Below the pieces are notes generated by a model. That model was not told the DNA's origin. It did not search any database and worked only from the letters and a program-made list of their open reading frames with translations. A program made the position numbers and the translations under genes. Shown in pieces: positions 1 through 36,652 of a stretch of 36,652 nt of DNA. The DNA comes from Methanobrevibacter sp. (GTDB taxonomy: Archaea; Methanobacteriota; Methanobacteria; Methanobacteriales; Methanobacteriaceae): positions 1 to 36,652 of the forward strand of contig NZ_JAFUHT010000072.1 in NCBI RefSeq assembly GCF_017468685.1. Reading direction: 5' to 3'. Each line of letters starts with the position of its first letter. Positions within the stretch are counted from its first letter, which is position 1.

Positions 1-16
1 TTAAGGAGGGGAAAAT

Positions 17-121
17 ATGGCAAAAGTTAAAGGAACTAACAGAAGAACCAGACAAAAAAGAAGTTATACTAAACCTGGTAGTAAAAGAGGAAGAGGAGTA
101 AAACAAACCTGGAAAAAATAA
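17..121 (+). CDS. 34-aa highly basic small protein, unknown
   Basis: This short frame encodes 34 residues, about 15 of them Lys or Arg, with no Asp, Glu or Cys. It begins MAKVKGTNRRTRQKRSY and ends VKQTWKK. A very strong ribosome binding site (AGGAGGGG, positions 4-11) sits 5 nt before the ATG, so I believe it is translated. The composition (RRTRQKR, SKRGRG) suggests an RNA- or ribosome-binding peptide, loosely like the tiny basic ribosomal protein Thx/bS31 of bacteria, but I cannot show homology. After the stop, TCCTCTT (122-128) can pair with AAGAGGA (91-97) ahead of a T-run at 134-141, a plausible terminator. The promoter lies left of the window. Its identity is unknown; that it is a real gene is likely. 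Confidence 0.75.
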   Translation: MAKVKGTNRRTRQKRSYTKPGSKRGRGVKQTWKK

Positions 122-192
122 TCCTCTTATAACTTTTTTTTCTTATTTTTAACTATTTTTAAGTGTTATTTACTAATTTTCACATTGACAAT

Positions 193-209
193 AATTAAAT
201 ACTATTTTT
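193..209 (+). promoter_or_regulatory. putative TATA/BRE promoter of the methyltransferase gene
   Basis: AATTAAATACTATTTTTT is an archaeal TATA-like element about 30-40 nt before the ATG at 236. Nearly the same string (ATTAAATACTATTTTT) recurs before tarI at 893-908, so the two genes may share a promoter type. Confidence 0.45.
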
Positions 210-235
210 TAGATATTATTACTTAGGTGATAATA

Positions 236-838
236 ATGAAGATGCCTGAAAATGGACATAGAGCTCATGGATTTTCAAGTGCAAATTTTTTGGATTCTGA
301 TGAAATCATTCAGGAATTGAATTTAAAAGGTGATGAGGTCTTTATGGATGCAGGATGTGGTGATGGCCACAATGCAATAAAAGTTCTTGAGGATTACAAT
401 CACAAAGGTACAGTTTATGCAGTTGATATCTATGACGCTTCAATTGAGGATATGGAAACATACAAGCAGGAAAACAATGTTGAAAACCTGATTAATATTG
501 AAGCAGACATTACCGAAGGAATTCCTGGTGTTGATGACGAATCCATTGATGTTATATTGATGGTCAATGTTTTCCACGGATTTAAAGCATCAAGGAAATT
601 AGATGAAGCGGTAAGTGAACTTGCAAGAATTGTTAAAAACGATGGAAAAATAGCAATCATGGATTATAAACCATGGGATGTTCCTAATGGACCTCCGACT
701 AAGATGAGATCTTCACCGCAGGATTTGGAAAAATTATTTGCTAATCATGGTCTTAAAAAGACATATCTCAATGAGGAGATTGGTGAAGATATTCCTGAAG
801 GCAAATCTCACTTTTTAATCATGTTTGAAAAGGAATGA
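236..838 (+). CDS. class I SAM-dependent methyltransferase
   Basis: A 200-aa single-domain methyltransferase. SAM motif I is DAGCGDGHNA near residues 38-47. An acidic residue closing strand 2 (VDIYD), the ADITEG loop and a motif IV/post-I region (VILMVNVFHGF) follow in order, as in the UbiE/Methyltransf_11 type of small-molecule methylase. I place the start at 236, not at the upstream in-frame GTG (227), because AGGTGA (225-230) lies 5 nt before this ATG. It is monocistronic, with its own promoter-like element and a hairpin terminator after it (851-880). The substrate cannot be told from the sequence; neighbours offer no pathway. The fold call is confident; the function is open. Confidence 0.85.
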   Translation: MKMPENGHRAHGFSSANFLDSDEIIQELNLKGDEVFMDAGCGDGHNAIKVLEDYNHKGTVYAVDIYDASIEDMETYKQENNVENLINIEADITEGIPGVDDESIDVILMVNVFHGFKASRKLDEAVSELARIVKNDGKIAIMDYKPWDVPNGPPTKMRSSPQDLEKLFANHGLKKTYLNEEIGEDIPEGKSHFLIMFEKE

Positions 839-850
839 CTTTTTTTAATT

Positions 851-880
851 GGGAGTTTAATACTCTCAAAAACTTTTTTT
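851..880 (+). terminator. hairpin plus T-run terminator
   Basis: GGGAGT (851-856) pairs with ACTCTC (862-867), including one G-T pair, followed by a T-run at 874-880. It ends the methyltransferase transcript before the tarI promoter. Confidence 0.5.
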
Positions 881-891
881 AAATTAAAAAT

Positions 892-909
892 CATTAAATA
901 CTATTTTTA
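892..909 (+). promoter_or_regulatory. putative promoter of tarIJ
   Basis: CATTAAATACTATTTTTA matches the element at 193-209 and lies about 55-70 nt before the tarI ATG, leaving room for a short leader with an AGGAGA ribosome site (951-956). Confidence 0.45.
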
Positions 910-963
910 AAAGATTATTATTTAGTATATTATAATTTCATAATTGATGTAGGAGAAATATTA

Positions 964-1674
964 ATGATTTTTGCAGCAATATTGGCAGGGGGAATAGGTT
1001 CCAGAATGGGAGGTACAGATACTCCAAAACAATTTTTGACTCTCGGAAACAAACCTGTCATAATTCATACAATTGAAAAATTTGTTATCAATGAAAATAT
1101 TGATAAAACTATTGTGTTAATACCAAAAAACTTTATAAATCATACTGTTAATCTAATTAATGAATATATTGGGGATAATGATGACATTATAGTTATTGAA
1201 GGTGGTGAAACCAGAAATGATACCTTAATGAACAGTATTCAATATATCGATGATAATTTTGGAATCGATGATGACTCAATAATTCTTACACATGATTCCG
1301 TACGTCCTTTTGTCACTCACAGAATCATTGAAGACAATATTGAAGCGGCAAAAAGATATGGGGCATGTGATACTGTAATACCTGCCACTGACACCATCGT
1401 TGAAAGTGTGAATGGTGAGACTATTGAAAGCATCCCTGTGAGAGATTATTATTACCAAGGCCAAACACCTCAGAGCTTCAATATAAAGAAACTTTTTAAC
1501 TTAATCAAAAGTTTAACAGAAGCTGAAACTAATATTCTAACAGATGCATGTAAAATCTTTACACTTAAAGATGAAGATGTACATCTAGTTAAGGGTGAAG
1601 TGACAAATATCAAAATTACATATCCATATGATTTGAAATTAGCAAATACAATACTTGAGGATGGACATGATTAA
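964..1674 (+). CDS. tarI: ribitol-5-phosphate cytidylyltransferase (TarI/IspD family)
   Basis: A 236-aa nucleotidyltransferase of the IspD/TarI family. The N-terminal CTP-binding loop reads LAGGIGSRMGG (residues 7-17) followed by PKQFL, and the family signature HDSVRPFV is present mid-protein. IspD of the MEP pathway and TarI cannot be split by these motifs alone. However, the next gene is a TarJ-type dehydrogenase overlapping by 8 nt, and archaea make isoprenoids by the mevalonate route. The predicted reaction is CTP plus D-ribitol 5-phosphate to CDP-ribitol, an activated polyol for a surface polymer. AGGAGA at 951-956 fixes the ATG at 964. No polyol-phosphate polymerase gene is visible nearby. 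Confidence 0.82.
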   Translation: MIFAAILAGGIGSRMGGTDTPKQFLTLGNKPVIIHTIEKFVINENIDKTIVLIPKNFINHTVNLINEYIGDNDDIIVIEGGETRNDTLMNSIQYIDDNFGIDDDSIILTHDSVRPFVTHRIIEDNIEAAKRYGACDTVIPATDTIVESVNGETIESIPVRDYYYQGQTPQSFNIKKLFNLIKSLTEAETNILTDACKIFTLKDEDVHLVKGEVTNIKITYPYDLKLANTILEDGHD

Positions 1675-2683
1675 CATTGTTTATAGGCTCAAAACACCTA
1701 AATTCTTTGAGGAAGCCATTGATGAAATAGATTTGAATGGTGTGGTTGTAAGACCGACTTATCTGTCAATCTGTCAGGCCGACCAAAGATACTATCAGGG
1801 TTCAAGGCCTGCTGATGTATTGGAAAAAAAATTACCTATGGCACTGATACACGAAGCGATAGGTGAAGTGGTTCATGATAATTCAGGGCAATTCAAATCA
1901 GGGGATAAAGTAGTAATGATTCCCAACACTCCTCAGGGTGAAGATATTTGCAGACCGAATTACTCCTATAAATCCAAATTCAGAGGAAGCGGATTTGACG
2001 GATTCACATCTGATTTGGTGAAACTGGATTCCACTCGCGTTGTAAGAATACCTGATGAATTCAATCCGTATGTATCAGCATTCATCGAATTGATATCCGT
2101 GGCTTATCAGGGAATAAGCAAGTTTGAAGAAATCGCAGTCACTCCAAAAAATATATTGGGAGTTTGGGGAGATGGAAATCTCGGTTTTATTGCAGCACTG
2201 TTTTTAAAGCAGAAATTTCCAAATTCAAAAGTAATAGTCTTTGGAAAACACCTTGAAAACCTAAACCTTTTCTCATTTGCTGATGAAGTATATCAGATAC
2301 ATAACGTTCCTGATGATTTGACAGTTGACCATGCATTTGAATGCGTAGGATCAAGTGCTTCCCAATCAGCGATTGAACAGATAATCGATTTGATAAATCC
2401 TCAGGGAACAATCAATCTATTCGGAGTCAGCGAATATCCGATACCAATCAATACCCGTATGGTTCTCGAAAAGGGATTGACCATTCAGGGAAACAGCAGA
2501 TCTGAAAGGGAAGATTTTATTGGGGTTGTCGAAACACTAAAACAGAATCCTCAACTTTTTGAATATTTAGAAAAGTTAGTGACAAACGTATGTGAAATAA
2601 ATAACTTAAATGACTTAAGGCAGGCATTTGACAAGGATTACATTTCACACTTTGGAAAAACCATTCTAAAATGGAATAAATAA
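1667..2683 (+). CDS. tarJ: ribulose-5-phosphate reductase (TarJ-type zinc dehydrogenase)
   Basis: A 338-aa member of the medium-chain alcohol dehydrogenase family, TarJ subgroup: NADPH-dependent reduction of ribulose 5-phosphate to ribitol 5-phosphate, feeding TarI. TarJ-like features are the opening MINIVYRLKTPKFFE, the stretch YLSICQADQRYYQGSRP with zinc ligand Cys36, and LIHEAIGEVV with His62-Glu63. A Rossmann segment (GVWGDGNLGFIAALF) lies near residues 165-179. I take the ATG at 1667 because homologues begin MIN and TTGAGG (1655-1660) is well spaced; ATG 1661 is the alternative. It overlaps tarI by 8 nt, so translational coupling is likely. Such pairs are best known from Firmicutes teichoic-acid loci; an origin by transfer is possible but not tested here. 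Confidence 0.85.
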   Translation: MINIVYRLKTPKFFEEAIDEIDLNGVVVRPTYLSICQADQRYYQGSRPADVLEKKLPMALIHEAIGEVVHDNSGQFKSGDKVVMIPNTPQGEDICRPNYSYKSKFRGSGFDGFTSDLVKLDSTRVVRIPDEFNPYVSAFIELISVAYQGISKFEEIAVTPKNILGVWGDGNLGFIAALFLKQKFPNSKVIVFGKHLENLNLFSFADEVYQIHNVPDDLTVDHAFECVGSSASQSAIEQIIDLINPQGTINLFGVSEYPIPINTRMVLEKGLTIQGNSRSEREDFIGVVETLKQNPQLFEYLEKLVTNVCEINNLNDLRQAFDKDYISHFGKTILKWNK

Positions 2684-2704
2684 TTAATAGAAATATCTAT
2701 TAAT
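2683..2704. terminator. inverted repeat between convergent genes
   Basis: ATTAATAG (2683-2690) and CTATTAAT (2697-2704) form a perfect 8-bp inverted repeat around AAATAT, exactly where tarJ and the minus-strand gene 2684-3211 end. It could act as a two-way terminator, although no long T-run follows on either strand. Confidence 0.35.
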
Positions 2705-3211
2705 TATTCTGAAATATTCCAATCTAAAGTAATTTCTGTCTTTTTTGGCGCATTTAACAGGAAGATTTGCAAGAACATGAAAATCCTCTCCAGTTAAGCC
2801 TTCATGATTTTTGATTTTATTTTTAATCACTCTAAGAATCATGTGGCATAAGTCTTCCTGATTGCATGCAAGCTTGATGGTAAACTCAGCATCTGATTTT
2901 ATTGGGCACTCTTTTACAGTAACGTTTATGTCTTTTGGACAGAGAATATAAACGGAAACCTTTTTTTGATGTTTTTCATAGAGATTTTCAGCAAACTCAA
3001 CATATTTTGTAAGTTCAACTTCATCAAAATCTTTAATCTGAAACTCAAAATCAATGAACTCTCCTTCTTCTGTTGTAAAAATGTCTCCGCCGGGATAAAC
3101 ATTTTCATCAAGTTCCCTTTCATGCTTTGGAGTTCTGCATTTGATTCGTCTTTCATCATTAAATGTTTCTTTAATAATTTTAGCTTTTATATTAAAATCG
3201 TTGTCATTCAT
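2684..3211 (-). CDS. Methanobrevibacter-type unknown protein, possible PD-(D/E)XK-like fold
   Basis: A 175-aa soluble protein that I recognise only loosely as a family with several copies in Methanobrevibacter genomes. The middle (GEFIDFEFQIKDFDEVEL, about residues 50-67) resembles the beta strand with an acidic residue and E-x-Q of Rpn/PD-(D/E)XK-type nucleases. It is followed by KYVEFAENLY and a strand VSVYILCP, and the C-terminus (DRNYFRLEYFRIINR) is basic and aromatic. The nuclease reading is inference; the protein is shorter than typical Rpn proteins and I see no complete active site. AGGTTTTAAT before ATG 3211 supports the start. It ends 1 nt after tarJ on the opposite strand, inside a shared inverted repeat. 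Confidence 0.6.
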   Translation of the reverse strand: MNDNDFNIKAKIIKETFNDERRIKCRTPKHERELDENVYPGGDIFTTEEGEFIDFEFQIKDFDEVELTKYVEFAENLYEKHQKKVSVYILCPKDINVTVKECPIKSDAEFTIKLACNQEDLCHMILRVIKNKIKNHEGLTGEDFHVLANLPVKCAKKDRNYFRLEYFRIINRYFY

Positions 3212-3432
3212 ATTAAAACCTCACTAATTTTAATTTGTATTGTCTATATTTATTTTAATCATTTATAAATTAGTAAGTTATTAATTAAATCAATTTAAGT
3301 TAGTTATATCAATTTTACAGAGTTAATACAATTTTTTATTCTGAATTTAAATTATAGGATTTTCAAAATATTTTTAGTGTTGTTAAAACAAAAACCAAAA
3401 TGATTGAAGGTTGTTATAATAATGGTGATTAT

Positions 3433-3759
3433 ATGGATTATGAACGAATAATAAGTGAAAAATTTCCAAATTGTAATGTGGAAGTAATTCAACCTGATTT
3501 TTTAGAGCTTAAACAGTTGATTGAATACATTACAGATGATATAATAGTATATGGGCCTCATTCCATCATGGTTTACAATAACATGTTGAGATTTCTGATG
3601 AATGTTGGTGTTACCGGCAAAATCTATTATCTTGAAGGATTTAGTGAAGAGGATTTAAGCAATATTCATGAGGGGCTTTTGAAATTCACCTGGAACAAGG
3701 ATGTAAAGATAAATCTATTCAAAAATGCTGATCCGGACAGGGAGATATTGGGACTATAA
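3433..3759 (+). CDS. hypothetical 108-aa protein
   Basis: Begins MDYERIISEKFPN and appears to be a small alpha/beta protein: a predicted strand CNVEVIQP, a helix LELKQLIEYI, a strand DIIVYGPHS, a helix NNMLRFLMNV and a strand GKIYYLEGF. No family was recognised. An upstream in-frame ATG exists at 3400, but GGTGATT (3424-3430) immediately precedes ATG 3433, which I therefore prefer. About 220 nt of AT-rich DNA separates it from the divergent gene at 2684-3211. Its stop overlaps by 6 nt the end of a convergent minus-strand zinc-knuckle gene (3754-3918). Confidence 0.65.
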   Translation: MDYERIISEKFPNCNVEVIQPDFLELKQLIEYITDDIIVYGPHSIMVYNNMLRFLMNVGVTGKIYYLEGFSEEDLSNIHEGLLKFTWNKDVKINLFKNADPDREILGL

Positions 3760-3918
3760 CTGGAAAAACTCATCACAATATTCACAATAGTAGTTATATT
3801 CGCTTTCACAACAGTTTCCAAGTATTATTTCACCATTAAACGATGCAATTGCCAGTTCATCTGTTGTATCATGGAATACTTTAACTAATTTTCTCTCACA
3901 TTTCGGACACTTGCACAT
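3754..3918 (-). CDS. 54-aa zinc-ribbon-like small protein
   Basis: A short gene easily missed by length cut-offs. It starts MCKCPKCERKLVKVF and ends NYYCEYCDEFFQL. Cys4-x-x-Cys7 near the N-terminus and Cys45-x-x-Cys48 near the C-terminus are two knuckles of a rubredoxin/zinc-ribbon fold, with further cysteines at 2, 36 and 37. The body between them (TTDELAIASFNGEIIL) has beta character, as a zinc ribbon should. No clear Shine-Dalgarno is seen; an AT-rich TTTATAAA lies just upstream on the minus strand. It fills the gap between the convergent gene 3433-3759 and the next plus-strand gene. Function unknown; nucleic-acid or protein binding is only a guess. Confidence 0.65.
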   Translation of the reverse strand: MCKCPKCERKLVKVFHDTTDELAIASFNGEIILGNCCESEYNYYCEYCDEFFQL

Positions 3919-3968
3919 ATTCTTAATTTTATAAATGATGATTTTTAAATATTAAAGTAGGTGTTAAA

Positions 3969-4226
3969 ATGATTATTAATCTTGGTGCTGAATTTGGTAC
4001 TCATTTGGAATCTAGTGATGACGCTATTGAACTGATTGATATTTTAAATAAAATACCAAAAGATGACTTCATAATTGATTTTAAGGAAGTAATTTTCGTT
4101 ACAATGAATTTTGCACAGGCATATTACACTGCCAAACTGGATTCCGATAAAAAAATATCTGAAATCAATCTGTCTGATGAAGTAACTGTAGTTATGGGTG
4201 CGGCTGATGAGGCATGCAATCCATAA
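3969..4226 (+). CDS. STAS-like protein (DUF4325 type), copy 1
   Basis: An 85-aa protein with the DUF4325 STAS-like pattern: a strand IIDFKEVIFV followed by a helix start MNFAQAYYTAK and a late strand-helix ISEINLSDEV. It is the same length as the protein at 5226-5483, with 36 of 85 residues identical by my gapless hand alignment, so the two are paralogues. STAS proteins of this kind usually pair with an HATPase-fold kinase or anti-factor, which is the next gene (4421-5236). The ribosome site is AGGTGT (3959-3964) and a TATA-like TTTTTAAATATTA lies just before it. A T-rich stretch follows the stop, then a 19-bp repeat array. The partner-switch role is inferred. Confidence 0.78.
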   Translation: MIINLGAEFGTHLESSDDAIELIDILNKIPKDDFIIDFKEVIFVTMNFAQAYYTAKLDSDKKISEINLSDEVTVVMGAADEACNP

Positions 4227-4257
4227 TCTTTTTATTTTTTTTTTTTAAAATTTAATT

Positions 4258-4314
4258 GTATGAGTTTGAAAAATTGTTATCACTTCGTAAAATTGCTTTC
4301 ATTTGAAACTGCTT
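4258..4314 (+). repeat. three 19-bp tandem units upstream of the HATPase gene
   Basis: Units at 4258-4276, 4277-4295 and 4296-4314; the first two end in AAATTG and carry a TTTGAAAAATTG-like core. The last unit runs into AACTGCTTATTTTATAT. The same arrangement with five units sits at 5511-5605 before the RNA ligase gene. The position before a likely promoter suggests an operator array. The rest of the gap 4227-4420 shows only a T-run and AT-rich DNA. Confidence 0.7.
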
Positions 4315-4420
4315 ATTTTATATGCTTCTTTTACTAAATTGATTTTGTTAACTGTAATGTTGTTTAAATCCGGATTTTTTCACATTCAAGTTAATTATTG
4401 AATATTTGTGAGGTGTTTTA

Positions 4421-5236
4421 ATGGCACTTAAAAATCTATTTGATAATTATAAAGAATTTGAAGAAATAATTAAACATGAAAGTAATGGAACAATTGATTT
4501 GAAAGATGTTGAACTTAATCCAGCGACTGTACTACCACTGTTATGTGAATGTAAAAATAATAATCTTAAAATATTTAACGGTGAGAATGCATTTCAATAT
4601 TTAGGAAATATTTTAAATAACGACGTGTTTTTCTCTAAATTGCCTAAATCTAGAGTTGAAAGTGATGAAACTGATTTTTTAACAAATTTTGTAGAAAATC
4701 TAGATTCAGAATATGGTAGTTATTTTGTTTTAAGGCATACAATTTCAGAGTTGGCCAATAATGTGTATGACCACTCTAAAATTGAAATAAATGGTGGTCA
4801 AAGTTATATTTTTGCAAAACTGTATGAGGATTATAAAAAACTTGATTTGTGTGTAATTGATGATGGATTATCTATTCCTAGATTATTTGAAGAGTCCAGT
4901 GTCTCCTTTGACAATGATTGTAAAGCTCTTGAAATGGCAATAGGAGTTTTTTCAACAGTTTCTAATAATGATTATGAAATGGGAAATGGTTTGAGGACAA
5001 TCGTCAGATTAATAGCAGAAGGAAATGGGGGTGAAATTTTAATAGTGTCTAGGAATGCAGGATTGCATATTTGTGGTGAGAACTATAGATATTATTCTTT
5101 TGATGATGAATACGGCTTTGATGGAACTTTAGTTTCAATAAGATTAAATAAGTTTGAAGTTCAAAATATTTATGAGTTACTTGAGCCTCAAAAATTAAAT
5201 AATTATAAATATGATGGTGCAACTTATGATTATTAA
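4421..5236 (+). CDS. HATPase-fold protein with STAS-like N-terminus (anti-factor/kinase type)
   Basis: A 271-aa protein with a GHKL ATPase domain. The N box is ELANNVYDHS (Glu110, Asn113, Asn114, Asp117), the G1 box VIDDGLSIP (Asp147-Gly149), the G2 box MGNGLRTIVR (Gly188-Gly190), and the closing strand FDGTLVSIRL (Gly225-Thr226). There is no phospho-acceptor histidine region and no sensor. Residues about 20-65 (IDLKDVELNPATVLPLL then LKIFNG) themselves look STAS-like, so the protein may be a STAS-HATPase fusion. Flanking STAS-like genes, the second overlapping its 3' end by 11 nt, suggest a SpoIIAB/SpoIIAA-like partner switch. Archaea lack sigma factors, so the target must differ. GAGGTG (4410-4415) precedes the ATG. 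Confidence 0.85.
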   Translation: MALKNLFDNYKEFEEIIKHESNGTIDLKDVELNPATVLPLLCECKNNNLKIFNGENAFQYLGNILNNDVFFSKLPKSRVESDETDFLTNFVENLDSEYGSYFVLRHTISELANNVYDHSKIEINGGQSYIFAKLYEDYKKLDLCVIDDGLSIPRLFEESSVSFDNDCKALEMAIGVFSTVSNNDYEMGNGLRTIVRLIAEGNGGEILIVSRNAGLHICGENYRYYSFDDEYGFDGTLVSIRLNKFEVQNIYELLEPQKLNNYKYDGATYDY

Positions 5237-5483
5237 ACTTAAAGATGAAATAAATCGTGCCTTGGATTTTAATAAATCCGCTACAGATTTATTTAATAAA
5301 ATAAATCAGAAAAATGAATCTGATTTCACAATGGATTTTGATGGAGTTATTTTTATTAGCATGAGTTTTGCACAGGCATATTACGCTTCCAAAAAGAAGT
5401 CTAATAAAAATATTTCTGAAATTAATCTCTCAGATGATGTAAAACCTATGATGGAATTGGTTGAAAAGCAACTGATGCATTAG
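5226..5483 (+). CDS. STAS-like protein (DUF4325 type), copy 2
   Basis: An 85-aa paralogue of the protein at 3969-4226, with the same core: MDFDGVIFISMSFAQAYY and ISEINLSDDV. I chose ATG 5226 over the in-frame ATG 5211 because it gives MII at the start and exactly the length of the paralogue. The gene overlaps the end of the HATPase gene by 11 nt, a hallmark of translational coupling and of partners made in fixed ratio. Divergence is highest in the N-terminal helix and the C-terminal 15 residues, which may set partner specificity. It is followed by a T-run and a five-unit 19-bp repeat array. Confidence 0.78.
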   Translation: MIIKLKDEINRALDFNKSATDLFNKINQKNESDFTMDFDGVIFISMSFAQAYYASKKKSNKNISEINLSDDVKPMMELVEKQLMH

Positions 5484-5510
5484 CCATTTTCATTAATTTT
5501 TTTTTAAATT

Positions 5511-5605
5511 TTCTCATTTTGAAAAATTGCTCCCAGTTTGAAATATTGCTGTGAGTTTATAAAATTGCTTTCACTTTGAAAAATTGTTCTCGTTTATAAC
5601 TGCTT
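5511..5605 (+). repeat. five 19-bp tandem units upstream of the RNA ligase gene
   Basis: Units at 5511-5529, 5530-5548, 5549-5567, 5568-5586 and a diverged fifth at 5587-5605; the first four end in ATTG and contain TTTGAAAAATTG-like cores. The last unit leads into AACTGCTTATTTTATAT, as in the array at 4258-4314. The 280-nt gap 5484-5763 otherwise holds AT-rich promoter-like DNA and the ligase ribosome site. Confidence 0.75.
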
Positions 5606-5763
5606 ATTTTATATACTATGCGATGCATATTACTTTATTAAATAAAATTGCTTTATTGAATTCTAATTTGATTGATTAGATTATGTATATATTTCAAATT
5701 TGATTTTAAAGCAAAAAATTTTATAACAATTTATTCACAATTGGTCAGTTCGGAGGTCATTTT

Positions 5764-7053
5764 ATGAAAGAAAAACTTTGCGAGAAATATTTTGAAAACA
5801 ATGTAAAACCTAAACATTTGCGCCAATTTAAAACAAAGACTCCTAAAGGAAATGTCATTGAGGGATATATTTCAAGAAAACCCAACAAACATTTGGGATC
5901 AATGGTTATCACTCATGTAACTGAAAAATCAGGAAAAAGCTATGATTGTGAGCAGTTCATACAGTCATTTCCAAAAATCCATTATTGGGACAGAAGACAT
6001 CAACTTAAAGATGATGATGAAAGCATAATTTACCATTGTCAGGAAAAACTCGATGGGACATGCCTTATAGTTTATGCATTGAAGGATGAAATGGGAAACA
6101 TCATTGAAATCATTCCAAAAACTCGTGGAAAAGAGGTGGCTGATGAACATGTCCGTGAAATGTTTTCATTAGTTGATAAAAAGGCAATTGAAGAATTTTA
6201 CAAAGACAATGTCCATGCCAATGACACATTGATGTTTGAGTTGTACGGCATATTGAATAAGCATGAGATTGCTCATATGGACACATACATCGACATTAGC
6301 TTAATCGGCGCATATGTTGATGAATCATTTCTTAACTACATAGCAATTAAATGTTATTCTGATTTGGATAATTTCAAGACTCCGGATACAGTATTTACAA
6401 TAGAGAAGTATCCGTTTGATAATTCCTTTTCAATTAGATGGTGCGGTATCAATCAAAGGCTTAAAAATTATGAGGTTTCATGCAATGAGACATTTCCAAC
6501 ATTATTTGATGCATTAAATGAAGTGAAGTTATTATTGCAGAGGCTAAATGAAAAATACGCTGAGTATAATGGAAGACGTGTTATCGAAGGAGTTGTAATT
6601 AACGGTGAGCATTCAAACGGCGGGCAAATGTATTTGAAAATCAAACCAAAAGATATTGAAATCGAGGCTAAAACTTTGGATTCAGTGCCCCGTAGGTTCA
6701 TTGTCAAGGAAATTCAAAAATACTTTGATGAATACGGAACTCAGGTTCGTGAAATCTATGAAAGTGATGAAACCCATTATGTCAGATATGTAAATCATCA
6801 GCTGAAAGAGGAGTTCACATATGAGCAGATTGAAGATCCAAGAACCCGTCGCAGAATCAAGAATATTTTTATGGAAGTTTGGGATTCTAAAATTCCGCCA
6901 AAAAGTCTTCAAAATATTTGCGAAGAGTTAATCCGTGAAAATCCGGATTCCAGTATTCAGGATTTACTTAAAATCTTTGCAAAAACATATCCTAGTAAGA
7001 AAAAGGATTCAAGGCATGTCTATAGTATTCTATCAAAAAGGATGATGGTGTGA
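5764..7053 (+). CDS. ATP-dependent RNA ligase-like nucleotidyltransferase
   Basis: A 429-aa protein with the motif set of covalent nucleotidyltransferases. Motif I is EKLDGT with the AMP-accepting lysine at Lys95, motif Ia PKTRGK (118-123), motif III FELYG (158-162), motif IV EGVVI (275-279) and motif V LKIKPKD (291-297). About 90 residues precede motif I and about 130 helical, basic residues follow motif V. The layout fits the RNA ligase family better than DNA ligases, which carry OB and HhH domains; it looks unlike the usual methanogen Rnl3 circularising ligase, though I cannot align them. GGAGGT (5753-5758) sets the start. The predicted role is RNA end sealing, perhaps tRNA or mRNA repair. 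The upstream repeat array is shared with the HATPase gene. Confidence 0.82.
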   Translation: MKEKLCEKYFENNVKPKHLRQFKTKTPKGNVIEGYISRKPNKHLGSMVITHVTEKSGKSYDCEQFIQSFPKIHYWDRRHQLKDDDESIIYHCQEKLDGTCLIVYALKDEMGNIIEIIPKTRGKEVADEHVREMFSLVDKKAIEEFYKDNVHANDTLMFELYGILNKHEIAHMDTYIDISLIGAYVDESFLNYIAIKCYSDLDNFKTPDTVFTIEKYPFDNSFSIRWCGINQRLKNYEVSCNETFPTLFDALNEVKLLLQRLNEKYAEYNGRRVIEGVVINGEHSNGGQMYLKIKPKDIEIEAKTLDSVPRRFIVKEIQKYFDEYGTQVREIYESDETHYVRYVNHQLKEEFTYEQIEDPRTRRRIKNIFMEVWDSKIPPKSLQNICEELIRENPDSSIQDLLKIFAKTYPSKKKDSRHVYSILSKRMMV

Positions 7054-7059
7054 TTTTTG

Positions 7060-7212
7060 ATGATTGATATTTTCCAAATTTTCAACTTATTTTTAATTTT
7101 ATTTTTAGCGGTATTGTTGATAAAAAATAGAAATTTGAAATATCAAATTGTATTTGTCATATGTTTCCTGATAATAGTGATTTTCTTTGTTTTAGAATTG
7201 TTATTTTTGTAA
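7060..7212 (+). CDS. 50-aa two-helix membrane peptide
   Basis: A short frame beginning 6 nt after the ligase stop and preceded by GGTGTGA. It encodes about 50 residues with two hydrophobic segments (roughly 6-21 and 29-50) joined by a basic turn KNRNLKY, consistent with a small double-pass membrane peptide. No family is recognised. The position suggests co-transcription with the ligase. Low complexity and AT bias mean it could be a chance frame, but the start site and spacing look real. Confidence 0.5.
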   Translation: MIDIFQIFNLFLILFLAVLLIKNRNLKYQIVFVICFLIIVIFFVLELLFL

Positions 7213-7350
7213 AAAATGTGCAAAGTATTAAATTAATCAAACAATAAAGTATTACTGTTATTAGTTTTTAGCTAATTTTTAAATTCACATAAATTCAAAA
7301 TTTCATGATGTTGTGATTTATATTGCTAAAAAAGCAAAAAAGGTGTTTAA

Positions 7351-8286
7351 GTGAGTGAACAGAAATTAGAAATATTCAATGTATTGAATTATTTAAACAA
7401 AGGTTATGAGCTTAATGATATTTTGAAGGAAGGACAATTTGGAACATTTCCTTCCGCACAGGATTGCATTAAATATTTGGCTGATGAAGGATATCTTGAA
7501 GGAGAGTTAGGTGAAATAGCCGCAGATGACAGTGAAAAATTGACTGCTGAGGAGATTTCCAAAAAATACACAGTTGCAGAACTAAAAGACATTTTAAGAG
7601 AAAACGGTTTAAAAGTTTCAGGTAAAAAACAGGAATTGATTGAAAGAGTTCTGCCGGTATTGAATGGTGATGCAGAAAGTGACGGTTCATTGGATGATTT
7701 CAATAAATCCAATGATTTAAAATTAACTCAAAAAGCTAAAAATTTCCTTGATGAAAACGTTTGGATAGACTTATATATGTTTTCCCTTGTTGCATTCAGA
7801 TTTGAGGATTTTGAAACCTATGTTGCAAACTCAGCAGATGATTATATAGAAACAGGATTGAAATTCTGTGATGAAATAATTTCAAGGGCATTGATGGCAA
7901 ATCAGTTTCTGGTATTCATTGACGCATTGTCTGCAAAAGCACATGTTTATGCATATGCAGGGGATTATGAGTCCTTCATGGATTATGACTTGCAAAGATT
8001 CATTTTAGGATTAAACCCTATCGTTATGGATGCTCAAACCTATGCAGGTTATGATGTAATCAATGAAGCTAATGTAGTTAATCTTAAAAATGTAGTTGAA
8101 AACCTTGACATGGGAAGCTTAAAGAAAAGATTTGACAAAATCTGGAACAAATCCCATATTAAAAATACTACTGTGCCTAAAAAGACTGCTTTTAAAACAT
8201 TACAAAAGGCAATCAAAGGCGCTAACCTTGAAGAGTTGAATTTTGATTTGAAAGAAAAATTCTTCAATAAGAAATTTGGAATTTAA
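7351..8286 (+). CDS. SAP-domain protein
   Basis: A 311-aa protein starting at GTG, with AGGTG at 7341-7345. Residues about 73-103 form a SAP motif (YTVAELKDILRENGLKVSG then KKQELIERVL), a helix-extended loop-helix that usually binds DNA. The first 60 residues look like a small helical domain that recognises QFGTFPSAQDCIKYL-like features. After the SAP motif, LTQKAKNFLDENVWIDLYMF matches a segment after the SAP motif of the protein at 9382-11199, so the two share a module. It is followed with no gap by a membrane protein gene (8287-8874), probably co-transcribed. The specific function is unknown. Confidence 0.75.
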   Translation: MSEQKLEIFNVLNYLNKGYELNDILKEGQFGTFPSAQDCIKYLADEGYLEGELGEIAADDSEKLTAEEISKKYTVAELKDILRENGLKVSGKKQELIERVLPVLNGDAESDGSLDDFNKSNDLKLTQKAKNFLDENVWIDLYMFSLVAFRFEDFETYVANSADDYIETGLKFCDEIISRALMANQFLVFIDALSAKAHVYAYAGDYESFMDYDLQRFILGLNPIVMDAQTYAGYDVINEANVVNLKNVVENLDMGSLKKRFDKIWNKSHIKNTTVPKKTAFKTLQKAIKGANLEELNFDLKEKFFNKKFGI

Positions 8287-8874
8287 ATGAAGTCTAAAGT
8301 TGTTGGAATTGTTTTTTTAATTGGCAGTTTGTACTATGTTCTAGCTGAAGCTATTTCCGCAACTTTTTTCAATGCTTCTTTTTTTAATACTTATATTTTC
8401 CATACCATTTCTGAGCTTGGAATACCAAATGTAAATTCGCCATTGTCATGGCTTATGAATTCTGCTTTTATTATAATAGGTTTAACACTGATTTTTGGTA
8501 ATTTTTATAAGTTTAAAGATTATATTGTTAAAAGTAAAACTATTTTTTATATTTTTACATTAATCACTTCAATCGGTGTCATTATTGTTGCCTTAATACA
8601 TGGGGGCAATCCGTTGACTTCAGGATACCATACGTTGGGGGCTGTTATGGCAATTCTTGGAGGAAATATATTATTGGTTTTAATTTCAAAATCAATGGGT
8701 AAATTCAGCTTGTATCAAAAGGAAACGTTAATTTTGGGAGTTATTGGGCTTGTAGTCTTTTGGATAATGTTTTTCAACATGGAAAATGCTTTCATGCCGG
8801 TGCTTGAGAGGCTTTCAGTTTATACTCTGATATTGTGGAGTTTCATAACTGGCGTTTACTTGATTAAACAATAA
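8287..8874 (+). CDS. DUF998-like six-helix membrane protein
   Basis: A 195-aa very hydrophobic protein with about six transmembrane segments. Motifs HTISELGIP near residues 39-47 and HGGNPLTSGYHTLGA near 105-119 are of the kind seen in DUF998 membrane proteins, where conserved His, Glu and Gly residues line the membrane core. The ATG directly abuts the stop of the SAP-domain gene, so it is likely translated by reinitiation. The biochemical role of the family is not established. Confidence 0.75.
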   Translation: MKSKVVGIVFLIGSLYYVLAEAISATFFNASFFNTYIFHTISELGIPNVNSPLSWLMNSAFIIIGLTLIFGNFYKFKDYIVKSKTIFYIFTLITSIGVIIVALIHGGNPLTSGYHTLGAVMAILGGNILLVLISKSMGKFSLYQKETLILGVIGLVVFWIMFFNMENAFMPVLERLSVYTLILWSFITGVYLIKQ

Positions 8875-8992
8875 ATTATTTTTATACTTAACTTGTTATG
8901 TTATATTTTAATTAATTGAATTTTTTAAATAATTAAAAGATTAATGTTTGGGCAACTCTTTTTCAACGTTAATGTAGATTCAATTATAAAAC

Positions 8993-9004
8993 TTTAAATA
9001 CTTT
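8993..9004 (+). promoter_or_regulatory. putative TATA element of the 82-aa gene
   Basis: TTTAAATACTTT, the same core as in the PAN promoter (31284-31295), centred about 35 nt before the ATG at 9034 with AAGGTGA between. Confidence 0.5.
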
Positions 9005-9033
9005 GACAATTAATTATCTTTAAAGGTGATATT

Positions 9034-9282
9034 ATGGCAAACTTAGATAAAGCTATTGAAGAAGAAATTTTAGCAATTGTCGAAAAGTACCAAAAAGAAA
9101 ATACAAAACTTCTAAACTACTTAATAACTGATGATGAGATTACATTTTTCTCACCAATCGGTAACGGTAGTGAAATAACTGCAAGTGACTTACAAAAAGT
9201 TGCAGACATCCTCAAAGGATCCTTTGAAGGAATGGAAATTGTTAACCAAGAATACAGATTCAAATTCAAATGCGGATTATAG
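9034..9282 (+). CDS. conserved-looking 82-aa unknown protein
   Basis: A small alpha/beta protein: helix AIEEEILAIVEKYQKE, then alternating strands (DDEITFFSPIG and YRFKFKCGL) around a helix DLQKVADILKGSF. The strong ribosome site AAGGTGATATT, a clear promoter core and a hairpin terminator at its stop show a stand-alone, probably well expressed gene. I do not recognise the family. Confidence 0.7.
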   Translation: MANLDKAIEEEILAIVEKYQKENTKLLNYLITDDEITFFSPIGNGSEITASDLQKVADILKGSFEGMEIVNQEYRFKFKCGL

Positions 9283-9308
9283 GAGTATTTGCTCCTAACT
9301 TTTTTTTA
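9280..9308 (+). terminator. hairpin terminator overlapping the stop codon
   Basis: TAGGAG (9280-9285) pairs perfectly with CTCCTA (9292-9297) around TATTTG, followed by a T-run at 9300-9308. The stop codon TAG of the 82-aa gene forms the first bases of the stem. Confidence 0.75.
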
Positions 9309-9381
9309 ATATTTTCATTATATTTATTAGCAATTTTTTTTATATATTGATTTAACTGAAAAATTAACTAGCTGGTGGATT

Positions 9382-11199
9382 ATGTCAAATATCGAGTATG
9401 TTATTCGTAAGGAAAATTATTCTGAATTGATTTGTGCTGAAAATGAATGGGATTTTTTAGACACTGAGGAACTTCTTCAAAATTATCCTTATATTCTTGA
9501 TTCAATGGCAAATGAAGAATATTATCTTGAAAATGAAATATGTAGTTTTTTTGATGAGATAATTTTTGAAAATAAGGTCGTTGGTTTTGCAACATTTCAA
9601 ACAAGATTTGATAGTGCATTATTATTGTCTGAATGTTTTATATTGCCGGAATTTAGAGGAAATAGATTATTCTTCAATGAAATTTGTAAAATGTTATTTG
9701 TAAGTTCTAATTTTGGAATATTGCAACCTACAAGAAATATTGTTGAACTGTTAATTAGCTATGCTTTTGCTAAAAATTTCAGTGAAGACATTGTTGTAAG
9801 TGCAATCGATTTTTATTTTGATGATTTTGATGCAGTATCCAGTAAAAATCGTGAGCTTGATGATGAAGAAATGAGTTCATCAAATTTCTATGATTTAAGT
9901 ATAAACTCCACAATTTTTGTTGACGGTGATGAAATAATCTACCATAATCTGCTTGAAAATGATTTATTAAAAAATGGGCCACGAAAGGAATTAAACGGAG
10001 AGTATTTTGATAATCTTAAAATAGTTTTCTCAAAAAATAAAGATGAACTAGATGAATTGGTCGTTGAATTGAAACAAGAATTGCCTCAAGTTGAATTCGG
10101 ATTTGATGAAATTGTCGGTCGTGGTGAAGGATTATCTGAGTTTATGCAGAATATGGTTAATGAAAGTGTTGTAACCTATGAGGAAGCAATAGGTCTTAAA
10201 AAACAATTAACTGATGAATATGATGCAGGTGAATTAAGTGATGATAATGTTGATCAAAGATTGATTTCATTATTAGTTGATGAACCTCCTCAATTCGAAG
10301 ATTTTTCTGAATTCAAAGAAGTATTAAGTGATTTTGGCAGTGATGATGAAGAGGCAGAAGTTATTAATGAGTTTTTCAATATGATTGGAGATAATGAAGA
10401 ATTGGGAAACAATGTCTTGCAGGCCATATTGACTGATGATGCTGAATATTTCCAGAACTTAATAATAAATGCCATGGCGAATGATGATGATTTCATGGAA
10501 AATTTCATGGATTTGACCAATGAATATGGTGATGAATCAGATAATGAGTATTTCTTTGAGGATGCTCAGTTAAACCATAATTATAAACTAGATGATATTG
10601 TATATGGAAAGGATTATCCTATAAGCTATGATAGGCAAATCTATCGATTTTTAGATTCATTAAATGCTGAAGCCAATTATGGGATGATTATGAATTTCAT
10701 CGAATCAGAAATATCTTCTAAAAACATGCTGACCAGTTTAATGTTGAATTCCCAATTAATAAAAACTGAAGGGGAAGTCATTGATTGGATGAATAGTGCA
10801 TCCATGTTTAAAAAAGATGAACTGAAAGAACTGTTAAGAGAAAATAATCTTAAAGTCACAGGTAACAAACCGGAGCTTTTAAAAAGACTTGCAGATAATA
10901 ATGTGGCCTATGGGGAAACATTCAAAATAACTCAAAAAGGCAAAGATTATATAAAAGAATTTTCTTGGATTGAATTCTATGAGGATTTCTTATATGATTT
11001 TGATTTCGATGATTTCTATAAATATTTAGATACTCATGAAGGAAAATTAAAGGATGTTTCATTAAAATACTTGGATGAACATATTGCATTAGCTCGTCAA
11101 AAAGAGGATAATGAATATTTGGAGACATGTATTTTTACAAAAAAACTTATTTTAGATGAAGGGGATGAATTTATAATCGATTTAGGTATTCCTGAGTAA
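9382..11199 (+). CDS. GNAT-like plus SAP-domain fusion protein
   Basis: A 605-aa acidic protein. Residues about 55-125 look like a GNAT acetyltransferase core: EIIFENKVVGFATF then ECFILPEFRGNRLFF, where the PEFRGN turn corresponds to the acetyl-CoA binding loop. A long Asp/Glu-rich helical middle follows (about 200-440). Residues about 474-505 form a SAP motif (MFKKDELKELLRENNLKVTG), then KITQKGKDYIKEFSWIEFYE, which matches the segment after the SAP motif of the 7351-8286 protein. Start: GGTGGATT before ATG 9382. The C-terminal 29 nt overlap the convergent gene at 11171-11848. A chromatin-targeted acetyltransferase is conceivable in archaea with histones, but this is inference and the GNAT catalytic residues are not verified. 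Confidence 0.68.
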   Translation: MSNIEYVIRKENYSELICAENEWDFLDTEELLQNYPYILDSMANEEYYLENEICSFFDEIIFENKVVGFATFQTRFDSALLLSECFILPEFRGNRLFFNEICKMLFVSSNFGILQPTRNIVELLISYAFAKNFSEDIVVSAIDFYFDDFDAVSSKNRELDDEEMSSSNFYDLSINSTIFVDGDEIIYHNLLENDLLKNGPRKELNGEYFDNLKIVFSKNKDELDELVVELKQELPQVEFGFDEIVGRGEGLSEFMQNMVNESVVTYEEAIGLKKQLTDEYDAGELSDDNVDQRLISLLVDEPPQFEDFSEFKEVLSDFGSDDEEAEVINEFFNMIGDNEELGNNVLQAILTDDAEYFQNLIINAMANDDDFMENFMDLTNEYGDESDNEYFFEDAQLNHNYKLDDIVYGKDYPISYDRQIYRFLDSLNAEANYGMIMNFIESEISSKNMLTSLMLNSQLIKTEGEVIDWMNSASMFKKDELKELLRENNLKVTGNKPELLKRLADNNVAYGETFKITQKGKDYIKEFSWIEFYEDFLYDFDFDDFYKYLDTHEGKLKDVSLKYLDEHIALARQKEDNEYLETCIFTKKLILDEGDEFIIDLGIPE

Positions 11200-11848
11200 T
11201 CTTGCATTCAAGCATGCATTTTGTACAGCCAAGACCTGCTTTATATTGGTCAATAATGTATTCGCTGCATGCTTCAATATCAATAATGTCTGATCTGTTT
11301 AGTCTGTCGTTCCATTTTTGAGGATTAATTGCATCAACAGGACATGCGTCCTGACAATTGGTGCAGTCATCACATTCAGAATCAGTAATCGGTGTTCCGT
11401 GCTCAACTGGCATGTCAGTTAAAATTGCACCAAGTGCAACCGCTGAACCGTATTCGGGTGTTACAAATAATGCGGAGCGCCCAATCCATCCGAGACCTGA
11501 TTTTGTTGCAATGGTTTTATAAGGTAATATGCTTAATAATTTTTCCATATCGCACTCGTTACGTTTCATTGTAAGTGCAAATGCATCATATCCAAGATTT
11601 TTAATGTATCTCTCGCCTTTATGGGAAATTTTTGTCAGTTCTCCAATCTGGCGGTGAAATGTCTTCCAGTAAGATTGATAATCCTCTTCATAAAGATAAT
11701 CCATTGCTTCTTTTGGAAGTTTTAAAACAAGACTTATTCCATTAGGCAAATCAATGAATTCCTTTGCAAGGCCATTAACATCAGCAAAACCAACTTTGCT
11801 TGCACCTAATTCAATCAAGTAATTTTTAATATCATTCATCTCGGACAT
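11171..11848 (-). CDS. double [4Fe-4S] protein related to epoxyqueuosine reductase QueG
   Basis: A 225-aa protein. The core LGWIGRSALFVTPEYG lies near residues 119-134 and resembles the cobalamin-domain edge of QueG and related reductases. It is followed by CDDCTNCQDACPVDAI and, after about 30 residues, CTKCMLEC, giving eight cysteines for two [4Fe-4S] clusters. It is shorter than bacterial QueG (about 350-380 aa) and lacks its C-terminal repeats; archaea use archaeosine, so a different redox role is likely. Start: ATG 11848 lacks a clear Shine-Dalgarno, with ATG 11839 (MNDIKNYL) as an alternative. Convergent with and overlapping the GNAT-SAP gene by 29 nt. Confidence 0.75.
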   Translation of the reverse strand: MSEMNDIKNYLIELGASKVGFADVNGLAKEFIDLPNGISLVLKLPKEAMDYLYEEDYQSYWKTFHRQIGELTKISHKGERYIKNLGYDAFALTMKRNECDMEKLLSILPYKTIATKSGLGWIGRSALFVTPEYGSAVALGAILTDMPVEHGTPITDSECDDCTNCQDACPVDAINPQKWNDRLNRSDIIDIEACSEYIIDQYKAGLGCTKCMLECKITQEYLNRL

Positions 11849-11907
11849 AATAATTGTTATATTTTAGGGATATTTAAATAGTATTGTAATCAATTTTTGA
11901 CTGCATA

Positions 11908-11919
11908 ACTTATAAATAA
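11908..11919 (+). promoter_or_regulatory. putative argB TATA element
   Basis: ACTTATAAATAA lies about 30-40 nt before the argB ATG. On the opposite strand TATTTAAATA (near 11870-11880) could serve the divergent iron-sulfur gene. Confidence 0.4.
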
Positions 11920-11948
11920 TTAAATTAAATATTTAATGTAGTGATTAA

Positions 11949-12812
11949 ATGAAAGATATAGATGTTTTAATTGAAGCTTTACCATACATTAAAAAGTTTC
12001 ATGATAAAAAAATTTTAATTAAATACGGAGGACATGCAATGGTGGATGATGAAGCAAAGTCCTCTACAGCACGAGATACAGTATTACTCAAATATGTAGG
12101 AATGAAACCGTTAATTGTACATGGTGGAGGTCCGGAAATATCAAGATCAATGGATAAACTTGGAAAAGAGTCAAAATTCATCAAAGGTTTAAGGGTGACC
12201 GATGAAGAAACAATGGAAATAATCGAAATGGTATTGGTGGGTAAAATATCAACAGAAATCGTATCCGAACTCATCAAGCATGACGGCGAAGCAATAAGCT
12301 TATCTGGAAAAGATTCAAGCTTAATATTTGCACATAAGAAAGGAGCAAGTAAAATAGATGAGGAAGTTGTTGACCTCGGTCTTGTAGGTGAAGTCGACTG
12401 TGTCAATACTGATTTGCTTGAAATGTTTTTAGATAACGATTACATTCCTGTAATCTCTCCAGTTGGAATTGATGAGGATGGAAACAGTTTAAACTTAAAT
12501 GCAGATACTGCAGCAGGAGAAGTTGCAAGTGCAGTTGATGCTGAAAAATTAATTATTTTAACTGATGTTCCTGGTGTCTTAAGGGATCCTTCAGATCCAA
12601 GTTCCCTTATACAAAAAATAAGAATCTCTGAAGTTCCAGGCTTGATTGAAGAAGGAATTATTTCCGGAGGAATGATTCCTAAAATAGAAACCTGTGTAAA
12701 AGCCATTGAAAATGGTGTAAAATCATGTCACATTATCGATGGTCGTAAAAAGCACTCATTACTATTGGAAATCTTTACAACTGATGGTATTGGAACTATG
12801 ATTTTTAAATAG
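11949..12812 (+). CDS. argB: acetylglutamate kinase
   Basis: A 287-aa amino-acid-kinase-fold enzyme. ATP-dependent phosphorylation of N-acetyl-L-glutamate is the second step of arginine synthesis. The nucleotide-binding lysine motif is [10 protein letters not shown] (residues 22-31), the glycine-rich loop [11 protein letters not shown], the family's [12 protein letters not shown], and the lysine-bearing [10 protein letters not shown], all in order. Length matches the family. It is a stand-alone gene here with its own promoter and a hairpin terminator; other arg genes are not in the window. GTGAT before the ATG is a weak ribosome site. I see no N-terminal extension of the arginine-feedback type beyond the usual helix ([14 protein letters not shown]). 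Confidence 0.95.
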
Positions 12813-12846
12813 AGTTTAAATTACTCTTTTTTAATTTTTTTTATTT
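12811..12846 (+). terminator. argB terminator hairpin with T-rich tail
   Basis: AGAGT (12811-12815), partly made of the TAG stop, pairs with ACTCT (12823-12827), followed by a T-rich run to 12846. The layout matches the 9280-9308 terminator. Confidence 0.6.
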
Positions 12847-12876
12847 TTATTAATATTTATTCGAAAATGGACAAAT

Positions 12877-12900
12877 ATATATGATATAGATATCATATAT
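12877..12900. repeat. perfect 11-bp dyad
   Basis: ATATATGATAT (12877-12887) and ATATCATATAT (12890-12900) are exact inverted repeats with a 2-nt centre, lying between two convergent genes (argB and the acyl-CoA synthetase). It may be a protein-binding site or part of an unannotated transcript. Confidence 0.6.
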
Positions 12901-12938
12901 GTGAGAAATACTCATTAGTTATGTTGAATTAATGTGGT

Positions 12939-12956
12939 TAGAATCTTTTGATTCTA
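12939..12956. terminator. 7-bp hairpin with TTTT loop
   Basis: TAGAATC (12939-12945) and GATTCTA (12950-12956) form a perfect stem around TTTT. It lies 27 nt past the stop of the minus-strand acyl-CoA synthetase, where it could end that transcript, or it could end a small plus-strand RNA beginning near the dyad at 12877. Confidence 0.45.
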
Positions 12957-12982
12957 GCTTCATTCTTTTAAAACCTATTTTT

Positions 12983-14452
12983 TTAAATCTTAAACATTTT
13001 ACGCAGTTCTCTTCTAAGTAATTTCCATCCATTCACTCTTGGAAGTTCATCCAAATCATAGATTTCACGAGGAACCTTATATCGGGACAGGTTTTTACGG
13101 GCATATTTTATTAATCCTTCACTGTCACTTTCATTTTCCCAGACAACCGCTGCCACTGGAATTTCTCCTCTGTGACAGTCGTTCACGCTAAAAATAGCTA
13201 TTTCTTTAACTGCAGGATATTTTATCAAGACTTCCTCCACTTCAGTCGGATAGATTTTCCATCCACTCATTACAATCATGTCTTTCTTACGGTCGGTAAT
13301 GAATAAACGATTGTCCTCATCAAGATATCCGATATCTCCTGTTAAAAACCATCCGTCATCTAAAAAGGATGCTTTTGTCTTTTCTTCATTTCCCCAATAT
13401 CCTTTTGCAACAGCAGGGCCTCTAAGTGCAATTTCACCCTGTTCATATTTCGGAAGAATATTATCTGGGTCATCTTCATCAACGATTTTTACTTCTGAAA
13501 AACATACTGGATGACCTACGCTTTCAAAGCGGTCTGCTTCACGATAGTCTTCCGGTCGGATTACTGTTCCGGTTCCGATTACGATGGTTTCAGATAATCC
13601 GTATGCATTTATGATTGGTATTGCATAGGTTTGATGGAAATCTTTCCATATTTTTTTGTGAAGTGGTCCTCCGCCTGATACGATTTCACGTACTGTTTTT
13701 AATTCTTCACGTTTGTCTATTGTAGTTAAGGAGTGTATTACTGGTGGCATTCCAGTCAGGACAGTTACTTTTTCGGATTTGCATAATTCCAGATATTCAT
13801 CCAGGTTAAACTGCTCCATCAGGATATAGTATGCTGCTGCTCTTAATGCTGCAATTGACCATGAAAGGCCTACATGTGCCATTGGATAAATTCCAAGATA
13901 CACGTCATCCTGCTTTAATGTTAATACGTCACATTCGTTATGAATTGCTGTGAAGTAGTTTCCGTGGGTCAGCATTGCTCCTTTTGGTTTGCCTGTTGTT
14001 CCTGAAGTGTATTGTAGCTGGCATAAATCATCCCAATCAGTATTTTCTGCTGGCAGAACTTCACTTTCTTTAAAGCTTGAAATGTCTTTTGGAACATATG
14101 TCTTGATGTCAAGCAAGTCTTTCGCTTCTGTGTCTGTAATGATTAGTTCTGCTTTTGAATCGTCAATGATGTATTCCAGTTCCGCTTTGGTGAATACTCT
14201 GTTGGTCGGAATGGCTATTGCACCAATTCTCCAAATAGCAAATAATGAAAATAAGTATTCTTCTGAATTTTTTAAATAGATTAGGATACGGTCTCCTTTA
14301 TCAATTCCCATATTCTTTAACTTGCGTCCAATTTCAGAAACGATTGATAGTATCTCTCCGGAGTTGTATTTGTTTCCTGTTGTTGGGTTGTACAGAACAT
14401 CCTTGTTTAGGCGTTTTGAGTTTGCATCTAAAAAAGTGGTGATATTCAACAT
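12983..14452 (-). CDS. AMP-forming acyl-CoA synthetase/ligase
   Basis: A 489-aa ANL-superfamily enzyme that adenylates a carboxylate and transfers it to CoA. Motif A3 is YTSGTTGKPKGAM (148-160), followed by NAYGLSET (A5), LTGDIGYLDE (A7) and RKKDMIVMSGWKIYP (A8). The terminal LPRVNGWKLLRREL carries the late lysine, with Trp in place of the usual Gly next to it. The substrate cannot be read; length and layout resemble medium/long-chain and o-succinylbenzoate-type ligases. Its ATG abuts the stop of the LeuB-type gene (14453-15442), so they form an operon. Such an enzyme beside a branched-chain or 2-oxoacid chain-elongation dehydrogenase hints at activation of a branched or dicarboxylic acid, which is inference. 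Confidence 0.88.
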   Translation of the reverse strand: MLNITTFLDANSKRLNKDVLYNPTTGNKYNSGEILSIVSEIGRKLKNMGIDKGDRILIYLKNSEEYLFSLFAIWRIGAIAIPTNRVFTKAELEYIIDDSKAELIITDTEAKDLLDIKTYVPKDISSFKESEVLPAENTDWDDLCQLQYTSGTTGKPKGAMLTHGNYFTAIHNECDVLTLKQDDVYLGIYPMAHVGLSWSIAALRAAAYYILMEQFNLDEYLELCKSEKVTVLTGMPPVIHSLTTIDKREELKTVREIVSGGGPLHKKIWKDFHQTYAIPIINAYGLSETIVIGTGTVIRPEDYREADRFESVGHPVCFSEVKIVDEDDPDNILPKYEQGEIALRGPAVAKGYWGNEEKTKASFLDDGWFLTGDIGYLDEDNRLFITDRKKDMIVMSGWKIYPTEVEEVLIKYPAVKEIAIFSVNDCHRGEIPVAAVVWENESDSEGLIKYARKNLSRYKVPREIYDLDELPRVNGWKLLRRELRKMFKI

Positions 14453-15442
14453 TTAAATCAACTCTCTTACAATAGCTTTTGTCATTTCCATTGTTGTTGC
14501 ATCTCCTCTCAAATCAGGAGTCTTGATTTTGCAGTCGGCTATTACCTTCTCAACAGCCTGTTTGATTTTGTTTGATATTTCCCATTCTCCCAAATAGTCA
14601 AGCATCATTGAAGCTGATAATATCATTGAACAGGGGTTTGCAATGTTTTTGCCTGCAATGTCTGGTGCTGAACCGTGGACTGGCTCAAACAATCCGTTAT
14701 GGTCTCCAATATTTCCAGATGGTGCTAGTCCCAGCCCTCCGACGAGTCCTGCACTTTCATCGGATAAAATGTCTCCGAAGAGATTGCTTGAAACGATCAC
14801 GTCAAAATTCTGTGGCTGTGTGATTAGATACATTGCCATTGCATCCACATAATAATCTTCTGTGGTGATTTGCGGGTATTGACTGGCTACATTATAGAAG
14901 CTTTCCTTGAAAACGCCATCAGTCTTTTTTAAAACATTGCTTTTGTGGACACATGTGACTTTGCTTTGACCTCTTTTTATGCATAGGTTGAATGCGGCTT
15001 TTGAGATTCTCTCGGATGCTTTTTTGGTAATCACTCTTTCTGCAATCATTTTATCTTCATCACCGTATTCATTTTGTGAATATAATCCTTCAGTGTTTTC
15101 TCTCACAATTACAAAATCGATATCGTCACGGATGCATTTGACTCCTTTGTATGATTTTATCGGTCGGATGTTTGCATAAACGTTAAGTGCTTTTCTTAAG
15201 TTTATTATTGGGCTGGGTTCGCCGGGAGTTGATGTTGATGCTCCAAAGAGCACTGCATCACTTTTGTTTGCCATGTCTATTGTCTCTTCAGGCAATGTTG
15301 TTCCAGTATTGTTGAAACATTCAAAACCGGCTTGTCCGTATTTGAAACTGAATTCCAAATCTAGCTTGTCAAGCAAATATTCGCAGGCATCCATTACTTC
15401 TATTCCTATTCCGTCTCCACTAATTATTGCAATGTCATACAT
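14453..15442 (-). CDS. leuB: 3-isopropylmalate dehydrogenase family (LeuB or AksF)
   Basis: A 329-aa member of the isocitrate/isopropylmalate dehydrogenase family that oxidatively decarboxylates a beta-hydroxy acid with NAD. Motifs: ISGDGIGIEVM at the N-terminus, the substrate arginines in INLRKALNVYANIRP, IVRENTEGLY, the metal-binding VDAMAMYLI and SNLFGDILSDESAGLVGG, and the NAD loop EPVHGSAPDIAGK. Methanogens carry two paralogues: LeuB for leucine, and AksF for the 2-oxosuberate of coenzyme B. The stretches YKGVKCIRDDIDFVIVRENT and TEDYYVDAMAMYLIT look closer to what I remember of methanogen LeuB, but I cannot settle this. First gene of an operon with the acyl-CoA synthetase. An upstream region with 19-bp-period repeats is shared with the divergent HEAT gene. 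Confidence 0.85.
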   Translation of the reverse strand: MYDIAIISGDGIGIEVMDACEYLLDKLDLEFSFKYGQAGFECFNNTGTTLPEETIDMANKSDAVLFGASTSTPGEPSPIINLRKALNVYANIRPIKSYKGVKCIRDDIDFVIVRENTEGLYSQNEYGDEDKMIAERVITKKASERISKAAFNLCIKRGQSKVTCVHKSNVLKKTDGVFKESFYNVASQYPQITTEDYYVDAMAMYLITQPQNFDVIVSSNLFGDILSDESAGLVGGLGLAPSGNIGDHNGLFEPVHGSAPDIAGKNIANPCSMILSASMMLDYLGEWEISNKIKQAVEKVIADCKIKTPDLRGDATTMEMTKAIVRELI

Positions 15443-15487
15443 TATTATTCACTTAAAAATTTTAATATATTAATAATATTGATATTA

Positions 15488-15544
15488 TTCTATATATGCA
15501 ATTTTGTTTTTAGTTTGAAATTTTGTTCGTATGTTATCGAAATA
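15488..15544 (+). repeat. degenerate 19-bp-period repeat, third locus
   Basis: TTTTTAGTTTGAAATTTTG (15507-15525) is very close to the unit CTCCCAGTTTGAAATATTG at 5530-5548. A preceding unit ends in ATTTTG exactly 19 nt earlier (15506), and a weaker unit follows. It lies in the divergent gap (15443-15626) between the LeuB-type gene and the HEAT-repeat gene. Confidence 0.5.
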
Positions 15545-15626
15545 TATTTATACTTATAAAGGTTAATATTATAGTAATTACAAAACTAATAGTAGTTTTA
15601 CCTTATTGAATCTATGAGGGATTAAA

Positions 15627-16091
15627 ATGGAAAGAAGTATCGATGAGTTAATTGAATTATTGAATGATAAAGATGACTTTGTTGTAGAAGATGCTGTTGG
15701 AGAATTAGAATTAAGAGCTGAAGAAGCAATTGACCCATTAATCTCTGCATTATCTCACAGAAAAAAACAAATCAGATTAAATGCAGCAACATTGCTTGGT
15801 GCAATTAATGATCCAAAAGCAATCGACCCATTAATCTTAACCTTAAATGACAACAACAAATTGGTTAGAAGAGAAGCATCAACCGCACTCTCACGTATGG
15901 GTGAACCGGCAGTTGAACCTTTAATTGAGGTTTTAGGTGATGAAGACTGGAAAGTTAGAGGAGCAGCTGCATGGGCACTTGGAAACTTAGGTGATGAAAG
16001 AGCTATTCCTGCACTTGAAAAATTGCTTGATGATGAAAGCGGTTTTGTAAAATCAGGTGCACAAAGTGCAATAAAAACAATTAAGAAATAA
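15627..16091 (+). CDS. HEAT-repeat (PBS-lyase-like) protein
   Basis: A 154-aa all-helical repeat protein with about five units of the type (A)xDPLIxxLxDxxxxVRxxAxxALGxxGDxxA; clear examples are AIDPLISALSHRKKQIRLNA, AIDPLILTLNDNNKLVRREA, AVEPLIEVLGDEDWKVRGAA and AIPALEKLLDDESGFVKSGA. Such proteins are scaffolds for protein binding; no enzyme activity is expected. GAGGGATT precedes ATG 15627. The upstream gap holds a possible copy of the 19-bp repeat found before the HATPase and RNA ligase genes. A T-rich tail follows the stop. Confidence 0.9.
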   Translation: MERSIDELIELLNDKDDFVVEDAVGELELRAEEAIDPLISALSHRKKQIRLNAATLLGAINDPKAIDPLILTLNDNNKLVRREASTALSRMGEPAVEPLIEVLGDEDWKVRGAAAWALGNLGDERAIPALEKLLDDESGFVKSGAQSAIKTIKK

Positions 16092-16125
16092 ATAATTTTA
16101 TTTCTTTCATTTTTTTTAAATAATT

Positions 16126-16144
16126 TTTATAACAGTGTTATAAA
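16126..16144. promoter_or_regulatory. palindrome upstream of ltrA
   Basis: TTTATAAC and GTTATAAA form perfect 8-bp arms around AGT. It overlaps TATA-like sequence about 80 nt before the LtrA start and is a candidate operator. Confidence 0.4.
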
Positions 16145-16220
16145 TATGTATAAAAATATGCAATATTAAATAGTTAATCGATAAGAACTTATTTGGACAT
16201 GATGTTGGGATTGATGACGG

Positions 16221-17339
16221 ATGGTTAAAGTAATTAAAAAAGATGTTGAACTGATAGAATTGTTCTATGATTTGATTTTTGTATATGCGATATCACAGCT
16301 TACTTCATTAGTCAATGAGCCTGTTGGAGGAATAATCTCTTCAAACAGCTTTTTTGTCTACATTATCACTTCTTTTGTAATCCTGCAGGCATGGCTGTAT
16401 TTCACAAACTATGTCAACCGTTATGGGGAGTGGAAATGGCATGAATATCTGTTGGCATGCATCAACATGATTGCAGTAATCTTTATGGCAAACACTATCA
16501 GCACACAGTGGGAACAGATGCTTTTGCCTTTCAATGTATCAATGCTTATAATGCTTTTAACGGTTGTTGTTCTATATTCCGTTCATGCATTTAAAGAAAG
16601 ATCCATTAAGATAGCTGCAGGAAATTCAATAACAATACTGTCAATTGTCTGTTCAATATATGTCATAGCAATCCTTGCAATACTATTCGGATTTTCAGAC
16701 ATTGTCATATGGCTGGATGTAGTTGCAGTTCTTTGCGGAGCATTCCTGCCATTTTTCATACGTGGAAAATTCAACAAGAACATTATCAATTTCCCTCACT
16801 TGGTTGAAAGATTCGAACTGCTCACCATCATCACTTTCGGTGAAGCTATTGTAGGCATGACACACTTCTTTGACATTAACAACTTAACTCCCGTACCTAT
16901 TTTGGTTTTCTTTGTAATCATTTCGATGTTCGGCTCATATGTAATTCAGATTCATCATCTGATGAATCATCTAAGGGAAGAGAGAAGTCTAAGATTAATG
17001 TTCAGCCATTATTTCATCATCATCAGCATTAACCTGGTCACAGTTGCATTTGAACTTATTCACAGCGGAGAAGTTAATCACTTATTCGCTTCAATACTAA
17101 TCATAATATCTTTAATCATATTCTATATCTCAATCATGGCGAATAAGGAATATTACCATGATGGAATAAATTTAACTAAAAAAGATGCACTAATGATGTT
17201 TCTGTTTATAGTTATCGGATCAGGGGTAATACTATTGGGATTGAATAGTTTATATGTCTTTTTAATAGGTGCATTAATAATTACTCTTGGAAACTTCAAA
17301 GTCCTTTTGAAAAAATACAAAAATAGAAAAATAAGTTAG
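16221..17339 (+). CDS. ltrA: LtrA family membrane protein
   Basis: A 372-aa polytopic protein with about ten transmembrane helices. The family signature at the N-terminus is VELIELFYDLIFVYAISQLT, and FPHLVERFELLTIITFGEAI mid-protein repeats the ELxxxIxxGE pattern of low-temperature-requirement A proteins. The molecular role of the family is not settled; the name comes from a Listeria cold-growth locus. ATG 16221 is the first start after an in-frame stop at 16215. A palindrome at 16126-16144 may control it, and a strong two-way terminator (17336-17356) ends it. Confidence 0.85.
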   Translation: MVKVIKKDVELIELFYDLIFVYAISQLTSLVNEPVGGIISSNSFFVYIITSFVILQAWLYFTNYVNRYGEWKWHEYLLACINMIAVIFMANTISTQWEQMLLPFNVSMLIMLLTVVVLYSVHAFKERSIKIAAGNSITILSIVCSIYVIAILAILFGFSDIVIWLDVVAVLCGAFLPFFIRGKFNKNIINFPHLVERFELLTIITFGEAIVGMTHFFDINNLTPVPILVFFVIISMFGSYVIQIHHLMNHLREERSLRLMFSHYFIIISINLVTVAFELIHSGEVNHLFASILIIISLIIFYISIMANKEYYHDGINLTKKDALMMFLFIVIGSGVILLGLNSLYVFLIGALIITLGNFKVLLKKYKNRKIS

Positions 17340-17356
17340 GAAAATTTTTTTCCTAA
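17336..17356. terminator. bidirectional hairpin terminator
   Basis: TTAGGAAAA (17336-17344) and TTTTCCTAA (17348-17356) form a perfect 9-bp stem with a TTT loop, flanked by A-rich and T-rich tracts. It separates the convergent LtrA and aldo/keto reductase genes; the LtrA stop codon is inside the stem. Confidence 0.75.
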
Positions 17357-17361
17357 AAAAA

Positions 17362-18474
17362 TCATTGTTCAAACAAATCAGCAACATCAACCAACAGTTC
17401 AGGAATGTCAAGTTGCTGGGTACAGTAATCAACACAGGTTCTGCATTGAGTACATGCTGATGCAGGAGCATTGACTGCTGCTGCAGTTCCATAATTTGCA
17501 AAATTGGCTTCAAGAGAATACAACTTTTCACTATTGTAAAGGTTAAAGAAATCAGGAATAGGAATGTTCATTTCACATTCTTTAACACAGTATCCGCAGT
17601 AGCTGCAGTCAATTGCTAATGTTTTTTTAATTTCACGAGCCATCTTCATTAAAAATCTGTGGTCATCTCTTGTAATTTCTGTAAAGTCTTTGAATGTTTC
17701 GCAGTTTTCCTTCATCTGCTCGAGATTGCTCATTCCGCTTAAAACTACTGAAACGTTTTCCTGTGAAGCAGCAAACCTTAAAGCCCAGTTGGCAATTGAA
17801 TTGTCGGAATATTCTTCAAACTGCTTTTTAACACTATCTGCAACATTAACTAATGTTCCGCCCTTGATTGGTTCCATGACAATTATTTCAACATCGTATT
17901 TAACACATAATCTGTGCAATTTCTTTGATTGGATTCTCAAGTCATTCCAGTCCATGTAGTTTAACTGTATTTGGACAACGTCCAGGATGTTGGAGTATTT
18001 TTCAAGAACCTCTTCAAGCAAATCAGCTTTGTCATGGTAACTTATTCCAATTTTAAGTGCTTTTCCTTCATCTTTAAGTTTTTTAATGTATTCAAAACTC
18101 TTTGTGCTTTCTGCTAGGTTAATAAACACTTTGTTGATGTTATGAATTAATAATACATCAAAATATTCGATTCCCAGTCTTTCAAGCATGATATTTACTA
18201 AATCCTTATTATCGGATTCCTTGGCGAGTAGCCATGTTGGTATCTTATCTGCTATTCTAAAGGACTCTCTTGGGTATCTTTCAACCAATGCCTTTTTAAG
18301 TGCATCTTCTGATGTTTCACCATGATATGCATAGGATGTATCGAAATAATCGAATCCTTGTTCCATGTAATAGTCAACCATTTGTGTAAACTCTTCCATT
18401 TCAATAGTTGCCGGGTCATTGGCGTCTGTTTGTGGAAGTCTCATAGCTCCAAAACCTAAAATTGTATCAGTCAT
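17362..18474 (-). CDS. aldo/keto reductase with C-terminal [4Fe-4S] domain
   Basis: A 370-aa two-domain oxidoreductase. The TIM-barrel part begins LGFGAMRLPQT, with the catalytic-type DYFDTSYAYHG (residues about 42-52), DKIPTWL, and a GISYHDK segment. The C-terminal part has CSYCGYCVKECEMNIPI and CTQCRTCVDYC, eight cysteines typical of two [4Fe-4S] clusters in this archaeal/clostridial AKR subgroup. The substrate is unknown; electrons probably flow through ferredoxin-like clusters. It is a single-gene transcript with AT-rich promoter DNA upstream (18475-18530). Confidence 0.9.
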   Translation of the reverse strand: MTDTILGFGAMRLPQTDANDPATIEMEEFTQMVDYYMEQGFDYFDTSYAYHGETSEDALKKALVERYPRESFRIADKIPTWLLAKESDNKDLVNIMLERLGIEYFDVLLIHNINKVFINLAESTKSFEYIKKLKDEGKALKIGISYHDKADLLEEVLEKYSNILDVVQIQLNYMDWNDLRIQSKKLHRLCVKYDVEIIVMEPIKGGTLVNVADSVKKQFEEYSDNSIANWALRFAASQENVSVVLSGMSNLEQMKENCETFKDFTEITRDDHRFLMKMAREIKKTLAIDCSYCGYCVKECEMNIPIPDFFNLYNSEKLYSLEANFANYGTAAAVNAPASACTQCRTCVDYCTQQLDIPELLVDVADLFEQ

Positions 18475-18564
18475 TTGAATCCCTCAAAATTATATTAGGA
18501 TTTCAATAATATAAATGTTGCATATGTAAACAATTAAATTTAAAAGATGGTTGAGAATATCCCC

Positions 18565-19044
18565 TTAAATCTCATCTCTTACTTCATCGCAGTATTTGTC
18601 GATTTTCCTTTTGCTCATCTTCATTAGGTCTTCTTTGGTGAAACGATTGCTTTGAATATCTTCAAGAAGAAACTTATTTCCGTAAGCCTCTCCAACTGCA
18701 AGGCCTTCTTTTAGAATGCTGTCATGATACTCGTATAACAGGTCTTCAACAAGATAATTGCCGTTATGCTCTCTAAAAAGGGTTGAGGTCATATGGCATT
18801 CGGTTGAATTGGGACTTAATTTGATGATTTTCTTTCTTGCCTTTTCAAATTTGTCTTTGTCAATATTCAATCTTTCAATCAAGTCTTCTATACGTGAATC
18901 TCTGGCAATTTCATGAACTAATGGAACATCTTTTTCGGTAATTTCAGTTCCCATCAGTGACTGAAACTTTTCAGGATCTTGCATTAATTTTTCCAATTTT
19001 GCACGGCGCCTTTTGTAACGAAGGTCCTTGGACTTATTTTTCAT
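18565..19044 (-). CDS. unknown basic/helical protein, paralogue of the gene upstream
   Basis: A 159-aa charged helical protein, second gene of a two-gene unit. Its N-terminus is strongly basic (DLRYKRRRAKLEKLMQ). The C-terminal segment GLAVGEAYGNKFLLEDIQSN then FTKEDLMKMSKRKIDKY aligns by eye with LGIGMGKKMSIEAIQNRKID then FEKLKKIDPDSIVNY of the upstream protein, so the two share a domain. It overlaps that gene by 11 nt, with GGAGGCGATT as ribosome site, indicating coupled translation. No known family is recognised. Confidence 0.7.
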   Translation of the reverse strand: MKNKSKDLRYKRRRAKLEKLMQDPEKFQSLMGTEITEKDVPLVHEIARDSRIEDLIERLNIDKDKFEKARKKIIKLSPNSTECHMTSTLFREHNGNYLVEDLLYEYHDSILKEGLAVGEAYGNKFLLEDIQSNRFTKEDLMKMSKRKIDKYCDEVRDEI

Positions 19045-19417
19045 TCATAATCGCCTCCCTTAAGTCAGTGATGAATGTCGGTTCAATATCGTAGTTAACA
19101 ATGCTATCTGGGTCAATTTTCTTTAATTTTTCAAAATCGATTTTTCTATTTTGGATGGCTTCAATACTCATTTTTTTGCCCATTCCTATTCCAAGGTCAA
19201 TGCTGAACTTAAATAAGTAATCATAAAAATCATTGATCTTGTCCAGATTGTCGGGATCTTCAGGAAGCAATTCCAAATGTTCCAATATAGTCAAAATGTC
19301 AATATTTTCGGTGGGTAGGGTTTCTGTAACTTCTTTATTAATTCCAATGATTTTGAAATAATGATTCATACTTCGAATTTCATTTTCTTTTAATTTTTCA
19401 TAAATTTTAGTTTCCAT
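19034..19417 (-). CDS. unknown helical protein, first of a tandem pair
   Basis: A 127-aa acidic helical protein. GGTGAGAAC immediately precedes ATG 19417, a good start. The C-terminal half shares the G-x-G-x-x-x-K-x-x-x-E-x-I-Q pattern with the downstream gene product (18565-19044). The acidic/basic contrast and overlapping genes suggest the two proteins form a complex, for example a toxin-antitoxin-like or adaptor pair; this is a guess. Upstream (19464-19543) lies a degenerate copy of the 19-bp repeat motif. Confidence 0.7.
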   Translation of the reverse strand: METKIYEKLKENEIRSMNHYFKIIGINKEVTETLPTENIDILTILEHLELLPEDPDNLDKINDFYDYLFKFSIDLGIGMGKKMSIEAIQNRKIDFEKLKKIDPDSIVNYDIEPTFITDLREAIMNEK

Positions 19418-19463
19418 GTTCTCACCAAGCTTAATTTATTATTTAACTGTTTATAAACTTTTT

Positions 19464-19543
19464 GATATGAGTTTGAAGCAATATTGTTTTCATAATATGA
19501 TTTTAAAGCAATTACAATATTGTTTTCAACTTGTAATTTTCAG
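19464..19543 (-). repeat. degenerate copy of the TTTGAA-ATTG repeat motif
   Basis: Read on the plus strand, GAGTTTGAAGCAATATTG then TTTTCA, and AAAGCAATTACAATATTG then TTTTCAAC, echo the AGTTTGAAAATTG-CTTTCA units at 5511-5605, though with a longer period (about 36 nt). It lies in the promoter region of the minus-strand pair 19417-18565. The gap 19418-19636 holds nothing else I can identify. Confidence 0.35.
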
Positions 19544-19636
19544 CACTTCAAAATCTTTTCAAAATCTATGATGGTTAAAAGCAGTTTAAAGATGTGGGGT
19601 TGTGGGTAATATTGTAAAAAATAGTTAAAATCAGAT

Positions 19637-20284
19637 TTACTTTAAAACAACTGATTTATCAATCATTTCAATAAGAATCTGATTAATTGGATTTTTAAAT
19701 GATAATGGATGCTCTTTTGGATAATCTTCTCTTAAAGGAAGAATTCTGAAACTGGACATGCACTGATCAGTTGACCTGAGTGCAAAATAAGCTTTATAGT
19801 TTCCGTCAATAATGTTAATTATCAGTCCGAAATCATCTGTTCGATTATGTCCTGCAATGCCTTCTTCAGCAAACACCTTGAATTTCTTGACGCTGTCGGA
19901 AGTGATTAGTGAATATTCCATCATGTATTCATATTCGTCATCATCAAGGTCATAATCATCATATTCGATAATTTCATCGCAATCTTCATCTGGAACAAGC
20001 AGATGGGATGCACAGTAACCCAGTGAAATGAATATTCCGTCATGGTCCAGTGCCTTTGAAATAATGTCAAAATATATGTTGTCCAAAGGCTGTGATTTGT
20101 AGGGATTGCCTAAAATCTCAGGAACAGTATGGGTCAGGCCACCATCCTCAATAACTGTGCAGTAGAAATGGGATTCTCCAAGATAACCTGCAGTTGAAGC
20201 CTTTTCAATGGTTTTTTTAATGTCAATGTTATTTGCATTTTCCATTCTTTGTGCAATTTCTAAGATTTCCTCGTCACTTATCAT
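19637..20284 (-). CDS. unknown acidic 215-aa protein
   Basis: A soluble protein with a mixed alpha/beta pattern and a strongly acidic stretch in the middle (DEIIEYDDYDLDDDEYEYMM, about residues 103-122). The region KAYFALRSTDQCMSSFRILP near the C-terminus looks like core strands. I recognise no family. It is the last gene of a three-gene minus-strand operon (DUF2115, LOG, this), 9 nt after the LOG gene, with AGGGTC as a modest ribosome site. Confidence 0.65.
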   Translation of the reverse strand: MISDEEILEIAQRMENANNIDIKKTIEKASTAGYLGESHFYCTVIEDGGLTHTVPEILGNPYKSQPLDNIYFDIISKALDHDGIFISLGYCASHLLVPDEDCDEIIEYDDYDLDDDEYEYMMEYSLITSDSVKKFKVFAEEGIAGHNRTDDFGLIINIIDGNYKAYFALRSTDQCMSSFRILPLREDYPKEHPLSFKNPINQILIEMIDKSVVLK

Positions 20285-20293
20285 ATTTTGACC

Positions 20294-20821
20294 CTACTTT
20301 AAATGTTTAAATATTTCATCAATTGAATCTGCAATCAAAAAAAGTTCTTCCTGTTTATAAAGAAAGCCTTTGTCTCCCATTTCATCAATCATTTCAATCA
20401 TCTTGTCATAGAAATGATTAATGTTGAAAACTATGATTTTCTTGTCATGCTGCTTTAACTTTTTAAGGGTTATGATTTCAAAAAATTCGTCCAGGGTTCC
20501 GATTCCTCCAGGGGAGATTATGAACGCATCGGAGTTTTCAACGAATTTCTTTTTCCTCTCATCCATTGAATCGACATAGATGAATTCACTGCATTTTTCG
20601 CATAAGGGTTCAAATCCTCCAATCCATTCAGGCGCTATTCCGATGGATTTGCCGGCATTGTCATGAACTCCCCTTGCACATGAGCCCATCATTCCAGTAT
20701 CTCCGCCTCCGAAAACAAGTGTGTGGTTATCCTGAGCTATTCTACAGCCTAATTCATAAGCTTCATCAGTGTAAATTTCATCTATCTTTCTACTTCCGGA
20801 TCCATAAAGGCATATTTTCAT
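20294..20821 (-). CDS. LOG-family nucleoside monophosphate phosphoribohydrolase-like protein
   Basis: A 175-aa Rossmann-like protein of the LOG/TIGR00730 type. N-terminal YGSGSRK, then VFGGGDTGMMG, MDERKKKF and the defining PGGIGTLDEFFEIIT (PGGxGTxxE motif, with catalytic Arg in DERKKK and Glu in DEFFE). Family members cleave base from nucleoside 5'-monophosphates; the natural substrate in methanogens is unknown. AAGGTGATTAA before ATG 20821 is a clear ribosome site, and the gene lies 9 nt after the DUF2115 gene. Confidence 0.88.
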   Translation of the reverse strand: MKICLYGSGSRKIDEIYTDEAYELGCRIAQDNHTLVFGGGDTGMMGSCARGVHDNAGKSIGIAPEWIGGFEPLCEKCSEFIYVDSMDERKKKFVENSDAFIISPGGIGTLDEFFEIITLKKLKQHDKKIIVFNINHFYDKMIEMIDEMGDKGFLYKQEELFLIADSIDEIFKHLK

Positions 20822-20830
20822 TTAATCACC

Positions 20831-21382
20831 TTAAATGTCGGGTGTTTGCTCTGCAAGACATAAATGACAAATAGCATTTACGTTGTCTTTCTGATTATCT
20901 TTTACAGGGCAGAAAAATTCTCCATTTCTCTCTTCCACAAATAAACTTCCTGGAAACTCGCTTCCAACAGGATGAATAGGTTCTTCTAAAATAAATGTTG
21001 TGTAAAGTGAGGTGATTACATAGATTAACGGGAATTTATCGTCATCTGCATTAGACAGTCTTTCTTTTTCAAAAGTTCTCTCAAGCATTGGAAATGAAGT
21101 ATCAAATGAAGGCTTGTCAATTGCTGTGTTGATATAATCATCCTTTTCCTTGACCTCTTTCATGCGCATGATGAAATATTTGATGTAGATGGACAAGTAT
21201 TTCTCACGATAGTTTTTCTGAACATATTCTCCATCTTTTCTCATGCGTGCTGTTGCCATCATTAAATCTTGAACTGAGATAATACGTGCATATTTTTTAA
21301 GTATTATCATCAAATCATCTTTTCTGATTTCATTATTTTGTGATAATTTTTTTAGTTCAATTATAATGTCTTCAGCTTCCAT
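20831..21382 (-). CDS. DUF2115 (UPF0305) family protein
   Basis: A 183-aa protein, first gene of the three-gene operon. The C-terminus carries FFCPVKDNQKDNVNAICHLC, the cysteine-bearing signature (three Cys) I associate with the methanogen-specific UPF0305/DUF2115 family, suggesting a bound metal. The N-terminal two thirds are helical. No Shine-Dalgarno is visible and an AT-rich TATA-like tract (TTTTATAATAAA) lies immediately upstream, so the mRNA may have a very short leader or none. Function unknown for the family. Confidence 0.8.
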   Translation of the reverse strand: MEAEDIIIELKKLSQNNEIRKDDLMIILKKYARIISVQDLMMATARMRKDGEYVQKNYREKYLSIYIKYFIMRMKEVKEKDDYINTAIDKPSFDTSFPMLERTFEKERLSNADDDKFPLIYVITSLYTTFILEEPIHPVGSEFPGSLFVEERNGEFFCPVKDNQKDNVNAICHLCLAEQTPDI

Positions 21383-21454
21383 AATGTTTATTATAAAATT
21401 TAATAAATAAATACTTTTAATATAAAATCTAAATTAATAATAAGGTAGATTATT

Positions 21455-22099
21455 ATGGTTGAAGATTTCATGGAGATTTCAAAAGAAGACATTGAAAATG
21501 TTGAAAATGCTTTAAAAGTAAACTCTGATTACAAATTAGCTAATTCACATTTTAACATCAAATCATTTGAAAAAGCTAAAGATATTGTTTTAATTCAATA
21601 TGTTGCCAATGTTGAAAACGAATTGGTTTTCAAGACAAAAGAGGAAAACGGCAAATATTACATTTCAAATACTTTTGATTTGTTTATGGACAATATTGTT
21701 AATGGAAATGTTTCAAGAGATGTTTTCCAGTCAGTAAGCAGTTATTTCTATGAAGTAATTGGCAATCCTAAAAAGGATTTTTCAGATGAAAAGGAAGAGT
21801 TGATCAGTTTTTTAGTTTTAACTGAAGAATATGAGAGAAATCTTCTTGAAACTGATTTGGATCCATGTAAAATCCGTGATGATTATAGCCAGGACCGTGA
21901 AATGATTGACAAGGATGAATCTTTAAACAGGGTTCAAAAGAGTTTGGCTTTAAAAGAGCTTGTTCACATGTCAATTTGTCAGGTAGTAAATGATATAGAT
22001 TTGTTTTTCACAAGGCCTTCAAATTTAACTCCTGAAGAGAATGCGGAAAAAAACAGGCAGGAGCAGAAGGCTCTTGAAAATGAATTGCAATTATCATAA
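21455..22099 (+). CDS. unknown 214-aa protein
   Basis: A soluble acidic protein, divergent from the DUF2115 operon across a 72-nt gap. AAGGTAGAT precedes ATG 21455. The N-terminal half is alpha/beta (strands IVLIQYVANV and NELVFKTK); the C-terminal half is helical and charged, ending in a coiled-coil-like ENAEKNRQEQKALENEL. No family recognised. Confidence 0.65.
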   Translation: MVEDFMEISKEDIENVENALKVNSDYKLANSHFNIKSFEKAKDIVLIQYVANVENELVFKTKEENGKYYISNTFDLFMDNIVNGNVSRDVFQSVSSYFYEVIGNPKKDFSDEKEELISFLVLTEEYERNLLETDLDPCKIRDDYSQDREMIDKDESLNRVQKSLALKELVHMSICQVVNDIDLFFTRPSNLTPEENAEKNRQEQKALENELQLS

Positions 22100-22153
22100 C
22101 TATTAAGTATTATTAAAATAATAATTATTAATATCAATTAACTTGCTGATTAT

Positions 22154-22621
22154 ATGATTACTATTACTAGAAATGAGGAAGTTGTATTAAACCAAATAAA
22201 GATATTTGATATGGAGTATACTGATGGTGTTCCATTAAACGTACTTAGAAAGGAATTGGGATTTCATGAGTATGATCTGGTTCAGATTTTGGAGGAACTT
22301 CAAGACAAGGGCCTTGTCATTTTTAATGATAATAAAGCTAGCCTAACAGATTCTGAAAAAGATGTCAATACAGTTAACTCTAAAAAAGATTTGGAAGAAA
22401 TAGAGTTGAATCAGAAAGAAAAAGATTCATATGATCTAATTAAGGAATTGGTTGATGATAAAAATCTCGTTTCCAAATACACACTTGAGGGCCATTTATT
22501 GTATGGGGATTTGGAAATTACCAATTTCAGAATGTATCATATCATTTTGTCTCTTCAAAACAAGGGTCTTTTAAAAACTATCACCAAAGACGACGGAGAA
22601 TATTATTTGCTTGTTGAATAA
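22154..22621 (+). CDS. tandem winged-helix-like protein
   Basis: A 155-aa protein that looks like two small winged-helix units joined by a Lys/Glu linker. Unit 1: EEVVLNQIKIF, VPLNVLRKELGFHEYDLVQI, LEELQDKGLVIFND. Unit 2: EKDSYDLIKELVDD, FRMYHIILSLQNKGLLKTI. The pattern helix-turn-helix then L-x-x-K-G-L is typical of archaeal DNA-binding winged helices. A DNA-binding or regulatory role is inferred. 54 nt separate it from the upstream gene, and the ribosome site is weak (GCTGATTAT). Confidence 0.55.
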   Translation: MITITRNEEVVLNQIKIFDMEYTDGVPLNVLRKELGFHEYDLVQILEELQDKGLVIFNDNKASLTDSEKDVNTVNSKKDLEEIELNQKEKDSYDLIKELVDDKNLVSKYTLEGHLLYGDLEITNFRMYHIILSLQNKGLLKTITKDDGEYYLLVE

Positions 22622-22737
22622 TATTTCTTACAAATTTTTTATTATTGGAGTAATATTTATTTTCAAGTTCATCATAATATTTATATAATTTAAAAATCAT
22701 ATATTAAACTAATTATTGAAATTATGATGTGTTTTTT

Positions 22738-23190
22738 ATGATGAGAATAAGTATGTCACTACCTAAAAAATTACTAGCAGATTTTGATGAAGTACTAAAA
22801 GAAAGGGGATACCAATCTCGTTCAAAAGGAATTCGTGATGCACTTCAAGATTATATTGTAAGATATCAATGGATGAACTCAATGGAAGGGCAAAGAATTG
22901 GTATTGTTACAATCATATATGACCACCACTACACAGGAGTAATGGAAAACCTTGCAGAGATTCAACACAGTTTCAGAAATGAAATCAACACCAGTATGCA
23001 CATCCACATGACTGATAAATATTGTATGGAAATTGTAGTAGTTAATGGTGATATTGCTGAAATTCGTGATTTAACTGAAAGAATAATGAGACTTAAAGGT
23101 GTAGAGCACGTAAAACTTACAAGTACTGCTAACGGAGAAGAATTTAATGAACCTGGTCACTCACATGACCATGTACACCACCATCATTAA
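22738..23190 (+). CDS. nikR: nickel-responsive regulator NikR
   Basis: A 150-aa ribbon-helix-helix plus ACT-like regulator. The N-terminal RHH reads MRISMSLPKKLLADFDEVL then RSKGIRDALQDYI. The C-terminal regulatory domain has the nickel ligands as MHIHMTDKYC (His-x-His then Cys), plus the upstream DHHY. Nickel-bound NikR tetramers repress nickel uptake and related genes. The C-terminus carries an extra GHSHDHVHHHH tail with six histidines, likely a metal store or sensor extension. I use ATG 22738 (MMRIS); ATG 22741 and GTG 22729 are alternatives. TAATATTTAT occurs twice upstream (22651 and 22675). A hydrogenase-maturation protease gene lies 0.8 kb downstream, in keeping with a nickel theme. 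Confidence 0.92.
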   Translation: MMRISMSLPKKLLADFDEVLKERGYQSRSKGIRDALQDYIVRYQWMNSMEGQRIGIVTIIYDHHYTGVMENLAEIQHSFRNEINTSMHIHMTDKYCMEIVVVNGDIAEIRDLTERIMRLKGVEHVKLTSTANGEEFNEPGHSHDHVHHHH

Positions 23191-23212
23191 TTTCTTTCTT
23201 ATTTTTTTTAAC

Positions 23213-23980
23213 ATGAAATTCAAAACCACTCCATACCATCATGATTTGCTGAAAGATCATGACAGGTTGGCTGTTTTTTATCAGGCTATTCAGGAATATG
23301 ATTCTGGTACTGATCTGGCTTATGATTTAGGTTGCGGAAGTGGGGTTTTATCTTATTTTTTAAGTTCAAAATTCAAAGAAATCAAATCATTAGAGATAGA
23401 TAGAAAAACATTTAACTGTGCCCGAGAGAATTTAGCTGATTTTGATAATGTTGAAGTTATTAACAGTGATGTTTTAGACTATAATTTTACTAAAAAAGCT
23501 GATTTGATTGTATGTGAGATGCTGGATACGGCATTGGTTGATGAAGAGGAAATTCCAGTTTTAAATCATGCAAAAAAATTCCTAAAAGAGGATGGAATAA
23601 TCATACCTCAGGGAGTAATCAACACTGTGGAGCTGGCAAATATTGAAAGAGATTATGTGCACTGGGATGAAGGTGTAAAATATGAAATACTTTCTGATGA
23701 AGTGGTATATTCTGAGCTAAATTTTTTACAAGACATTAACCCCGAATTCAAAATATCCTTAAATTTACAGGCCAAAAAAGAAGGAATATTAAACGGTTTG
23801 AAAATTACAACATACACAAAACTCACAGATGATATCATTGCAGGGCCATTGCCCATGCTGAATCCACCTTTATTAATTCCATTGGAAGAAAAGAAAATAA
23901 AAGTAAATGAATTTATAAATGTTGAGATAAAATATATTATGGGAAATGGGATTGAGAGTATAGAAACTAAATATTTATAG
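23213..23980 (+). CDS. PRMT-like class I methyltransferase
   Basis: A 255-aa methyltransferase. Motif I is YDLGCGSGVLS (residues 37-47), the acidic end of strand 2 is LEIDR, the adenine loop NSDVLDY, and IVCEMLDTALVDEEE (99-113) resembles the double-Glu hairpin region of protein arginine methyltransferases (SExxD/GxxLxxE). A beta-rich C-terminal part follows. I place the start at ATG 23213 rather than the in-frame ATG at 23147, which would overlap nikR; homologous methylases begin near FKTTPYHHD. No strong Shine-Dalgarno is seen. It is followed after 8 nt by the hydrogenase protease gene. The substrate is unknown; protein arginine methylation is a hypothesis only. Confidence 0.78.
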   Translation: MKFKTTPYHHDLLKDHDRLAVFYQAIQEYDSGTDLAYDLGCGSGVLSYFLSSKFKEIKSLEIDRKTFNCARENLADFDNVEVINSDVLDYNFTKKADLIVCEMLDTALVDEEEIPVLNHAKKFLKEDGIIIPQGVINTVELANIERDYVHWDEGVKYEILSDEVVYSELNFLQDINPEFKISLNLQAKKEGILNGLKITTYTKLTDDIIAGPLPMLNPPLLIPLEEKKIKVNEFINVEIKYIMGNGIESIETKYL

Positions 23981-23988
23981 GTGTTAAA

Positions 23989-24471
23989 ATGAACTTTAAA
24001 TCTCAATTAAACAATTTTTTAACTGATTGTGAAAAATTAATAATATTAGGTGTAGGTAACGAGCTTAAAAGCGATGATGGTGTAGGACCATACATTATTA
24101 AGAAATTAAAAGAGGAAAATATAGAAAATAAAAATCTATTGTTCATAGATGCACAAACCGTTCCGGAAAACTTTACAGGAAAAATCAGAAAAGAAAATCC
24201 TACTCATTTAATCATTGTTGACGCCTGTTTAATGGACTCACAACCGGGAGATATGCAAATTGTAAATAAATATGAATTTGCAAACATAGGCATTTCAACC
24301 CATTCAATGTCATTGTCATTCTTTGTCAGATATCTGGAAAAAGACACTGATTTTAGAATAATATTTGTTGGTATTGAGCCTGAAACTATGGAAATGGGTG
24401 AAAAACCAACACTTGTGGTTGAAAAATCAGCTAACGAATTTATAGAAATTTTAAAAGAGATCATATTATGA
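23989..24471 (+). CDS. hycI: hydrogenase maturation protease (HycI-like)
   Basis: A 160-aa protease of the HyaD/HycI family that clips the C-terminus of a [NiFe] hydrogenase large subunit after nickel insertion. The signature LGVGNELKSDDGVGPYI covers residues about 20-36; its Glu/Asp and the later DACLMD aspartate are the nickel-sensing residues, and FVGIEPE lies near the C-terminus. Its ATG follows GGTGTTAAA. It overlaps the next gene by 4 nt (ATGA type). The target in a methanogen could be Eha/Ehb- or Frh-type hydrogenase; the sequence does not decide. Confidence 0.88.
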   Translation: MNFKSQLNNFLTDCEKLIILGVGNELKSDDGVGPYIIKKLKEENIENKNLLFIDAQTVPENFTGKIRKENPTHLIIVDACLMDSQPGDMQIVNKYEFANIGISTHSMSLSFFVRYLEKDTDFRIIFVGIEPETMEMGEKPTLVVEKSANEFIEILKEIIL

Positions 24472-25562
24472 AAATTTTATTTATTGGCTCAAGATTATAT
24501 GATGATTTAGATTGGTATGTCAAATCAAAAGGAATAGAAAGTGTTTTAACCGAATCAAATGAGGATGCAATCAATTTGGATTTGCCTGATCAGGTATTTA
24601 TTGTTCCAAGAGGAATGGATGGTCCTAAACAGGTTGCATTAATGCAAAATGTGGATGCAATTGTGCCGCTTATAGGCATAGACCCTCCATTAATCGATGT
24701 GGCTCATATGAAGGAAGAGGTTGAAAAGGATTATGGCATACCTGTGATTGCAGCGGGAGTAAGGGCAGTTGAATTAACTTCAAATAAAATCAAAACTAAA
24801 GGATTTTACACTGAAATTGGGGTTACAACTCCTAAATATCAAATATTAAACAGTCCTGATGAGTTGGATTTGGAGTTGCCGGTTGTCCTAAAACAGGGTG
24901 AAGGACAAGGCGGAAAGGATATCAAGGTTGCAAAAACAATTGAAGATGTTGAGGAATACTTCAAAGAATTTAACCAGGCCCTTTGTGAAGAATTTATTGA
25001 AGGTGCAGAAATATCCATTGAAGTTTTAGGATATGATGGTCAGTATGTTGCTTTGCCTCCAATTTATAAAGGTGAAACAACTTTGGAAGGAACACACCCG
25101 TTAAATAAGACTAAAACAGGTCCTTGTATGGTTGAGGGACTGGATAATAATCTGGTTCAGCACACCGCTTATAAAGTGGCCAAAAATCTGGATTCTGACG
25201 GAATATTTGAAATGGATTTCATGTATTCAAGAAAAAACAATCAGTTATATGCAATAGAAGTGAATACTCGTCCTAATGGTACAAGATATTTAACAACTGC
25301 CACATGTGGGGTTAACTCCTTATGTGAATTAGTTAATATGGCTATTGGGGAGTTTAGCTTAGCAGACATTTCAGATAAACTTCAGTATAATTATTCAACT
25401 GAAATCCCTGTGGGGGACTATAACGGACCTAAAGCAAATGAACCGATTAAATCATTTGAAAATAATGATTTTGTTGTGCATGGTCCTCAAGGATATCAAA
25501 GAGTCACAGCAAAAGCTGATTCCAAAGATGAACTAGAAAAATTAGTTGATAAATTAACTTAA
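24468..25562 (+). CDS. CarB-like ATP-grasp protein of the pseudomurein cluster
   Basis: A 364-aa ATP-grasp enzyme resembling half of carbamoyl-phosphate synthase large subunit. The N-terminal pre-ATP-grasp part is MKILFIGSRLYDDLD; the ATP-binding region has PVVLKQGEGQGGKDIKVA and FIEGAEISIEVLGYDGQYV; metal ligands are in GIFEMDFMYS and AIEVNTRPNGTRYL. ATP-grasp enzymes make acyl-phosphate intermediates and form peptide-like bonds. A stand-alone CarB-like gene next to MraY- and Mur-like genes is a known feature of pseudomurein-making methanogens, so a role in wall-precursor synthesis is likely. It overlaps hycI by 4 nt, so the operon may start further upstream. Confidence 0.85.
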   Translation: MKILFIGSRLYDDLDWYVKSKGIESVLTESNEDAINLDLPDQVFIVPRGMDGPKQVALMQNVDAIVPLIGIDPPLIDVAHMKEEVEKDYGIPVIAAGVRAVELTSNKIKTKGFYTEIGVTTPKYQILNSPDELDLELPVVLKQGEGQGGKDIKVAKTIEDVEEYFKEFNQALCEEFIEGAEISIEVLGYDGQYVALPPIYKGETTLEGTHPLNKTKTGPCMVEGLDNNLVQHTAYKVAKNLDSDGIFEMDFMYSRKNNQLYAIEVNTRPNGTRYLTTATCGVNSLCELVNMAIGEFSLADISDKLQYNYSTEIPVGDYNGPKANEPIKSFENNDFVVHGPQGYQRVTAKADSKDELEKLVDKLT

Positions 25563-25642
25563 AAAACTGTGTTATAAGTTATAATTATATACTATTATCA
25601 ATATATATTTTAATAATCTAAATATTTGATAGTGTGATTATA

Positions 25643-26713
25643 ATGAATAATACAGATATGTTAATTCTTTTTTTAATAACATTGTGCGCTACAATATTCT
25701 TTACATGGTATGTTAAAAGGATATTGTTAAAAGCAAGGATTGCAGATAATCCTATAGTAAGTGAACATAGACATAAAAGCGGTACTCCTACAATGGGAGG
25801 TATAGCATTTTTATTTACAATTTCCCTAATTATTGCACTGTACTATCAAAACACACCAATTTTAATCGTATCATTCATTATGCTTGCAGGAGGAATTGTA
25901 GGTTTAGTAGATGATTTAATTGGACTTAAAGTCAAAGAAGTTCAGAAAATTGTAGTAAACACTTCAAATGAAACCATTGCATTAGGAAGATTGGACGTTG
26001 AACCTAATGAGGAAGTTCGTGTTGCAACTCCTAAAGCAAAAGCAGAAGTAGATGATTTGCTTAAAGCAGGAAAAGTTGAAGTGATTGGTGAAGTTCCAAT
26101 TAAAACAGAACCTGAAGAAACCGAAAAAATCATATGTCAAATTGTATTGGGATTATTTTTAGGATTGACTGGTGTTGTAACCACTTTAGGTGGTTTTGAA
26201 CTAGGAATATTGGCTATTCCGGTTGTTATAATTGCAGTTTTAGGATCAATCAATTCAGTCAACTTGATTGACGGTATGGATGGTCTTGCGGCAGGAATAG
26301 TTGGAATTGCATCAATTGCATGTTGTGTATACGGTTACTTGTTTGGACCTTTAACTGTTATTCCGCCATTTTTAATACTTGCAGGTTTATGTTTAGGATT
26401 TTTAGTGTTTAACAAATATCCTGCAAAAATATTCATGGGAGATACAGGGTCATTTGTACTGGGAACTGGTTATGCAGCAGCTGTTTTAGTATGTGATATT
26501 CCATACTTTGGTGTTCTTGCATTAGGTGTGCCAATAATATCTGTTGTTGTAAGCTTGTTGCATAGGGCACATATTATTAAATTGCCTGTAGAGCCACTAC
26601 ATCATACTTTAAACCATTATGGAATGTCTGAAACAAAAATCGTTTGGACTTATTGGGGATTTACAGCATTATTATGTATCATAGGTATTCTTTTAAAGAT
26701 GTACCTTTTCTAA
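25643..26713 (+). CDS. MraY-like phospho-sugar transferase with inserted domain
   Basis: A 356-aa polyprenyl-phosphate transferase (glycosyltransferase family 4). Motifs: SGTPTMGGIAFLF (about 46-58), LVDDLIGL with the Asp pair at 90-91, NSVNLIDGMDGLAAG (about 205-219), FMGDTGSFVLG, and PLHHTLNHYG in place of the bacterial HHH loop. It is predicted to load the pseudomurein precursor onto undecaprenyl phosphate. Unlike bacterial MraY, about 70 residues (96-165; VEPNEEVRVATPKAKAEV and more) are inserted between the second conserved loop and the next helix. About nine or ten transmembrane helices. ATG 25643 is preferred to GTG 25634. 81 nt separate it from the CarB-like gene. Confidence 0.9.
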   Translation: MNNTDMLILFLITLCATIFFTWYVKRILLKARIADNPIVSEHRHKSGTPTMGGIAFLFTISLIIALYYQNTPILIVSFIMLAGGIVGLVDDLIGLKVKEVQKIVVNTSNETIALGRLDVEPNEEVRVATPKAKAEVDDLLKAGKVEVIGEVPIKTEPEETEKIICQIVLGLFLGLTGVVTTLGGFELGILAIPVVIIAVLGSINSVNLIDGMDGLAAGIVGIASIACCVYGYLFGPLTVIPPFLILAGLCLGFLVFNKYPAKIFMGDTGSFVLGTGYAAAVLVCDIPYFGVLALGVPIISVVVSLLHRAHIIKLPVEPLHHTLNHYGMSETKIVWTYWGFTALLCIIGILLKMYLF

Positions 26714-26732
26714 TTTTTTTTGGAGATTTTTT

Positions 26733-28478
26733 ATGGATATTAAAGATTTGGCTAATTCAATTAATGGAAAACTTGTAGGGAATGATGATTTTTTCTCAAT
26801 TGATGGATTTACTGGAAAGTTCACATATTTGCATGATGCTCATACAGGAGATATTGTAATAAGGGATTGGGTTGATGCAACTGGTGTTCAAATGGCCTTT
26901 AAACAGAATATTGCATGTCTGATAACTCCGCAACCTAAGGATGGAGCTGTTGAAGAGGCCAACAGATTGAATTTTCCATTAATCATTGTAGATGATATTG
27001 AATTGGCTAAAACTTATGTTATAGAAAACACTGAAACTGAAAAATTAGAAGATATTTGCGATTTAGTTAAAGCAGTTGAGGGGAAGATTGTTGGTAACGA
27101 CGAGTTCTTTTCAATTGATGGATTTACCGGAAAGTTCACATTTTTAAATGATGCTCATACTGGAGATATTGTTGTAAGGCACTGGATTAATGGCACTGGC
27201 ATTCAAATGGCATTCAATAAAAATATCGCTTGTCTAATCACACAAACTCCGAAGGACGGAGCTATTGAAACTGCTGAGAGATTGAATTTTCCATTGATTA
27301 TAACAGATAAAATTGAGTTAGCAAATGCATATGCTTTATCACATACCATTGCCAAGTATTCTCCAACTTCAACAAATGTTGTAATCACTGGAACCAATGG
27401 TAAATCAACAACTTCCCATTTAATTTATCATATTTTAAACAATGCAGGTTATCATGTATTGACAAATACTGACAGTGAATCAGAATTCAATACTCTGATT
27501 GATCCGATGGTTTCCAAACTGATTTGTGATGAAGTTCAAAAGAATGGAAAATTGGATTATCTGGTCATTGAAGTGTCTGAAGTTCAAGGTTGGCTTGATA
27601 AACTAATGAAAAATCATGCAGCATTAATGAGTGAAGCAATTAAACCAAAAGTTGGTGTGATAACCAATATTGCAATGGATCATATTGGTCTTGTAAACTC
27701 TATTGATGATGTGTTTGAAGAAATCAGACCCGTTCCTCAGGCCATTGGCAATGGAATCACCATTTTAAATCATGATGATGAACTTGTAATGAAACTGGAA
27801 GCTGAAAACCCATTTTACACTTCAATGTCTGAACTGAAAGAGGACAATTCTGTTTACTTTAATGGGGATGCTATAATATATAAAAATAATCCGATTTTAT
27901 CTGTTGACGAGTTGCCGTTTACAGGTAATCATTTTATTCAAAATATCTTGTCTGCTGTTGGAGCATGTATCTCATTAGGCATTGACATTGCAGAAATTGT
28001 AGATGGTGTGAAAACTTATAAGGCATTAAATAGAAGATTTGCTAAGTTAAATGATGAACCATTAATTTACGATGATTTTGCTCATAATCCTGATGGAATT
28101 AAAGCTACAATATCTGAAACTCTCAAATTGCTTTTGCCAAATCAAAAGCTACATGTTGTATGTGCAATAAGAGGTTCAAGGGGTGTTGAAATAAATCAGC
28201 TTAATGTTGAAGCATTGGTTGAATCAATGAATGAGGACATTGAGTTATACTTGTCTTCAAGTAATGATGTAGTAAATGAATTGAATTTTGTTGAGGATAA
28301 TGAGAGGGAAGTATTTTTCAACACATTGAAAGAAAATAATATTGAATTCACTCATTTTGTAAATTTAAAGGATTGTCTTGAGGAAGTATATCAAAAAGCA
28401 GATAAAAATGATATTATCTTATTGATTGGAGCTCAGGGAATGGATCCTGCTGAATCACTTTTATCAGATATAATATAA
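26733..28478 (+). CDS. Mur ligase family enzyme with duplicated N-terminal domain
   Basis: A 581-aa Mur ligase, ATP-dependent amino-acid ligase for the pseudomurein peptide. The ATP loop is ITGTNGKSTTS (219-229); then GVITNIAMDHIG, the Mur central-domain helix, and a C-terminal domain starting near NRRFAKLNDEPLIYDDFAHN. Residues 6-100 and 111-205 are tandem copies of one domain (about 65 of 95 identical by hand count), each beginning near GKLVGNDDFFSIDGFTGKF. This makes the protein longer than bacterial Mur ligases (about 450-500 aa). GGAGAT precedes the ATG, 19 nt after the MraY-like gene, so the two are co-transcribed. Which residue it adds cannot be read from the sequence. Confidence 0.9.
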   Translation: MDIKDLANSINGKLVGNDDFFSIDGFTGKFTYLHDAHTGDIVIRDWVDATGVQMAFKQNIACLITPQPKDGAVEEANRLNFPLIIVDDIELAKTYVIENTETEKLEDICDLVKAVEGKIVGNDEFFSIDGFTGKFTFLNDAHTGDIVVRHWINGTGIQMAFNKNIACLITQTPKDGAIETAERLNFPLIITDKIELANAYALSHTIAKYSPTSTNVVITGTNGKSTTSHLIYHILNNAGYHVLTNTDSESEFNTLIDPMVSKLICDEVQKNGKLDYLVIEVSEVQGWLDKLMKNHAALMSEAIKPKVGVITNIAMDHIGLVNSIDDVFEEIRPVPQAIGNGITILNHDDELVMKLEAENPFYTSMSELKEDNSVYFNGDAIIYKNNPILSVDELPFTGNHFIQNILSAVGACISLGIDIAEIVDGVKTYKALNRRFAKLNDEPLIYDDFAHNPDGIKATISETLKLLLPNQKLHVVCAIRGSRGVEINQLNVEALVESMNEDIELYLSSSNDVVNELNFVEDNEREVFFNTLKENNIEFTHFVNLKDCLEEVYQKADKNDIILLIGAQGMDPAESLLSDII

Positions 28479-28520
28479 AATTTAAATATTACATTGATTA
28501 AAATAATAAATGTATAAATT

Positions 28521-28539
28521 TATTCTTTTTAAAAGAATA
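28521..28539. repeat. 9-bp inverted repeat before the POTRA-like gene
   Basis: TATTCTTTT and AAAAGAATA flank a single T, about 25 nt before ATG 28562. It could be a terminator of the Mur operon or a leader hairpin. AGAGGATA follows as the ribosome site. Confidence 0.45.
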
Positions 28540-28561
28540 TGGATGCTAAGAGGATATAAAC

Positions 28562-29008
28562 ATGTTTATAAAGATTAGGAGAGACACATTAATAATTTTA
28601 TTATTGGCGTTTATTTTAATTCTTTGTGGTCGTTTAATTACATATGTTGCATTTGCCTCCTCTGATGATATTAATGATGGTATTCCTATTTCTGGGGTAA
28701 TCATAAAAGGAAATGATATTGTTCCGGTGGATACCATTAGATATAATGTAATGCAAGCAGGTTTCAGGGACGGTAGTGTAATATATGGAGATATTTTAAA
28801 AACTTCTAAAAGAGAGGTTTCGCTGCAGGATGCGATACAAACGGCGCAGGAATTTGCAACACGGTCAACAGTGCCAGGTACATCTGTTCAGCCAATAACA
28901 GCTGCAGATGTTCAGGTTGATAAAAACACTGGTGTTGTTACAGTAACTGTTATAGAAGACTTTTCTTCTGTTGAATTGGAGAATAAAACAACAGGGGCGA
29001 GTGGATGA
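28562..29008 (+). CDS. bitopic membrane protein with POTRA-like extracytoplasmic domain
   Basis: A 148-aa protein with a short basic N-terminus (MFIKIRR), one transmembrane segment (about 9-31), and an extracytoplasmic domain of about 100 residues. The domain starts ISGVIIKGNDIVPVDTIRYN (43-62), then a G-rich turn and helix (VSLQDAIQTAQEFA), and ends ADVQVDKNTGVVTVTVIED (115-133). The order strand-GN-helix-helix-strand-TG-strand is that of POTRA domains as in BamA or FtsQ. The topology and a position right after mraY/mur-type genes recall bacterial FtsQ/DivIB. POTRA homology is my inference from pattern. It overlaps the next gene by 4 nt. Function unknown. Confidence 0.72.
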   Translation: MFIKIRRDTLIILLLAFILILCGRLITYVAFASSDDINDGIPISGVIIKGNDIVPVDTIRYNVMQAGFRDGSVIYGDILKTSKREVSLQDAIQTAQEFATRSTVPGTSVQPITAADVQVDKNTGVVTVTVIEDFSSVELENKTTGASG

Positions 29009-30270
29009 AGTTGAAAAAGTTTCATGTATCAATAGTTTTTCTGATTATTTTTTTAATGACTATGAGTAGCGTTGCGGCTACTTGTAACATTATTGTTATT
29101 ACAGACCCTTCAGGTGATGACCCTAATGGGGCTGCTGCAGGAAGTATGTCCTTTGCAGATAACATGTTCCAGTCAACATTTTTAATGTCTAAAAATAATC
29201 ACTTTGCAGTACTATCCGGGGGTACTGGTAGTTCTGACACTAGGCTGGAATCAATTATTGATGCTGTAGCTAATCTTGAAAATAATGCATCTGCAGCTTC
29301 TGCTGCGGCACTTGCTTCTCAGTTTAAGGGGGCTCGTCTGTTAGTTGGCGGTCCAAATATTGGTGCAGCTATTGGTGGGTCTTTCAATGCTTATGTAATT
29401 ACTGTTGATGATTCAAGCAATGATATTAAAGTAACTCCTTATACCAGTGGTGTTGCTACTTTACAGCCTGGTCAGAAAGGAGCAATTATTCACTTGAGAA
29501 ACACTGCAGGAAACCCATTATATGGTACTGCGGATTCTGTGAGAAAAGAAACTGCAATGAATATTGGAAAAATGATCAGGGATGGTTATCCAGCTACTAC
29601 TATTTTGTCTGAAGCTATGGGTGAAGTGGCTCATGATTCCGGTGAAAAATATGGTGGTGGTGGAGTAAATTTAATATCAGGTATTTCGACTGATGACATG
29701 TTTACTCCTCAGGAAATGAACCAGACCGGTTATCCTATGGATGAAGAATACTCCAAGGTATGTGATGACTGCGGATGGGCTATGGGTTATCCTGCGGCTG
29801 AAAGCTATGACAGATGTCCAGTTTGTGGTTCAGAATTAAGAATTGTGCATGCATACGAGGCATTGGGTTCTGCATTGACCGTTAGTCAGAATGCGGTTAG
29901 TGTTTCAGTTTATGGAAGTGACAAACCTGGTTTAGCATCTACTACAGCAGAAATTGTGGAAGCATCTGTTGCTAAATATGGATATGATGCATCTGCTATC
30001 GCTGGTTCTATTAATAGAGGTATTAATAATGGTCTATTGATGGGTGTGGATCATGTGGAACCTAAAGACATTAATGTTAAACAGGGTTCTAAGGCTGTTG
30101 GTGTTTATTATAATGCTCTTCCAGGAGACAGGTCTTCTCCAGCATGGGACTTGCCAATTGATGGAAATGTCTTAAATATATTAGGAAGTATTCAGACTGC
30201 AGTAGGTATTATTCTAATACTTTTAGTTGTGTTCAGGTCAAGATTATTAAAATCTTTCCAAAATAGGTGA
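29005..30270 (+). CDS. secreted/membrane-anchored zinc-ribbon protein
   Basis: A 421-aa envelope protein. A signal peptide or anchor covers residues 1-26 (ends SSVAAT). A large outer domain follows, rich in small residues (DPSGDDPNGAAAGSMSFADN, GGPNIGAAIGGSFNAYV, MNIGKMIRDGYPATTILSEA). A zinc-ribbon motif lies at Cys253-x-x-Cys256 and Cys271-x-x-Cys274 (KVCDDCGW, DRCPVCGS). A C-terminal transmembrane segment near 392-410 is followed by a basic RSRLLKSFQNR tail facing the cytoplasm. It overlaps the POTRA-like gene by 4 nt. A zinc ribbon outside the membrane is uncommon. No family was recognised; the operon suggests cell-wall work. Confidence 0.75.
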   Translation: MKLKKFHVSIVFLIIFLMTMSSVAATCNIIVITDPSGDDPNGAAAGSMSFADNMFQSTFLMSKNNHFAVLSGGTGSSDTRLESIIDAVANLENNASAASAAALASQFKGARLLVGGPNIGAAIGGSFNAYVITVDDSSNDIKVTPYTSGVATLQPGQKGAIIHLRNTAGNPLYGTADSVRKETAMNIGKMIRDGYPATTILSEAMGEVAHDSGEKYGGGGVNLISGISTDDMFTPQEMNQTGYPMDEEYSKVCDDCGWAMGYPAAESYDRCPVCGSELRIVHAYEALGSALTVSQNAVSVSVYGSDKPGLASTTAEIVEASVAKYGYDASAIAGSINRGINNGLLMGVDHVEPKDINVKQGSKAVGVYYNALPGDRSSPAWDLPIDGNVLNILGSIQTAVGIILILLVVFRSRLLKSFQNR

Positions 30271-30275
30271 TTATT

Positions 30276-30707
30276 ATGGCTTTAATATTAGTTAGAGGTG
30301 AAAACAATTCCAAATTACTTAATGCAATTGCTGATATGGAACGTCATGGTAATCTAAATTTAACAACTAAACCTAAAGTTGTTGATGCCGGTTTTGCCGA
30401 TTCTTTAGTTGAGGGAATTTTAAATTCTAAACTCAAAACCAAATCTAATGTGGCTACTGCATTTTTTGTAAAAGAAGATACTACATTAAGCATTATGCAA
30501 GTTAAAAAGATTCATCCTCCGGCTCATGTGGTAGTTGTTAGTGATGAATATGGCGCTTACTCTAAATTGGAGTATGTTTTAAATAATGCTGAAGAATTTA
30601 AGCAATATCATTCCAATAAGGCTGTTAATGATGGGATGATTGATTATAAAATTAATAAAAAAGAAAGGCATATTAAAAATGATAAGTTAAATAGCTATAC
30701 AAAATAG
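30276..30707 (+). CDS. unknown 143-aa cytosolic protein of the wall operon
   Basis: An alpha/beta soluble protein beginning MALILVRGENNSKLLNAIAD and with a strand AHVVVVSDEYGAY near the middle. The C-terminal third is basic (KINKKERHIKNDKL). AGGTGA (30265-30270), which contains the stop of the upstream gene, is spaced 5 nt from ATG 30276. Third gene of the unit after the POTRA-like and zinc-ribbon genes. No family recognised; possibly a Methanobacteriales-specific partner. Confidence 0.7.
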   Translation: MALILVRGENNSKLLNAIADMERHGNLNLTTKPKVVDAGFADSLVEGILNSKLKTKSNVATAFFVKEDTTLSIMQVKKIHPPAHVVVVSDEYGAYSKLEYVLNNAEEFKQYHSNKAVNDGMIDYKINKKERHIKNDKLNSYTK

Positions 30708-30714
30708 CTATTTT
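30701..30714. terminator. palindrome between convergent genes
   Basis: AAAATAGCTATTTT is a perfect 14-nt palindrome containing the stop codons of the 143-aa gene (plus) and of MBF1 (minus). With T-runs on both sides, it is a plausible two-way terminator. Confidence 0.55.
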
Positions 30715-31199
30715 CTTTTAATTTTCATAATGTTGCCTAATGTTCTCTCACCAGATGATGTATTTACAAATTGGTTTAAATCAATATTGTCTACTTTTTC
30801 AAGTAATTTAATACCCAATGTATTTTCTAATTTTTTAGTAAGTTTTGTATCTGGAGTCATTTTGCCGGTTTCAATTCTATTTATTACAGAAACCCTTTCA
30901 TTTATTTTTTTACCTAAAATTTCACGAGACCAGTTTTTAGCTTCTCTTGCTTTTCTCACTTCAATGCTAAAATCTTCTATCAACTCTTCTGCAGGTTCAT
31001 CATTTCTAGAGTAAGGTCTGTTTCTTGTTGTAGTTGGTCTTTTTGTTTTATTTTGTTTAACAAATTTTGGTTTAGGTGGTCTTTTTTGAACTGTTCCAAG
31101 TTTGGAGCATTCTTTACAAACAACCATCACTGATCCTTCAATTTTTGCTCTTATAGGATTGTTTTCTGGCACTGGTTTGCCACAAATTTCACATTCCAT
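30708..31199 (-). CDS. mbf1: multiprotein bridging factor 1 homologue
   Basis: A 163-aa archaeal MBF1. The N-terminal zinc ribbon is CEICGKP (Cys3, Cys6) and VVCKECSK (Cys28, Cys31). A basic linker with KRPPKPKFVKQNK and TKRPTTTRNRPY follows, then a Cro-type helix-turn-helix: VRKAREAKNWSREILGKKIN then VSVINRIETGKMTPDTK. MBF1 is a conserved archaeal/eukaryal coactivator-type factor linked to translation and stress. It is transcribed divergently from PAN over a 162-nt gap; the two are, to my knowledge, often neighbours in euryarchaea. Confidence 0.93.
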   Translation of the reverse strand: MECEICGKPVPENNPIRAKIEGSVMVVCKECSKLGTVQKRPPKPKFVKQNKTKRPTTTRNRPYSRNDEPAEELIEDFSIEVRKAREAKNWSREILGKKINERVSVINRIETGKMTPDTKLTKKLENTLGIKLLEKVDNIDLNQFVNTSSGERTLGNIMKIKRK

Positions 31200-31283
31200 A
31201 CTAATCAGTTCCTCTTATTTTTTTAATTAATTATATATTTGTAGTATTATATAATATTGTTTGTATCAATTAAAATGAATACC

Positions 31284-31295
31284 TTTAAATACTTT
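31284..31295 (+). promoter_or_regulatory. putative PAN promoter core
   Basis: CCTTTAAATACTTTAAAG holds the TTTAAATACTTT core found before the 82-aa gene (8993-9004), leaving a leader of about 50 nt before ATG 31362. GTTAC (31299-31303) and GTAAC (31318-31322) form a short inverted repeat just after it. Confidence 0.5.
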
Positions 31296-31361
31296 AAAGT
31301 TACTAATTGTTATTAAAGTAACATGTTGTTAAAAATTTTAAACTAACTGGAGATGATTCAC

Positions 31362-32618
31362 ATGGATGATTTTAATGATTTGGAAAATTCTTCAAAAGAA
31401 CAGTTAATCGAAAAAGTCGATGATTTACAGGAAGAAATTCTTTCTTTAAGAGAAGAAAAATCCAAAGCTAAAAGTAACTTAATGTGGAAAGTTAGGAAAT
31501 TAGAAAAGGATAAAGTCCTAATAGAAAATGAAAAAATCAGATTGGAAAGAGAAGTAAAATCTCTCAGATCAGAAGTAGATAGATTTAGGTCCCCTCCTTT
31601 AGTACTTGCTACAATTACAGAGGTATTGGATGATCATAGAATGACCGTTAAAAGCAGTACAGGGCCTAGTTTTTTAGTTAATTATTCAAAATTCTTAGAT
31701 GAAAAATTATTAGTTCCAGGTTCAAGAGTCGCTTTAAACCAACAGACATTCGGTATAGTTGAAGTATTGCCATCTGAAAAAGATGCAAATGTTTCAGGAA
31801 TGGAAATTGAAACCAAACCGGATATTACTTATGATAAGATTGGTGGATTGGAAGAACAAATTAGAGAAGTTAAGGAAACCGTTGAACTTCCTTTAACCGA
31901 ACCTGAATTATTTGAAAGAGTAGGTATTGAACCACCTAAAGGAATTTTATTATACGGTCCTCCTGGAACCGGTAAGACTTTGCTTGCAAAAGCTGTAGCA
32001 AATGAAACCAATGCTACTTTCATAAAAATTGTAGCTTCAGAATTCGTTAAAAAGTATATAGGTGAAGGGGCAAGACTTGTTCGTGAAGTATTTGAACTTG
32101 CTAAAGAAAAAGCACCGGCAATTATTTTCATTGATGAATTGGATGCAGTAGCAGCAAAAAGACTTAAAAGTTCCACTAGTGGGGACAGGGAAGTTCAAAG
32201 AACTTTAATGCAATTGCTTGCAGAACTTGACGGATTCGAATCAAGAGGAGATATCGGTATTATTGGCGCTACTAATAGGCCGGATATTTTAGACCCTGCA
32301 CTATTGCGTCCGGGTCGTTTTGACAGATTTATTGAAGTTCCTCTTCCAAATGAAGATGGAAGACGTGAAATCCTTAAAATTCATACCAGAAACATGTCCT
32401 TTGATGAAGAGGCAGATGTTGATTTATTAGCAGATTTAACTGACGGTTTGTCTGGTGCGGACTTAAAGGCGGTATGTACCGAAGCAGGTATGTTTGCAAT
32501 TCGTTCAAAACGTGATAAAATCACTGTTGACGACTTTATGAAAGCAGTTGATAAAGTCATGGAGAAAAATAAAGAAGATGAAATCTTCAAATCCGAAGCA
32601 GGCATGATGTTTGGATAA
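31362..32618 (+). CDS. pan: proteasome-activating nucleotidase PAN
   Basis: A 418-aa AAA+ ATPase that unfolds substrates and feeds the 20S proteasome. Residues about 12-76 form a coiled coil ending at Pro78-Pro79. An OB domain follows (about 80-135). The AAA part has Walker A GPPGTGKT (199-206), Walker [10 protein letters not shown] (254-262), an Arg-finger region [10 protein letters not shown], and sensor [10 protein letters not shown]. The C-terminus is MMFG, where the last three residues fit the HbYX-like (hydrophobic-aromatic-X) proteasome-docking motif. I prefer ATG 31362 over 31353 because GGAGATGA sits at the right distance. It is divergent from MBF1 and followed 13 nt after its stop by a C/D box sRNA. 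Confidence 0.96.
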
Positions 32619-32631
32619 ATTTAATAATAAA

Positions 32632-32696
32632 ATAAGCCTATGATGAACCCTATGAGCTCTGATACGTGATGAATGATGGGCGAGCTGAGGCTTATT
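32632..32696 (+). ncRNA. C/D box guide sRNA
   Basis: All four boxes are perfect. C is ATGATGA (32640-32646), D' CTGA (32659-32662), C' GTGATGA (32666-32672) and D CTGA (32685-32688). Both guide spacers are 12 nt (32647-32658 and 32673-32684) and the D'-C' spacer is 3 nt, the archaeal norm. The ends form an 8-bp stem, ATAAGCCT (32632-32639) with AGGCTTAT (32689-32696). A T-rich terminator follows (32703-32710). By the N+5 rule each guide would direct 2'-O-methylation opposite its fifth base from the D or D' box. The complementary target strings are AGCTCATAGGGT (D' guide) and CTCGCCCATCAT (D guide); I could not assign them. It may be processed from the PAN transcript. Confidence 0.94.
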
Positions 32697-32718
32697 TCTT
32701 AATCTTTTTTTGTAAAAC

Positions 32719-32733
32719 TTTATTTAAAATAAA
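32719..32733 (+). promoter_or_regulatory. TATA element of a likely leaderless gene
   Basis: TTTATTTAAAATAAA is centred about 25 nt before ATG 32751, the usual archaeal TATA-to-start distance, and no Shine-Dalgarno is present, so transcription probably begins at or next to the start codon. Confidence 0.5.
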
Positions 32734-32750
32734 TTCTAATAGTATATATT

Positions 32751-33770
32751 ATGTTATTTAGTAAAAATGATGGAAAAGCAAATGAGAGAATTCTCTATAA
32801 AACTAAACCTAATATGCTGTTGGGATGCAAAAAGGCATTTTATGGAATAATTCTATTAATAATTATTTTAACCGTTTCTCCTATGGTAATCAGATTCATA
32901 GGTCAGATGCAGGTTTATATGATTTCACAAATCAAGTTATCTTTGACAAGATATACTGCCATTGCTTTTTTTGTAGTCATTCTTATTAATGTAATTTATA
33001 TCATTTGGCAGTTGATCGGATGGTATGCAATGGAATATACATTGACTGAAAGTAAAATTATTATAAAGTCAGGAGTATTGTCCACTAAAAAAAATTATAT
33101 GCCCTATGCAACCATTCAGGACATCAATACTTCTCAAGGTATTCTTGCCAGATTATTTAATGTGGGAACAGTTTCTGTTTTTAGCGCATATGATAACAAT
33201 GAACTGGAGCTGAAAAACATTTCCAATCCTTCTGAAGCTGAAGAGATTATATTTTCTAGAATGGGTGGTCCTAGAAGTTTCCAGGCCCCTCCACAATCAA
33301 TGCCTCAATATTCTGAAAGAAACTATATTGAAAACAATGAATATCCATCAAGAAATGATCCTTATTTTAATGATGATTATTCCGGTTCTGATGATTATTT
33401 GGGCAGGAATGAATATTATGATGAGTATGAACCGATTACTCCAATAACTCATGAGAGAAATTCCCGTCCAAGAAGAGATTATGAATATTATCCTGAAGAC
33501 ATTGGAAATATGAATAATCACCCTCGCCATACTTATGAATATGAGCCTTATGATACTGGATTAAACAGAACTTCAAATGACATTCACAGTAATACTCATT
33601 ATAATAAAATTGACCATGATTATTCTTATAGGCAGGATGATTACTATCAAAATAATGATTCTCAAAATCATTATAATGAACATGTTGAAAAATCATCTCA
33701 AAATGATCAAGAGGATATAGGTTCATCAGAACATGTTATTCAAAGGCATTTTGACAAATTCAAAAAATAG
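32751..33770 (+). CDS. bacterial-type PH domain (YdbS-like) membrane protein with long disordered tail
   Basis: A 339-aa protein. Residues about 27-48 and 67-92 are transmembrane helices. A bPH2/YdbS-type domain follows, with MEYTLTESKIIIKSGVLSTK then YATIQDINTSQGILARLFN and VGTVSVFSA, as in the family. From about residue 170 to the end the chain is a low-complexity tail rich in Tyr, Asn, Asp, His and Arg (YFNDDYSGSDDYLGRNEYYD and similar), likely disordered and cytoplasmic. Normal family members stop soon after the PH domain. It appears leaderless: a TATA element sits about 25 nt before ATG and there is no ribosome site. GGR-like and Trm-G10 genes follow closely. Confidence 0.82.
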   Translation: MLFSKNDGKANERILYKTKPNMLLGCKKAFYGIILLIIILTVSPMVIRFIGQMQVYMISQIKLSLTRYTAIAFFVVILINVIYIIWQLIGWYAMEYTLTESKIIIKSGVLSTKKNYMPYATIQDINTSQGILARLFNVGTVSVFSAYDNNELELKNISNPSEAEEIIFSRMGGPRSFQAPPQSMPQYSERNYIENNEYPSRNDPYFNDDYSGSDDYLGRNEYYDEYEPITPITHERNSRPRRDYEYYPEDIGNMNNHPRHTYEYEPYDTGLNRTSNDIHSNTHYNKIDHDYSYRQDDYYQNNDSQNHYNEHVEKSSQNDQEDIGSSEHVIQRHFDKFKK

Positions 33771-33779
33771 GTATAAAAA

Positions 33780-34973
33780 ATGAGTTTTGATTTTGATGTA
33801 GTTGTTGTTGGAGCAGGTCCTGTAGGCTCAACAATTGCATATTACTTAACCAATCAAGGTTTAAATATTGCAATTATTGATAAAAAAAGGCAGATTGGAT
33901 ATCCTTTGCAATGTGCAGGAATTTTAAGCAAACATATTTTCGACAACAATCACTTGCCCGATGAAGTGATACTGAATAATGTTAAAGGCGCATTCCTGCA
34001 TTCCAAAAATCACATTCTAAAAGTTGAAAAAGATACAACTCAGGCGTATATTATTGACAGAATTTCCTATGATGAATTTTTATTGAATAGAGCCATTCAA
34101 AATGGTGTAAAATTCATAAACCAAAAAGTTATTGATGTTGACTCAGATGAAGCTTTAACATATCTGTCTAACAGTCATGTAATCAAATCAAAAATAGTCA
34201 TCGGTTGTGACGGTTACAATTCAATACTGTCAAAAAGCATAGGAAATAATCAGAATAGCTTTCCTGCCTCACAAATGTTGGTCAAAATTGCTGAATCAAA
34301 TATGCAGTCATTCAGAAATGCCAAAAGTAAAACTGAAGACTATGTGGATACCTACTTATTGGAAGATGTGCTTCCTGGATTTTTATGGGTTATACCTTTA
34401 AAGAACGACCTGTATAGAATAGGACTGTTTTCAAATCAAACACATAAACGTCAGGATGAAGTAATTATTAACTTCCTTAATCAAAACTTTGAATATGAGA
34501 TAGTTGAAAAATACAAGGGTTTCATACCTATTTTTGATGAAAAAAGTCAGATGGTGAATGGTCGGCTTGTATTGATAGGTGATGCCGCCGGACAGATTAA
34601 ACCTACCTCAGGTGGAGGATTGCTGGTTGCATTTGATGCATGTGATATGGCCTGTAAGTACATTGTTGAAGCTATCGACAAATCCGACATGGGTATTTTA
34701 AGAGGATATGAAAAGGAATTTAAAGCTAAGTACTTAAAGGAATTCAATTATCAGTATAAAGTTCAAAAAACTCTTAATCTATTGTCTGATAATGATATTG
34801 ATTATCTGTTTTTAAAGCTCAAGGAAAATAACGGTGAAGAAATTATCTCTCAATATGGAGATATGGATACTCAGTCAAAACTTGTAAAGGAATTTATAAA
34901 AAGAGGTTTAATATTTAAAATCGTCCCGACATTTCTATTTAAAAAAGTGATAAATATATTTGGATTTAGGTGA
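33780..34973 (+). CDS. geranylgeranyl reductase family flavoprotein
   Basis: A 397-aa FAD-dependent oxidoreductase of the geranylgeranyl reductase type, which saturates the isoprenoid chains of archaeal lipids. The N-terminal dinucleotide fold is FDVVVVGAGPVGSTIAYYL with the acidic end AIIDKK. The family's substrate-side motif appears as IGYPLQCAGIL with Cys, and LIGDAAGQIKPTSGGGLL binds FAD phosphates. Length fits. It might alternatively act on another prenyl compound, as methanogens hold several paralogues. It lies 9 nt after the PH-domain gene and 5 nt before the tRNA methyltransferase, so the three are likely one operon. The ribosome site is weak (AGGTATAAAA). Confidence 0.85.
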   Translation: MSFDFDVVVVGAGPVGSTIAYYLTNQGLNIAIIDKKRQIGYPLQCAGILSKHIFDNNHLPDEVILNNVKGAFLHSKNHILKVEKDTTQAYIIDRISYDEFLLNRAIQNGVKFINQKVIDVDSDEALTYLSNSHVIKSKIVIGCDGYNSILSKSIGNNQNSFPASQMLVKIAESNMQSFRNAKSKTEDYVDTYLLEDVLPGFLWVIPLKNDLYRIGLFSNQTHKRQDEVIINFLNQNFEYEIVEKYKGFIPIFDEKSQMVNGRLVLIGDAAGQIKPTSGGGLLVAFDACDMACKYIVEAIDKSDMGILRGYEKEFKAKYLKEFNYQYKVQKTLNLLSDNDIDYLFLKLKENNGEEIISQYGDMDTQSKLVKEFIKRGLIFKIVPTFLFKKVINIFGFR

Positions 34974-34978
34974 ATTTC

Positions 34979-36016
34979 ATGGAATTATTATGTATACAAT
35001 CACAGGAACATCCGGAATTGCCATTGGCTGAATTGAAAGCGGTCATGGAATGTGAAAACATAGATGCCTGTATAGATCATGTTACTGAAGGTTTGACAAT
35101 TTTAAAAAACATTGATGAAGATAACTTATGTGGATACTATCAGATATTAACTAGACGACTAGGTTATACCCATGAAGTTCATGAGCTAATTTTAAAGACT
35201 AACGTTCATGACATAAACGAAGATGTCATTACAATCGATTGGCAGAATTTAATTGATGAAACATTTGCAGTTAGAGTAAAAAGAATCAGATCTGAAATAG
35301 ACACTGTTGGGTATGAAAGAAAGTTAGGTACTCTAATACTTGATAATTCAGATGATTTGAAAGTAAATTTAACAAAACCTAATACTCTGGTTAGAGTGGT
35401 GGCATATAAAGATGATTTATATGTGGGCATTGAGAGAATTAAATTGAATAAAAAGCATTTTGAAGACAGTAAACCTCATAAAAGACCATTTTTCTATCCT
35501 GGATCTATGAACCCTAAACTTGCCAGATGTATGGTGAATTTGTCCAGGATAAAAGAGGGAGAATTATTGCTTGATCCGTTTTGCGGTACTGGAGGAATAT
35601 TAATTGAGGCTGGATTAATAGGATGCAAAGTAGTTGGATCAGATATTTACTGGAAAATGCAAAATGGAACCTCCATTAATTTAGATTATTATGGAATCAC
35701 TGATTACAGGACATTTCATTTGGATGTACGTGAACTTAAGATGTATGAAAAGGTAGCAAGTGTAGTCACTGATCCTCCATATGGAATATCAACTTCAACT
35801 GGAGATGTTGATGGGGAGGAAATTTTTAAAGAATTTTTCCATGCTATTTATGATAATATGAAGGATGATGCATACCTCTGCATGGCTTCACCTCATTATG
35901 TTGATTTAAAGCCGATGGTAGATGAAGTCGGATTTAAAATTGTTGAACAGTATGGAATTAAAATGCATAGAAGTTTAACACGAATTATTTCTGTAATTCG
36001 AAAAAATCTTGATTAG
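34979..36016 (+). CDS. THUMP-type tRNA (guanine-N2) methyltransferase, Trm-G10/Trm11 family
   Basis: A 345-aa enzyme. The N-terminal 150 residues form a THUMP RNA-binding part (LLCIQSQEHPELPLAELKAV begins it). The Rossmann part has RPFFYPGSMNPKLARCMVNL, motif I LLDPFCGTGGILIEAG (196-211) and catalytic DPPYG (265-269). This matches archaeal TIGR01177/Trm-G10 enzymes that make m2G or m2,2G at position 10 of tRNA. TTAGGTGA (34967-34974) precedes ATG 34979, which I prefer to the GTG at 34970. Last gene of the operon; the stop codon lies in a long hairpin (36014-36047). Confidence 0.9.
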   Translation: MELLCIQSQEHPELPLAELKAVMECENIDACIDHVTEGLTILKNIDEDNLCGYYQILTRRLGYTHEVHELILKTNVHDINEDVITIDWQNLIDETFAVRVKRIRSEIDTVGYERKLGTLILDNSDDLKVNLTKPNTLVRVVAYKDDLYVGIERIKLNKKHFEDSKPHKRPFFYPGSMNPKLARCMVNLSRIKEGELLLDPFCGTGGILIEAGLIGCKVVGSDIYWKMQNGTSINLDYYGITDYRTFHLDVRELKMYEKVASVVTDPPYGISTSTGDVDGEEIFKEFFHAIYDNMKDDAYLCMASPHYVDLKPMVDEVGFKIVEQYGIKMHRSLTRIISVIRKNLD

Positions 36017-36047
36017 TATATAAGTATAGGGATACATTTATATACTA
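36014..36047. repeat. long near-perfect hairpin over the stop codon
   Basis: TAGTATATAAGTAT (36014-36027) pairs with ATAC (36032-36035) and, after a 2-nt bulge, TTATATACTA (36038-36047): 14 bp with loop AGGG. It begins with the TAG stop of the tRNA methyltransferase gene. TTTATATA within the right arm also reads as a TATA box facing the rRNA. Confidence 0.6.
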
Positions 36048-36547
36048 GTTATTTCTCGAAAGTATTTTAATTGATGTAAAACTTCATTACTCTTTTTTAT
36101 TTTATTATTTTATAGAATACTTTTTTTATTTTGACTTTAGAAAATTTTTAAAATTATTTTATTAATTTTATCTAATTATCTTATTTTTCTAGAAATATTA
36201 AATTTATCTTTATTATTTTATTAATTTGAAAACATTTAATGTGTTTTTTAAAAATTAATATTTTTTTGCAATATTTTTTAATTGATTTTGTTAATAAAAT
36301 TTGTCTGTCTATTAGATGTGCTATGTGTTTTATGGCGATGACCTAAGTAACATTGTATGGAACAATTTTTACTATGATGGTTGCTTTCCACATGTAGCTA
36401 TACATTTGTGAGTACTTGAATTTTCTCAAGTATGATGTTGGTTTTGTAGTATGTGGTGAATTAGTTACAAACTAGTTTAGTGTAATACTCGTCTATATTT
36501 AGCGTACTTCATAATACTTTATACTTATTATGTCTGTTATGTGTTCA
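36048..36547 (+). promoter_or_regulatory. 500-nt AT-rich leader and promoter region of the 16S rRNA
   Basis: No coding frame of note. From about 36100 to 36300 it is almost pure A/T. From 36300 on, composition is more balanced and small stems appear: ATTGT/ACAAT (36352-36356 with 36362-36366) and TACTTGA/TCAAGTA (36413-36419 with 36426-36432). This stretch is probably the transcribed pre-16S leader, so the promoter likely lies near 36250-36310. I cannot fix the start point. The opposite strand of the 16S processing stem is outside the window. Confidence 0.5.

Positions 36548-36652
<105 letters not shown>

Follow-up and report, generated by a model that had tools for sequence, protein, structure and literature searches.

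A candidate GHKL kinase-STAS switch pair and an independent STAS paralogue at an iteron-bearing locus of Methanobrevibacter

We propose that a candidate GHKL protein kinase and the small STAS-like protein encoded directly behind it (STAS2) probably constitute a switch of the CapK-CapS/VapK-VapS type within a stress regulon of Methanobrevibacter, and that a second STAS-like protein encoded upstream (STAS1), once a duplicate of STAS2, no longer has the phospho-site and is independent of the kinase. The genes lie on the forward strand of a 36,652-nucleotide stretch of Methanobrevibacter sp. DNA (hereafter the window), with STAS1 at 3969..4226, the kinase at 4421..5236 and STAS2 at 5226..5483. An initial sequence-only reading had placed them at these positions, with STAS2 overlapping the ATPase gene by 11 nt, and the coordinates were confirmed. 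It had also taken the three genes for one partner-switch module. From that proposal, the pairing of a GHKL kinase with a neighbouring STAS protein, the SpoIIAB/SpoIIAA-like fold and the retained substrate serine survive; the single three-gene cassette does not. At the level of sequence, the conservation of the pair, the folds, the Ser/Asn split between the paralogues, synteny, constraint and the shared operators are established, and the apparent trio is two separate things: a kinase-STAS2 pair and an independent STAS1 belonging to the core of the genus.

The candidate kinase and its probable substrate

The ATPase comprises 271 residues. Intact N, G1 and G2 boxes had been assigned to it, and these were verified as E110/N114 (4748-4762), D147-D-G149 and G188-N-G190; in an alignment of 28 homologues, the columns of E110, N114, D147, G149, G188 and G190 are invariant or almost so. 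As the earlier reading also held, no histidine-kinase dimerisation or phosphoacceptor region was seen. The match to HATPase_c (E=0.0043) fell under the Pfam cut-off, and a stronger one was obtained to phrog_3364 (E=2.3e-30), a viral family without assigned function. The structure model (pLDDT 89.7, pTM 0.90) found its best solved match in SpoIIAB in complex with SpoIIAA (1tid; probability 1.00, TM 0.68 by target length). A STAS-like N-terminus, which had been suggested for the ATPase, was unsupported by profile comparison: hhalign of the N-terminal 80 residues with the STAS profile returned a probability of 1.2%, and the β-α-β-α order predicted for residues 20-66 is at most compatible with such a terminus. 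A domain-library search detected no HTH in the protein, a viral fold search gave no relative of the same architecture, and no natural kinase-STAS fusion occurred among the loci read. We regard the window ATPase as a SpoIIAB-like GHKL protein kinase candidate.

STAS2 (start codon ATG at 5226) has 85 residues, which hold a single STAS domain and no wHTH. Its match to DUF4325 (PF14213; E=0.11, 12.7 bits) lies below the curated cut-off of 23, and it also matches phrog_20761 (E=3.7e-9), again a viral family without assigned function. The structure model (pLDDT 94.7) contains one STAS domain only and matched the STAS domains of SLC26, RsbS, prestin, SpoIIAA and RsbV; the E-values were weak, and ClpP chains were interspersed among these matches. 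Curated domain libraries thus lend weak backing to the family names given in the initial reading: the HATPase_c and DUF4325 (STAS2) matches are sub-threshold and STAS1 has no Pfam match to DUF4325; the folds that those names imply are backed by the models, both for GHKL (ATPase, close to 1tid) and for STAS (STAS2).

Ser47 of STAS2 (codon AGT, 5364-5366) occupies the N-terminal end of helix 46-58, which corresponds to the site of Ser58 in SpoIIAA, and by column count is one position off Ser48 of VapS. Position 47 of the kinase-linked STAS proteins is Ser, with Thr once (L046) and Phe in L056, beside a truncated kinase. STAS2 is a probable substrate of the kinase through Ser47. Among solved chains, the STAS profile matched Escherichia VapS (9z7o) best by sequence, albeit weakly (E=0.033), and it is because of this match that we take CapKS and VapKSC to be the nearest known systems. 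A search of plasmids with the VapS fragment yielded no match.

Two STAS paralogues with separate histories

STAS1 is likewise a stand-alone STAS-like protein of 85 residues, ending in GAADEACNP. The 36 identical residues that had been counted by hand between the paralogues were recovered by BLASTP (36 identities over 76 aligned residues, E=9e-22). At position 47, however, STAS1 has Asn (codon AAT, 4107-4109), one transition apart from the AGT of STAS2. Asn47 is present in 47/47 STAS1 copies read, all of which end in EA[CV]NP, so that STAS1 is unlikely to be a kinase substrate. The gene was found in 52/67 genus genomes at 69% identity or more, at a constant site with the same neighbours across the genus and mostly without the kinase, complete single-contig genomes included. 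A 54-residue CxxC-rich, zinc-ribbon-like protein is encoded divergently beside it (3754..3918, - strand; conserved in ~33 loci). MarR-type genes lie within a few kb of STAS1 in several genomes (G085:C3:5641-6036, G043:C1:681227-681622, G071:C48:32390-32779 and others), and SAP-domain proteins are encoded near the locus at 7351-8286, which is syntenic across the genus, and at 9382-11199 of the window.

The order STAS1-kinase-STAS2 recurs in at least seven same-genus loci, so the trio expected in related genomes was indeed there, and a truncated relic is present in L112. The kinase-STAS2 pair has a patchy distribution in the genus (8 loci with 7 changes on the tree), and is broken in L041, L046 and L054. 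Some of the broken kinases could be assembly errors, since most of the genomes are draft MAGs, though several of the breaks differ in kind. Directly 3' of the STAS1 stop codon, a T-rich run (4228..4246, + strand) probably marks a transcription end, from which we infer that STAS1 is a separate transcription unit; the kinase-STAS2 pair has its own promoter. Comparison of the same genomes gave pN/pS values of 0.05-0.21 for STAS1, 0.18-0.48 for STAS2 and 0.29-0.49 for the kinase.

These data bear on the idea that the two STAS proteins are competing partners of one ATPase, with STAS1 as a non-phosphorylatable decoy permanently occupying the kinase. The same locus order in at least seven genomes and the 47% identity of the paralogues over 76 residues are in keeping with it, and a non-phosphorylatable STAS protein could in principle sequester a kinase. 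Nevertheless, we judge a three-protein switch very unlikely: STAS1 occurs in 52 of the 67 genomes and most of these, including complete single-contig ones, lack this kinase; it is retained where the kinase decays (L041, L046, L054, L112); and the two parts are separate transcription units evolving at different rates, STAS1 much the more slowly. A single cassette with two competing partners is thus not supported; Asn47 in every STAS1 copy, the T-run and the pair's own promoter also speak against it. In the tree, STAS1 falls within the clade of the trio's STAS2 proteins (support 100/99), although on a long branch. The simplest reading is that STAS1 arose as a duplicate of STAS2 at this locus, lost its phospho-site and became fixed, and that kinase-STAS2 was later lost many times.

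An iteron operator and the genes behind it

A 66-nt block lies 3' of each STAS gene and is 82% identical between the two places. In it, units of ~19 nt that approximate TTTGTAAAATTGTTCTCAC are repeated in tandem, and a TATA-like core, AACTGCTTATTTTA(T/A)ATACT, comes after them. The first copy (4261..4326, + strand), with two iterons starting at 4265 and 4284 and the core AACTGCTTATTTTATATGCT, is the putative operator/promoter of kinase-STAS2. The second is part of the putative operator/promoter (5514..5617, + strand; tandem ~19-nt iterons and AACTGCTTATTTTATATACT) of an RNA-ligase-like nucleotidyltransferase gene (5764..7053, + strand), whose product carries a KLDGT motif and matches RNA_lig_T4_1 below the cut-off (E=0.0012). 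In all trio loci having these genes, one block precedes kinase-STAS2 and the other the RNA-ligase-like gene. The operator was also found before the RNA-ligase gene in loci without the kinase, and L122 retains a relic block without either gene. The RNA-ligase-like gene gave no match to phages, and PADLOC returned no match of weight on the window.

Further sites were sought with a sequence-only model, as an exact 39-nt pattern allowing three mismatches missed even the window's own sites. The model detected sites in 62/67 genus genomes. In the source genome 21 were obtained at E≤0.01 and 36 at E≤0.1, of which ~9 are strong (E≤1e-6) and the weaker ones are leads. One weaker match (3305..3338, - strand; E=0.006) lies in the window upstream of a gene for a 175-residue protein (2684..3211, - strand), a possible regulon member whose orthologue in L115 is also preceded by the site. 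None of 59 distinct sites scoring at least 22 bits lies inside an ORF, and 54/57 are co-directional with the next gene. Reversed and Markov-shuffled controls gave 0 matches in 1.5 Mb, compared with 84 in the real sequence (overlapping loci included). The model was trained in STAS1 genomes, and its counts follow the clade on which it was trained.

The genes behind these operators include those for RlaP (E=3.6e-53), Thg1 (E=1.1e-32, in G069), Cas2 (E=1.2e-15) together with Cas1 (E=6e-70) and a HEPN protein (E=2.6e-9). Also among them are genes for MntP, AAA_21, a MarR regulator and part of a family B DNA polymerase, as well as for JAB-like proteins, which were recognised by motif only. RlaP is the RNA-ligase-associating family of the polymerase-beta type and works with RNA ligases (PMC7824862). 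Judged by its promoter, kinase-STAS2 belongs with RNA repair and CRISPR genes to one set defined by the operator. The operator is also present where the kinase is missing from the genome, so the regulon includes the pair but does not need it. A literature search for the iteron operator returned nothing relevant; to our present knowledge, it is undescribed.

From the shared operator, we take co-production of the switch with RNA repair, in response to damage or viruses, to be most likely. A broader proposal, in which an iteron damage-response regulon couples RNA repair (RNA ligase, RlaP, Thg1), CRISPR adaptation (cas2-cas1) and the kinase pair, with STAS1 as a permanently active member of the circuit, seems to us rather unlikely in that full form. 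Equally improbable, in our estimate, is that STAS2 (or STAS1) serves as an anti-factor or co-factor of an iteron-binding protein, through which the kinase would control the RNA-repair regulon directly. Such control would accord with kinase-STAS2 standing under the same operator, an arrangement that would allow autoregulation as in CapS, and with the MarR-type regulators that are found behind operators or at the STAS1 locus. It would also accord with the larger number of sites in genomes with STAS1 (median 9 per genome, versus 1 without), although these are raw counts, uncorrected for phylogeny, from a model trained in STAS1 genomes. Against it, the regulon exists without kinase-STAS2 and neither STAS protein has a DNA-binding domain. 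One MarR gene (G000:C77:95740-96180) was considered as the master regulator, but iterons were found upstream of just 4/30 orthologues; it remains a lead.

Relation to known switches and biological meaning

Kinase homologues were detected in 45/139 genomes of the family, and where the homologue is intact and the sequence behind it readable, a STAS gene nearly always lies directly 3' of it. The source genome carries a second, divergent pair (G000:C50:16391-17337; L076) at a conserved position in the genus, where it was also seen in L066, L067, L072-L075 and L077. Related loci were sought with a 9-row kinase alignment. Pairs were also found in Nitrosocosmicus, on a Halobaculum plasmid, in a Bacteroides phage and in Streptococcus prophages, where they sit just behind the lysin. 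On the Halobaculum plasmid, an 88-residue STAS-like ORF behind the kinase gene (L313, 4484-4750) is absent from the PLSDB gene table. The Bacteroides and Streptococcus phages, with DUF4325 and an adjacent ATP-binding protein, share the gene order of the window; the window proteins, in contrast, fall below the Pfam cut-off for DUF4325 and carry the motif SxSFAQxY in place of the bacterial one.

In several methanogens, and also on an IMG/VR contig, the pair is located directly behind an integrase gene (L203, L045, L048, L059, L071; prophages or integrated elements). In L042 (7493-10472), a kinase-STAS pair lies near a DUF4411/PIN protein and a HATPase_c_3 protein, a possible defence island. The Methanothermobacter prophage psiM100 (AF301375; L200, 5998-8619) carries in its insert IFa a kinase (ORFB), a STAS protein (ORFC; DUF4325, Pfam E=6.5e-7, 29.4 bits) and a PIN-like protein (ORFD). 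ORFD has 492 residues, of which the N-terminus matches PIN below the cut-off (E=0.013) and a ~340-residue part is without assignment. With the gene order of vapKSC, psiM100 kinase-STAS-PIN appears to be an archaeal VapKSC look-alike.

PIN is the third gene in psiM100 only; no PIN gene adjoins the window pair or most pairs of the family. This matters for the view that the pair is a VapKSC-like toxin-antitoxin or abortive-infection module with an unlinked or lost toxin, in which STAS2 would be the antitoxin and the kinase the trigger. The kinase-STAS-PIN insert of psiM100, the pairs adjoining integrases or occurring in phages, the patchy distribution with its frequent decay, and the RNA repair genes of the same regulon, which would suit an RNase effector, all speak in its favour. 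The missing PIN neighbour and the want in STAS2 of the longer C-terminal tail by which VapS blocks VapC speak against it, and overall we find it possible yet doubtful. Co-occurrence of the pair with the RNA-ligase gene gave a raw Fisher p=0.045, and was not significant over phylogenetically independent pairs.

The kinase of both CapK-CapS and VapK-VapS-VapC is of the GHKL type and acts on its STAS partner by phosphorylating a conserved Ser; CapS is a repressor and VapS the antitoxin of a PIN RNase (PMC13373217). Activation by ssDNA was demonstrated for CapK, and a conserved aromatic residue (F54/W68) is linked to this activation in the VapKSC/CapKS kinases (PMC13373217). The window pair resembles VapKSC in having a kinase gene with an intact GHKL catalytic site followed by a short stand-alone STAS partner with a conserved Ser/Thr where helix 2 begins. 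It differs in its archaeal origin, in the absence of a VapC-like gene and in its iteron operator, common to RNA repair genes. With CapK-CapS it shares the kinase-substrate pairing, in the window a probable one, with the CapS substrate Ser equivalent to SpoIIAA Ser58, and an operon with its own repeated operator; unlike CapK-CapS, it has no HTH in the kinase, no wHTH in the STAS protein and no immune operon directly downstream, where the next gene is RNA-ligase-like. Without an adjacent PIN/VapC, a kinase HTH or a STAS2 wHTH, neither the CapKS nor the VapKSC output is present in the window. The likeness to SpoIIAB-SpoIIAA and RsbW-RsbV extends over the GHKL (1tid) and STAS folds, the N-box catalytic E/N and the position of the substrate Ser; the window kinase, however, has an extra ~95-residue N-terminal domain and a very remote GHKL sequence. 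As the bacterial yardstick first chosen, SpoIIAB/SpoIIAA therefore holds for the fold, while the nearest systems are CapKS/VapKSC rather than sigma-factor switches.

In the mechanism we favour, the GHKL kinase would be activated by stress; by analogy, the signal could be ssDNA that arises when phages attack or DNA is damaged. The kinase would phosphorylate Ser47 at the start of helix α2 of STAS2, breaking the complex of STAS2 with a putative target; the effector so restrained would be encoded elsewhere. Two or more ~19-nt iterons before the TATA-like core would drive kinase-STAS2 and the adjacent RNA-ligase-like gene and, at other loci, RlaP, Thg1, cas2-cas1, HEPN and other genes, presumably through an iteron-binding regulator. 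STAS1, its phospho-site lost after duplication from STAS2, would be fixed as a core gene working without the kinase. The lack of a neighbouring PIN gene, together with the occurrence of the regulon where the pair is missing, leads us to see the pair as a stress-induced defence arm with its effector elsewhere and not as a master regulator.

The paper on CapKS and VapKSC (PMC13373217, 2026) covers bacteria only, archaea appearing just in its reference list. The promoter element common to the kinase pair, RNA-repair and CRISPR genes suggests an archaeal relative of these systems, and the data as a whole suggest that the window pair represents this recently reported class of switch in an archaeal variant, with its output a proposal, and that the paralogue next to it has been exapted. 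Phospho-switches built from STAS and GHKL proteins are known from bacteria, and an archaeal branch, to which the prophage-borne kinase-STAS-PIN version belongs, would extend them to a domain that, to our knowledge, has no sigma factors. As to the processes with which such switches may be used in archaea, the shared operator points to RNA repair and defence, a guess open to direct testing, and a core paralogue that everywhere lacks the phospho-site would clearly exemplify the exaptation of a switch component for a different task.

Follow-up and report, generated by a model that had tools for sequence, protein, structure and literature searches.

A single-span archaeal membrane protein with a predicted POTRA fold is paired with a putative Ntn-hydrolase in the pseudomurein gene cluster of Methanobrevibacter

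Background

POTRA is a protein-docking domain that has been described from the bacterial division and outer-membrane machinery. Archaea yielded no Omp85/TpsB protein in a survey published in 2014, in which FtsQ was given as the sole further protein with a POTRA (PMC4104836). An initial annotation of a contig of Methanobrevibacter sp., made from the letters alone, proposed that an open reading frame next to pseudomurein genes encodes a POTRA-like domain on a single-span membrane protein, which raises the question of whether this domain is present in an archaeal wall gene cluster, how far the protein resembles FtsQ/DivIB or BamA, and what it may do there. In the following, the window means the whole stretch of 36,652 nucleotides that was analysed.

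Results

The Mfer763 gene and its distribution

The open reading frame is a real gene. It was matched over its full length by the NCBIfam model NF053641 'Mfer763 family' with 231.7 bits against a curated cut-off of 170, it contains both motifs quoted in the initial annotation, and the mean column identity of the family is 63% (28 diverse members). The topology that had been claimed for its product, a basic N-terminus, one helix (residues 7-33) and approximately 100 outer residues, was borne out by the sequence and by the predicted model, in which the outer part is ordered at about residues 40-137. A scan for promoters and terminators gave results at chance level only, the scan models being bacterial, and weak Pfam matches to RibLong, LolA and zinc ribbons were sub-threshold and were set aside. 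The features of the locus are given in Table 1.

Table 1. Coordinates of the Mfer763 locus in the window
Feature	Position	Strand	Remarks
Pseudomurein ATP-grasp protein (Ddl_archaea, Ddl-like)	24468..25562	+	NF053643; CarB-type gene of the initial annotation
Pseudomurein MraY	25634..26713	+	NF053644
Pseudomurein ligase pMurE	26733..28478	+	NF053648
Mfer763-family gene	28562..29008	+	ATG start; single-span POTRA protein (predicted fold), 148 aa
Mfer763 basic cytoplasmic N-terminus	28562..28582	+	residues 1-7 (MFIKIRR)
Mfer763 membrane helix	28580..28660	+	residues 7-33; conserved face D8 T9 I12 A16 L19 I20 G23 R24 Y28
Mfer763 predicted POTRA domain	28679..28972	+	residues about 40-137; strand 45-49, helix 56-64, hairpin 73-80, helix 88-100, strands 112-119 and 125-132
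Mfer763 S/T/N-rich tail	28973..29005	+	short, disordered; occupies the place of the FtsQ beta domain
Mfer764-family gene	29005..30270	+	NF053642; signal peptide, predicted Ntn-hydrolase-like domain, C-terminal region, membrane helix
Mfer764 signal peptide	29005..29079	+	residues 1-25, ends V-A-A
Mfer764 Thr26 codon	29080..29082	+	invariant; predicted N-terminal nucleophile once the signal peptide is removed
Mfer764 Ntn-hydrolase-like region (predicted)	29080..29874	+	about residues 26-290, end approximate
Mfer764 CxxC...CxxC knuckle	29761..29826	+	C253 C256 C271 C274
Mfer764 C-terminal membrane helix	30166..30237	+	residues 388-411 (387-420 in model), then basic tail
DUF356 gene	30267..30707	+	start overlaps Mfer764 stop

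The expectation that the family would be limited to pseudomurein makers held within Methanobacteriota, where the family model was matched in 139 of 152 genomes, against none of 14 control genomes, which included three other archaea (Methanocaldococcus, Methanosarcina and Sulfolobus); viral contigs and phage and plasmid collections gave no match. When 84,980 species genomes were scanned, 80 relatives were kept, and those with a genus name come from Methanobacteriales methanogens, mostly Methanobrevibacter and Methanosphaera, while the presence of Mfer763 in Methanopyrus is taken from PMC11915815. Among the 13 genomes in which Mfer763 was not found, 12 also had no Mfer764, the product of the gene that follows, and one had Mfer764 cut at a contig end; six still carried the cluster MraY above cut-off, and most were fragmented or incomplete. 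Since the missing Mfer763 goes together with a missing or cut Mfer764 in mostly fragmented or incomplete genomes, assembly gaps are the simplest reading of its absence. Apart from these genomes, a weak match to the family (E 4.5e-4) lies within an open frame of 1818 residues, possibly an adhesin-like protein (G049:C2:21963-22124), and one MAG holds two copies on two contigs, one full length and one partial, by duplication or contamination (G061 C63:70-480 and C7:6905-7234).

The gene itself is not new, since it appears to be OG0001472 of pseudomurein cluster A, for which Lupo et al. (2025) recorded one TM segment, no signal peptide (SignalP/TMHMM) and no InterPro domain (PMC11915815), its nature being unrecorded in their main text. 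By position and topology Mfer763 is apparently OG0001472, and Mfer764 corresponds to OG0001162, which has a Sec signal peptide (PMC11915815) and for which the literature lists no domain. What is new here is the predicted POTRA fold of Mfer763 and its predicted Ntn-type partner.

The outer domain of Mfer763

The outer domain of Mfer763 very probably adopts a POTRA fold, because the evidence from sequence and from structure prediction agrees, despite a structural Z score that is middling. When a profile built on the 28 diverse members was run against all PDB chain sequences, all four matches (E up to 10) were POTRA domains of BamA/YaeT, the top one being residues 76-115 of Haemophilus influenzae BamA (E 1.8e-5 over the whole sequence; the best stretch had E 0.0016). 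In addition, hhalign with single sequences gave E 0.0023 for E. coli BamA, in register with POTRA2, and E 0.15 for E. coli FtsQ, roughly in register, each of which is weak alone. PF07244 (POTRA) was weakly matched in 4 of the 28 members (best E 0.029, below the curated cut-off) and PF08478 in none of them; by score, Mfer763 is thus outside both curated Pfam families. A second POTRA protein was not found in the same genome with PF08478 or PF07244.

The structural side comes from an AlphaFold2 model based on 42 sequences, which has a pLDDT of about 90 over residues 41-130 and, after the helix of residues 7-33, the order beta-alpha-(extra hairpin 73-80)-alpha-beta-beta. With this model, Foldseek placed FtsQ of the FtsBLQ complex first (8hhf_Q, E 3.9e-3, probability 0.99) and BamA POTRAs next, and the best VIA alignment had a Z of 8.7 over 80 residues at 2.4 A, a Z near 8 being middling by itself, as it could reflect a common arrangement. 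The structural matches were FtsQ, BamA, TamA and Omp85, and nearly all of the top rows were POTRA proteins. The comparison of a structure prediction with POTRA and FtsQ, which the initial annotation had proposed as a check of its POTRA-like domain, was carried out, and the PDB profile search, the model, Foldseek and VIA all supported that claim.

Gene neighbourhood and the partner gene

The link to pseudomurein genes that had been noticed at first was confirmed, in that NF053643, NF053644 and NF053648 adjoin Mfer763; these neighbours, the Ddl-like ATP-grasp protein, MraY and pMurE, carry family names of pseudomurein enzymes, and Mfer764 does not. The position, which had been likened to that of ftsQ in bacterial dcw clusters, is also real, because pMurD1 and pMurC lie directly upstream of Mfer763 in three other genera inspected; Mfer763 comes after pseudomurein ligase genes in the arrangements inspected. 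The closest tie of Mfer763 is to the predicted Ntn-hydrolase Mfer764, which the initial annotation left unmentioned. As side observations, the DUF356 gene was seen at the same place in almost all of the genera examined, and positions 964-2683 of the window hold a D-ribitol-5-phosphate cytidylyltransferase-type gene and, after it, a Zn-dependent dehydrogenase, resembling the teichoic-acid TarI/TarJ pair.

The genetic pairing of Mfer763 and Mfer764 is near-invariable. In the window the start of Mfer764 overlaps the stop codon of Mfer763 (ATGA), and each of the 127 loci with both genes has them on the same strand, although these loci are partly redundant and thus are not 127 independent events; the Thr26 codon mostly lies 50-100 bp downstream of the Mfer763 stop. 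The two genes stay paired where pMurE or MraY fall outside the fetched stretch. The exception is L128:706-1149 (G136), the only locus with enough downstream sequence in which no Mfer764 follows Mfer763; Mfer764 was not found in the MAG of this locus, which is 63% complete.

Mfer764 is predicted to be an Ntn-hydrolase-like protein. Its model (mean pLDDT 82) has the alpha-beta-beta-alpha arrangement of the Ntn fold, and it was matched to circularly permuted taspase-1 (Foldseek E 9e-5, VIA Z 15.1), to DUF1028 (Z 15.0) and to HslV/proteasome subunits (Z about 12). Residue 26 of the model aligns with residue 1 of HslV, proteasome subunits and many of the matched chains, and residue 1 of those chains is the catalytic N-terminal residue of Ntn enzymes. 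The sequence x-x-Ala-Thr ends at Thr26 in the 99 distinct Mfer764 sequences, the third residue upstream of the Thr being V, A, S or I, and two outliers to the regular expression were found by eye to be matches further upstream. As Thr26 directly follows a signal-peptidase-type site, the predicted nucleophile would be exposed once the signal peptide is cut off. The C-terminal helix would anchor the protein in the membrane, and the four-Cys form of the knuckle is present in 62 of the 99 distinct sequences. Mfer764 resembles taspase-1, DUF1028 and HslV/proteasome beta in its predicted fold and has a Thr in line with the position of their N-terminal nucleophile, but differs from them in its secretion by a signal peptide, its predicted C-terminal membrane anchor and the placement of the Thr directly after a signal-peptidase-type site. 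No sequence relationship to known Ntn enzymes, isoaspartyl peptidase IaaA included, was detected, and the Ntn reading of Mfer764 with Thr26 as its catalytic residue therefore stays a prediction. The gene for PAN (proteasome-activating nucleotidase) lies at 31353-32618 of the window and 3' of the pseudomurein operon in many genera; its closeness to the proteasome-beta-like Mfer764 is probably a coincidence.

Discussion

Mfer763 resembles FtsQ/DivIB in outline, with a short basic N-terminus, one membrane helix and the predicted POTRA directly after it, with the top Foldseek match being FtsQ in its complex, and with ddl/mur-type genes ahead of its gene, like those ahead of ftsQ in E. coli. On these grounds Mfer763 might be the functional equivalent of FtsQ/DivIB, a septal hub coupling FtsZ/SepF division to pseudomurein synthesis, but we consider this unlikely for several reasons. 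Archaea that lack pseudomurein also have FtsZ and SepF, but the Mfer763 family was not found in them, the nearest sequence matches are BamA POTRAs, with POTRA2 closest, and none of the window genes scanned is a division gene, nor is ftsZ found in the pseudomurein cluster (PMC9871819). Furthermore, the C-terminal beta domain with which FtsQ binds FtsB (PMC6134095) is absent: past its last POTRA motif (EDF), Mfer763 has 6-37 further residues, which form a disordered tail, and it is paired with a predicted Ntn-hydrolase. By membership, Mfer763 is not an FtsQ, because this beta domain is missing. BamA/YaeT (Omp85) is closest to Mfer763 in sequence and similar in fold, yet Mfer763, with its 148 aa, has one POTRA and an N-terminal helix anchor and is without the 16-stranded beta-barrel. 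Therefore, of the FtsQ/DivIB or BamA-type pattern seen by the initial annotation, the proximity to BamA POTRA2 and the FtsQ-like topology stood and the beta domain did not, and the equivalence to FtsQ was not upheld.

Two other explanations concern the way in which the domain is held and what it binds. The helix might be a cleaved signal peptide, leaving a soluble POTRA that is extracellular or wall-bound, as 103 of 104 distinct sequences have a signal-peptidase-like [A/S/G]-[F/Y]-[A/S] at residues 30-32, followed by Ser/Ala; this is improbable, since the helix, with a conservation of 0.89, is the most conserved segment of Mfer763 (the POTRA has 0.78), unlike the signal peptide of Mfer764, which is variable (0.57), G23-R24 and Y28 are invariant, and OG0001472 was classed by SignalP/TMHMM as having one TM and no signal peptide (PMC11915815). 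The conserved residues lie on one face of the helix (helical moment, permutation P 0.0097), and this, together with the high conservation, speaks for packing against a partner, though the A-[FY]-A motif comes after the helix. In the other explanation, Mfer763 would serve as an adaptor for the export or flipping of a lipid-linked precursor or for protein secretion through the wall, with the POTRA handling the substrate and with MraY, a neighbour of Mfer763, or a flippase as partner, given that the POTRA domains of Omp85 proteins bind substrates and partners. However, it is Mfer764 that constantly lies beside Mfer763, the pair stays intact where MraY and pMurE are located elsewhere, and the cluster showed no flippase gene, all of which makes this role hardly probable.

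The reading that we prefer, with a probability of about one half, is that Mfer763 is anchored in the membrane and serves Mfer764 as an outward-facing POTRA adaptor during the final stages of pseudomurein assembly, outside the cell. From the computed fold, topology and helix, and gene pairing we infer complex formation, catalysis and a substrate as follows. Signal peptidase would expose Thr26 of Mfer764, and this residue would attack one of the amide bonds of the pseudomurein stem peptide, plausibly the one that holds the terminal residue. The acyl group would then pass either to a Lys of a neighbouring strand, giving a cross-link, or to water, giving trimming. Mfer763 may hold Mfer764 beside the precursor machinery via helix-helix and POTRA contacts, a role proposed because POTRA domains dock partners elsewhere. 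It counts against the adaptor reading that the Ntn assignment comes from a predicted model and that Mfer763 occurs without Mfer764 in the one incomplete MAG of L128.

A narrower and doubtful guess is that the reaction of Mfer764 is cross-linking. In pseudomurein, a terminal residue is removed from one peptide and a Glu-Lys link is made to the next (PMC2812497); no homologue of penicillin-binding proteins was found (PMC2812497). Mfer764 could tentatively be a membrane-anchored Ntn-type threonine transpeptidase that performs this step, with its nucleophile uncovered by signal peptidase and the enzyme held by Mfer763, instead of a PBP-like enzyme or a transglutaminase. The earlier suggestion that transglutaminases make the cross-link (PMC2812497, PMC11915815) counts against this possibility. 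If true, such a machine would carry out wall synthesis unlike the bacterial ones.

In the open-access literature, no paper was found that joins POTRA or Ntn-hydrolases with pseudomurein biosynthesis. A POTRA domain on a single-span archaeal wall protein would extend to archaea a domain described from bacteria and organelles, and the predicted fold gives Mfer763, previously an unannotated member of the cluster, a testable role as a docking module. In addition, Mfer764 becomes a specific candidate for the enzyme that is missing from the outer part of pseudomurein synthesis, a question that dates back to the proposal of the pathway and that may be of relevance for the selective inhibition of gut and rumen methanogens.
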